35,170 nucleotides of DNA, from the NCBI GenBank assembly GCA_016866785.1, contig VGLH01000028.1:1-35170 (forward strand). Reading direction: 5' to 3'. Made by a program: the position numbers and the translations under genes. The notes beneath the pieces are model-generated. The model saw only the letters and a program-made list of their open reading frames with translations, ran no database searches and was not told the origin of the DNA. This document shows positions 1 through 35,170 of the stretch, piece by piece. How positions within the stretch are numbered: the first letter of the stretch is position 1; each line of letters opens with the position of its first letter. The stretch is from Candidatus Poribacteria bacterium (lineage in GTDB: Bacteria > Poribacteria > WGA-4E > GCA-2687025).

Positions 1-1221
1 ATCGACTTCACGCAGAGCATCGAGGGCTTTGCCCCGACGGGAACGCTGGCGATCACGACCGATGCCGCCGCGATCCTGCACGGATTCGTCCTGCCGCTAC
101 CCATCGTCATCGCCAACTTCGTCGTCCGGGTCTTCTCGACCTTTTTCTTGAATCCGTGGCTCCATTCGCGGGACATCCTGCACACGTGGGAACCGGGCAT
201 GGATGTCCGGGTCACGGGTCTGCGGAACAGCCTCGACTTCTGGTTCAGCTTCGGCATCGGGAAGAGTTTCGCGGTCGCGGCGCTCGGCTTCCTGACGATG
301 ATCCCGATGTTCTTTCGGATGCGTCGCCAGCGCGGAGGGTTGCAGCGCACGTTCAAGGCTCCTCCTGGCAGAGGCGATTTCCCGGTGCTCGTGTCGTTGG
401 GTCTGTGGATCATCGGCATGGGCGGGTACGTGTACGTCGTCCACCGACTCATCCCCGGGTTCCCCCTGAAGTTCCTCGCCTTCTTCGCATTCATCTACAC
501 GCCGTTGCACTCATACGTGAACGCGCGGGCGTTCGGCATCATGAGCCGACCTCTGTTCGACATCCCGTACATGCTCGAAGCGACCATCGTCCTGAGCAAG
601 TATGAGGACGTCGACATCTGGTTCGCTCCCTTCCCGAACGAGGATTACGGCGGCGAGACGCAGGGCTGGCGGATTCTGGAGCTGACCGGCACGACGTTCA
701 CCAGCAAGATCGCCGCAGACTTGATCGCGTGGCCCATCCTGCTGCTGGCGGGCATTCTGGCGTGGCACTTCATCTGGAAGCTGGCTCCCATCCCGTCCGC
801 GCAATACCAGTTCGCGCAGACCTGGTGGCCCCTCTACGCGACGCAGCGCGCCTTGTGGATCACAGCGCTCCGAGACGGACATTCGGAGCAGCTTCAGGCG
901 ATCCGGTTCCAGTACATCAGCATCGGATTCATCGTCTCGCTGGCGGCGTACGGGCTGACCATCGTGTCCCACGTGCCCTTCCGCAACATCGCGGGGTACG
1001 GCGTCATCTGGGGGCTCGGGGGCGATCCGGGCGGGTCGCTTCTGGAGTTCGTCGGCGCGATCATCGGGCGCTACGTGATGATCAAGCGGTACGGCAGGAA
1101 CCGATGGGCGCGGTACAACCCGGTTCTGCTGGCGGGCTTCTGGTGCGGACTGGCGCTCATCGCGATGGCGGGGGTATCCATCGACCTGATCCAGAAGGCA
1201 GTCATCGTCAAGCCGTTCTAG
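1..1221 (+). CDS. Multi-pass membrane protein, C-terminal part (DUF6785/DUF6784-like), truncated by window edge
   Basis: The frame is open from the first base to the TAG at 1219-1221, giving at least 406 residues with the N-terminus outside the window. Several long hydrophobic segments are visible, for example near residues 25-45, 95-115, 125-160, 235-260, 300-325 and 375-395, so it is an integral inner-membrane protein. The C-terminal portion has a Gly-rich stretch followed by a basic loop (MIKRYGRNRWARYNP) and a last hydrophobic helix. The overall look resembles the large DUF6785/DUF6784 membrane proteins, sometimes labelled peptide transporters, of Planctomycetes, Armatimonadetes and Poribacteria-like genomes. 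That family assignment is from memory and no substrate can be inferred. The next gene starts 33 nt downstream on the same strand, so co-transcription is possible. An internal TTG at 148 is not a convincing start because the frame is open upstream. Confidence 0.7.
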   Translation: MDFTQSIEGFAPTGTLAITTDAAAILHGFVLPLPIVIANFVVRVFSTFFLNPWLHSRDILHTWEPGMDVRVTGLRNSLDFWFSFGIGKSFAVAALGFLTMIPMFFRMRRQRGGLQRTFKAPPGRGDFPVLVSLGLWIIGMGGYVYVVHRLIPGFPLKFLAFFAFIYTPLHSYVNARAFGIMSRPLFDIPYMLEATIVLSKYEDVDIWFAPFPNEDYGGETQGWRILELTGTTFTSKIAADLIAWPILLLAGILAWHFIWKLAPIPSAQYQFAQTWWPLYATQRALWITALRDGHSEQLQAIRFQYISIGFIVSLAAYGLTIVSHVPFRNIAGYGVIWGLGGDPGGSLLEFVGAIIGRYVMIKRYGRNRWARYNPVLLAGFWCGLALIAMAGVSIDLIQKAVIVKPF

Positions 1222-1254
1222 CGGCCCGCGCCGCGATCTCGCATCGGAGCGCCA

Positions 1255-2238
1255 ATGTCGGAAGAGGGTTGGGCCCGATTCGGATGGCAGGGGCTCCAGG
1301 CGGAGGTCCCGTCGCAGTGGGAGCTCGTCGGCATCCCCAAGGAGCATGACCCCGACCAGGGCTACCTTCGGCTGGACGATGCGAACCATCCGCGACTCGA
1401 ACTGAAGTGGCGGGCGCACTCCCAGCGGCAGTTCGACATCAGCAAGACGCTTGACGAGTACCTCAAAGGCATCCGCAAAGCGTACAGCGCCCAGGTCGGT
1501 CAGATCGAGGTGAGACGCGATCAGGCGCTGATCCCGGACCTCGCCGCGAACGAGGATTTCTACGCGGATCGCGAGCTGACCTTCTTCTCGTGGAAGGGGG
1601 CGCTGCAGGCGCACGGGGTCATCTGGCGGTGCTCGAAGTGCCGACGGATCGTGATGTCGCAGGTGATCGCCTCGCCCGGTGAGCCCGCGTTTCGGCAGAC
1701 GGCGATGCGGGTTCTGCGGTCGCTGCGGGACCACTCCGACACGAGCCGCAATCTCTGGACGGCGTACGGGTTCGAGGTCGAGGTCCCACGACGTTACCGA
1801 CTGGACAAGCTGCAGCTCCTGAACGGGTACATCCTGTTCTCATTCACGGACGGGTCGAGCCGAATCGCCGTCGAGCGGTACGGACTCGCGGATCAGGCGT
1901 TGCGCGGCGGATCGCTGGAGGCATGGTTCCGGCGCGCCTACGCGAAGTCGTTGCGAGGCACTCATTTCGTCTTGGAGCCGACGACGGGGCTCGAACCCGT
2001 CCAGATGACGATGGACGGTCGTTCCGCTCGCGTGCTAGATCGCGTGGATCGCTGGGATATCGGGGCGTCGCGCGGGTGGGATCAGCTGTTCCGGCGAAGC
2101 CGGACGATGGCGCGGATGTGGTACGACCCGGATCGGAACCGCATCTTCGTCGTTCGCGCGTCCGGCAAACCGGACCCGACGCCGCTGGTGGACGGGATCG
2201 TTTTCAGCATCCCGTCGCAGTCGGCTGCGAGAGTGTGA
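1255..2238 (+). CDS. Unrecognised soluble protein with two similar halves and a CxxC motif
   Basis: This 327-residue protein has no signal peptide or membrane segment, and I do not recognise a named family. It starts at an ATG with GGAG five nt upstream. It appears to be two copies of one fold. Residues ~8-165 start 'GWQGLQAEVPSQWEL' and residues ~169-327 start 'AYGFEVEVPRRYRL'. Each then has a strand pair with a charged acidic turn, a helix region, and a strand pair near the end (WRCSKCRRIVM in the first half, MWYDPDRNRIFVV in the second). The opening 'EVP..W' pattern is reminiscent of Mog1/PsbP/DcrB-type domains, which is only an inference. Cys126 and Cys129 form a single CxxC that is absent from the second half. 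Five nt separate it from the PqqD-like gene, which is followed directly by an ABC ATPase, so the three are probably one transcription unit. Confidence 0.8.
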   Translation: MSEEGWARFGWQGLQAEVPSQWELVGIPKEHDPDQGYLRLDDANHPRLELKWRAHSQRQFDISKTLDEYLKGIRKAYSAQVGQIEVRRDQALIPDLAANEDFYADRELTFFSWKGALQAHGVIWRCSKCRRIVMSQVIASPGEPAFRQTAMRVLRSLRDHSDTSRNLWTAYGFEVEVPRRYRLDKLQLLNGYILFSFTDGSSRIAVERYGLADQALRGGSLEAWFRRAYAKSLRGTHFVLEPTTGLEPVQMTMDGRSARVLDRVDRWDIGASRGWDQLFRRSRTMARMWYDPDRNRIFVVRASGKPDPTPLVDGIVFSIPSQSAARV

Positions 2239-2243
2239 CGTCG

Positions 2244-2747
2244 ATGGCTGGCGGGTTGGACCGTGTGCTCTACGCGTTGCGGCTCAAGAAGCGCCCGCGA
2301 CTCCAGAGGACGCGCGGCGAGGTCCTCCAGTCGGTTCCGATCCGCAACTCGCTCGTGGAGTGGATGAAGGAGGATGGCGGCGAGGTCTCGCTGATCATCC
2401 CGGCGGACCAGAAGCGTCACATGCGCTGGCTGATCCGCGCGATGAGCCTGCCGAACAAGCGCGTGGTCACATTGGACGATGTCGGGTCGTTCGTCTGGGA
2501 GCGCTGTGACGGCGAATCGACGTTCGAGCAGATCGCGCAGGAGCTGAGCGGGCGGTTCCAGTTGACGCGCCGCGAGGCGGAGGCGTCGCTCGCGGAGTTC
2601 TTCCGAGTGCTGGGTCGTCGCGGGATGCTCGGATTCGCCGTTCCTGAGTCGCGTTCCACTCAGTCAGGGGCTGACGCGAAGAACCGCCCTGGCGGCGGAC
2701 GCAAGACATCGAAGGGCAACAGAAGGAAGTCCAAGGGAAGGGCTTGA
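2244..2747 (+). CDS. PqqD-like protein with basic tail
   Basis: A 167-residue protein starting at ATG 2244, five nt after the stop of the preceding gene. The open frame extends further upstream but only through that gene's coding sequence. Residues ~72-133 look like a PqqD domain: a V-T-L-D-D-V-G-S-F-V-W strand and helix, then 'CDGESTFEQIAQELSGRF', a helix and 'FFRVLGRRGML'. In characterised systems PqqD-type domains bind a precursor peptide and present it to a radical SAM enzyme, but they also occur as stand-alone proteins of unknown role. Residues ~145-167 are a Lys/Arg/Gly-rich, probably disordered tail that might bind nucleic acid or an acidic partner. No radical SAM enzyme or small precursor gene is visible in the window. 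Its stop overlaps the region just before the ABC ATPase start, which suggests coupled translation. Confidence 0.75.
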   Translation: MAGGLDRVLYALRLKKRPRLQRTRGEVLQSVPIRNSLVEWMKEDGGEVSLIIPADQKRHMRWLIRAMSLPNKRVVTLDDVGSFVWERCDGESTFEQIAQELSGRFQLTRREAEASLAEFFRVLGRRGMLGFAVPESRSTQSGADAKNRPGGGRKTSKGNRRKSKGRA

Positions 2748-2749
2748 CT

Positions 2750-3544
2750 ATGTCGGATGCGGCCGCCGTCGCACAGCCGGGAACCGTTCCCGCGGAGCCG
2801 CACGCTCCGATTGAGAATGCCGTCCGTGTTCGCAATGTCATCAAGCGCTACGAGATGGGCACCGTCGTCGTCGAGGCGTTGCGCGGTGTGAACATGGAGG
2901 TGCGTCGAGGGGAGTACATCTCCATCGTCGGGCCCTCAGGTTCCGGCAAGTCCACGCTCTTCAACATGATCGGCGGACTCGACAAGCCGACCGAAGGGCG
3001 CGTCTACATCGACGAAGTGGACATCGCCCAGTTGGACGCCTACGAGCTGGCTTGGCTCCGGTGCCGCAAGATCGGTTACATTTTCCAGACGTTCAACCTG
3101 ATCCCGGTCATGACGGCGTTGGAGAACATCACGCTGCCGATGATCTTCGCCGGAGCCACGACCGATGACGCCGTCGAGAAGGGGCTTGAGATCCTCGCAT
3201 CGGTCGGATTGGGCGAACGGTACCAGCACAAACCGCCCGAGCTCTCGGGCGGGCAGCAGCAGCGTGTCGCCATCGCGCGGGCTCTGGCGAACGACCCCTC
3301 GATCCTGCTGGCAGACGAGCCGACCGGGAACCTCGACACGAAGACGGGCTTGGAGATCATCGAGCTGCTGCGACGCATGAACGCCGAGAAGGGCGTCACG
3401 ATCATCACGGCGACGCACGACATGAAAATGCTGGACGTTTCCGACCGCATCTTCCACGTGCAGGACGGGCGCGTCGCACGGATCGAGACGCGCGAAGAGG
3501 CGAATATCGAGGTTGGGATGCTCGACGGGCAGGAGGTCGGCTAG
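2750..3544 (+). CDS. ABC transporter ATP-binding protein, LolD/MacB/FtsE type (no adjacent permease)
   Basis: A 264-residue nucleotide-binding subunit. Walker A is GPSGSGKST (~61-69), the Q-loop glutamine lies in YIFQTFNLIP (~110-119), the signature is LSGGQQQ (~165-171), Walker B with catalytic Glu is ILLADEPTGNLD (~185-196), and the switch His is ~223. The ADEPTGNLD and 'YIFQxFNLIP' forms are typical of the LolD/MacB/SalX group, which drives lipoprotein release, efflux or mechanotransmission through FtsX/MacB-fold permeases. I chose ATG 2750, which has GGGAAGGG about eight nt upstream; a TTG at 2744 is an alternative. The gene lies two nt after the PqqD-like stop. No FtsX/MacB-like permease follows; the next gene is convergent, so the partner must be elsewhere. 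The N-terminal ~20 residues are Ala/Pro-rich and not part of the fold. Confidence 0.9.
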   Translation: MSDAAAVAQPGTVPAEPHAPIENAVRVRNVIKRYEMGTVVVEALRGVNMEVRRGEYISIVGPSGSGKSTLFNMIGGLDKPTEGRVYIDEVDIAQLDAYELAWLRCRKIGYIFQTFNLIPVMTALENITLPMIFAGATTDDAVEKGLEILASVGLGERYQHKPPELSGGQQQRVAIARALANDPSILLADEPTGNLDTKTGLEIIELLRRMNAEKGVTIITATHDMKMLDVSDRIFHVQDGRVARIETREEANIEVGMLDGQEVG

Positions 3545-3576
3545 CCGCCGGGCGGGCGTGACGGAGGAGTCGCGCG

Positions 3577-4587
3577 CTACCGCAGCGCCATCTCGCTGCT
3601 GTGTCCTGGGAAGACCTTGCTCGTCGGATCGATGTGGAACTTGGCGTAGTTGACGGCGATGGCGACTTCGCCGACGCCGGTGGCGATCAGCTTGAGCTTG
3701 CCGTCAAACGACGCGCCATCCCCCGCCGCGAAGACGCCGGGCCGGTTCGTCTCCATGTGCCGCGAGACGAGGATCCCGCCCTTCTCGTCCACCTCCAACC
3801 CCCAGTCCTGAATGGGTCCTAGATCCGACTTGAAGCCGATGTTGATGAGCAGTGCGTCGGCTTTGAGAGTCTGCGTTTCCTTGGTCTTGTTGCTGCGGAT
3901 CGTCACGGACTCGAGACGATCCGTGCCGTGCACTTTCTCGACCTCCCAGAACAGGTGCATCGGGATGTTCGTCTGCATCAACTGGCGAACGCTGCCCTCG
4001 TGCGCGCGGAAGACGTCGCGGCGATGCACCAGGTTGAGACTCTTGGCGATCGGCGCCATGTAGAGCGCCCAATCGACCGCCGAGTCGCCGGCTCCGACGA
4101 TGACAACGTCCTTGCCTGCGAACTGATCCGGGTTGCGTACCACATAAGAGACGCCGTTGCCGACTAGCTCCTCGACACCGGGCTTGTCCAGGCGGGTCGG
4201 CAGCAGCGACCCGATCCCAGCGCAGACGATCACGGTGCGGCTGAAGTGCTCGGCGACGTTCGTCACCAAGCGGTAGATGCCAGTCGCTTCGTCGTAGTCC
4301 AGCTTCTGCGCTTGTTCTTCCAGACAGACCGTCGGGTCCTTCCACATCGCCTGCTCCACCAGTTCCTTCACCAGGTCCTTGGCGAGCACCTTGGGGAACC
4401 CAGGCATGTCGTAGATGTACTTCTCCGGGTAGAGCGCCGTGAGTTGTCCGCCGAGTTCCGCCAGGCTATCGATGATCTTCGTCCGGCACTCGCGGATCCC
4501 TGCGTAGAACGCCCCGAACAGACCGACTGGGCCCGCGCCGACGATCGTGATGTCGTAGATGTCTGGATTGTTCGCTGGCAACGTCAT
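3577..4587 (-). CDS. Ferredoxin--NADP+ reductase, thioredoxin-reductase-like (type 2 FNR)
   Basis: A 336-residue flavoprotein that exchanges electrons between ferredoxin and NADP(H). The FAD-binding GAGPVG is at ~17-22, the NAD(P)-binding GAGDSA at ~165-170, and a second FAD contact 'AAGDGASFDGKLKLIATG' lies near the C-terminus. It has the thioredoxin-reductase two-domain layout but lacks the CxxC redox pair between them, which is the distinguishing feature of YumC-type FNRs. The 'FPGHSSE' tail also fits that group. The start is ATG 4587, preceded by CCGGAG. The frame stays open to 4845, but that would run through the sigma70-like promoter at 4646-4674, so the longer start is rejected. Its presence agrees with the IOR and POR enzymes in the window, which reduce ferredoxin. 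It ends convergently with the ABC ATPase, 32 nt apart. Confidence 0.9.
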   Translation of the reverse strand: MTLPANNPDIYDITIVGAGPVGLFGAFYAGIRECRTKIIDSLAELGGQLTALYPEKYIYDMPGFPKVLAKDLVKELVEQAMWKDPTVCLEEQAQKLDYDEATGIYRLVTNVAEHFSRTVIVCAGIGSLLPTRLDKPGVEELVGNGVSYVVRNPDQFAGKDVVIVGAGDSAVDWALYMAPIAKSLNLVHRRDVFRAHEGSVRQLMQTNIPMHLFWEVEKVHGTDRLESVTIRSNKTKETQTLKADALLINIGFKSDLGPIQDWGLEVDEKGGILVSRHMETNRPGVFAAGDGASFDGKLKLIATGVGEVAIAVNYAKFHIDPTSKVFPGHSSEMALR

Positions 4588-4645
4588 GTCTCCGGAACGG
4601 CTGGCGCGTCGTTGGCAGAGGGAGATCGATGGGAAATCGATGGCA

Positions 4646-4674
4646 ATCCTACCATGGTGGCATGGGTGCGTCAA
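4646..4674 (-). promoter_or_regulatory. Sigma70-like promoter for the ferredoxin-NADP reductase gene
   Basis: Read on the minus strand, a TTGACG -35 box (4674-4669) and a TAGGAT -10 box (4651-4646) are separated by 17 nt. The predicted transcript start lies roughly 50 nt before the ATG at 4587. It supports that ATG over the longer open frame. No operator is evident. Confidence 0.55.
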
Positions 4675-4740
4675 AGGAACGGTTCGGTTCCGGCGCAGGT
4701 TGCGCGGGCGCGCACGCGCATGCTGCCGTCTGGGCGAGCG

Positions 4741-4770
4741 TTGACAGAGCTTTGTGCGCTCCGCTACAAT
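4741..4770 (+). promoter_or_regulatory. Sigma70-like promoter for tyrS
   Basis: A perfect TTGACA -35 box (4741-4746) is followed after 18 nt by TACAAT (4765-4770). The predicted start is near 4777, leaving a leader of about 50 nt before the GTG of tyrS. That leader is too short for a T-box riboswitch, and no T-box element is seen. Confidence 0.7.
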
Positions 4771-4829
4771 AGCTGCCGCCGGCTCTCTGCGCATGCCGAA
4801 GAAGACCGCTACCCACTGCGAGCCCGACA

Positions 4830-6071
4830 GTGCCCCCAACCTCAACCGTACCGATTGACGAGCAGTTGCGGCTGCTGATGCGGGGCGTGGAGGAAGTCGT
4901 TCCCGAAGTCGGCTTGCGCGACAAGCTGCTCCTCGCGGCGCGTGAGAACCGAGCGCTGCGGGTGAAGCTGGGCATCGATCCCACCGCTTCCGATATCCAT
5001 CTCGGGTTCGCCGTTGTACTCCGCAAACTGCGCCAGTTTCAGGACTTCGGACACACGGTCTGTCTGATCATCGGCGACTTCACGGCGATGATCGGCGATC
5101 CCACGGGGAAGTCCAAGACACGACCGATGTTGGGCCGTGACGAGGTCCGCGAGCACGCCAGAACCTACGAGCAGCAGCTCTACCGTATCCTCGATCCGGC
5201 GCAGACCGAAGTGACCTTCAACGGCGACTGGCTGGGGAAGATGGACTTCGCCGACGTCGTCCGGCTGTCGTCGCAGTACACTCTCGCTCGGATGCTGGAA
5301 CGCGACGACTTCACGAATCGATACAAAGCCGGCGAGCCCATCCACATCCACGAAATCCTGTACCCGTTGTGCCAAGGACAGGACTCCGTCGCGGTCCGCG
5401 CCGACATCGAGATGGGCGGCACCGACCAGAAGTTCAACAACCTGGTCGGGCGCGACCTACAGCGCGAGGCAGGGCAGGCTCCACAGGCAGTCGTCCTGAT
5501 GCCTCTGCTCGTGGGCACGGATGGCGTCGAGAAGATGAGCAAATCGCTCGGAAACTACATCGGCATCGACGAGCCGCCCACAGAGCAGTTCGGCAAGGTG
5601 ATGTCCGTGCCAGACGCCGCCATGGAAGCCTACTACCGGCTCTGCACGGACCTTCCCGCCGACGAGATCAGCGGCATGATGCAGGACGTCGAAGACGGCG
5701 CCCTGCACCCGATGGACGCCAAACTGCGCCTTGCCGCCGAGATCGTTACCCTCTATCACGGCTCCGAGGCTGGGGACGCCGCGAAGACGGAGTTTCTTCG
5801 CGTCTTCCGTGAGCACGAGACACCCGACGATATGCCGGATCTGCGTGTGCCGTCCGACGCCCTAACCGACGGCGAGCTCTGGATCGTCCGGCTCCTGACG
5901 TTGGCGGGCTTCGCCACGAGCAACCGAGACGCTCGTCAGTTGGTCACTCAGGGCGCAGTCTCGCTCAACGACCATCGCATCACCGACCCGTCGCTCGACT
6001 TCGTCCCGGAGGACGGCATGGTCCTGAGGGTCGGGAGGCGGCGTTTCGCGCGGCTTCGAGTCGGGTCCTAG
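4830..6071 (+). CDS. tyrS: Tyrosyl-tRNA synthetase
   Basis: This 413-residue class I synthetase charges tRNA-Tyr with tyrosine in the cytoplasm. The HIGH-equivalent signature is HLGF (~57-60) within 'KLGIDPTASDIHLGF'. The tyrosine-pocket and tRNA-binding middle includes 'GGTDQKFNNLVGRD', and KMSKS is at ~235-239. An S4 RNA-binding domain occupies roughly 345-405. The length and the 'IHLGFAVVLRKLRQFQD' sequence fit the TyrZ/TyrS2 branch rather than E. coli TyrS. The chosen start is GTG 4830, placed about 50 nt after a strong promoter; no clear Shine-Dalgarno sequence precedes it, so the start is less certain than the gene. The glycosyltransferase begins 48 nt downstream, so the promoter may also serve the genes that follow. 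Confidence 0.95.
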   Translation: MPPTSTVPIDEQLRLLMRGVEEVVPEVGLRDKLLLAARENRALRVKLGIDPTASDIHLGFAVVLRKLRQFQDFGHTVCLIIGDFTAMIGDPTGKSKTRPMLGRDEVREHARTYEQQLYRILDPAQTEVTFNGDWLGKMDFADVVRLSSQYTLARMLERDDFTNRYKAGEPIHIHEILYPLCQGQDSVAVRADIEMGGTDQKFNNLVGRDLQREAGQAPQAVVLMPLLVGTDGVEKMSKSLGNYIGIDEPPTEQFGKVMSVPDAAMEAYYRLCTDLPADEISGMMQDVEDGALHPMDAKLRLAAEIVTLYHGSEAGDAAKTEFLRVFREHETPDDMPDLRVPSDALTDGELWIVRLLTLAGFATSNRDARQLVTQGAVSLNDHRITDPSLDFVPEDGMVLRVGRRRFARLRVGS

Positions 6072-6119
6072 CCGGAGCCCGATAGCGCCGCTTCCAGTCG
6101 TCGCGGAAGGTCGAGCGCC

Positions 6120-6836
6120 GTGCGATTGTGCGTCATCATCCCTGCCCTCAACGCTGAACCGTATATCGGAGCCGTCGTCGAGGAGGCGCGCGCCGCCATA
6201 CCGCACGTGTACGTGGTTGACGACGGCTCCACGGACCGAACCGGCGAGAAGGCGCTCGCCTCCGGCGCATCCGTCTTGACGCACGACGTGAACCGAGGCA
6301 AGGGAGGGGCGCTTCGGACGGGATACGCCCAGGCTCAGCGCGATGGTTTCGACGCCGTCGTCACCATGGACGCAGACGGTCAACACCTTCCGAGCGAGAT
6401 GGGCAAACTCGTAGAGCGCTTCCTGCACACCGGAGCCCCGATCGTGGTGGGGAGCCGAGCCCGCCGCCGCTCGACGATGCCGCTGCACCGCCGCGCCAAC
6501 AACGCGCTCGTCTCCGCCGTGGGCACATGGCTGTGCGGGCAGCCGGTGCAGGACTTCCAGTGCGGCTATCGCCTGATCCGGTGCGACGCGTTGAGGCACA
6601 TCCTGCCTCTGCTGACCACGACCGGCTACGAGACGGAGTCGGAGCTGCTCATCATCGCCGGCAGGCTCGGGTTCCGCATCGAGTCCGTGGACGTCTCGAC
6701 GATCTACTCCGGACAAACGAGCCACGTGCGCGCCCTACGCGAGATGCACCGCTTCACGCAACTCTTGTTTCGGAGCCTGTGCCGCGTTCCGGCGCGATTG
6801 ACCGCTAGCGTCACCCACGATGGACGGCACGAATGA
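6120..6836 (+). CDS. Glycosyltransferase family 2 (dolichol/polyprenyl-phosphate mannosyltransferase-like)
   Basis: A 238-residue GT-A fold enzyme predicted to move a sugar from a nucleotide-sugar donor to a lipid-phosphate or similar acceptor. The nucleotide-binding DDGS is at ~34-37, and 'NRGKGGALRTGY' and the metal-binding 'DADGQH' (~84-89) are as in DPM1-like members of GT2. It has no C-terminal membrane helices, so it is the short soluble type. The start is GTG 6120, with GCGGAAGG about ten nt upstream. Its stop overlaps the surE start by four bases (ATGA), indicating translational coupling. The exact sugar and acceptor cannot be deduced. Confidence 0.88.
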   Translation: MRLCVIIPALNAEPYIGAVVEEARAAIPHVYVVDDGSTDRTGEKALASGASVLTHDVNRGKGGALRTGYAQAQRDGFDAVVTMDADGQHLPSEMGKLVERFLHTGAPIVVGSRARRRSTMPLHRRANNALVSAVGTWLCGQPVQDFQCGYRLIRCDALRHILPLLTTTGYETESELLIIAGRLGFRIESVDVSTIYSGQTSHVRALREMHRFTQLLFRSLCRVPARLTASVTHDGRHE

Positions 6837-7570
6837 TCTTCATCACGAACGACGACGGGATCCACGCTCCGGGGATCAACCACCTCGCCGATGCCCTGTC
6901 GACGCTCGACGACGTGTTCGTCGTGGCTCCGGACCGCGAGCGGAGCGCAATCGGCATGGCGATCACGCTTTCGAGACCTCTGCGTGCGAAGGACGTGGCT
7001 CCGGGACGGGTCGCCGTCGACGGGACGCCCGTGGACTGCGTGGACCTGGCGATTGGCGCGTTGCTGCCGGAAGCGCCGCGACTGCTGGTTGCCGGCATCA
7101 ATCACGGAGAGAACCTCGGTCACGACGTCCACTTCTCCGGCACGGTCGCTGCCGCGCGCAAGGGCGCGTTCCTGGGGCTCCCGTCGATTGCCGTTTCGCT
7201 GTCGCGCTCAGTGGACGCCCATTGGGACACCGCGTGCGAGTTCGCCCGGCGGATCGTGAAGACCGCGTTGGTGCGCGCGTTTTCGCCAGGAGTGCTGTTG
7301 AACGTCAACGTGCCGAATCTGCCCTTGCACGCCGTGAAGGGCGTCCGCGTGACGCGTCAGGACCCCGCGCCGTACACGACACATGTCGAAACGCGACTCG
7401 ACAAGGAAGGCGTTCCGTACTACTGGATCGGCGGCGCTCGCGTCGAGATCGACGACCGCGACGACACGGACTTCGGGTCGCTGCGCACCGGATGGGTCTC
7501 GATCACACCGCTGCACGCGGACATGACGCACTATGAGTCTCTGGAGCCGCTGCGCGAATGGGAGCCGTGA
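6833..7570 (+). CDS. surE: 5'/3'-nucleotidase SurE
   Basis: A 245-residue metal-dependent phosphatase that removes phosphate from nucleoside monophosphates; family members are linked to stationary-phase and stress survival. The N-terminal NDDG (~6-9) supplies the metal-binding Asp pair. Ser39 in 'DRERSAIG' and Asn90 in 'GINHGENLGHDVHFSGTVAAA' complete the family's active-site signature. The length is typical. It starts at ATG 6833, overlapping the GT2 stop. No pcm (protein isoaspartate methyltransferase) partner is nearby, unlike in enterics. Confidence 0.95.
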   Translation: MIFITNDDGIHAPGINHLADALSTLDDVFVVAPDRERSAIGMAITLSRPLRAKDVAPGRVAVDGTPVDCVDLAIGALLPEAPRLLVAGINHGENLGHDVHFSGTVAAARKGAFLGLPSIAVSLSRSVDAHWDTACEFARRIVKTALVRAFSPGVLLNVNVPNLPLHAVKGVRVTRQDPAPYTTHVETRLDKEGVPYYWIGGARVEIDDRDDTDFGSLRTGWVSITPLHADMTHYESLEPLREWEP

Positions 7571-7664
7571 AGCGACCCGACCAGGTTTCGATCACATCGG
7601 GATCGGCTGATGGTCGCGTTGGATACGTGGTCATACCGTTACGGCGCTGCTGAGGAGCCTGCTG

Positions 7665-8324
7665 TTGGCGAACGAACCGAGCGCAGGGGTCGCTGGACCG
7701 TCCGAGCCGCAAGCCAAAGGTCGCCGAGGCGTCCTCGGATGGCTTCGCAGGCAGAAGGACCGAGTCGAAGCGCTCGCCGAATCCCGCCGAGCGACGTCGT
7801 GGCTGTTCGCCATCGCGTTCGCTGAGGCGTCGTTCTTCCCCATTCCTCCCGACGTGCTCCTGATCCCGCTCGCGGGCTCGGCGCCCAGAAAGGCGCTTCG
7901 TTTCGCGTTGGTATGCACGACCGCTTCGGTGCTGGGCGCCATCGGTGGCTGGGCGATCGGCTACCTGCTGTACGACACGATCGGCCGGTCGATCCTCGAG
8001 TTCTACGGTGTGACGGAGAAGGCGCAGGAAGTGCTGGCGATGTACCAGGCGAACGCCTTCCTCGCCATCGTCACGGCGGGGTTCACGCCGATCCCGTACA
8101 AAGTCTTCACGATCCTTGCCGGGATGAACGGCACGGTGTCGATTGCGATGCTCGTCGCCGCGTCGGTCGTCGGTCGAGGCGGGCGGTTCTTCTTGGTCGC
8201 GGGCACACTGCGTCTGTTCGGTCCGTCGCTGAAGCCGTGGATCGAGCGGCACTTCGATGCTGTCGCTGTCGCGATGACCGTGCTCTTGATCGCGGGGTTC
8301 CTCGCACTCAAGGCATTCCTATGA
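7665..8324 (+). CDS. YqaA/DedA-like VTT-domain membrane protein
   Basis: A 219-residue inner-membrane protein. After ~45 hydrophilic residues, the segment 'SWLFAIAFAEASFFPIPPDVLLIPLA' matches the VTT (SNARE-associated/DedA) hallmark with E..FFPIPPD, and 'GFTPIPYKVFTILAGMNG' is the second family motif. Further hydrophobic segments follow to the C-terminus. DedA/VTT proteins are implicated in lipid scrambling and membrane homeostasis; the YqaA subgroup is uncharacterised. The start is TTG 7665, chosen because GAGGAG (7652-7657) lies seven nt upstream and no ATG or GTG fits. Its stop overlaps the nadK ATG by four bases. The 94 nt between surE and this gene show nothing else notable. Confidence 0.88.
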   Translation: MANEPSAGVAGPSEPQAKGRRGVLGWLRRQKDRVEALAESRRATSWLFAIAFAEASFFPIPPDVLLIPLAGSAPRKALRFALVCTTASVLGAIGGWAIGYLLYDTIGRSILEFYGVTEKAQEVLAMYQANAFLAIVTAGFTPIPYKVFTILAGMNGTVSIAMLVAASVVGRGGRFFLVAGTLRLFGPSLKPWIERHFDAVAVAMTVLLIAGFLALKAFL

Positions 8325-9265
8325 ACACCGAGATTCGACAGGCTGGCATCATCGTCCATCCTCGGATTCCCGACGCCCTCTCGACGGCGCTCGAGGCGCG
8401 GGAATGGCTCGGATCGCGCGGCATTGGCGCGAAGATCGCTCGTGTCCACTTGCCGTCGGTGGGCGAAACCCTTGAGCCGGACGGCGTGTCGCCCATCGGG
8501 GAGGTGGTGAGCGAGTCGGACTTGCTGGTCGTGCTGGGGGGTGACGGCACGTTGCTGAGCGTTTCGCGCACGCCCGGCGCGGAGGCGGTTCCGATCCTCG
8601 CCGTGAACCTGGGGAACCTGGGATTCCTGACCGAAGTGGCGCGCGGCGAACTCTACAACGCCTTATCGTCCGCTTTGGGCGGCAAGTTCGAGGTGGATGA
8701 GCGCCGGATGCTCGAATACGTCGTCTGCGACGACGGCGCACAGCGCGCGTCGGGACACGCGCTCAACGACGTCGTCGTGCGCGAGGAGAGCCACCTCATC
8801 TGTCTCGACACGTACATTGACGGGTCCTATTTCGTGACGTACAACGGAGATGGCTTGATCGTGTCCAGCCCGACGGGTTCGACGGCATACAACTCGTCCG
8901 CGGGCGGTCCCATCATCGATCCCGGCAGCGATGCGATCCTTCTCACGCCGATCTGCCCATTCGCTCTGGCGATGAGACCCTTCGTGGCAAGGGGGTCTTC
9001 CCGCATCCGGGTCGTCGTCCGATCCGCCGCGCCGCGCGGAACACTTCGGGCGGACGGTCAGGAGCAGTATCCGCTCACCGAGTTATGTGAGATCGACGTA
9101 TGGCTGTCGGACCGAACGATCAGTCTGATCCGTTCGCGTCAACGCGACTTCTACGGCGTGCTGCGCGCGAAGCTCCACCTCGGCAGCCTACCGCAGGGCG
9201 CCGAGGGCGAGGGTGTTCGAAGTGCTGACGGAACTCCGGATCCACAACCTCGCGGTCATCGATGA
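8321..9265 (+). CDS. nadK: NAD kinase
   Basis: A 314-residue cytoplasmic enzyme that phosphorylates NAD to NADP. The diagnostic GGDGT (~73-77) sits in 'LLVVLGGDGTLLS', followed by 'NLGNLGFLTE', 'ALNDVVV' and 'SSPTGSTAYNSSAGGPI', the conserved NAD-binding elements. It starts at ATG 8321 inside the stop of the VTT gene (ATGA). The open frame extends upstream, but only antiparallel to real coding sequence in another frame. The C-terminal ~17 residues overlap the recN start region and read as low-complexity (EGEGVRSADGTPDPQPRGHR), so the last part of the protein may be a by-product of the overlap. Confidence 0.95.
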   Translation: MNTEIRQAGIIVHPRIPDALSTALEAREWLGSRGIGAKIARVHLPSVGETLEPDGVSPIGEVVSESDLLVVLGGDGTLLSVSRTPGAEAVPILAVNLGNLGFLTEVARGELYNALSSALGGKFEVDERRMLEYVVCDDGAQRASGHALNDVVVREESHLICLDTYIDGSYFVTYNGDGLIVSSPTGSTAYNSSAGGPIIDPGSDAILLTPICPFALAMRPFVARGSSRIRVVVRSAAPRGTLRADGQEQYPLTELCEIDVWLSDRTISLIRSRQRDFYGVLRAKLHLGSLPQGAEGEGVRSADGTPDPQPRGHR

Positions 9266-10946
9266 GCTCGCCATCGAGTTCGGGCCCGGGCTGAACGTCC
9301 TCACGGGCGAGACCGGAGCCGGCAAGTCGATCATCCTCGGCGCTCTCGGGCTCGTGCTCGGCGGTCGAGGGACGCCGGACCTGGTTCGCACCGGCGAGGA
9401 ATCGGCGCGCGTGGGAGCCGCATTCGAGGCGCGCATCCCCGAACCCACGGCGGAGCTGCTGACGAAGTATGGCTTGACGGTCGACGACGAAGACACGGTG
9501 ATCGTTGCGAGGCAGCTCGCGTCGTCCGGCAGGAGCCGCGTCTACATCAACGATCAGTTCGCGACGACGACGCTCCTCAAAGCCCTCGGCGAGGCGTGGG
9601 TGGACCTCCACGGTCAGCACGAGCACCAATCGCTATTCAGAACCGAGGAGCACCTGACCTTCCTCGACGACTTCGCCGGAGTGGCTGCTGATCGGTCCAG
9701 GCTGTCGGAGGCGCACGCCCGCATCCAGGTTCTTCGGTCCGAACTGCGCGCGTTGCAGCAGGAGCAGCGCGAGACGCTCCGTGAGCGCGAATACCTGGAA
9801 CACGAAGTCGAGGAGTTGGGTCGAGCCGACCTCCGCCCGGATGAGGACGTCGAACTCGAGGCGGAACGTCGCCGGCTCCAGAATGCCGAGACGCTCCGCG
9901 CCACGGCAGAATCGCTCTTCGGACACCTGGGACCGGGAGTACCCGGTTCCGTGCTGGAGAACTTGCGGGTCGCGCTCCAAGAGATACGGTCGCTTCGCCA
10001 GTTCGACGAATCGCTCAAGGAGACCGAATCGCGGCTGGATGCGCTATTCTATGAGGCAGAGGACATCGCGACGCGTGTGCGCCAGTACCGCGACAGCGTC
10101 GAGTTCAGCCCGGAGCGCAAGTCGCAGGTCGAAGACCGCCTCGTGCTCCTGTTCGAGCTCAAACGACGGTACGGCGGAACGCTGACGGACGCCATTGCGC
10201 GGCTGGCGGAGTCGCAGGCGAGGCTGTCCTCACTGACGACCGGAAGCGCCGAGATCGAGCGGGTCCGCGAGAACCTGAGATCGGCGCTCCGAGAGGCGGG
10301 ACGCATGGCGTTCGCGCTGTCCGATGCGCGGCAAACAGCGGCAAGCGCCCTCGAGGAGCGTGTCGAAGCGCAGTTGGCAGAGCTTGGCATGGAGCGTACC
10401 GCGTTCCGCGTGTCTGTGACGCAGGACGAGTCGGAGAGCGGCTTGCTTCGGCGGCACGAGCGGAGCTACAACCTGAGTGCCACGGGTTTGGACGCCGTCG
10501 AGTTCCTTATCAGCCCCAACGTCGGCGAAGCCCTGAAGCCTCTGAACCGGATCGCGTCCGGCGGCGAGATCTCGCGAGTGATGTTGGCGCTGAAGACGGT
10601 TCTGAGCGACGTCGACCGCGTGCCAACGCTGGTCTTCGATGAGATCGACACCGGCATTGGCGGGTCCACGGCAGCGATTGTCGGAACAAAGCTGTCACAG
10701 CTCGCCGAGACGCGCCAAGTGATCTGCATCACGCACTTGCCGCAGATCGCGTCTCGGGCAGATAGGCACTTCCGCGTGGCTAAGCATGTCGAGGGCGACG
10801 GGTCCTCGGCGCGTACGGTGACGACTGTGGAACGCCTGACGGACGACGAGCGAGTGTCCGAGCTGGCGCGCATGCTCGGAGGCGATAGTGTCACCAGCCG
10901 CGCCCACGCGCACGAACTGCTTGCGTCGCGGTCCCTCACGTCGTGA
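9213..10946 (+). CDS. recN: DNA repair protein RecN
   Basis: A 577-residue SMC-like ATPase acting in recombinational repair of double-strand breaks. The N-terminal half-ATPase has Walker A GETGAGKS (~32-39). A long central region rich in Glu, Arg and Leu (~165-375) is the coiled coil. The C-terminal half has the ABC signature 'IASGGEISRVML' (~447-458) and Walker B 'LVFDEIDTGIGG' (~473-484), then 'VICITHLPQIASRADRH'. Two GTG starts are possible. GTG 9213 has GAGGG five nt upstream, and GTG 9222 has GAGGG eight nt upstream and gives MLTELRIHNLAVI, which matches the usual RecN N-terminus better. Either way it overlaps nadK by 44-53 nt, an unusually long overlap that implies coupled expression. 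Confidence 0.95.
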   Translation: MFEVLTELRIHNLAVIDELAIEFGPGLNVLTGETGAGKSIILGALGLVLGGRGTPDLVRTGEESARVGAAFEARIPEPTAELLTKYGLTVDDEDTVIVARQLASSGRSRVYINDQFATTTLLKALGEAWVDLHGQHEHQSLFRTEEHLTFLDDFAGVAADRSRLSEAHARIQVLRSELRALQQEQRETLREREYLEHEVEELGRADLRPDEDVELEAERRRLQNAETLRATAESLFGHLGPGVPGSVLENLRVALQEIRSLRQFDESLKETESRLDALFYEAEDIATRVRQYRDSVEFSPERKSQVEDRLVLLFELKRRYGGTLTDAIARLAESQARLSSLTTGSAEIERVRENLRSALREAGRMAFALSDARQTAASALEERVEAQLAELGMERTAFRVSVTQDESESGLLRRHERSYNLSATGLDAVEFLISPNVGEALKPLNRIASGGEISRVMLALKTVLSDVDRVPTLVFDEIDTGIGGSTAAIVGTKLSQLAETRQVICITHLPQIASRADRHFRVAKHVEGDGSSARTVTTVERLTDDERVSELARMLGGDSVTSRAHAHELLASRSLTS

Positions 10947-10994
10947 TTGGCGAAGCCCTGGTTCGATGGCGACGACTCGTAAGGACGTGAGCCT

Positions 10995-13900
10995 ATGAGC
11001 GACCGCATGCTGCTCGAGCACGGCACGAACGTGTACACGGGGTGCGAGTTGCTCGTCAAAGGCGCGCTCGAGGGTCGAGCCAGTCTGCTGACGGGCTACC
11101 CGGGCTCCCCCATCGCCGAAGTGTTCGATGTCGTCGAGCGCCTGGGACCGGCTCTCAAGGAACACGGCGTCGTTGCTCAACTCGCCAACAATGAGGCGCT
11201 GGGTGCGGCGCGTCTGAACGGCGCTCAGATGGGCCCGGTACGCGCCATCGCGTTCATGAAGAGCGTCGGCGTTCACGTGGCGGCTGACGCGATCGCCATC
11301 GGCAACATCGCCGGGACGCAGGGCGGCGCTGTCATCGTGATGGGCGAGGACCCCCACTCGGACTCGACCCAGGTTCCCGTGGACTCGCGCTACATCGCGC
11401 AGCATCTGTTCGTGCCGACCATCGAGCCATCGACCTTTCAGGAAATCAAAGACTGGGTCGGCGTCGCCCTCGACATCTCCTCCGAAGCCTCGCTCTACGT
11501 CGGTTACATCATCACGACCCATCAGGCAGATGGCGGCGGCGTGGTCGAACTCCGCCCCCATCCTCCGTTGACCGTCTCGCCTGAAAAGCCCCTGACGATC
11601 GATCCCGACCAGATCGCTCTCGATGACCGCATCGTCCTTCCGCCCGATACCGCGCGCCTCGAGCGGGACATGGCTGCCCGACGGCTGCCGATGGCGGTCG
11701 ATCTGGCGCGGAAGGCGGGGCTGAACCGCATCGTGAACGCCGACGCGCACGCACCGGTCGCGTTCGTCACGGCTGGGGCGGCGTACCTGTACCTCGAGCA
11801 CGCGCTGCACGAGATGGGCCTCTCCGGCGAGTACCCGATCCTCAAACTCGGCATGACCTATCCGCTGGATTCTGAGAGCATCGTCGATATTGCCAGCCGT
11901 GCTGAGCACCTAGTCGTCGTCGAGGAACGTCGCGGTCTGCTCGAGTCGGCGGTCAAGTCGGCTGTAGCCGATATGCTGCGTGACGGAACGCTGCTTCGGG
12001 CTCCCCGCGTCTGGGGCAAGCGGCTCCCGTTCGGACTTCCGGGATTGCCCGACACGCTCGGCTTGACACCCACTTCCATCGCAGCGGCGCTCCATCCGCT
12101 GTTCGCCCGGCTGCGCGATAACGCCCCGGCGAGCGCCGACGGCAACGGAACCGGTTCGGCGTCCGTCGCGGCGGTTCCCTCCGGGTCTTCGCCCGCACTG
12201 CCGCTTCGGACGCCGGGTTACTGCCCCGGATGCCCGCACCGCGACTCCGGCGTCGTGCTCGAGAACATCGTCCACGACTTCGCCGATGCCGACTACATGC
12301 GCCATCACCACGGCATGGACCCGATTCAGCTCGTGTTCCACGGCGACATCGGGTGCTACGTCATGTTCAAGTACGATCCCTTCCAGCACCTGATGCACAA
12401 CCTGGCTGGAATGGGGCTTGGCGGCGGCGGAACGGGAGCCGGGATCGACCCCTTCATCACGAATAAGCAGGTCGTGTTCATCGGGGACTCGACCTTCTTC
12501 CACAGCGGAATGATCGGGATCTCCGATTCGATCAAGCACGGGCAGGACATCACCTACATCGTCTTGGACAACAAGACGACGGCAATGACGGGTCACCAGA
12601 CGACTCCCGGACTCGAGCGCGATCTGATGGGCAATCCGACGGTCGCCCAGGACATCGAGCGGGTCGTCTCCGGGCTGGCGGGCACGACCGATCTGCTGAT
12701 CGTCCGTACGGATCCTGCGGACTACGTTGCATACCGTCGGCTGCTCGAGAAGACGATCCTCCAGGACGGCGTGAAGATCATCATCGCCGACAAGGAATGC
12801 GGGATCACGTACCACCGTCGGCTGCGGCGCGCACGGCGTCAGGAGGAGCGCGAGCGCGGATTCGTGGCGTCGGACCGGTTCATCAACATCACGCCGGAGG
12901 CATGCGAGTTCTGCCTGGCGTGCACCCAGGCGACGGGATGCCCGGCGCTCAACATCGTCGAGACCGACTATGGGCCCAAGATCGTCACCGACCTCTCGAC
13001 GTGCGTCGGCGACTCCGCATGCACGAAGGTCCACGCCTGCCCGGCGTTCGAGGTCGTGACCGTCGAGCGGAAAGCCCCCAAGGCGCAGCGCGACTTCCCG
13101 TTGGACACCGTCGAAGAGCCGACTCCGTGCGACTTCGACGAGACGTTCGCCATCTATGCGGCAGGCGTGGGCGGCATGGGAATCGGCGTCATCTCGGCGA
13201 TCTTGGTGCAGGCAGCGTTCCGACAGGGGTACCGCGTCCAGTTCTGCGACAAGAAGGGCTTGGCGATCCGCAACGGCAGCGTGTTCGCCCACGTCATCCT
13301 CTCGAAGTCCGACGCCGTGCTGTCGCCGATCATCCCGGCAGGCAGAGCCGACGTCCTGCTGGGGATCGACGCGCTGGAATCGGCTCGGGCGCTCGACCCC
13401 GGCGGGAGGATGTGCGTCGGTTCGCGAGACCGGACGCGCGTCGTCGTGAACACGAGCCGGACTCCGACGATCCCGATGCTCGTCGGCAAGGCGCACTTCG
13501 ACGTCGCCGATTTGGAGGACACCATCCGCGCGTCGGTCGCCGACGGGGGCTACTTCGCGACCGACTTCTCCGCCCACTCCGAGCGCTACTTCGGGAACAA
13601 GCTCTACGCGAATCTGATGCTGCTGGGCGCTGCCTACCAACTCGGGAACCTGCCACTCTCGCTCGATGCGCTCGTATGGGCGATCGAGAACTCCGTGCCT
13701 CGGTCGGACATCGATGCCAACCTGAAGGCGTTCCGCATCGGCAGAATGGCGGTGGCGCATCCCTCTCTCTTCGGACCGCCGCAGGCGCAGACGTGCAAGG
13801 ACCTGGTTCGGGACAAATCACGCATTCTGGCGCGTTCCGTGCGAAAGCGAGAGGACGGCGAGTCGCTGGCGCTCGAATACCAAGACCTCGTGCAGCAATG

Positions 13901-14552
13901 CGTTGACCGCCTGGAGCTCGACGACGTCGATCACCGGTTCTTCGCGCAGTGCGTGTACGACCTGATCCAGCATGAGGACATCGAATACGCGAGGCTGTAT
14001 GCCGACCACGTGCTCGACGTGCACCTCAAAGACGGCGCATCGCGGGGCTGGGCGGCGACGCTCGCGGTCATTCGGGGGCTCCACCGCGTCATGTGCATCA
14101 AGGACGAGGTCTACGTCGCGCACCTGCTGACCAGCGAGGAGAAGCGCGCGCGGGATCGGGCGCGCTACGACATCAACCCCGCGAATGGCGACACGATCCA
14201 CTACTCTCATCTGAACCGACCATCGTTCACCGTCTTTGGCAGAGACATCGAGTTCCGATGGACGTCGAAGGACTGGCAGCTCGAATGGATGAAGCGCGCG
14301 AAGTTCCTGCGCCGCCTGTTGCCGCAGTGGCATCGACGCGAGAAGGACTTCCGCGACTGGTACCTCGCGCGCGTGGACGAGTTCCAGTGCCGCGGGGACC
14401 ACGAGTACGCGGCGTGGGTGGACGTGCTCTCTTGCCCCGATGAGGCTCGCGGCTACAGGAGCATCCGGTATCCGAAGATGGACGCCGCGCGCGCGCGCGC
14501 CGAGGAGATCCTGGCGAGCCTGAAACCTGTTGCCGAGGGCGGCGCATCCTAG
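10995..14552 (+). CDS. Indolepyruvate ferredoxin oxidoreductase, alpha-beta-gamma fusion
   Basis: A 1185-residue enzyme predicted to oxidatively decarboxylate aryl-pyruvates (or other 2-oxoacids from amino acids) to acyl-CoA with ferredoxin as acceptor. Order of parts: N-terminal pyrimidine-binding domain (~1-390, with 'TGYPGSPIAEVFD'); TPP-binding domain (~405-620, with 'PGYCPGCPHRDSG', 'HGDIGCYVMFKYDPF', 'GDSTFFHSG'); Cys-rich ferredoxin region (~637-690); gamma domain (~720-930, with 'GVGGMGIGVISAIL'); and a C-terminal extension (~930-1185) like DUF6537 of fused IORs. The first Cys motif is C-x2-C-x2-C-x5-CP; the second is the irregular C-x5-C-x5-CP. The start is ATG 10995 with AAGGA nine nt upstream. 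This is the long fused form found in aerobic proteobacteria, not the two-subunit archaeal type. Two hairpins follow the stop. Confidence 0.93.
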   Translation: MSDRMLLEHGTNVYTGCELLVKGALEGRASLLTGYPGSPIAEVFDVVERLGPALKEHGVVAQLANNEALGAARLNGAQMGPVRAIAFMKSVGVHVAADAIAIGNIAGTQGGAVIVMGEDPHSDSTQVPVDSRYIAQHLFVPTIEPSTFQEIKDWVGVALDISSEASLYVGYIITTHQADGGGVVELRPHPPLTVSPEKPLTIDPDQIALDDRIVLPPDTARLERDMAARRLPMAVDLARKAGLNRIVNADAHAPVAFVTAGAAYLYLEHALHEMGLSGEYPILKLGMTYPLDSESIVDIASRAEHLVVVEERRGLLESAVKSAVADMLRDGTLLRAPRVWGKRLPFGLPGLPDTLGLTPTSIAAALHPLFARLRDNAPASADGNGTGSASVAAVPSGSSPALPLRTPGYCPGCPHRDSGVVLENIVHDFADADYMRHHHGMDPIQLVFHGDIGCYVMFKYDPFQHLMHNLAGMGLGGGGTGAGIDPFITNKQVVFIGDSTFFHSGMIGISDSIKHGQDITYIVLDNKTTAMTGHQTTPGLERDLMGNPTVAQDIERVVSGLAGTTDLLIVRTDPADYVAYRRLLEKTILQDGVKIIIADKECGITYHRRLRRARRQEERERGFVASDRFINITPEACEFCLACTQATGCPALNIVETDYGPKIVTDLSTCVGDSACTKVHACPAFEVVTVERKAPKAQRDFPLDTVEEPTPCDFDETFAIYAAGVGGMGIGVISAILVQAAFRQGYRVQFCDKKGLAIRNGSVFAHVILSKSDAVLSPIIPAGRADVLLGIDALESARALDPGGRMCVGSRDRTRVVVNTSRTPTIPMLVGKAHFDVADLEDTIRASVADGGYFATDFSAHSERYFGNKLYANLMLLGAAYQLGNLPLSLDALVWAIENSVPRSDIDANLKAFRIGRMAVAHPSLFGPPQAQTCKDLVRDKSRILARSVRKREDGESLALEYQDLVQQCVDRLELDDVDHRFFAQCVYDLIQHEDIEYARLYADHVLDVHLKDGASRGWAATLAVIRGLHRVMCIKDEVYVAHLLTSEEKRARDRARYDINPANGDTIHYSHLNRPSFTVFGRDIEFRWTSKDWQLEWMKRAKFLRRLLPQWHRREKDFRDWYLARVDEFQCRGDHEYAAWVDVLSCPDEARGYRSIRYPKMDAARARAEEILASLKPVAEGGAS

Positions 14553-14597
14553 CCGATTGCCTTGACTGACGCAACCGGGTTGGCTACGATGACGGTG

Positions 14598-14615
14598 GAC
14601 GTGCCTGGGCACGTC
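14598..14615 (+). terminator. Hairpin downstream of IOR gene (first of two)
   Basis: A perfect inverted repeat of GACGTGCC and GGCACGTC separated by two bases, 46 nt after the IOR stop. With a realistic loop it forms about seven GC-rich pairs. No T-tract follows directly, so by itself it may be an mRNA 3'-end stabiliser rather than a terminator. Confidence 0.4.
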
Positions 14616-14618
14616 GAT

Positions 14619-14644
14619 ACCGACTTCACGACGAAGTCGGTTTC
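14619..14644 (+). terminator. Probable intrinsic terminator of the IOR gene (second hairpin)
   Basis: Nine-base arms ACCGACTTC (14619-14627) and GAAGTCGGT (14633-14641) enclose a five-base loop and run into TTTC then ATT. The stem is perfect but the T-tract is short. It isolates the IOR gene from the Fur-box-like promoter region immediately downstream. Confidence 0.55.
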
Positions 14645-14658
14645 ATTGCGCAGCATAA

Positions 14659-14675
14659 ATGAGAATGAGTCTCAT
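14659..14675 (+). promoter_or_regulatory. Fur-family-box-like operator upstream of the beta-barrel/cytochrome pair
   Basis: An inverted repeat ATGAGA-N5-TCTCAT sits in an A/T-rich patch of otherwise GC-rich DNA. Read as a 7-1-7 element, TGAGAATgAGTCTCA matches 11 of the 14 fixed positions of the classical Fur consensus TGATAATNATTATCA. A possible -10 hexamer TATTAT (14680-14685) lies just downstream, so binding would block the promoter; no good -35 is seen. Fur, Zur, Mur or PerR-type regulators share this kind of site, so the metal is not determined. Confidence 0.5.
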
Positions 14676-14719
14676 ACGCTATTATGTGGGCGATGAGACG
14701 GCTCAAGGAAGGGGTCGGA

Positions 14720-15499
14720 ATGTCGCGCTGGACGCGAAACGTGCTGGCGGCGCTGAGTATCGCCCTCGGTGTGGCGACGACGGCAAAGGCGGATGAGCGT
14801 CTGTTCACCTACACCTACGAACCAAAGGTTCTGCCCAAAGGAGCCGTCGAGCTCGAACAGTGGGCGACGATGCGGAACGGTCGAGACGAGGGCATCTACA
14901 CGCGTTGGGACTTACGAACCGAGATCGAGGTCGGGTTGACCGACCGCCTGACGACCGCCATCTATGCGAATTCGTCGAACAAATACGAGTGGAAGCCGGG
15001 CAAGGCTGCCACCAACGGAACCTACTTCCGGGGCATCTCGTCCGAGTGGAAGCTGAAGTTGCTCGATCCGACCGCAGACCCGATCGGCGTGCTGCTGTAC
15101 GGCGAGGTCGCGGTGGATCGGCGCGAGTGGGAAGCCGAAGGCAAGCTCGTCGTGGGGAAGAACATCGGCCCCCTCACCGTGGCTGCGAACGCCATCTTCG
15201 AGCAGGAGTGGAAAGCGACCCTCGACGCCGCTGGCGAGATCGGTTCTGAGACGGAGCAGATCGTCGAAGGCGTGGGTGGGCTCTCGTACCGTATCGGCTC
15301 TGTTGCCGTCGGGGCGGAAGCGCGATCTCACACCGTCATCGAGGGAGACGAGAAAGAAACTGCCGTGTTCCTCGGTCCTGCGGTCCATGCCGCAGGCGAG
15401 AAGTGGTGGGCAACCCTGACCGTGCTCCGGCAGCTCAGTGACGAGTATGGTTCCCATGAGCGAACGGAGTCGAGACTCCTCATCGGGCTCCACCTGTGA
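14720..15499 (+). CDS. Predicted outer-membrane beta-barrel protein (DUF6662-like)
   Basis: A 259-residue exported protein. The start is ATG 14720, with AAGGAAGGGG ending five nt upstream, and it gives a textbook signal peptide (MSRWTRNV, hydrophobic core to ~20, cleavage after TAKA). Upstream in-frame ATGs at 14684 and 14693 lack a good Shine-Dalgarno sequence and would bury the signal. The mature part alternates polar and aromatic or hydrophobic residues in short strands separated by charged turns, and ends 'ESRLLIGLHL', as expected of a 12- or 14-stranded barrel. 'ERLFTYTYEPKVLPKGAVELEQW' followed by 'GLTDRLTTAIY' resembles DUF6662 proteins; this is recalled, not searched. The cytochrome c lipoprotein overlaps its stop by four bases, and a Fur-like box precedes it, so a metal-responsive envelope unit is likely. 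Confidence 0.7.
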   Translation: MSRWTRNVLAALSIALGVATTAKADERLFTYTYEPKVLPKGAVELEQWATMRNGRDEGIYTRWDLRTEIEVGLTDRLTTAIYANSSNKYEWKPGKAATNGTYFRGISSEWKLKLLDPTADPIGVLLYGEVAVDRREWEAEGKLVVGKNIGPLTVAANAIFEQEWKATLDAAGEIGSETEQIVEGVGGLSYRIGSVAVGAEARSHTVIEGDEKETAVFLGPAVHAAGEKWWATLTVLRQLSDEYGSHERTESRLLIGLHL

Positions 15500-15816
15500 G
15501 GTGGCGGCGAATCTGCGCGCTGATGCTCTCGGTTGGCGTGATTCTGGGCGTGGCGGCATGCGCTGCCACGCTCCCATCCGTCACGTCGGAGCTATCTCAG
15601 CGGTCTGGTCTGTCCGCTGAGTCCCTCCGGCGCGGTCGTTCGCTCTACGTCGCCAAGTGCAGCGGATGCCATGCGCTATACAGCCCTTCACACTATGCCT
15701 CAGCCGAGCAATGGCGGGCGTCCATCGCGGAGATGTCGGTTCGATCCCGACTGAGCGATGACGAACCCGACGTGATCGCCGCCTACCTGATCGCTGCCAG
15801 TGCTGTCCGTCGTTGA
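15496..15816 (+). CDS. Monoheme cytochrome c lipoprotein
   Basis: A 106-residue protein starting at GTG 15496, which overlaps the preceding stop (GTGA), so the two are translationally coupled. Residues 1-21 are a lipoprotein signal with lipobox VAAC (Cys22 would be acylated). The heme-binding CSGCH is at 54-58, followed by 'AEQWRASIAEMSVRSRLSDDE..VIAAYL'. This last segment supplies a likely axial Met (~81) and the final helix of a small class I cytochrome c. The mature domain is about 85 residues, the usual size. It would be anchored in the periplasm-facing side of a membrane and carry single electrons. Pairing with a beta-barrel under a Fur-like box suggests a role in metal redox or uptake, which is inference. 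Confidence 0.85.
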   Translation: MRWRRICALMLSVGVILGVAACAATLPSVTSELSQRSGLSAESLRRGRSLYVAKCSGCHALYSPSHYASAEQWRASIAEMSVRSRLSDDEPDVIAAYLIAASAVRR

Positions 15817-15981
15817 TGCGATGCGGCGAGCTCTCTGTGGGCTCTTTGCAGTCCGAACGATTCGGCTATTCATCCAGTAGGTTCGTCTTGCACCTGAATC
15901 CGTCACGGATAGGGAAATACCTCGGTCCGCCGAGACCTCCGGTGACTGGGAGCGCGGTCCTCTTGCTTGCGAAGCCCTGCG

Positions 15982-16191
15982 ATGAGATGGCATCTGGTCG
16001 TTCTCGCCGTGCCATTTCTACTGGTTGGCTTGCGGCTGGCGCCGCTGCTGATCTGGACGGTCGGGTTGCGCCGCAAGCCCGGAACACCCTTGCTCGTGTC
16101 GATGGCGATGGGCTGCATGAGCGCCGTCTGCTGCGTCGGATTCCTGGCGGTGGGCGTCGCGCTTCTGCTGCGGGGGTTGCGGGTCTGGTAG
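15982..16191 (+). CDS. Small two-helix membrane protein, hypothetical
   Basis: A possible 69-residue protein starting at ATG 15982 with two hydrophobic segments (~4-25 and ~42-66) split by a basic loop 'GLRRKPGT'. Third codon positions are G/C-rich as in neighbouring genes, which favours coding, but the Shine-Dalgarno sequence is weak and I recognise no family. A TTG at 15967 would add five residues. If it is not a gene, the 426 nt between the cytochrome stop and the dehydrogenase start hold no other feature except a weak 5-bp hairpin at 15853-15865 after the cytochrome gene. Confidence 0.4.
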   Translation: MRWHLVVLAVPFLLVGLRLAPLLIWTVGLRRKPGTPLLVSMAMGCMSAVCCVGFLAVGVALLLRGLRVW

Positions 16192-16242
16192 GCCGACGGC
16201 ATGCTCTGCACATCGACCGGCTCCGTTTGGGAGGGACAAGCA

Positions 16243-17244
16243 TTGGAATCGACGGCAATCGTCTTCACGGGTCCTCGACAGGTCGAGGTGCAGCAGCGCT
16301 CATTGGCTGACCCGGGCCCGCGCGGAGTGACGGTGCAGACGCTCGTGAACCTGATGAGCATGGGAACCGAGCTCATTTGCTATCGCGGCGAATCGGACCC
16401 TGGAACTCACTGGCACGGCTGGGTGAGGTATCCGTTCCATCCGGGCTATAGCTGCGTCGGTGAAGTGGTCGCTGTTGGGTCGAACGTCTCCGAGTTCCGC
16501 GAGGGAGATCGGCTCTTCGCCTGCGTTTCCCATGCATCGCACGCGAACGTCTCGGCGGACTGGGGCAACGTCGTGAGGCTGCCGGATGGCGTGTCGGTGG
16601 AGGAAGCCGCGTGGTGTAAGCTCGCGACGATCACCCAGACGGGCGTGCGGCAGGCGAAGCACTCGATGGGCGATACCGCCGTCGTGATCGGGTTGGGCCC
16701 GCTGGGTCAGCTCATTGTGCAGTATCTCCGCGTGCTCGGTCTGCGCGAGGTGCTCGCAATCGACCACGTGCAGCCGCGACTCGACCGCGCGTTGGCGCAC
16801 GGAGCGACGGCGGCGTTCTGCGGGAGCGCCTCCGATGCGAAGCAGTTCGTCCTGGATCACACGGGCGGCGAGCTCGCCGATGTCGTCTACGATGTGACGG
16901 GCTTCCACGCGGTCTTTGCGATGGCGCTCCCGCTCGCGCGTCGCTACGGGACGGTGATCCTCCAGGGAGACAGCCCGCATCCCTCCAAGCAGCATCTGAC
17001 GTTGGACGTGCTGACGCGGCAGTTGCGCATCATCGGAACGCACAACGAGAACCTGCCCGGCGAACTCGCCCACTGGACGCCCCGCCGTCAGGCTGAGCTC
17101 TTTCTGTCTTACGTGAGCCGAGGCGAGATGCAGGTCGCCGATCTGATCACGCACCGGTTCCGCGCGGAAGATGCGGGAGAGGCGTACGCGTCGCTCGACA
17201 GGAACCGGGGTGACTCCGCCGGAGTGCTCTTCGACTGGAGGTGA
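16243..17244 (+). CDS. Medium-chain dehydrogenase/reductase, zinc-ligand-deficient
   Basis: A 333-residue MDR-superfamily protein with an N-terminal GroES-like domain and a C-terminal Rossmann domain ('VVIGLGPLGQ', ~150-160). At the place of the catalytic CGTD it reads MGTE (~40-43), and instead of the GHE zinc/proton-relay motif it has 'PGYSCVGEVVAVG' (~67-79). The Cys and His zinc ligands are therefore missing. The Cys-rich structural zinc loop is also absent. It is thus likely an oxidoreductase acting without catalytic zinc, as in the BchC-like or 'zinc-binding alcohol dehydrogenase' branch. The start is TTG 16243, supported by GAGGGA six nt upstream; an ATG at 16201 would add 14 unconserved-looking residues. 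It converges on the Gfo/Idh/MocA gene with a seven-nt gap, and the two may share a sugar or polyol pathway. Confidence 0.85.
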   Translation: MESTAIVFTGPRQVEVQQRSLADPGPRGVTVQTLVNLMSMGTELICYRGESDPGTHWHGWVRYPFHPGYSCVGEVVAVGSNVSEFREGDRLFACVSHASHANVSADWGNVVRLPDGVSVEEAAWCKLATITQTGVRQAKHSMGDTAVVIGLGPLGQLIVQYLRVLGLREVLAIDHVQPRLDRALAHGATAAFCGSASDAKQFVLDHTGGELADVVYDVTGFHAVFAMALPLARRYGTVILQGDSPHPSKQHLTLDVLTRQLRIIGTHNENLPGELAHWTPRRQAELFLSYVSRGEMQVADLITHRFRAEDAGEAYASLDRNRGDSAGVLFDWR

Positions 17245-17251
17245 CGGAGCC

Positions 17252-18289
17252 CTACGGGATCGTCACTTCGGCGCCTGCCGCCGCGGATCGGTAGACGGCG
17301 TCGAGCATCTTCAGGACGGTCAGGCAGTTCTCGAACGACGAGATCGGCTGAGTGCCGTTCAAGGCGCAGTCTGCGAAGTAGCGGAACTGGGACGGCTCCG
17401 GGGCGGTCGCTAGGTCTGGCGTCGCATCGACCACCTTGCCGTCCTGCTCTGCTGCGATGCCGAAGGGCCAGAGCGTTGCGCCGCCCTGGGTTCCCATGAG
17501 CCGGACGCCGATGGCTTCGTGGAGGACGTAACCCGCCCAGCCGTTGTCCATGAGCACGCTCGCGCCGTTGTCGAAGTGGATCATCGCCGTCGCGAGGTCT
17601 TCGACGCTGAACTGCTCGGGCGTCGGCGTGCCGGTCCAGCCGCTGGCTCCCTTTCCACGGGGTCCGAACTCCGCGTAGGTCGCCCCGCTGACGCGCGTCG
17701 GGTTCGGGCATCCCATGAGCCACCAGAGCACGTCGAGGAAGTGGACGCCGTTGTCGATCATGGGCCCGCCGCCCGACAGCGGCTTGCGTGTGAACCAGCC
17801 GCCCATGCCGGGGATTCCGCCCAGCGCGCGCAGGTAGGTCGTCCATCCGTAGTAGATTGCGCCGAGCTCTCCGGCGTCCAATCGCTGACGGATCGCGACG
17901 GCTTCCTTCGTGTATCGGAACTTCATGGCGACCATGGCGACCTTGCCGGACCTCCGCGCCGCCTCGACCATCCGCTCGCCGTTCTCGACGCTGTTCGCCA
18001 GCGGCTTCTCGCAGAGCACGTGCTTGCCGGATTCGAGCGCCCGAACGCTGATCGGCGCGTGGAGGTAGTTCGGGACACACACGCTGACGGCATCGACCTC
18101 GTCGTCGTCGCAGAGAGCCTCATACTCCGTGTAGAGCTTCTCGACGCCGTAGCGCTCTTTCGCCGATGCGAGCCGACCAGGATCGACGTCGCAGACGGCG
18201 ACGAGGTTCGTGTTCTCCGTCGAAGCGTACGAGTCCGCGTGCCATCGTCCGATACCGAGACCTACCACCGCGACATTGAGTCTGTCCAT
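17252..18289 (-). CDS. Gfo/Idh/MocA family NAD(P)-dependent oxidoreductase
   Basis: A 345-residue dehydrogenase of the type that oxidises or epimerises sugars, inositols or their derivatives. The N-terminal Rossmann motif is 'VVGLGIGRWHADSY' (~8-21). The catalytic Lys is in 'CEKPLAN' (Lys95), and 'GGGPMIDNGVHFLDV' (~173-187) carries the family's Asp179 and His183 pair. The C-terminal alpha/beta domain follows. The start is ATG 18289 with AGGAG seven nt upstream; longer in-frame starts run into the neighbouring gene. It lies ten nt downstream of the CehA/McbA-like gene, so the two are an operon. The substrate cannot be read from the sequence. Confidence 0.92.
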   Translation of the reverse strand: MDRLNVAVVGLGIGRWHADSYASTENTNLVAVCDVDPGRLASAKERYGVEKLYTEYEALCDDDEVDAVSVCVPNYLHAPISVRALESGKHVLCEKPLANSVENGERMVEAARRSGKVAMVAMKFRYTKEAVAIRQRLDAGELGAIYYGWTTYLRALGGIPGMGGWFTRKPLSGGGPMIDNGVHFLDVLWWLMGCPNPTRVSGATYAEFGPRGKGASGWTGTPTPEQFSVEDLATAMIHFDNGASVLMDNGWAGYVLHEAIGVRLMGTQGGATLWPFGIAAEQDGKVVDATPDLATAPEPSQFRYFADCALNGTQPISSFENCLTVLKMLDAVYRSAAAGAEVTIP

Positions 18290-18299
18290 CACACCACTC

Positions 18300-19781
18300 C
18301 TACTGAGACCGTGCTCGCGCAGCCTCCTGCACCATGTCGTAGAAGTCCCTGGCTGCGCGCAACTCGCCCAGGGTCTCATCTCGATGACGGGATTCGCGAA
18401 AGCCCGTCCACGACTCCGCCTGCGCGATCAGGCGCGCGATTGCCTGCTCGAAGAAAAGCGCGTCCCGTTCGACGGCGATAGGATCGGTTCCCATGAAAAC
18501 GTACACCGGGCTCGTCTGCGCGTAGCGCACGTTGCCTTCGTGCCGCTCGAAGCATCGCGCTGCGACCCAGCCGCTGCGAGCGAAGTCGAGTTGGACGCGG
18601 GCTTCCAGTTGGGATTCCCCGGTTCCGCCCTCGTTGCGCGCGACGACCTCGCCGTCGCGCACCAGCTCGACGTAGGCGAGTTCCGTCTGCGAGACGGCGA
18701 CCGCGCGGGCTTCCAGTGTTACTGGTTCGCCTAGCGCGTAGCGCAGCAGACCTCCGGGATCCGCGTCACCCAAGGTCAGGAACAGCATGGGCCCGTTGGT
18801 CGCGAAGCTCCGACCGTTGCGCAGCGCGGTGAACCACCCGTCGTAGGAGAAGTCCTCGTCGAGCCGCACGTAGGTGCGGCAGTAGCCGACCGGCGACGGC
18901 ATGATCCCCGACGCGGAACCGCCCGACGCCGGAAGCCGAATGCCGCAGTTCAGCAGTCGATAGTAGAGGCTCAGAATCCAGAGGGCGAATCCCTCGTCGC
19001 CGACGAACTGGTCGTCCTGGGGAACTGCGCGCCAGCGGCGGGATTCGCGCATCACCTTCTGGCGATGGAAGTGGTTCGGCACAACGCCCATCGAGTCGAG
19101 GTGCCCCAGTGCCGCAGCGATGGGAACGCCCTTCCAGAACGGCTTCTCGCCGTCGATGTGACCGCCCATCGCTCGCGCGAGCGTCGTGTAGTGCGAATCT
19201 GGCGGGTAGAGCGTGTCAGGCTCGCGGATATCGATGGGTTCGCGGAGTCCCAGCAGCAGCGTGGCTCCCATTCCGTCGAAGAGCCGTTCGATCTCGGCGT
19301 CCAACGTCGAGTAGACGGCGACATCGTTCAGTTCGACGCGATCCTGCTCCGGCAGAACCGTCGGCACGGCGTTGTGGATGACGATGTTCGTCCCTAGATT
19401 CAGGTCTTCGGCGAGGACGGCGAGGCGCATGTCTTCGGGACGCCGATGAACGTGCAGATCGCCGGAGTACCAGTGGCAGGAGTTCATCCACACCCATCGA
19501 GAGAGCGTCACGTCACGCAGGATGTCGAAACTACCGACGGCGATGCGCTCTGTGTACGGAACGTACTCCGGGCCCCGCTCGATGCGCAGGTCGTAGGTTC
19601 CCCCTGGAAGGTCTGCTTCGAACCCGCCCTCGGCGAGGAAATGCCGCTCCTCCGAACGCTCAAAGAGGACATGGGGAGACTCCGGCGCTCGAAGCGTCCC
19701 GGCGGCGTCCGTCAGATACGCGCGGAACGCGAGCGGATGCCGCGTGATGTTCTCGCGGACACGGACCGTGAGACGGGGCAT
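18300..19781 (-). CDS. CehA/McbA-type (PHP-fold) metallohydrolase-like protein
   Basis: A 493-residue protein. An N-terminal ~95-residue beta domain precedes a PHP-like metal-binding region beginning 'GDLHVHRRPED' (His110, Asp/His112). 'GHLDSMGVVPNHFH' (~245) and 'GGSASGIMPSPVGYCRTYV' (~300) follow and end in a beta-rich C-terminal part with 'ALRNGRSFATNGPMLFLTL'. That last phrase is typical of CehA/McbA proteins found in Planctomycetes and Poribacteria-like genomes. Characterised members hydrolyse carbamate insecticides, but most family members have unknown natural substrates. No clear signal peptide is present. The start ATG 19781 has GGAGGT six nt upstream. It forms an operon with the Gfo/Idh/MocA gene and faces the ASRT gene across a 119-nt divergent region. 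Confidence 0.82.
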   Translation of the reverse strand: MPRLTVRVRENITRHPLAFRAYLTDAAGTLRAPESPHVLFERSEERHFLAEGGFEADLPGGTYDLRIERGPEYVPYTERIAVGSFDILRDVTLSRWVWMNSCHWYSGDLHVHRRPEDMRLAVLAEDLNLGTNIVIHNAVPTVLPEQDRVELNDVAVYSTLDAEIERLFDGMGATLLLGLREPIDIREPDTLYPPDSHYTTLARAMGGHIDGEKPFWKGVPIAAALGHLDSMGVVPNHFHRQKVMRESRRWRAVPQDDQFVGDEGFALWILSLYYRLLNCGIRLPASGGSASGIMPSPVGYCRTYVRLDEDFSYDGWFTALRNGRSFATNGPMLFLTLGDADPGGLLRYALGEPVTLEARAVAVSQTELAYVELVRDGEVVARNEGGTGESQLEARVQLDFARSGWVAARCFERHEGNVRYAQTSPVYVFMGTDPIAVERDALFFEQAIARLIAQAESWTGFRESRHRDETLGELRAARDFYDMVQEAARARSQ

Positions 19782-19837
19782 GCGGGACCTCCACGTGAAG
19801 ACAGAGGTTACCCGGTTCCCGCGCGCCCGGCAATTCC

Positions 19838-19866
19838 TTGACAGCCTGCCGGCCCGGTGCGACGAT
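19838..19866 (+). promoter_or_regulatory. Possible promoter for the ASRT-domain gene
   Basis: A perfect TTGACA (19838-19843) is followed after 17 nt by GACGAT (19861-19866), a poor -10 box, in the divergent 119-nt region. Initiation would lie about 30 nt before ATG 19901. Only the -35 is convincing. Confidence 0.4.
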
Positions 19867-19900
19867 ACCTCGAGATGTCACGCGAGGAGGGTTCCACGCC

Positions 19901-20614
19901 ATGCTGAGGCAGATCGCCGTTGCGCTCGAAGAATACGATGGATTGCCCGTGCCGATCCAGGGACGACTGCTGAACGATCTAACCGCTGATTGCGCGGCAG
20001 CGATGGGGATCGGCGAGATCGCCGTGATCGGCGACCGGAAGATCATCGCCAACGTGCGCGGTTCGCTGCGGGAGACCGGGCGCGGCATCGTCGGCGTGTC
20101 GTTCGGGCCCCACACGATCCGCATCGACTTCGAGCAGCTTCGAGTGGCAGACGACGGGTACGAGCAGCTTCGGCAGTTGCTCGCGCACTTCGATATGGAC
20201 GGCGACGGCAGCTACATCTGGTTCGTGCCCGACGGATACATGGCGAGCCTGTCCGAGGTCGAGAAGGTCTGGGAGAAGCACGGCGGCGGCTACTTCTCGC
20301 ATGAATCGATCTGCGTGCTGAACACGGCGTCCCGACCGACCGACTGCATCCTGGAAGCGTTCTACGAGGACACGAGCCTGAAGCCGGTGTCGGCTCGCTT
20401 CACGGTTCAGCCGAAGCAGTCCGTTCACTATCGTCTGGACAAGCTGACCGCTGCCGACGGCAGCCCTCTGATCCGCAAGGACGCGCCGACGAGCTACAAG
20501 CTGACGAGTCTGCACACGCGCGTGATCGTCCAGGCGTCGCGGATCCTGACGTCGGGTCGGAGCTCCGAGTTCGGCAGCTTCGGCACGACGATGGCGTGGA
20601 CGCCTGGCGGTTGA
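19901..20614 (+). CDS. Protein with C-terminal sensory-rhodopsin-transducer (ASRT) domain
   Basis: A 237-residue soluble protein starting at ATG 19901, with GAGGAGGG nine nt upstream. Residues ~104-236 match my recollection of the Anabaena sensory rhodopsin transducer family: 'IWFVPDGYM', 'YFSHESICVLNTASRPTDCILEAFYED', 'PKQSVHYRLDKL', 'TRVIVQASRILTS' and 'FGTTMAW'. ASRT was described as the soluble partner of a sensory rhodopsin, but the wider family is proposed to bind small molecules such as sugars. Residues 1-100 form a separate alpha/beta domain ('EYDGLPVPIQGRLLNDL', 'GEIAVIGDRKIIANVRG') that I cannot name. No rhodopsin gene is in the window. The fused histidine kinase gene starts 53 nt downstream, so this protein may be a ligand-sensing accessory of that pathway. 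Confidence 0.75.
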   Translation: MLRQIAVALEEYDGLPVPIQGRLLNDLTADCAAAMGIGEIAVIGDRKIIANVRGSLRETGRGIVGVSFGPHTIRIDFEQLRVADDGYEQLRQLLAHFDMDGDGSYIWFVPDGYMASLSEVEKVWEKHGGGYFSHESICVLNTASRPTDCILEAFYEDTSLKPVSARFTVQPKQSVHYRLDKLTAADGSPLIRKDAPTSYKLTSLHTRVIVQASRILTSGRSSEFGSFGTTMAWTPGG

Positions 20615-20667
20615 TCGGCGCGGCAGAACCCGCGAGCCAAGTCACAGCCCCTAGATGCTCGGACGCG

Positions 20668-23643
20668 ATGATGTCGCATCGCCCGCCGGCTCTACCGACT
20701 CGCTGGAGGATCCGGCACCAGACGGTCGTTCCCTTCGCCGCGCTCATCGTGCTGACGATTGGTCTGACTGCCGCTGCGACCATCGTCCTCCTGAACCGGT
20801 ACGCCGACCGCAGCATCGACCAAGCCCTGAGCCGGATGCTCCGGATGGTGACCACGACCGGCAGCATCTTCGACGCGGCGATGCAGGCGAACATCAAGGA
20901 GACGCTTGGCGCGGATGTCATCACGTCCGACGCCGACGGCACGATCGTGTCGACGACCCTGCCCGGCGCGGACTGGGACCCAGAGACCGGTCGGCAGATT
21001 CATGCTCTGATCCGCGCTGAAGCCCCTCCGAGCTCCTCTCCACGAACTGTCGAAGTGCAGGGCATGACCTATCGGGTTCTGCGGGGATCCGTCCGTCGAG
21101 GCGGGCAGATCGCCTTTGTCACGCTCCTGATGCCGCTCTCGGAGGTCAACCGGACGAAGCGTCAGGTCGCTTGGGCGGTCGTTGCCATTGCCTCGGTCGG
21201 CATTGTGCTGTCGGTCGTCGTCGGGTCTGCCATCGCCCGCACGATCACGACGCCCATCGAAAGACTCGCGTCCGCGACGCGCGAGCTTGCCGACGGCAAC
21301 TGGCAGAGCGCGCCAGAGGTTCGCGGCGCGGGAGAGGTCGTCGAACTCGCCAGCGCGTTCGGTGACATGACCGAACGCCTGCGCCACGCACGCGAAGAGC
21401 TCGTCCAGGCGGAGCGCTTGGCGACTGCGGGTCAGCTCGCGGCGACGTTCGCGCACGAGGTGCGCAACCCCCTGTCGGCGATCAAGCTGATGCTGCAGCT
21501 CGCGGCGGAATCGACGGACGACGAGACCATCGTTCCGTACATCCGCAACAGTCTGGAGGAGGGGGATCGGCTCAACGGGATCGTCGAGGGAATGCTCGAC
21601 TTCTCGCGTCCGGCTCCATTGACCAAGCTGCCGTGCGACCTCGCCGACGTCGTCGAGCGCGAGTACCGCATCGTATCGGAGCGTTTCGCGGATCGACCGA
21701 TCCGGTTCGCGTGCGATGTGCGGAATCGTCCGCGCGTTGTCGTCGACGCCCACGCAGTCGGGCGCGCCATTGCGAACCTGCTGGTCAACGCGGTCGAGGC
21801 GCAGCCGGACGGCGGAGAGGTGAGCGTCTCGCTGGATACCCAGTCGGCGTCGTGCGTTGTCGAGATCGCCGACCGAGGCCCTGGGATCGAGCCGGACGTA
21901 GCGCGCGAGCTCTTCCGACCGTTCTTCACGACGAAGGCTCGAGGCAGCGGGCTTGGGCTCGTGACGTCCAGACGATGCGTCGAGCTGCACGGCGGGTCGT
22001 TGCGGGTCGAGAACCGACCGGACGGCGGCGCGCGAGCTCTTCCGACCGTTCTTCACGACGAAGGCTCGAGGCAGCGGGCTTGGGCTCGTGACGTCCAGAC
22101 GATGCGTCGAGCTGCACGGCGGGTCGTTGCGGGTCGAGAACCGACTGGACGGCGGCGCGCGAGCCGTCATCGAGCTGCCCATCGAGGGTGTGCCTTGAAG
22201 ACCGTACTGGTCATCGACGACGAGACGCGCACCACCTGGGCGTTCGAGAAGTTCCTGTCCGGGGATGGCTACCGCGCGTTGACGGCGAACACGGCGGCGG
22301 AGGGCATCGAACTCGCCCGGTCGGAGAGCCCGGACGCCGTCATCTGCGATCTGCGGCTCCCCGACATGAGCGGCATGGATGTCCTGCGGCGCGTGCGGGA
22401 CCTGCTGCCGAACGCCATCATCATCATCATGACGGCGTACGGCACGGCGCAGACGACCATCGAGGCGATCCAGCACGGGGCGTTCGATTATCTCACCAAA
22501 CCGCTGGACCTGGCGCGCCTGCGAGAGGTTCTGACGCGAGCGGCGCAGGCTCAGCAGGCGCGTGCGCACTCAGCGACCAACGACGTCGAAGCGCCGAGCG
22601 AGGCTTTACCCGCCGTGACACTGGTCGGCGAGAGCCCCGCCATGCTCGACGTCTACAAGCTGATCGGCATGCTGACGACCACGCGCGTCACCGTGCTCAT
22701 CGAGGGCGAAAGCGGCACGGGCAAGGAGCTCGTCGCCCGTGCGATCCACGCGAACAGCCCTTCGCGCGCGAAGCCGTTCACAGCGGTCAACTGCGGAGCC
22801 CTGGCGGAGTCACTCTTGGAGAGGGAGCTGTTCGGTCACGAGCGCGGCGCGTTCACCGACGCCAAGGAGCAGTCGATCGGCAGGATCGAGGCGACGCAGG
22901 ACGGCGCGCTGTTCCTCGACGAGATCGGCAATACCTCGCCTGCCTTACAGGTGAAGCTGCTACGCGCCCTGCACGAGCGGGAGTATCAGCGCGTCGGGGG
23001 CACGCAGACGCTTCCGGTTCGTGCCCGCATCATCGCGGCGACCAACGTCCCGCTGGACATTGCGGTGCGAGAGGGGAAGTTCCGCCGCGATCTCTACTAC
23101 CGATTGAAGGTCGTCTCGGTCAATCTGCCGCCTCTGCGCGAGCGCCGCGCCGATATCCCGCTGCTGGCGCAGCACTTCCTGCGACGCATCGCCGATGAGA
23201 TGGGACAATCCGTCAGCGCGATCGACGGCGACGCCATGGCGCTGCTGATGGCATGCCCATGGTGGGGCAATGTGCGCGAGCTCGAGAACGCGCTGCGGCG
23301 GGCGCTCGTCTTCAGCCGTGGCGGCGTGATCCTGTCGCACCACCTGCCGCCTGAGGTCCGGGAGCCGGTTCCCGGGCAGGAGGTCGAGGGCACGCACGCG
23401 GCGTTCCGGGCTGAACTCGCAGCCGTGGCGCGACGGACCGAGCCGGGGCAGGTCTACCGCGACGTCCTCGCGCTCTTCGACCGGGCGATGATCGAGTACG
23501 GGCTCCATGCGGCACGTGGGAACCAGGTTCGCGCCTCGCGCTTGCTTGGGATCAGCCGGACGACCTTGCGGCAGCGAATGAAGGACCTTGGCATCGTCGG
23601 ACCCTCCGACGACGATCCATCCACCGACGAAGAGACGCCATGA
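20668..23643 (+). CDS. Histidine kinase fused to NtrC-family sigma54 response regulator (fusion caused by 127-bp duplication)
   Basis: One 991-residue frame. Kinase part: TM1 ~22-43, extracytoplasmic sensor ~44-165, TM2 ~167-190, HAMP ~190-245, HisKA with 'FAHEVRNPLS' (His263), and HATPase_c with the N box 'NLLVNAVEA', G1 'DRGPGI' and G2 'GSGLGL'. Residues ~453-509 are out-of-frame sequence from the second repeat copy. From ~510 comes a normal regulator: receiver (phospho-Asp 'CDLRLPDMSG'), AAA+ domain (GESGTGKE; the sigma54 loop reads GAFTDA; 'WWGNVRELEN') and a Fis-type helix-turn-helix. Without the duplication the kinase would end at TGA 22196-22198, overlapping a separate regulator start. 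The duplication's length (3n+1) instead opens the frame into the regulator. The start at ATG 20668 is chosen because an ATG at 20596 lies inside the previous gene. The stop overlaps the pyk ATG. Confidence 0.8.
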   Translation: MMSHRPPALPTRWRIRHQTVVPFAALIVLTIGLTAAATIVLLNRYADRSIDQALSRMLRMVTTTGSIFDAAMQANIKETLGADVITSDADGTIVSTTLPGADWDPETGRQIHALIRAEAPPSSSPRTVEVQGMTYRVLRGSVRRGGQIAFVTLLMPLSEVNRTKRQVAWAVVAIASVGIVLSVVVGSAIARTITTPIERLASATRELADGNWQSAPEVRGAGEVVELASAFGDMTERLRHAREELVQAERLATAGQLAATFAHEVRNPLSAIKLMLQLAAESTDDETIVPYIRNSLEEGDRLNGIVEGMLDFSRPAPLTKLPCDLADVVEREYRIVSERFADRPIRFACDVRNRPRVVVDAHAVGRAIANLLVNAVEAQPDGGEVSVSLDTQSASCVVEIADRGPGIEPDVARELFRPFFTTKARGSGLGLVTSRRCVELHGGSLRVENRPDGGARALPTVLHDEGSRQRAWARDVQTMRRAARRVVAGREPTGRRRASRHRAAHRGCALKTVLVIDDETRTTWAFEKFLSGDGYRALTANTAAEGIELARSESPDAVICDLRLPDMSGMDVLRRVRDLLPNAIIIIMTAYGTAQTTIEAIQHGAFDYLTKPLDLARLREVLTRAAQAQQARAHSATNDVEAPSEALPAVTLVGESPAMLDVYKLIGMLTTTRVTVLIEGESGTGKELVARAIHANSPSRAKPFTAVNCGALAESLLERELFGHERGAFTDAKEQSIGRIEATQDGALFLDEIGNTSPALQVKLLRALHEREYQRVGGTQTLPVRARIIAATNVPLDIAVREGKFRRDLYYRLKVVSVNLPPLRERRADIPLLAQHFLRRIADEMGQSVSAIDGDAMALLMACPWWGNVRELENALRRALVFSRGGVILSHHLPPEVREPVPGQEVEGTHAAFRAELAAVARRTEPGQVYRDVLALFDRAMIEYGLHAARGNQVRASRLLGISRTTLRQRMKDLGIVGPSDDDPSTDEETP
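21901..22154. repeat. Perfect-period 127-bp tandem duplication in the kinase gene
   Basis: Copy 1 is 21901-22027 and copy 2 is 22028-22154. They differ at one base (C at 22019, T at 22146). The ten-base word GCGCGCGAGC occurs at 21901, 22028 and 22155. The ancestral gene therefore had two such words 127 bp apart, and the duplication probably arose by slippage or unequal exchange between them. The repeat encodes the end of the HATPase_c domain, from 'ARELFRPFFTTKARGSGLGL' to 'VENRPDGG'. Confidence 0.95.
22195..23643 (+). CDS. NtrC-family response regulator, alternative separate translation start within the fused frame
   Basis: TTG 22195 overlaps the ancestral kinase stop (TTGA) and has GAGGG six nt upstream, so the regulator is probably still made as its own 482-residue protein even in the fused allele. 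Receiver ~1-120 with acidic Asp8/Asp9, phospho-acceptor Asp52, Thr80 in 'IMTAYG' and Lys102. AAA+ domain ~140-375 with GESGTGKE at 171-178. The sigma54-contacting loop is GAFTDA (218-223) instead of GAFTGA, a variant seen in other enhancer-binding proteins. C-terminal Fis-type HTH at ~445-470 ('ASRLLGISRTTLRQRMKDLG'). It would activate sigma54 promoters on phosphorylation by the adjoining kinase. Its targets are not evident. Confidence 0.7.
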   Translation: MKTVLVIDDETRTTWAFEKFLSGDGYRALTANTAAEGIELARSESPDAVICDLRLPDMSGMDVLRRVRDLLPNAIIIIMTAYGTAQTTIEAIQHGAFDYLTKPLDLARLREVLTRAAQAQQARAHSATNDVEAPSEALPAVTLVGESPAMLDVYKLIGMLTTTRVTVLIEGESGTGKELVARAIHANSPSRAKPFTAVNCGALAESLLERELFGHERGAFTDAKEQSIGRIEATQDGALFLDEIGNTSPALQVKLLRALHEREYQRVGGTQTLPVRARIIAATNVPLDIAVREGKFRRDLYYRLKVVSVNLPPLRERRADIPLLAQHFLRRIADEMGQSVSAIDGDAMALLMACPWWGNVRELENALRRALVFSRGGVILSHHLPPEVREPVPGQEVEGTHAAFRAELAAVARRTEPGQVYRDVLALFDRAMIEYGLHAARGNQVRASRLLGISRTTLRQRMKDLGIVGPSDDDPSTDEETP

Positions 23644-25070
23644 CTCGGAATCAGACGCTGTGCCCGACCAAGATCGTATGCACGCTGGGACCAGCCACCA
23701 ACTCGAAAGAACGCGTGCGAGAGCTGGTCGAGGCAGGGATGGATGTCGCGCGACTGAACTTCTCGCACGGCACGCACGACGACCATCGGTGCAGCATCGA
23801 GTGGGTCCGAGAGGTCGCCCGCGATGCGGGCATCTACGTCGCCATCCTTCAGGACCTGTGCGGACCCAAGATACGCACTGGACCGATGACTAGCGGCTCC
23901 GTTCCGCTGACGGCAGGGGCCGTCTTCACGCTGACGTCGCGCGAGACGCCCGGTTCACCCGACGAAGTGTCGCTCAACTACGCGGGTCTCGTCAGCGAGC
24001 TGGAGCCGGGAGATGTCGTCCTCCTCGCGGATGGGGCGCTGGAGCTCCGCGTCGAACGCACGACGGAAACGGACGCCGTCTGCCGTGTCATCGCAGGCGG
24101 CGAGCTCGGTTCGCACAAGGGGATCAGTGTGCCGGGTCGAGTCCTCGCTCTGCCATCGATGACGGCGAAGGATCGCGCGGACTTGGAGTTCGGGTTGCGG
24201 CACGAGGTCGATTGGGTGGCGCTCTCGTTCGTCCGCGCGGCTTCGGATGTCGCGGAGGCGCGTCGCGCCATGGGCTCGCCGTCGCGCGCAGCGCCGATCA
24301 TGGCGAAAGTCGAGAAGGCGGTGGCACTGGGCGAGCTCGACGCGATTCTCATGGAAGCCGACGGCGTGATGGTCGCTCGCGGCGACCTGGGAGTCGAGAT
24401 CCCGATGGAAGAGGTCCCGTGGGTTCAGAAAGACATCATCCGCAAGGCGAACTTCGCCGGGATGCCCGTCATCACGGCGACGCAGATGCTGGAGTCGATG
24501 ATTTCCAGTCCGAGACCGACGCGCGCCGAGATGACCGACATCGCGAACGCCATCCTCGACGGGACCGACGCGGTCATGCTCTCCGCCGAGACCGCCGTCG
24601 GAGCCTACCCCGTGCAGGCGGTCCGCACGATGAACGAGATCGCTCGCGCGGCTTCTGCTCACGCCCTTGCCGAGAGCCGAGCCCGCGCCGCGCCCCTGAG
24701 CGCTTCGTCCGACATTTCGGATGCGATCAGCCGTGCGGCGTGTCAGATGGCGGCGGCTGTGCAAGCGCGGTTCATCATCTGCTGCACCCGGTCGGGTCAG
24801 ACGGCGAGGAGCGTTGCGAAGTGCCGTCCTCCCATGCCGATCGTCGCTGCCAGCCACCACGAGCGCGTCCTACGGGGCTTGCAGCTCTGCTGGGGTACGG
24901 TTCCTGTGAGGATCGACGCGCCGTCGGATACGGACGACATGGTCGCTAAGGCGAAGCGAGCCGTATTGTCCAGCGGCATGGGTCGGTACGGCGACCGCGT
25001 GGCAATCGTCGCAGGAACGCCCCTATCGGTCGAGGGCACCACGAACACGGTCAAGCTCGACGTGCTGTAG
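23640..25070 (+). CDS. pyk: Pyruvate kinase
   Basis: A 476-residue glycolytic enzyme converting phosphoenolpyruvate and ADP to pyruvate and ATP. The N-terminal 'PTKIVCTLGPATNS', the substrate-site 'MDVARLNFSHGTHDDH', the catalytic-Lys signature 'PIMAKVEKAVALGELDAILMEADGVMVARGDLG', and 'ITATQMLESMISSPRPTRAEMTDIANAILDGTDAVMLSAETA' are all present and in order. The C-terminal regulatory domain follows, without the extra PEP-utiliser domain found in some Bacilli. Its ATG overlaps the response-regulator stop (ATGA), so it is translationally coupled to the two-component genes, an unusual partnership that could tie its expression to that signal. It converges on the ABC permease gene with 21 nt between stops. 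Confidence 0.96.
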   Translation: MTRNQTLCPTKIVCTLGPATNSKERVRELVEAGMDVARLNFSHGTHDDHRCSIEWVREVARDAGIYVAILQDLCGPKIRTGPMTSGSVPLTAGAVFTLTSRETPGSPDEVSLNYAGLVSELEPGDVVLLADGALELRVERTTETDAVCRVIAGGELGSHKGISVPGRVLALPSMTAKDRADLEFGLRHEVDWVALSFVRAASDVAEARRAMGSPSRAAPIMAKVEKAVALGELDAILMEADGVMVARGDLGVEIPMEEVPWVQKDIIRKANFAGMPVITATQMLESMISSPRPTRAEMTDIANAILDGTDAVMLSAETAVGAYPVQAVRTMNEIARAASAHALAESRARAAPLSASSDISDAISRAACQMAAAVQARFIICCTRSGQTARSVAKCRPPMPIVAASHHERVLRGLQLCWGTVPVRIDAPSDTDDMVAKAKRAVLSSGMGRYGDRVAIVAGTPLSVEGTTNTVKLDVL

Positions 25071-25091
25071 TGTCGACGAAGCCTAACCCGC

Positions 25092-26066
25092 CTAGAGGTC
25101 GCGGCGCCGAAACCAGAGAACGCCGCCCGTGACGACAACCACGACGTAGACCGCGACGTAGACTAGGTCCCAGACGGTCGCGGGCGGCCTCGTCACGATC
25201 GGCGGCACGATGGTGAGCTGGTTGGATCCGCCCATCTTGTCAACCCATAGGCCGATGCGGCCCGTCGGGACCAGGAACCCCGCCAGCGTGCCGGCAGCAT
25301 CCAGGACGTCGGCAGACGGTCCTCTGCCCATACGTCGGATCACAGTGGCGGCCGCCCGGACCAAGCCATACTCCTGGGCTCCCACCACCCACGAGAAGAG
25401 CCCGAGCCCCATGCTGACCCAGATGGATGCGAACGTCGAATACGTCACTCCGAGCGTGATGAAAAGCATGGGGAACAGCAGCGACACGACGGACGCTCTC
25501 AGAACATCGCTCGGTATCTCCCCTGAACGAACCGTGAGCACCGCAGACAGAACGACCCCCAGCGCCAACAGGTAGGCGAGCAGCACGGCGTTCAGTCCGA
25601 GCCACTTTCCGACGACGATCATGTCGCGCCGGATCGGTTTGGTTGCGATGCCGTGCATGACGCCTGACTCGATCTCCGGGGCGATGGATCCCGCAGCGAG
25701 CACGATCGCCATGAGCGTCGCAAACGTGCGGATGATCCACATGCCGCCAGCGCGGATCGCTTGATTTGCCATGGCGTGCTCGAACCGACGCGACCGTCGG
25801 CGCGGAGGGTGATCCGCGTCGTCGGGATCGGAGGGGTCGTGAAGGGGCTCGGCAGTTTGTTGTTCGTCCGGAGCCGCTGCTGACGGCGACTCGGTGGGGG
25901 CTGCCTGCTGCGCCGCCTCCTGGCGGTCCGACGCGCGTTCCGCCAACGTCGTCAGTGTGATAATGCCCGCCAAGAAGAGAGTCGACAGGAGGACACCTGC
26001 CAGAAACGTACGCCGCCGCCGCACTTCGAGGGCTGTCAGCAGGGCGATCTGGAGCACGGCGTTCAT
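25092..26066 (-). CDS. ABC-2 type transporter permease (NosY-like)
   Basis: A 324-residue membrane protein. One N-terminal helix (~22-42) precedes a long hydrophilic stretch (~43-100) rich in Pro, Ala, Asp and Arg. Five further hydrophobic segments follow, with 'AGSIAPEIESGVMHGIATKPIRRDMIVVGKWLG', which is the ABC-2/NosY membrane-subunit signature (E..SG......P..R......K). The C-terminus ends 'FRRRDL', as is common in this family. Its ATG overlaps the stop of the ATP-binding gene by four bases, so the two form one exporter. The substrate is unknown. The acidic and basic low-complexity loop after the first helix is longer than usual. Confidence 0.88.
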   Translation of the reverse strand: MNAVLQIALLTALEVRRRRTFLAGVLLSTLFLAGIITLTTLAERASDRQEAAQQAAPTESPSAAAPDEQQTAEPLHDPSDPDDADHPPRRRSRRFEHAMANQAIRAGGMWIIRTFATLMAIVLAAGSIAPEIESGVMHGIATKPIRRDMIVVGKWLGLNAVLLAYLLALGVVLSAVLTVRSGEIPSDVLRASVVSLLFPMLFITLGVTYSTFASIWVSMGLGLFSWVVGAQEYGLVRAAATVIRRMGRGPSADVLDAAGTLAGFLVPTGRIGLWVDKMGGSNQLTIVPPIVTRPPATVWDLVYVAVYVVVVVTGGVLWFRRRDL

Positions 26067-26998
26067 GGCGTCCCCTCGACGCTGCGGACGAAGAAATCCT
26101 CGAGCGACTCACGCACCGGCATGATCGCATGAACCGACGCGCCTCCCGACACGAGAGCTTGGGCGATTTTCGGAACGTCGGCAGCGTTCGCGACGCGGAT
26201 GTGCAGAACATCGCCGGCTGGTCGCCCATCAGGTTCCACCGTGCCGATGTCGGTGAGCTGCTCGCGGATCGCGGGCGTGAGACCGGCGGCTCGCACTTCG
26301 ACACGCGCTCCAGTGTTGAGCAACTCGCCGACGGTGCCCTGTCGCGTCAGACGACCGCGATGGAGGATCGCGACGCGATCGCAGCAGAGCTCGATCTCGG
26401 TCAGCAGATGGGAGTTCAGGAACACCGTCTTGCCAGCCTTCTTCAGCCGGAGAAGGATGCTGCGCACGTCGCGTCTGCCGAGAGGGTCCAGCGCCGACGT
26501 GGGCTCGTCGAGGATGATCAGGTCAGGGCCCGGCAGCAGTGCCTGCGCCAACCCGACGCGCTGCTGCATGCCCTTCGAGAAGCCGCGGATGGGGCGGTCG
26601 GCAGCGGACGACAAGCCGACGGTTTCCAGCACCTCGTCGATGCGCCCCGCGAGTCGCTGTGACTTCATCCCGGACAGCTTGCCGTGGAACCGAAGAAGCT
26701 CGCGCGCCGTCAGGAACTCGTGGAATCGGAACTTCTCCGGCAGGAACCCGACGCGTCGGCGCGACGCCGGGTCGCCCAAAGGACTACCGAACAGCCACCC
26801 AGTGCCGCTGGTGGGGTGGACGGCTCCCAGGAGCATCATGACGGCGGTGGTCTTGCCGGCTCCGTTCAATCCCAGGAACCCGAACACCTCGCCTTCGGGG
26901 ACATCGAGAGTGAGGTCGTCGACAGCCGTGACGGCTCGCTTCCTCCAGCCGCCGCCGTAGACTTTCCGGAGATGCTCGGAACGGATGGCGCTGGGCAT
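26063..26998 (-). CDS. ABC transporter ATP-binding protein (ABC-2 exporter type)
   Basis: A 311-residue ATPase that pairs with the overlapping permease gene. Walker A is 'GLNGAGKTT' (~44-52), the signature is 'FSKGMQQRVGLAQAL' (~139-153), Walker B is 'LIILDEPTSALDPLGRRDV' (~160-178), and the switch His is in 'FLNSHLLTEIE'. The C-terminal ~85 residues form the extra domain common in CcmA/NatA/NosF-like ATPases. The start is ATG 26998. The Shine-Dalgarno sequence is weak, but the gene lies only 15 nt after trkA, so coupling is likely. The function of the exporter is not revealed by the neighbouring ion transporters. Confidence 0.92.
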   Translation of the reverse strand: MPSAIRSEHLRKVYGGGWRKRAVTAVDDLTLDVPEGEVFGFLGLNGAGKTTAVMMLLGAVHPTSGTGWLFGSPLGDPASRRRVGFLPEKFRFHEFLTARELLRFHGKLSGMKSQRLAGRIDEVLETVGLSSAADRPIRGFSKGMQQRVGLAQALLPGPDLIILDEPTSALDPLGRRDVRSILLRLKKAGKTVFLNSHLLTEIELCCDRVAILHRGRLTRQGTVGELLNTGARVEVRAAGLTPAIREQLTDIGTVEPDGRPAGDVLHIRVANAADVPKIAQALVSGGASVHAIMPVRESLEDFFVRSVEGTP

Positions 26999-27013
26999 CG
27001 ACGTGGTCTTCTG

Positions 27014-27688
27014 TCAGCGGTTGTGCTCGACCAGGCGATGGATATCGCTCGGAGTGCCGAGGACGATGAGAGTGTCCATCGCTTCGATCTCGGTATCCGG
27101 ACCCGGAACTCCGATGATGCGCGAGGTCCCGTCCGGATCGAGACGGCGAATGGTGACGACGACGACGCGGTACCGTCGGATGAGCTCCAGCTTCGCCAAC
27201 GAGCTCCCGGCAAGCTTCGTCGGACACTGGATTTCGGCGATCTGGTACTCGTCGGAAAGGTCGATGTAGTCGACGAGTCCGGGGTTTACAAGCCGACGCG
27301 CGAGTCGCCGCCCGGCGTCTTCCTCCGGCGCGATGATGTCGGTGATGCCCAGGCGCTCGAGGATCAGCCGATGGGTCGGGCTGGAGGCGCGCGCGTGAAC
27401 GCACGTGACACCCATCAGCAGGAGCTCCTGCAGGGTCAGCACCATGGACTCGAAGTCCTTGCCGATCGTGACGACGACGGCGTCCATCTTCGCCAGATTG
27501 TTGGCGCGAAGGGCGTCTGCATCCGTCGAGTCGAGCCTCACGGCGTAGGCAGCGAGGCTCTTGACAGCTTCGACGTTCTCCATGTCGGCGTCAATCGCCA
27601 GTACTTCGGCTCCCGCGGCTGAGAGCTCCTGCACCAGAACGCGTCCGAGCTGCCCCAAGCCGATCACGGCGATCCGCAGCGCTGCCAT
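27014..27688 (-). CDS. trkA: K+ uptake regulatory subunit TrkA/KtrA (RCK domain)
   Basis: A 224-residue cytoplasmic protein with an N-terminal Rossmann RCK_N domain ('IAVIGLGQLGRVLVQEL', GxGxxG at ~10-15; acidic Asp33/Asp35) and a C-terminal RCK_C domain (~135-224). Its size is that of KtrA rather than the duplicated E. coli TrkA. It forms a ring on the membrane subunit and gates K+ entry in response to NAD(H), ATP/ADP or c-di-AMP; which ligand applies here cannot be seen. It sits 28 nt downstream of trkH, as expected for its partner. Confidence 0.93.
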   Translation of the reverse strand: MAALRIAVIGLGQLGRVLVQELSAAGAEVLAIDADMENVEAVKSLAAYAVRLDSTDADALRANNLAKMDAVVVTIGKDFESMVLTLQELLLMGVTCVHARASSPTHRLILERLGITDIIAPEEDAGRRLARRLVNPGLVDYIDLSDEYQIAEIQCPTKLAGSSLAKLELIRRYRVVVVTIRRLDPDGTSRIIGVPGPDTEIEAMDTLIVLGTPSDIHRLVEHNR

Positions 27689-27716
27689 GTCTCAACCGTC
27701 CTATCCACCTGACGAC

Positions 27717-29561
27717 CTACATGACCATGACTTCTTCGTCTGGATGCTCGAACTTGCCGGCGTGGACGCGCTGGCTCAGGGCGATGGCAATCGTCAACGG
27801 ACCGACCCGTCCGAGAAACATCGAGAGAATGATGACGACCTTTCCGACGGCAGACAAGCCAGCCGTGATCCCCATCGACAGTCCCACCGTGCCAAACGCC
27901 GAGACCTCCTCGAAAACGAGCTTGACCAAGTCCTGCTCGGGCTCGGTGATGGACAGAACGAACGCGGACATGAACACCACCGACGCGCCGAAGATCAACA
28001 CGGTCATCGCCCGGTTGACCGTGTCCTCCGGGATGCACCTTCCGAGAAGCTCGATTCGTCGCTTTCCGCGAGCTGTGGCGAGCGCAGAGAGAAAGCCGAT
28101 GCCGACCGTCGTCGTCTTGACGCCACCGGCAGTTCCGCCCGGGGATCCGCCGATGCCCATGAGCGCGATCATCATCAGCGCCGTCGGCACGACGATTGCC
28201 GTCGTGTCGAGCGTGTTGAAGCCAGCCGTGCGTGTCGTCACGGATTGGAAGGCGGAGGCGAGGAGCCGTCGTCCCGGAGACAGCCCGGAGAGAGTCGCGT
28301 CGCGTTCGAGGAAGAAGTAGCCCACGGTTCCAGCGATGATGAGCACTGCCGTGATAGCGAAGACCATCCGCGCTTGCACCGAGAACCGAGGTCGTCTCCG
28401 TCGCGCCACGGACCGCGCGGCGTTCACGATCTCGCTCAACACGGTGAACCCGAGACCTCCAGACACGATCAGCGCCATGACCATCAGGTTCGTTGGGAGG
28501 TGGAACGCGGACAGCGGCGCCGCGAGATTGGGTGTCCACAGCGAGAAACCGGCGTTGCAGAACGCCGACACCGAATGGAAGAGCGAATAGAACCACCGTG
28601 GTCGGTCGATGATCAGTTCGGCAGGTGTGGAGATGTAGAGGACGACCGCGCCGATTGCCTCGATGACGAGTGTGAAGACGATGATGCTCTCGAGCGTCTT
28701 GCGAGCGGAATCGACCGTGGCGTCGTTGAGCACGTCGCGCATGTATGCCTGCTGGCGGAGGCTCGCGCTGGCTTCCATGAAGATGACGAAAAACATCGTC
28801 AACGTCATCAAGCCGAGTCCGCCGACCTGGATCAGCACCAGGATCACCGTCTGACCGAACATCGTGAAGAAGGTCGCCGTATCCACGACGATCAGTCCGG
28901 TAACGCACACAGCGCTCGCGGATGTGAAGACCGCATCGAGGGCGGGCATCGCGCCTGCCGTCACGCTGGCTGCCGGTAGCATCAGGAGCAGCGAGCCCGC
29001 GACGATGATGCCGACGAAGCTGATGACGACCGCCGAAACTGGGCGGAATCGCCGTTCGAGCAAACGGTGGCTGTATCGGGCTCCGCCGACGAGCAAGTTC
29101 AGGAAGATATAAAGCTGAGTCAGGGCGATGTAGACGGAGGTGATGCGCGCCGGCTCGACTTCGAGGGTTCCGGCGACGAATCCGACGAGCTTGCGGGCGA
29201 GCTCGGCTCCGACCAGCGGCAGCGTGGCGATGTAGCCGAGGAGGAGGAGCCCGGTGAGGACGAGCTCGAACCACCGCTCTTTGGCGTGCTCGACGCGGTT
29301 CGCTGCGATCACCACTCCTACCAGGGAGTTCGCAATGAACCCCCAGACGATGATCACATTCAGCGCGTGGACGACGCTTTTCCAGGTCGAGGGCAGGTAG
29401 AAGCCGTACTCGGCGATCAACACGACCGACGCCAGCAGCCCGATCACCACCATCGCGTGATGGAGGAACCCCGTCACGCGGGGGCGGACGTCGTACAACA
29501 GATCGTCGAATGCCGCGATCTGGTCAACGACCGCCTGAGGTAGCCGGACGCGGAATCTCAC
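27717..29561 (-). CDS. trkH: K+ transporter TrkH/KtrB family with extra N-terminal membrane domain
   Basis: A 614-residue channel-like K+ uptake protein. The four selectivity-filter loops are visible: 'SASAVCVTGL', 'SVSAFCNAGF', 'SVTTRTAGFN' and 'EVSAFGTVGL', each with its key Gly. Ahead of the core (which starts near residue 175) is a ~170-residue region with about four hydrophobic helices (~38-60, 66-90, 96-116 and 143-158) that standard TrkH/KtrB proteins lack; its role is unknown. The start is GTG 29561, preceded by AGGAGG four nt upstream, which fixes the start. It is paired with trkA downstream and follows the PiT gene by 34 nt in the same direction. Confidence 0.92.
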   Translation of the reverse strand: MRFRVRLPQAVVDQIAAFDDLLYDVRPRVTGFLHHAMVVIGLLASVVLIAEYGFYLPSTWKSVVHALNVIIVWGFIANSLVGVVIAANRVEHAKERWFELVLTGLLLLGYIATLPLVGAELARKLVGFVAGTLEVEPARITSVYIALTQLYIFLNLLVGGARYSHRLLERRFRPVSAVVISFVGIIVAGSLLLMLPAASVTAGAMPALDAVFTSASAVCVTGLIVVDTATFFTMFGQTVILVLIQVGGLGLMTLTMFFVIFMEASASLRQQAYMRDVLNDATVDSARKTLESIIVFTLVIEAIGAVVLYISTPAELIIDRPRWFYSLFHSVSAFCNAGFSLWTPNLAAPLSAFHLPTNLMVMALIVSGGLGFTVLSEIVNAARSVARRRRPRFSVQARMVFAITAVLIIAGTVGYFFLERDATLSGLSPGRRLLASAFQSVTTRTAGFNTLDTTAIVVPTALMMIALMGIGGSPGGTAGGVKTTTVGIGFLSALATARGKRRIELLGRCIPEDTVNRAMTVLIFGASVVFMSAFVLSITEPEQDLVKLVFEEVSAFGTVGLSMGITAGLSAVGKVVIILSMFLGRVGPLTIAIALSQRVHAGKFEHPDEEVMVM

Positions 29562-29595
29562 GGTTCCTCCTGTCTGGGTCGGTTCACGATGCCAA

Positions 29596-30582
29596 CTAGC
29601 CGAACAGGCTCTTGAGCAGCAGGCAGCTCAGGAACGCAATCGCGCCGCACACGGGGAACGTCAACAGCCACGCCGCTATGACGGACTGTACGATATCCCA
29701 GCGAACGCCGCGAGCGTGCCGCGCAGCCCCGACACCCATGATCGACGTCGTGATCGTGTGCGTCGTGCTGAGCGGGATCCCGAAGGTCGAAGCCGCGAAG
29801 ATCGTGAGACCTGCGGCGGTTTCGGCGCTGAATCCCTGCCACGACTTCAGCTCGACCATCTGCATGCCGATCTTTCGGATGATCTTCCAGCCGCCGACCG
29901 ATGTGCCCAAGCCCATCACTCCGGCGCACAGCAGGATCACCCAGAGCGGGATGTGGAACGATCCGAGCACACCGCCGATCACCAGCGCCAGGGTGAAGAC
30001 GCCCATGAACTTCTGCCCGTCGTTCATGCCGTGGTTAAACGCCATGAAGACCGACGACAGCACCTGGAGACGGTCGAACGTGCGCTTGGAACGCTGCGGT
30101 GTGCCGCTCGAGAAGAAGCGCAGGATGATCGTCGCGATCACCGCGCTCATGCCGAATCCCAGCACACTGGACAGAACGATGCCGATGAACACCTTCTGCC
30201 ATCCTGACCACAGCAGAACATCGGGCCCGGCGGTTGCCAGCCCTGCTCCTGCCAGCCCGGCGACGAGCGCATGGGACTCACTGGTCGGGATGCCGAACTG
30301 CGCTGCGACGGTCCCGAACACGATGACTCCGACGACCGCCGACGCGATGGTCGTCAGGTTGACGATCTCCGGGTCGATGATGCCCTTACCGATCGTATGG
30401 GCGACCGCCGTACCCGACATGACGCCGATGGTGTTGAGGATCGTCGCCATGATGACCGCCGAACGCGGCGTGAGGACCTTCGTGGACACGACCGTGACGA
30501 TCGCGTTGGGCGCATCGGTCCATCCGTTGACGAACTCAGCGAGCAGAATCAGAACGAGCGTGAATATGAGCAGAGCGCTCAT
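29596..30582 (-). CDS. Inorganic phosphate transporter, PiT family
   Basis: A 328-residue membrane protein with two inverted repeats of the PiT signature: 'FVNGWTDAPNAIVTVVSTKVL' near the N-terminus and 'FNHGMNDGQKFMG' in the middle, plus the 'GIPTSESHALV' and 'GIPLSTTHTITTSIMGVG' motifs. PiT proteins take up metal-phosphate with H+ or Na+. It is shorter than E. coli PitA because the central cytoplasmic loop is small. The start ATG 30582 has AAGGAG six nt upstream. It lies 15 nt after the DUF47 gene, the usual partner of PiT. Confidence 0.95.
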   Translation of the reverse strand: MSALLIFTLVLILLAEFVNGWTDAPNAIVTVVSTKVLTPRSAVIMATILNTIGVMSGTAVAHTIGKGIIDPEIVNLTTIASAVVGVIVFGTVAAQFGIPTSESHALVAGLAGAGLATAGPDVLLWSGWQKVFIGIVLSSVLGFGMSAVIATIILRFFSSGTPQRSKRTFDRLQVLSSVFMAFNHGMNDGQKFMGVFTLALVIGGVLGSFHIPLWVILLCAGVMGLGTSVGGWKIIRKIGMQMVELKSWQGFSAETAAGLTIFAASTFGIPLSTTHTITTSIMGVGAARHARGVRWDIVQSVIAAWLLTFPVCGAIAFLSCLLLKSLFG

Positions 30583-30597
30583 GCAAACTCCTTGCGC

Positions 30598-31227
30598 CTA
30601 GGTGTTCTGCTTGCGCGCCATCGATGCCACGATCTCGGCGACGTGCTGGCAGTGGTCTGTGACCTGTTCTAGTCGCTCGAAGATATCCTTCCACTCGATG
30701 AGCGCCTTCACGTCGGACTCGGTCCGGAACAGCTCCTTCAGCGACCGATGGAGCAGCTCGTCGCTCTCCTGCTCCTTGTCCTTGATCTCCGTGACGCGCT
30801 GCTGGATGTCGCCCAGCCTCGCCTTGTTGAGCGACGCCACGAGCGGCTCGACCAGTCCGACAGTCGCCGCGGCGAGGTCGCCCAGAGCCACCGCTGCGTC
30901 GCATCCGGACTGCGGCTGATAGATGTCGATCCGCTCGGCGACCTGGCGCATCCTGCCGATGATGTCGTCGAGCCGGTTCGTCAGCCGAACGATGTCTTCC
31001 TTATCGAACTTCGTGATGTAGACGCGATCCACCATGCTTCGGACGGCATCGACCAGTCGGTCGCCTTCGTGCTCGAGCTCAGCGATCCGGCGGACCTTCT
31101 GCTCGATGGTGCTCACGTCGCGAAGCAACTCCTGAATCTCCGTTCCGCAGCGCACGCCCAGCGCGATGTGCTGCCGGAACATCTCCTCGAACTCGGTGTC
31201 GTTGTTCTTGGGCATGAACCCAAACAT
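30598..31227 (-). CDS. DUF47 (PhoU-like) Pit accessory protein
   Basis: A 209-residue all-helical cytoplasmic protein: 'MFGFMPKNNDTEFEEMF', then 'ELEHEGDRLVDAVRSMVDRVYITKFDKEDIVRLTNRLDDIIGRM', the DUF47 hallmark with E/D-x-x-D metal-binding repeats similar to PhoU. These proteins are found next to PiT transporters and are thought to control their phosphate flux. The start is ATG 31227, with AGGAG seven nt upstream. It is the first gene of the minus-strand ion-transport block. The 46 nt before it hold no recognisable promoter, so transcription may come from the PhyH/EamA genes upstream. Confidence 0.93.
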   Translation of the reverse strand: MFGFMPKNNDTEFEEMFRQHIALGVRCGTEIQELLRDVSTIEQKVRRIAELEHEGDRLVDAVRSMVDRVYITKFDKEDIVRLTNRLDDIIGRMRQVAERIDIYQPQSGCDAAVALGDLAAATVGLVEPLVASLNKARLGDIQQRVTEIKDKEQESDELLHRSLKELFRTESDVKALIEWKDIFERLEQVTDHCQHVAEIVASMARKQNT

Positions 31228-31273
31228 ACGGAACTCCTGATGTGGATAACCACGAGGCGCCTGTGTCGTTCGA

Positions 31274-32164
31274 TCATCCGCGGCGCCGGTGAGACGGATG
31301 ATGACCCAGTGGGTCGTCGCCGACCCATCGTTCGTCTGCCGGCTCGGACGCGAGCTGATAGCGCGTGTCCGATGAGAGACGAATGCGGTTCACAGGGGAA
31401 CGGTTGTCAGCCGAGCAGTGCATCGTGAACATCGTGAAGGAGAGCATATCGCCAGCCCGGAAACCGCCGTCCGACGCGGTGAGCCATCGTCCTCCGAGGC
31501 GGTCTTGGACCTCGACGGGGTTTGTGCTGAACCAGCCCCCGCCCCACGGGTTCGGCTTGTCGGAATCGACGTCGACGGCTCCATAGGTCTGCTTGAGGTC
31601 CTCGTGCAGGTGGGATTTCTCGAGAACCAGCAAGGGTCCGTCGGAGTAGGGCACGTCGCCGATGGGGATCCAGCTCGTGTAGAGGCGGTGCGTGCCTCTG
31701 CCCATGTAGACGACATCGTAGTGGCAGCCGGTCGCCCCGCCGACGCGGACGGTTCTGAGCCAGACGAAGTCGAAGGGTCTTACCGCGCCGCCGAGGAGCT
31801 TCTCGTAGAACGCGATGGCGGGCCCGCTGTGCACCAGCCTGCGGACGGCGGGACCGGTCCGCATCTCCTTGGCGAAGGCACGCCCGTCGATGGATCCGCG
31901 TGTCGAACGACCGCTGGCGATGGCTTCCATCAGTCCATGCGACGTGTCGATCTCGTCGACCGACGCCAGCCGCTCCAGCATCTCCCGACGCGCGCCGAGC
32001 ACGTCGTCTCGGTTCAGGTAACCGCGAACGAAAACGTAGCCGTCCTCCTCCATCCGGCTCGCCAGCGCCGTCCCATCGTGGACGACGTCGTTGGACTCCC
32101 GCAGGAACCCGAACTTGTCGGTCGTCGTCGCAATCGTGTTCCCGTGCGAAACGAACGATTCCAT
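31274..32164 (-). CDS. Phytanoyl-CoA dioxygenase (PhyH) family Fe(II)/2-oxoglutarate oxygenase
   Basis: A 296-residue protein with the double-stranded beta-helix metal site: 'TGCHYDVVYMG' supplies His148 and Asp150, 'MFTMHCSADN' the distal His249, and 'RIRLSSDTRYQ' an Arg262 that would hold 2-oxoglutarate. PhyH-like enzymes hydroxylate diverse small molecules; the substrate cannot be inferred here. Such genes are very abundant in Poribacteria-like and Planctomycete genomes. The start ATG 32164 has AAAGGTGAGGG immediately upstream. It lies 13 nt after the EamA-type gene, so both are probably co-transcribed. Confidence 0.88.
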   Translation of the reverse strand: MESFVSHGNTIATTTDKFGFLRESNDVVHDGTALASRMEEDGYVFVRGYLNRDDVLGARREMLERLASVDEIDTSHGLMEAIASGRSTRGSIDGRAFAKEMRTGPAVRRLVHSGPAIAFYEKLLGGAVRPFDFVWLRTVRVGGATGCHYDVVYMGRGTHRLYTSWIPIGDVPYSDGPLLVLEKSHLHEDLKQTYGAVDVDSDKPNPWGGGWFSTNPVEVQDRLGGRWLTASDGGFRAGDMLSFTMFTMHCSADNRSPVNRIRLSSDTRYQLASEPADERWVGDDPLGHHPSHRRRG

Positions 32165-32177
32165 CCCTCACCTTTCG

Positions 32178-33116
32178 TCATCGCGTTGCCGCCGAAACCC
32201 GTCTCAGGGCGCGCTCGCGTTGCCAGTTCACCGCCAGCCACCCCACGACGCCAGCCAGAATGAAGGGCCCCCCGATGAGCGTCGGTAACGGAACTCGCTC
32301 TCCGACAACGGCGTACGTCAGCACGGGGTTCAAGAGCGTTTCCAGGAGGGCGATCAGCGATGCGCGATGGGCTTCGATGTGCCGCAGCGCCCACGCGAAA
32401 AGCGCATATGCCGCCCCGAACTGGAACGTGCCGAGAACCATCAGCAGTCCCAGTTGGGAGGGGGTGAGCCGGAAGCTGCCCCACACGCCGACCGCGGGAG
32501 CCAAGATGATCGCCGATCCGAAGCAGTTCATGCAGACCAGCACGAAGGGATCGACCGCTCGCAAACCCCGTAGCGAAACCATCAGGAGCCCGTATCCGAG
32601 CCCACTCACCAAAGCAGTCGCCAACCCGACCGAGTCACCCTTGCCACTGCCGAACCAGATGATCGCCACTCCGACCATGGAGATCGCGAGGACGACGGCT
32701 TCCGCCGGTTTGGCTCGTTCATTCAGCAGCAGGGGAGATGCGAGGAACACCCAAATGGGCGCGGTGTATTGGAGAATGATGGCGCTGGAGGCGGCGGTGA
32801 GGGTCGTCGCGATGACGAACGTCGCCGACATCACCGTGAAGCTGGCGACCGAGCCGATGAGCCAGCGCGCGCGCGCGCGACGCAAGGCTTCGCGGCGGCT
32901 GTACGCCCAGGGCAGGAAGACGACGCCCCCGATCACGGATCGGTAGAACGCGATGGCGAAGCCCGACACGCCGCTGCCCTGCGCGTTGATGAGCTTGATG
33001 AGAGCCCCGCTGAGGCTCCATAGGATCGCGACGACGAGGACGCCGGCGACACCCATCCAACTGGTGGTTCCTGGCGTCTGTACGGGTTGCGGCTCTACGT
33101 CCTGGTCGCGAATCAT
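32178..33116 (-). CDS. EamA/DMT-family transporter
   Basis: A ~312-residue inner-membrane protein with about ten hydrophobic segments in two EamA-type halves: the first opens 'GVAGVLVVAILWSLSGALIKL' and the second 'LATALVSGLGYGLLMVSLRGL'. DMT proteins export amino acids, metabolites or drugs. I chose ATG 33116, with AGGGCGGACGG just upstream. The frame stays open to a GTG at 33197, but that start would sit directly against the strong hairpin at 33203-33227, and the extra 27 residues look unconserved. The hairpin separates it from the POR gene upstream. Confidence 0.9.
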   Translation of the reverse strand: MIRDQDVEPQPVQTPGTTSWMGVAGVLVVAILWSLSGALIKLINAQGSGVSGFAIAFYRSVIGGVVFLPWAYSRREALRRARARWLIGSVASFTVMSATFVIATTLTAASSAIILQYTAPIWVFLASPLLLNERAKPAEAVVLAISMVGVAIIWFGSGKGDSVGLATALVSGLGYGLLMVSLRGLRAVDPFVLVCMNCFGSAIILAPAVGVWGSFRLTPSQLGLLMVLGTFQFGAAYALFAWALRHIEAHRASLIALLETLLNPVLTYAVVGERVPLPTLIGGPFILAGVVGWLAVNWQRERALRRVSAATR

Positions 33117-33202
33117 CCGTCCGCCCTGCCGATCCGCCTCAACGGCGGAGGCGGTGCGCTCGACACGTGTGGAGACATGAACGATGGCTCTGGGCACGAG
33201 AT

Positions 33203-33227
33203 AGGGCGATCCGTTTCGGATCGCCCT
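33203..33227 (-). terminator. Strong hairpin after the POR gene
   Basis: A perfect 11-base inverted repeat (arms AGGGCGATCCG and CGGATCGCCCT) with a three-base loop, 45 nt past the POR stop. No T-tract follows on either strand, so it may stop transcription only partly, protect the POR mRNA 3' end, or block the start of the transporter gene. Confidence 0.5.
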
Positions 33228-33272
33228 GGCAAAGCCTGATTGGGGTTCGTGGCATGGACGACTGCTCGGGCG

Positions 33273-34871
33273 CTACCGTACGCCCGCTAGTTCTTGGAGC
33301 ATCCGCCAGTTGCGCAGCCGATCCTCCTGAACAGCCAGGAGCTCCGGCGACGGGTTCCCGTCCGCGTCGAAGTGCTTGGCGAACCGACCCTCGGATCGGG
33401 CGAACGTGATGAAATCGATCACCTCGCCGGTCTTGGGGATCGTGTACCAATCCTCCTTGACCGCCGGGTTCCCTCGAAGATCGAGGCGCTCGCGGATCGT
33501 GTCGCCTGCGCGCGGATCGTAGATGAAGATCGGGAACGCTCGCGACTCCTTCGCGAGCTTAGCCTGGTGCGAAGCCATTTCATCGCCGACCCCGTGCTCG
33601 GGCTGGCACGTCGTGTAGACGTTGATGATGGCAGGTCCGGGGAACTCGTTTGCCGTCGAGATGGCTTTGTAGAAGTGGTTGAAGTCCGCGCACGTCGTTT
33701 GCGCGACGAACGTATGCGGATGCATCATGCAGATCGTAGCCAGCTCCTTGCGTGCCTCGGTCTTCCCCTTGATCGCTCGACCGTGGTAGGACATCTTCGT
33801 GTTCTGCCCCGTGTAGGACGACGTAGACGCCTGCCCGCCCGTGTTCGAGTAGACCTGCGTATCGAGAACCAAGACCTTGATGTCCATGCCGGAGACAAGC
33901 ATACGAGACAGCGACTGGAAACCGATGTCATTCATCGCGCCGTCGCCGCCGACCACCCAGAGGCGCTTGTTCTCCCACCCCATCTGATTCCACCGGACGC
34001 GAATCCCCATGGCGTCCGCTGGCGCGTTCTCGAAGAGCGAGTTCGTCCACGGCACGAGGTACGGGTTGTAGGGGTACGTGGACGTGTAGACCGTGTTGCA
34101 GCCTGTCGCCGCGACGATGCCGATGTTCTCTCGTCCGTACTGGAACCCGGTGGAAGCGAGCATCATGCGGAGCGCCGTTGCCTCGCCGCATCCCGCGCAG
34201 GAGCCGGCTCCACCGACGTAGAGCATCGACTTCTCGGCGAGCATCATGTCCGTCAGCAACGCCGGTTTGACGAACTCCTCCGGCGTATCCGGCAGGCTCT
34301 CGAAGACGGAGAATGCTGCCTGGAACTGAGGAACGTTCTGCTCGCTCTTGGTGAGCATCGAGAGCGCGAGGTCGTCGCATTGTTCGACGCACTCGCAGCA
34401 GCCCTTGCACTTCGTCGGATCGATGAAGATGCCGAAGAGCCCGCCGCTGCCGGCTTCCTTGCGCTCGTAGAAATCCCAGTACTTCTTGGTCTTGCCGAAC
34501 CGCGAGCGCACCATGTCGCGAGTCAGCGGATCGCTGATCTTCGCGAGCTCCTGTTCGAGCGCCTCCGGCTTGACGACCTTGGCGAGGATCGCCGTGTCCG
34601 GGCACTCGATGACGCACTCCATGCAGGCGATGCAGTTGGAGGGATCGTACATCGGGATTTCGGGAGCGATGTAGCTGAAGTCGCGGAGCGCCCCGGTTCC
34701 GGCGGGGACGTGGCTGCGGGCGGTGGACAGATCGGCTTCCAGATTGAGTTCTGCGGAGCCGGAGTTGTACGCGCCGACGATTCGCTTGTTGAAGTCGTCG
34801 ATATCGAGCAGCGTCGGGCCCTTTGCTTCGTCCGTGGGCGCTGCTCGCGGAATCCGGGTTGTTTCTGACAT
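33273..34871 (-). CDS. Pyruvate:ferredoxin oxidoreductase, ferredoxin + TPP-binding (beta-type) subunit
   Basis: A 532-residue protein matching the C-terminal half of NifJ-type PFOR. Two [4Fe-4S] motifs lead: C-x2-C-x2-C-x3-CP (Cys80, 83, 86 and 90) and C-x2-C-x2-C-x3-C in 'CKGCCECVEQC'. The TPP domain follows: 'GAGSCAGCGEATALRMM', 'GDGAMNDIGFQSLSR' and 'VYSNTGGQASTSSYTGQ'. It would decarboxylate pyruvate to acetyl-CoA and pass electrons to ferredoxin, with the alpha (pyrimidine-binding) and gamma parts encoded separately, probably beyond the right edge. The start is ATG 34871, with AAAGGA seven nt upstream; an in-frame start at 34898 is less supported. It links with the FNR and IOR genes in the window through ferredoxin. 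Confidence 0.92.
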   Translation of the reverse strand: MSETTRIPRAAPTDEAKGPTLLDIDDFNKRIVGAYNSGSAELNLEADLSTARSHVPAGTGALRDFSYIAPEIPMYDPSNCIACMECVIECPDTAILAKVVKPEALEQELAKISDPLTRDMVRSRFGKTKKYWDFYERKEAGSGGLFGIFIDPTKCKGCCECVEQCDDLALSMLTKSEQNVPQFQAAFSVFESLPDTPEEFVKPALLTDMMLAEKSMLYVGGAGSCAGCGEATALRMMLASTGFQYGRENIGIVAATGCNTVYTSTYPYNPYLVPWTNSLFENAPADAMGIRVRWNQMGWENKRLWVVGGDGAMNDIGFQSLSRMLVSGMDIKVLVLDTQVYSNTGGQASTSSYTGQNTKMSYHGRAIKGKTEARKELATICMMHPHTFVAQTTCADFNHFYKAISTANEFPGPAIINVYTTCQPEHGVGDEMASHQAKLAKESRAFPIFIYDPRAGDTIRERLDLRGNPAVKEDWYTIPKTGEVIDFITFARSEGRFAKHFDADGNPSPELLAVQEDRLRNWRMLQELAGVR

Positions 34872-34909
34872 TCGCGGTCCTTTCAAGATCCTTGGCAACT
34901 CGGCAGCGG

Positions 34910-35146
34910 TCAGGGCTGGTCAGCCTGTCTGAAGACCTCGCCGTTCACGATGATCTTGGGCATGCCGAGGAGCGTCCACGCAGGTCGTATACCGGCGCGG
35001 ATCGCCTCGATGTCGGTATCGATGGCGACCTGAGCCCCCCGCATCATCTCGAACTCGCCGGCGGGGGTTCCCTGGTCGTGGACCTTGCGGCTGACCCAGC
35101 CTTTGTCGGTTTCCGTGTATTCGACGTAGTCGAGAATCTTGGGCAT
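34910..35146 (-). CDS. Small unknown protein upstream of the POR gene
   Basis: A 78-residue soluble protein starting at ATG 35146 with GGAGGT nine nt upstream; a TTG six nt earlier would be too close to that site. The sequence 'MPKILDYVEYTETDKGWVSRKV' is followed by 'WTLLGMPKIIVNGEVFRQADQP'. I do not recognise the family, and there are no cysteines, so it is not a ferredoxin. It lies 38 nt ahead of the POR gene in the same direction, so it probably belongs to that operon, perhaps as an accessory of the complex. The last 24 nt of the window show nothing further. Confidence 0.7.
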   Translation of the reverse strand: MPKILDYVEYTETDKGWVSRKVHDQGTPAGEFEMMRGAQVAIDTDIEAIRAGIRPAWTLLGMPKIIVNGEVFRQADQP

Positions 35147-35170
35147 GCTCAACCGACCTCCGAGTCCGGC

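Follow-up and report, generated by a model that had tools for sequence, protein, structure and literature searches.

The window, by which we mean the whole stretch of 35,170 nucleotides that was analysed, carries at 19901..20614 of the forward strand a two-domain ASRT gene of 237 aa, designated P0001, which was recognized by reading of the ORF and by relatives that match over both domains. The ORF runs from the ATG at 19901 to 20614, the last base of the stop codon, and a likely ribosome-binding site, GAGGAGG (19884..19890, forward strand), was read from the sequence 5' of this ATG. Since at least 90% of 17 aligned members keep M1 as given by the ATG, the alternative start TTG at 19838 is less likely. 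On the same strand, P0001 comprises an unnamed N-terminal domain (aa 1-97, 19901..20191) and an ASRT domain (PF07100; aa 103-233, 20207..20599), which includes the predicted ligand motif SHESICVLN (aa 133-141, 20297..20323). No signal peptide was seen by eye, and the protein is probably intracellular.

The annotation of neighbouring genes in the window covers about 11-27.6 kb. The divergent neighbour of P0001 encodes a CehA/McbA family metallohydrolase (18300-19781, reverse strand; NF038032, 131.6 bits). The product of the gene 3' of P0001 contains HAMP, HisKA and HATPase domains and, by eye, two hydrophobic segments with about 130 aa between them, and was correctly called a membrane histidine kinase in the sequence-only reading that preceded this work. 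The kinase gene occupies 20668..22180 of the forward strand (start, ATG 20668, and end approximate) and is followed on that strand by an NtrC-type response regulator with receiver, sigma-54 AAA+ and Fis-type HTH domains (22183..23643, start approximate) and by pyruvate kinase (23640..25070), a conserved neighbour of this two-component system. Sequence comparison revealed a 127-bp direct tandem duplication (99%; 21901..22154, forward strand) at the kinase/regulator junction, at which the two frames run together as a single ORF of 1015 aa; the duplication may be real or an assembly artefact. In three related loci (L114-L116), separate ORFs encode the kinase and the regulator.

The two halves of P0001

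The assignment of the C-terminal half to the ASRT family was borne out by the PF07100 search, in which aa 103-233 of P0001 matched with an E-value of 9.5e-15 and 55.1 bits (cut-off, 25). P0001 is the sole PF07100 match of its genome (E 0.001), and its best PDB match is TM1070 (1nc7), with an E-value of 5.7e-8, or 3.3e-13 when the family profile was used. The template-free model of P0001 was poor overall (mean pLDDT 48). Foldseek returned 19 matches to this model at E <= 0.001, all of them TM1070 or Anabaena ASRT chains; the modelled C-half matched 1nc7 with an E-value of 7.2e-6 and a TM-score by target of 0.72, a fold match that is a weak basis because the block-mean pLDDT is at least 60 only at about aa 131-210. 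As modelled, the C-half has the TM1070-like beta-sandwich fold of the PF07100 family.

Conservation is concentrated in this half. Among 17 aligned members, namely that of the window and 16 relatives that include one of the three planctomycete genes, 50 columns are invariant, 49 of which fall within the ASRT half. The early Trp, W107, is invariant, and the invariant polar residues include H134, E135, C138, H176, R178, D180, K193, Y199, Q211 and R214. The motif SHE[SA]xCxxN is present in all 39 distinct two-domain genes examined, out of 68 two-domain genes found in all; four duplicates (L043, L044, L045 and L051, equal to L023, L027, L029 and L031) were counted once. The same type of predicted ligand motif occurs in 8/10 solo ASRT genes.

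P0001 resembles the intracellular ASRT/ASRAH group (PF07100; TM1070, 1nc7; Anabaena ASRT, 2ii7) in its profile match and in the modelled fold of its C-half, and shares with the ASRT-like proteins the conserved W, the HExxCxxN-type motif, VQxxR and the lack of a visible signal peptide. It differs from them in its N-terminal addition of ~97 aa and in that no rhodopsin match was found in its genome. The latter agrees with the earlier remark that no rhodopsin lies nearby, and is to be read as weak, since PF01036 matched nothing in the genome, of which the window is part, and the control matched nowhere. Family members in bacteria without rhodopsin are already on record (De Souza, Iyer and Aravind 2009, PMC2739507). 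ASRT-like proteins are described there as stand-alone intracellular beta-sandwiches, whereas the N-domain accompanies the ASRT half in 65 genomes of the window's phylum and in 3 of Planctomycetota; the two-domain form is thus a variant of a known group which is solo as described in that paper. No fused ASRT-like version was found in those parts of the literature on sensory rhodopsin transducer that were at hand. The actinobacterial ASRAH lipoproteins with flanking extensions and the amidase-fused ASRAH proteins, as presented in PMC2739507, likewise join ASRAH to other sequence; they are secreted, have two or four copies and carry other ligand residues, whereas P0001 has a single ASRT-like copy. 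The ASRT of Sinorhizobium medicae pMl3, which lies in a sugar operon, has the ASRT domain in common with P0001 (36% identity over 48% of the query) but is solo, with two copies of 125 and 130 aa in a locus that also has thiamine pyrophosphate-binding and alpha-amylase genes nearby. Compared with solo ASRT genes, the two-domain genes have an insertion between PDGYM and YFSHES, and their C-terminal segment reads Q(G/A)SRILTSGxxSxFxSFGT, in contrast to Q(H/F)xRxDxxQ in the 10 solo genes compared.

The N-terminal ~100 residues had been regarded as a separate unnamed domain, and searches of Pfam, NCBIfam and PDB profiles support this, none giving a match beyond chance level. No Pfam family matched aa 1-97 of P0001. 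When the N-domains of 25 members were searched, Pfam gave six weak matches at chance level (best E 0.011), the commonest being DUF7698 in 3/25 members, and a profile search of the PDB gave no match better than E 0.31. NCBIfam had no match to P0001 and, for the 17 members, three one-member matches only (E 0.086-0.24). The N-domain is present in all 17 aligned members. Its identity to the window among eight listed relatives is 19-40%, and that of the C-domain is 60-73%. When 36 distinct genes from the phylum of the window were compared, 94 of 630 pairs gave a dS that was usable for either half; in these pairs, dN/dS has a median of 0.25 (maximum 0.57) in the N-domain and of 0.046 (maximum 0.32) in the ASRT domain. 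Therefore, both halves are under purifying selection; the N-domain evolves faster than the ASRT half.

An N-domain profile built from 25 sequences recovered the same 65 two-domain genes from 386 genomes (E 0.01), and no intact N-domain was found stand-alone or in another fusion among the genomes searched by this profile. It also matched one broken remnant of 54 codons in G013, a second copy of the N-domain with in-frame stops (L102, about 2001-2162). Beyond the phylum, two matches with E-values of 0.0015 and 0.0086 were dropped as unrelated frames; to judge by the translations, one is a molybdopterin-biosynthesis-like protein and the other a low-complexity frame. For the N-domain, AlphaFold2 gave block means of pLDDT of 26-43 in one model and a mean of 50 in another, each prediction having only two sequences as input, and we claim no fold for this domain because of the low confidence.

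The adjacent two-component system

It had been suggested from the sequence that P0001 may be a ligand-binding input module for the adjacent two-component system. P0001 and the kinase lie on the same strand with a gap of 53 bp (taking ATG 20668 as the kinase start) and no terminator-like site was found in 19700-20800, so co-transcription is possible; the cluster, moreover, runs on into pyruvate kinase, a sugar-metabolism gene. However, the linkage to the kinase does not recur in the loci examined. With one kinase sequence as the query, tblastn (E 1e-4) detected no homologue of the kinase core in the 26 other ASRT loci compared, of which 23 are two-domain and 3 are solo; these loci were searched up to about 8 kb per side, several being shortened by contig ends. 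The receiver domain was likewise found in 0/26, and the sigma-54 domain in 1/26, near the solo ASRT gene of L071.

Kinase orthologues were sought in six genomes of the window's family, the window's own included. In G002, G004 and G005, they cover aa 11-441 of the 441-aa query at 39-40% identity, and in all three genomes they lie on contigs (C29, C32 and C12) apart from those of the ASRT genes (C18, C357 and C142), with no ASRT gene within ~5 kb either side. An orthologous regulator (57-61%) and then pyruvate kinase (54-57%) follow 3' of the kinase in each. The kinase match was partial and weaker in G001 (64% complete), and in two pieces on separate contigs in G003 (61% complete, no ASRT match). 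Since the kinase orthologues keep the regulator and pyruvate kinase and do not keep the ASRT gene, the two-component system belongs with pyruvate kinase. Among the genomes examined, the kinase beside an ASRT gene is peculiar to that of the window, where P0001 may be co-transcribed with it through chance gene order. Furthermore, the kinase has a region of its own, the ~130 aa between its hydrophobic segments, which could be its sensor. The order kinase, NtrC-type regulator, pyruvate kinase is common to the window (20668-25070) and L114, L115 and L116, and suggests that the kinase-regulator pair controls, or is controlled by, pyruvate kinase.

Distribution and neighbours of the two-domain genes

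In the window's phylum, 66/84 genomes gave a match (E 0.001), 65 of them over both domains; the 66th, in G076, ends at a contig end. Each of these genomes has one match, the G013 remnant aside, and all six genomes of genus g14 are without a two-domain ASRT gene. In other phyla, 4/302 genomes matched, over the ASRT half only and with no two-domain gene (survey of 386 genomes, E 1e-5). Nine of 392 sampled genomes of Planctomycetota matched, that of L032 included, three with two-domain genes and six with genes reading as solo; outside the window's phylum, all ASRT matches but the three planctomycete ones read as solo. In these wide surveys, at most 7 candidates per genome were scored, which may have left weak solo ASRT genes undetected. 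No relatives were found in a scan of viral contigs, and a genome contig scan with a single sequence, which is insensitive, covered 60 stretches and gave one relative, L032. Two tiny phyla (1 and 4 genomes) gave no match, samples too small to be informative.

In a tree of 49 ASRT domains (39 two-domain, 10 solo), the two-domain genes were placed on one side of a branch with support of 100/99, and this branch has a long stem. The two-domain ASRT is a real variant of the family. The three planctomycete genes group with L004 and L005 of the window's family, with support of 95/78, under the star threshold of the tool. These sequence relationships suggest that the two-domain gene may have been transferred between the window's phylum and Planctomycetota.

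The immediate neighbours of ASRT genes differ between lineages. They include a BNR-repeat protein (L033), GcvT (L047), a beta-lactamase-fold hydrolase (L036), an M16 peptidase (L035) and, slightly below the Pfam cut-off, a HAD-like hydrolase (L043). In family f2, the same small protein (~108-144 aa) is encoded directly upstream of ASRT in all 11 loci fetched at length (L037-L042, L045 and L049-L052); the one member scanned had no Pfam match. The three planctomycete two-domain loci (L032, 4284-7195; L067, 7306-10160; L068, 6437-9333) all have a Pfam Sulfatase family hydrolase directly upstream, that of L067 being assigned by 80% identity to that of L032 and not by Pfam, and a related protein of 204-235 aa directly downstream, which has no Pfam match above cut-off and ends in 'IQxRLEDLGY'. 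In these hydrolases, a Thr apparently stands at what we take to be the position of the catalytic Cys/Ser of the sulfatase motif.

A homologue of the window's Gfo/Idh/MocA gene was found near 2/20 other ASRT loci of the window's phylum and near 3/3 planctomycete two-domain loci. The former count means little because the window genome alone (G000, 4.35 Mb) has 114 Gfo/Idh/MocA matches, a high count, and each of six genomes of the phylum has 60-137. A sugar linkage through these neighbours was therefore rejected for the window's phylum, the background being too high; once it is counted, the neighbours there show no clear sugar specificity. In Planctomycetota, with 52-76 matches per 6.6-7.5 Mb, the proximity to the two-domain loci is more telling than in the window's phylum, with n=3.

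Function of the two-domain protein

Since the predicted ligand motif and the invariant polar residues are kept, P0001 is read as a sensor of the type proposed for the family. ASRT-like proteins have been proposed to bind sugars by means of the H and C in SHEshChhN and to exert regulation through protein contact (PMC2739507). We propose, giving it about an even chance of being right, that P0001 is an intracellular sensor of a small molecule, probably a sugar, to which a lineage-specific docking or assembly domain has been added. The ligand of the ASRT half would be a small metabolite and, as put forward for the family, most likely a sugar or a derivative of one; the N-domain, for which we infer a docking or assembly role, would dock on the regulated protein or set the oligomer; and ligand binding would be relayed by protein contact via the N-domain. 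For a member of the ASRT-like group, a homotetramer with a small-molecule pocket would be expected. That the ASRT half is so strictly conserved while its neighbours change points to one ligand or target of a general kind, and less to a local control of each operon.

The polar residues of the ASRT half are conserved strongly enough to fit an enzyme as well, in which they would form an active site for a widespread metabolite, with the N-domain completing or regulating this site. The confinement of nearly all invariant columns to the ASRT half, the low dN/dS of that half and the single intact copy per genome among neighbours that are not fixed are all compatible with such a role. However, no enzyme family was detected by Pfam or NCBIfam, and those passages of De Souza et al. 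(PMC2739507) that deal with ASRT-like proteins and were at hand make no mention of catalytic activity; we consider an enzyme rather unlikely. A nucleic-acid-binding regulator, by analogy with Anabaena ASRT, for which DNA looping has been reported from a single-molecule assay (PMC8660804), appears more doubtful: the median pI is 4.7 for each half in 39 genes, only 1/39 per half is net positive, and no known DNA-binding domain was detected by Pfam. P0001 itself departs from the acidic majority in that its C-half is close to neutral (pI 7.1), but DNA binding is less favoured because most members are acidic. That P0001 is an input or accessory module signalling to the adjacent kinase is very improbable in view of the missing linkage; of the earlier proposal, ligand binding stays plausible by the motif in 39/39 genes, and the input to this two-component system does not stand.

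The reading of P0001 as a family-type sensor with an added domain can be extended, in a form that we think unlikely. Proteins of the P0001 type would be a core regulator of the whole lineage, with an N-domain that has a new fold and docks on enzymes of central metabolism, thereby providing a phylum-specific allosteric control by a separate subunit that senses one general metabolite, and the gene would later have been passed to a few Planctomycetota.

The removal of the adjacent kinase, which belongs with pyruvate kinase, takes away a false lead. The ASRT family is named after rhodopsin, and in the sources drawn on here its ligand is so far a proposal. The two-domain ASRT is strictly conserved and present in a single intact copy in each genome that has it, which makes it well suited to a search for the ligand and the target.

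Follow-up and report, generated by a model that had tools for sequence, protein, structure and literature searches.

Does a sensor kinase really continue into its response regulator in this bacterium, or does the fusion come from the way in which the genome was assembled? In the window, i.e., the whole stretch of 35,170 nucleotides that was analysed, which makes up the entire contig C28 of a 4.35-Mb draft consisting of 291 contigs, a single open reading frame (20596-23643) crosses the kinase and the regulator genes. The two are joined on paper in this one frame via a tandem duplication, whose parts, all on the plus strand, are as follows.

20668-22027, plus strand: sensor histidine kinase, through repeat copy 1 (Pfam matches; alignment with the L004 and L005 kinases)
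21901-22027, plus strand: repeat copy 1, with allele C at 22019 (tandem-repeat finding and sequence comparison)
21901-21910, plus strand: first occurrence of the 10-bp word GCGCGCGAGC, coding ARE of the F-box region VARELFRPFF
22028-22154, plus strand: repeat copy 2, with allele T at 22146, read by the fused frame in the +1 frame
22028-22037, plus strand: second occurrence of GCGCGCGAGC, with the duplication junction inside the word or at its edges
22155-22164, plus strand: third occurrence of GCGCGCGAGC, coding GARA of the kinase tail ENRxDGGARAVIELPIEGVP
22155-22198, plus strand: original 3' end of the kinase, i.e., its last strand and the TGA at 22196-22198, out of frame as assembled
22195-23643, plus strand: NtrC-type sigma-54 response regulator with receiver, AAA+ and Fis-type HTH domains (Pfam, NCBIfam)

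Tandem-repeat finding (TRF score 521, 99% matches) gave a repeat of period 127 that spans 21901-22164, the periodicity continuing 10 bases past copy 2. The copies differ by a single mismatch (22019 C, 22146 T), which corresponds to one per 137 aligned bases. These data confirm the preliminary description of two 127-bp copies with one mismatch and a ten-base word occurring three times at a spacing of 127 bp. The word GCGCGCGAGC is a short direct repeat present at both ends of the duplication and at the junction, and the window has only one further occurrence of it, at 26698 on the minus strand. The copy 1-copy 2 junction is the unique sequence GACGGCGGCGCGCGAGCTCTTCC, and the likeness between the copies also reaches upstream of the words (CCGGACG; 151-bp alignment). 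The mismatch is nonsynonymous (P/L) in the kinase frame and synonymous (ACC/ACT) in the fused frame.

A portion of 2.48 Mb of the draft (57%), with 203 contig ends, was examined. In this portion the 127-bp repeat was the only frame-shifting tandem duplication with at least 97% identity and a period of 30-1000, and it is far above chance. Only two other tandem repeats reached this identity; both are in frame, with lengths of 36 and 33 bp. A systematic artefact producing many 127-bp duplications was rejected, since no other was present in the 2.48 Mb. Arrays with a period of 126 bp and lower identity, likewise in frame (42 residues), were found in L069 (11-338), L115 (1173-2100), L122 (10179-10450) and L176 (7822-8516). 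These probably encode repeat proteins and, although near to the 127-bp duplication in length, are unrelated to it.

The kinase contains HAMP, HisKA (with the His of FAHEVRNP) and HATPase_c domains, the last with N, G1 and G2 boxes. Matches above the cut-off to both PF00512 and PF02518 identify it as a two-component kinase, and matches to PF00072 (Response_reg), PF00158 (Sigma54_activat) and PF02954 (HTH_8) identify the regulator. NCBIfam scores were under the curated equivalog cut-offs, so that no specific function can be named. The anatomy of the fusion given in the preliminary description was correct: the duplication of 127 bp shifts the kinase frame, the open frame enters the regulator, the catalytic motifs H, N, G1 and G2 are kept, and the regulator retains its own TTG (22195) in frame with the fusion. 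This TTG overlaps the kinase TGA (TTGA). The HATPase_c match covers profile positions 2-102 of 111 and is truncated at its end. Without the duplication the kinase frame would finish ...ENRxDGGARAVIELPIEGVP*, and copy 2 read in the original kinase frame gives the normal kinase tail. In the fused frame about 53 Arg-rich out-of-frame residues lie between kinase and regulator. Because the last ATPase strand is lost and these residues are gained before the receiver, an impaired kinase would be expected if the duplication is real, rather than a useful hybrid. Antisense to the kinase there is a 625-aa open frame (minus strand, 20692-22569), a shadow frame of the kind typical at 65% G+C, for which no gene evidence was obtained.

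No genome from the species or genus itself was found, and the nearest were five from its family. The family relatives L003, L004, L005 and L007 each encode the kinase in a frame that does not include the regulator. The kinase stop in L004 and L005 overlaps the regulator ATG (ATGA), the regulator starting at the same place as that of the window, and the L007 kinase likewise ends just ahead of an ATG. The window kinase tail can be aligned with the L004 and L005 kinases as far as NRxDGGAR; beyond this point the frame switch in the window makes the sequences differ. Neither the duplication nor the 10-bp repeat pair was present in the family relatives in which the junction was readable; no direct repeat at the corresponding site of L004, L005 and L007 exceeded 6-7 bp. 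By a motif-based check, neither the relatives nor the 22 loci from genome contigs had a kinase fused to a regulator, and a conserved family of fused kinase-regulators was therefore rejected. As expected, the junction had no match among viral contigs. From the separate kinases and the lack of a repeat pair and of a fused frame in these sequences, the ancestral state would most simply be two genes with one copy. Directly behind the regulator lies a pyruvate kinase-like frame (23640-25070), and the same kind of frame (RRAKIVCTLGPASS...) follows the regulator in L004 and L005, so that the family has a conserved kinase-regulator-pyk order.

The preliminary description had proposed that kinase and NtrC-type regulator form a working hybrid, or that slippage reversibly switches the locus between separate and fused proteins. 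The frame open across both proteins, the retained H, N, G1 and G2 motifs and the regulator start kept in frame are in keeping with this proposal, which is nevertheless very improbable: the last ATPase strand is replaced by out-of-frame residues, no fused relative was found, the 10-bp repeat pair is not conserved, and a single event is known from one assembly. Among the family relatives and the loci fetched, neither a conserved repeat nor the occurrence of both states was seen. Both states would have to coexist in one population for a switch to operate, and since only one assembled molecule is known, the switch is without support; the relatives, neither duplicated nor fused at this locus, lend it no comparative support either. 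Least probable of all is the specific case in which the duplication is real and segregating in the population, slippage at the 10-bp word toggling between two proteins and a fused hybrid.

The ends of the contigs indicate how the assembly was made. The ends of contigs L083 and L131 are identical over exactly 127 bp. Among the 203 contig ends there were 19 end overlaps of at least 100 bp, 11 of which had a mismatch exactly 126-127 bases from an end, while the other eight had none at that distance. The exact shared end and the position of these mismatches establish that the final assembly k was 127. The end overlaps contained 96 mismatches in 5807 bases (1.65%), which we read as a sign of at least two co-assembled strains. 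Bases 1-265 of the window itself match, apart from two mismatches at window positions 42 and 139, the beginning of contig C96 (L050/L101, reverse complement); this overlap marks strain variation, and the two contigs should be joined. It has been reported that "illusionary contiguity" can result from a k set ending in 127 and that SPAdes contigs have frequent problems and near-duplicates at their ends (PMC8172020). In addition, spurious pseudogenes occur in low-coverage assemblies, their number being 1 per Mb or more at coverages of 10-fold and below (PMC11017572). No direct description of a case like the present one was found in the literature on gap-closing artefacts.

These properties suggest, at somewhat better than even probability, that the duplication is an assembly artefact in which the versions of a single stretch from two strains were placed one after the other and not merged. 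The period of the repeat is exactly equal to k, and the frequency of mismatches in the duplication (1/137) fits the strain-level frequency in the end overlaps. No 127-mer occurs twice in the duplication, while 20 99-mers do, so that it is only at the last k that the copies become distinct. The many unmerged strain overlaps of 127 bases or longer in this assembly and the kinases encoded on their own in L003, L004, L005 and L007 point in the same direction. At 1.7% the single mismatch fits strain mixing but is no proof of it. Several observations count against an artefact. The mismatch is located 118 bases from the start of copy 2, not 126-127, so that the usual bubble mark is absent, and no second within-contig duplication of this kind occurred in the 57% of the genome examined. 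Furthermore, the chance of a 10-bp extension at a blind end-to-end join, determined empirically for this genome, is 7.8e-6. Plain concatenation of k-overlapping contigs as the sole cause was rejected on this figure and on the difference between the copies. The join must therefore have used the 10-bp word, either in an assembler step accepting overlaps of about 10 bp or in real slippage. Common assemblers probably include joining steps of the former kind.

The latter explanation, an ordinary tandem duplication that arose in at least one strain by replication slippage at, or illegitimate recombination between, two 10-bp words with a spacing of 127 bp, is a serious possibility of somewhat below even probability. 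It would have frameshifted the 3' end of the kinase, one substitution being acquired later or recombined in, and would amount to an unstable loss or alteration of the kinase, while the regulator would continue to be produced, either as a fused tail or from its own TTG. The order word-unit-word-unit-word is the exact footprint of slippage at a 10-bp repeat, and both the upstream extension of the similarity and the very low probability of a blind join with the 10-bp extension argue for such an event. Since the mismatch makes all 127-mers unique, assembly at k=127 would also preserve a true duplication. That the mismatch changes the kinase frame and is silent in the fused frame is a weak point in the same direction. 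On the other hand, the agreement of period and k would then be a coincidence of the order of 1 in a few hundred by our own estimate, and the duplication was not seen in the relatives. Perfect 127-bp tandem repeats collapse much faster than substitutions accrue, and a mismatch between the copies would accordingly be unexpected without selection. The evidence for an artefact and that for a real duplication thus nearly balance, the former being slightly favoured and the latter including a very small share for anything functional. Misassembly of two strains, offered as an alternative in the preliminary description, is now the better-supported reading in view of k=127, the strain-variant end overlaps and the period equal to k, and on balance the duplicated feature is slightly more likely to be absent from the organism than present.

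If the duplication is an artefact, the following course may be proposed. The short-read-type draft, with its final k of 127, would have been built from at least two co-occurring strains. The tip of the strain with the C allele would end in the word at 22028-22037, and the T-allele tip of the other strain would begin with the word at 21901-21910. The two tips would truly overlap by 137 bases but would remain unmerged because the mismatch leaves no common 127-mer. A later joining step would then have taken the 10-bp identity instead, so that 127 bases were written twice; we infer both this step and its action on these particular two tips. The two-component pair of the real cells would then be an ordinary one, in which the TGA of a membrane sensor kinase gene overlaps the TTG of the gene for an NtrC-type regulator.

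An artefact of this type would show that an overlap between strains, one k in length, can give a draft genome a fused gene that looks convincing, and would be a reason to distrust any tandem repeat with a period equal to the assembler k. A real duplication would be an ordinary slippage event damaging a kinase, notable only given a proven two-state population.

In domain order and in the neighbouring position of the genes, the pair in the window is the same as NtrB/NtrC-, AtoS/AtoC- and ZraS/ZraR-type pairs. By NCBIfam the regulator is nearest to ntrC/atoC and the kinase is near AtoS/ZraS. In contrast to these pairs, the two genes of the window are joined by the duplication. Bacterial tandem duplications formed between short direct repeats by slippage or RecA-independent recombination have the same short repeat at the ends and at the junction, whereas the copies in the window already differ at one base and are known here from one assembly. 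In strain-variant contig-end overlaps of k=127 metagenome assemblies, one stretch is likewise present twice, with about 1-2% mismatches and a length near k; unlike these overlaps, the copies in the window follow each other head to tail within a single contig, with the 10-bp word at their meeting point.
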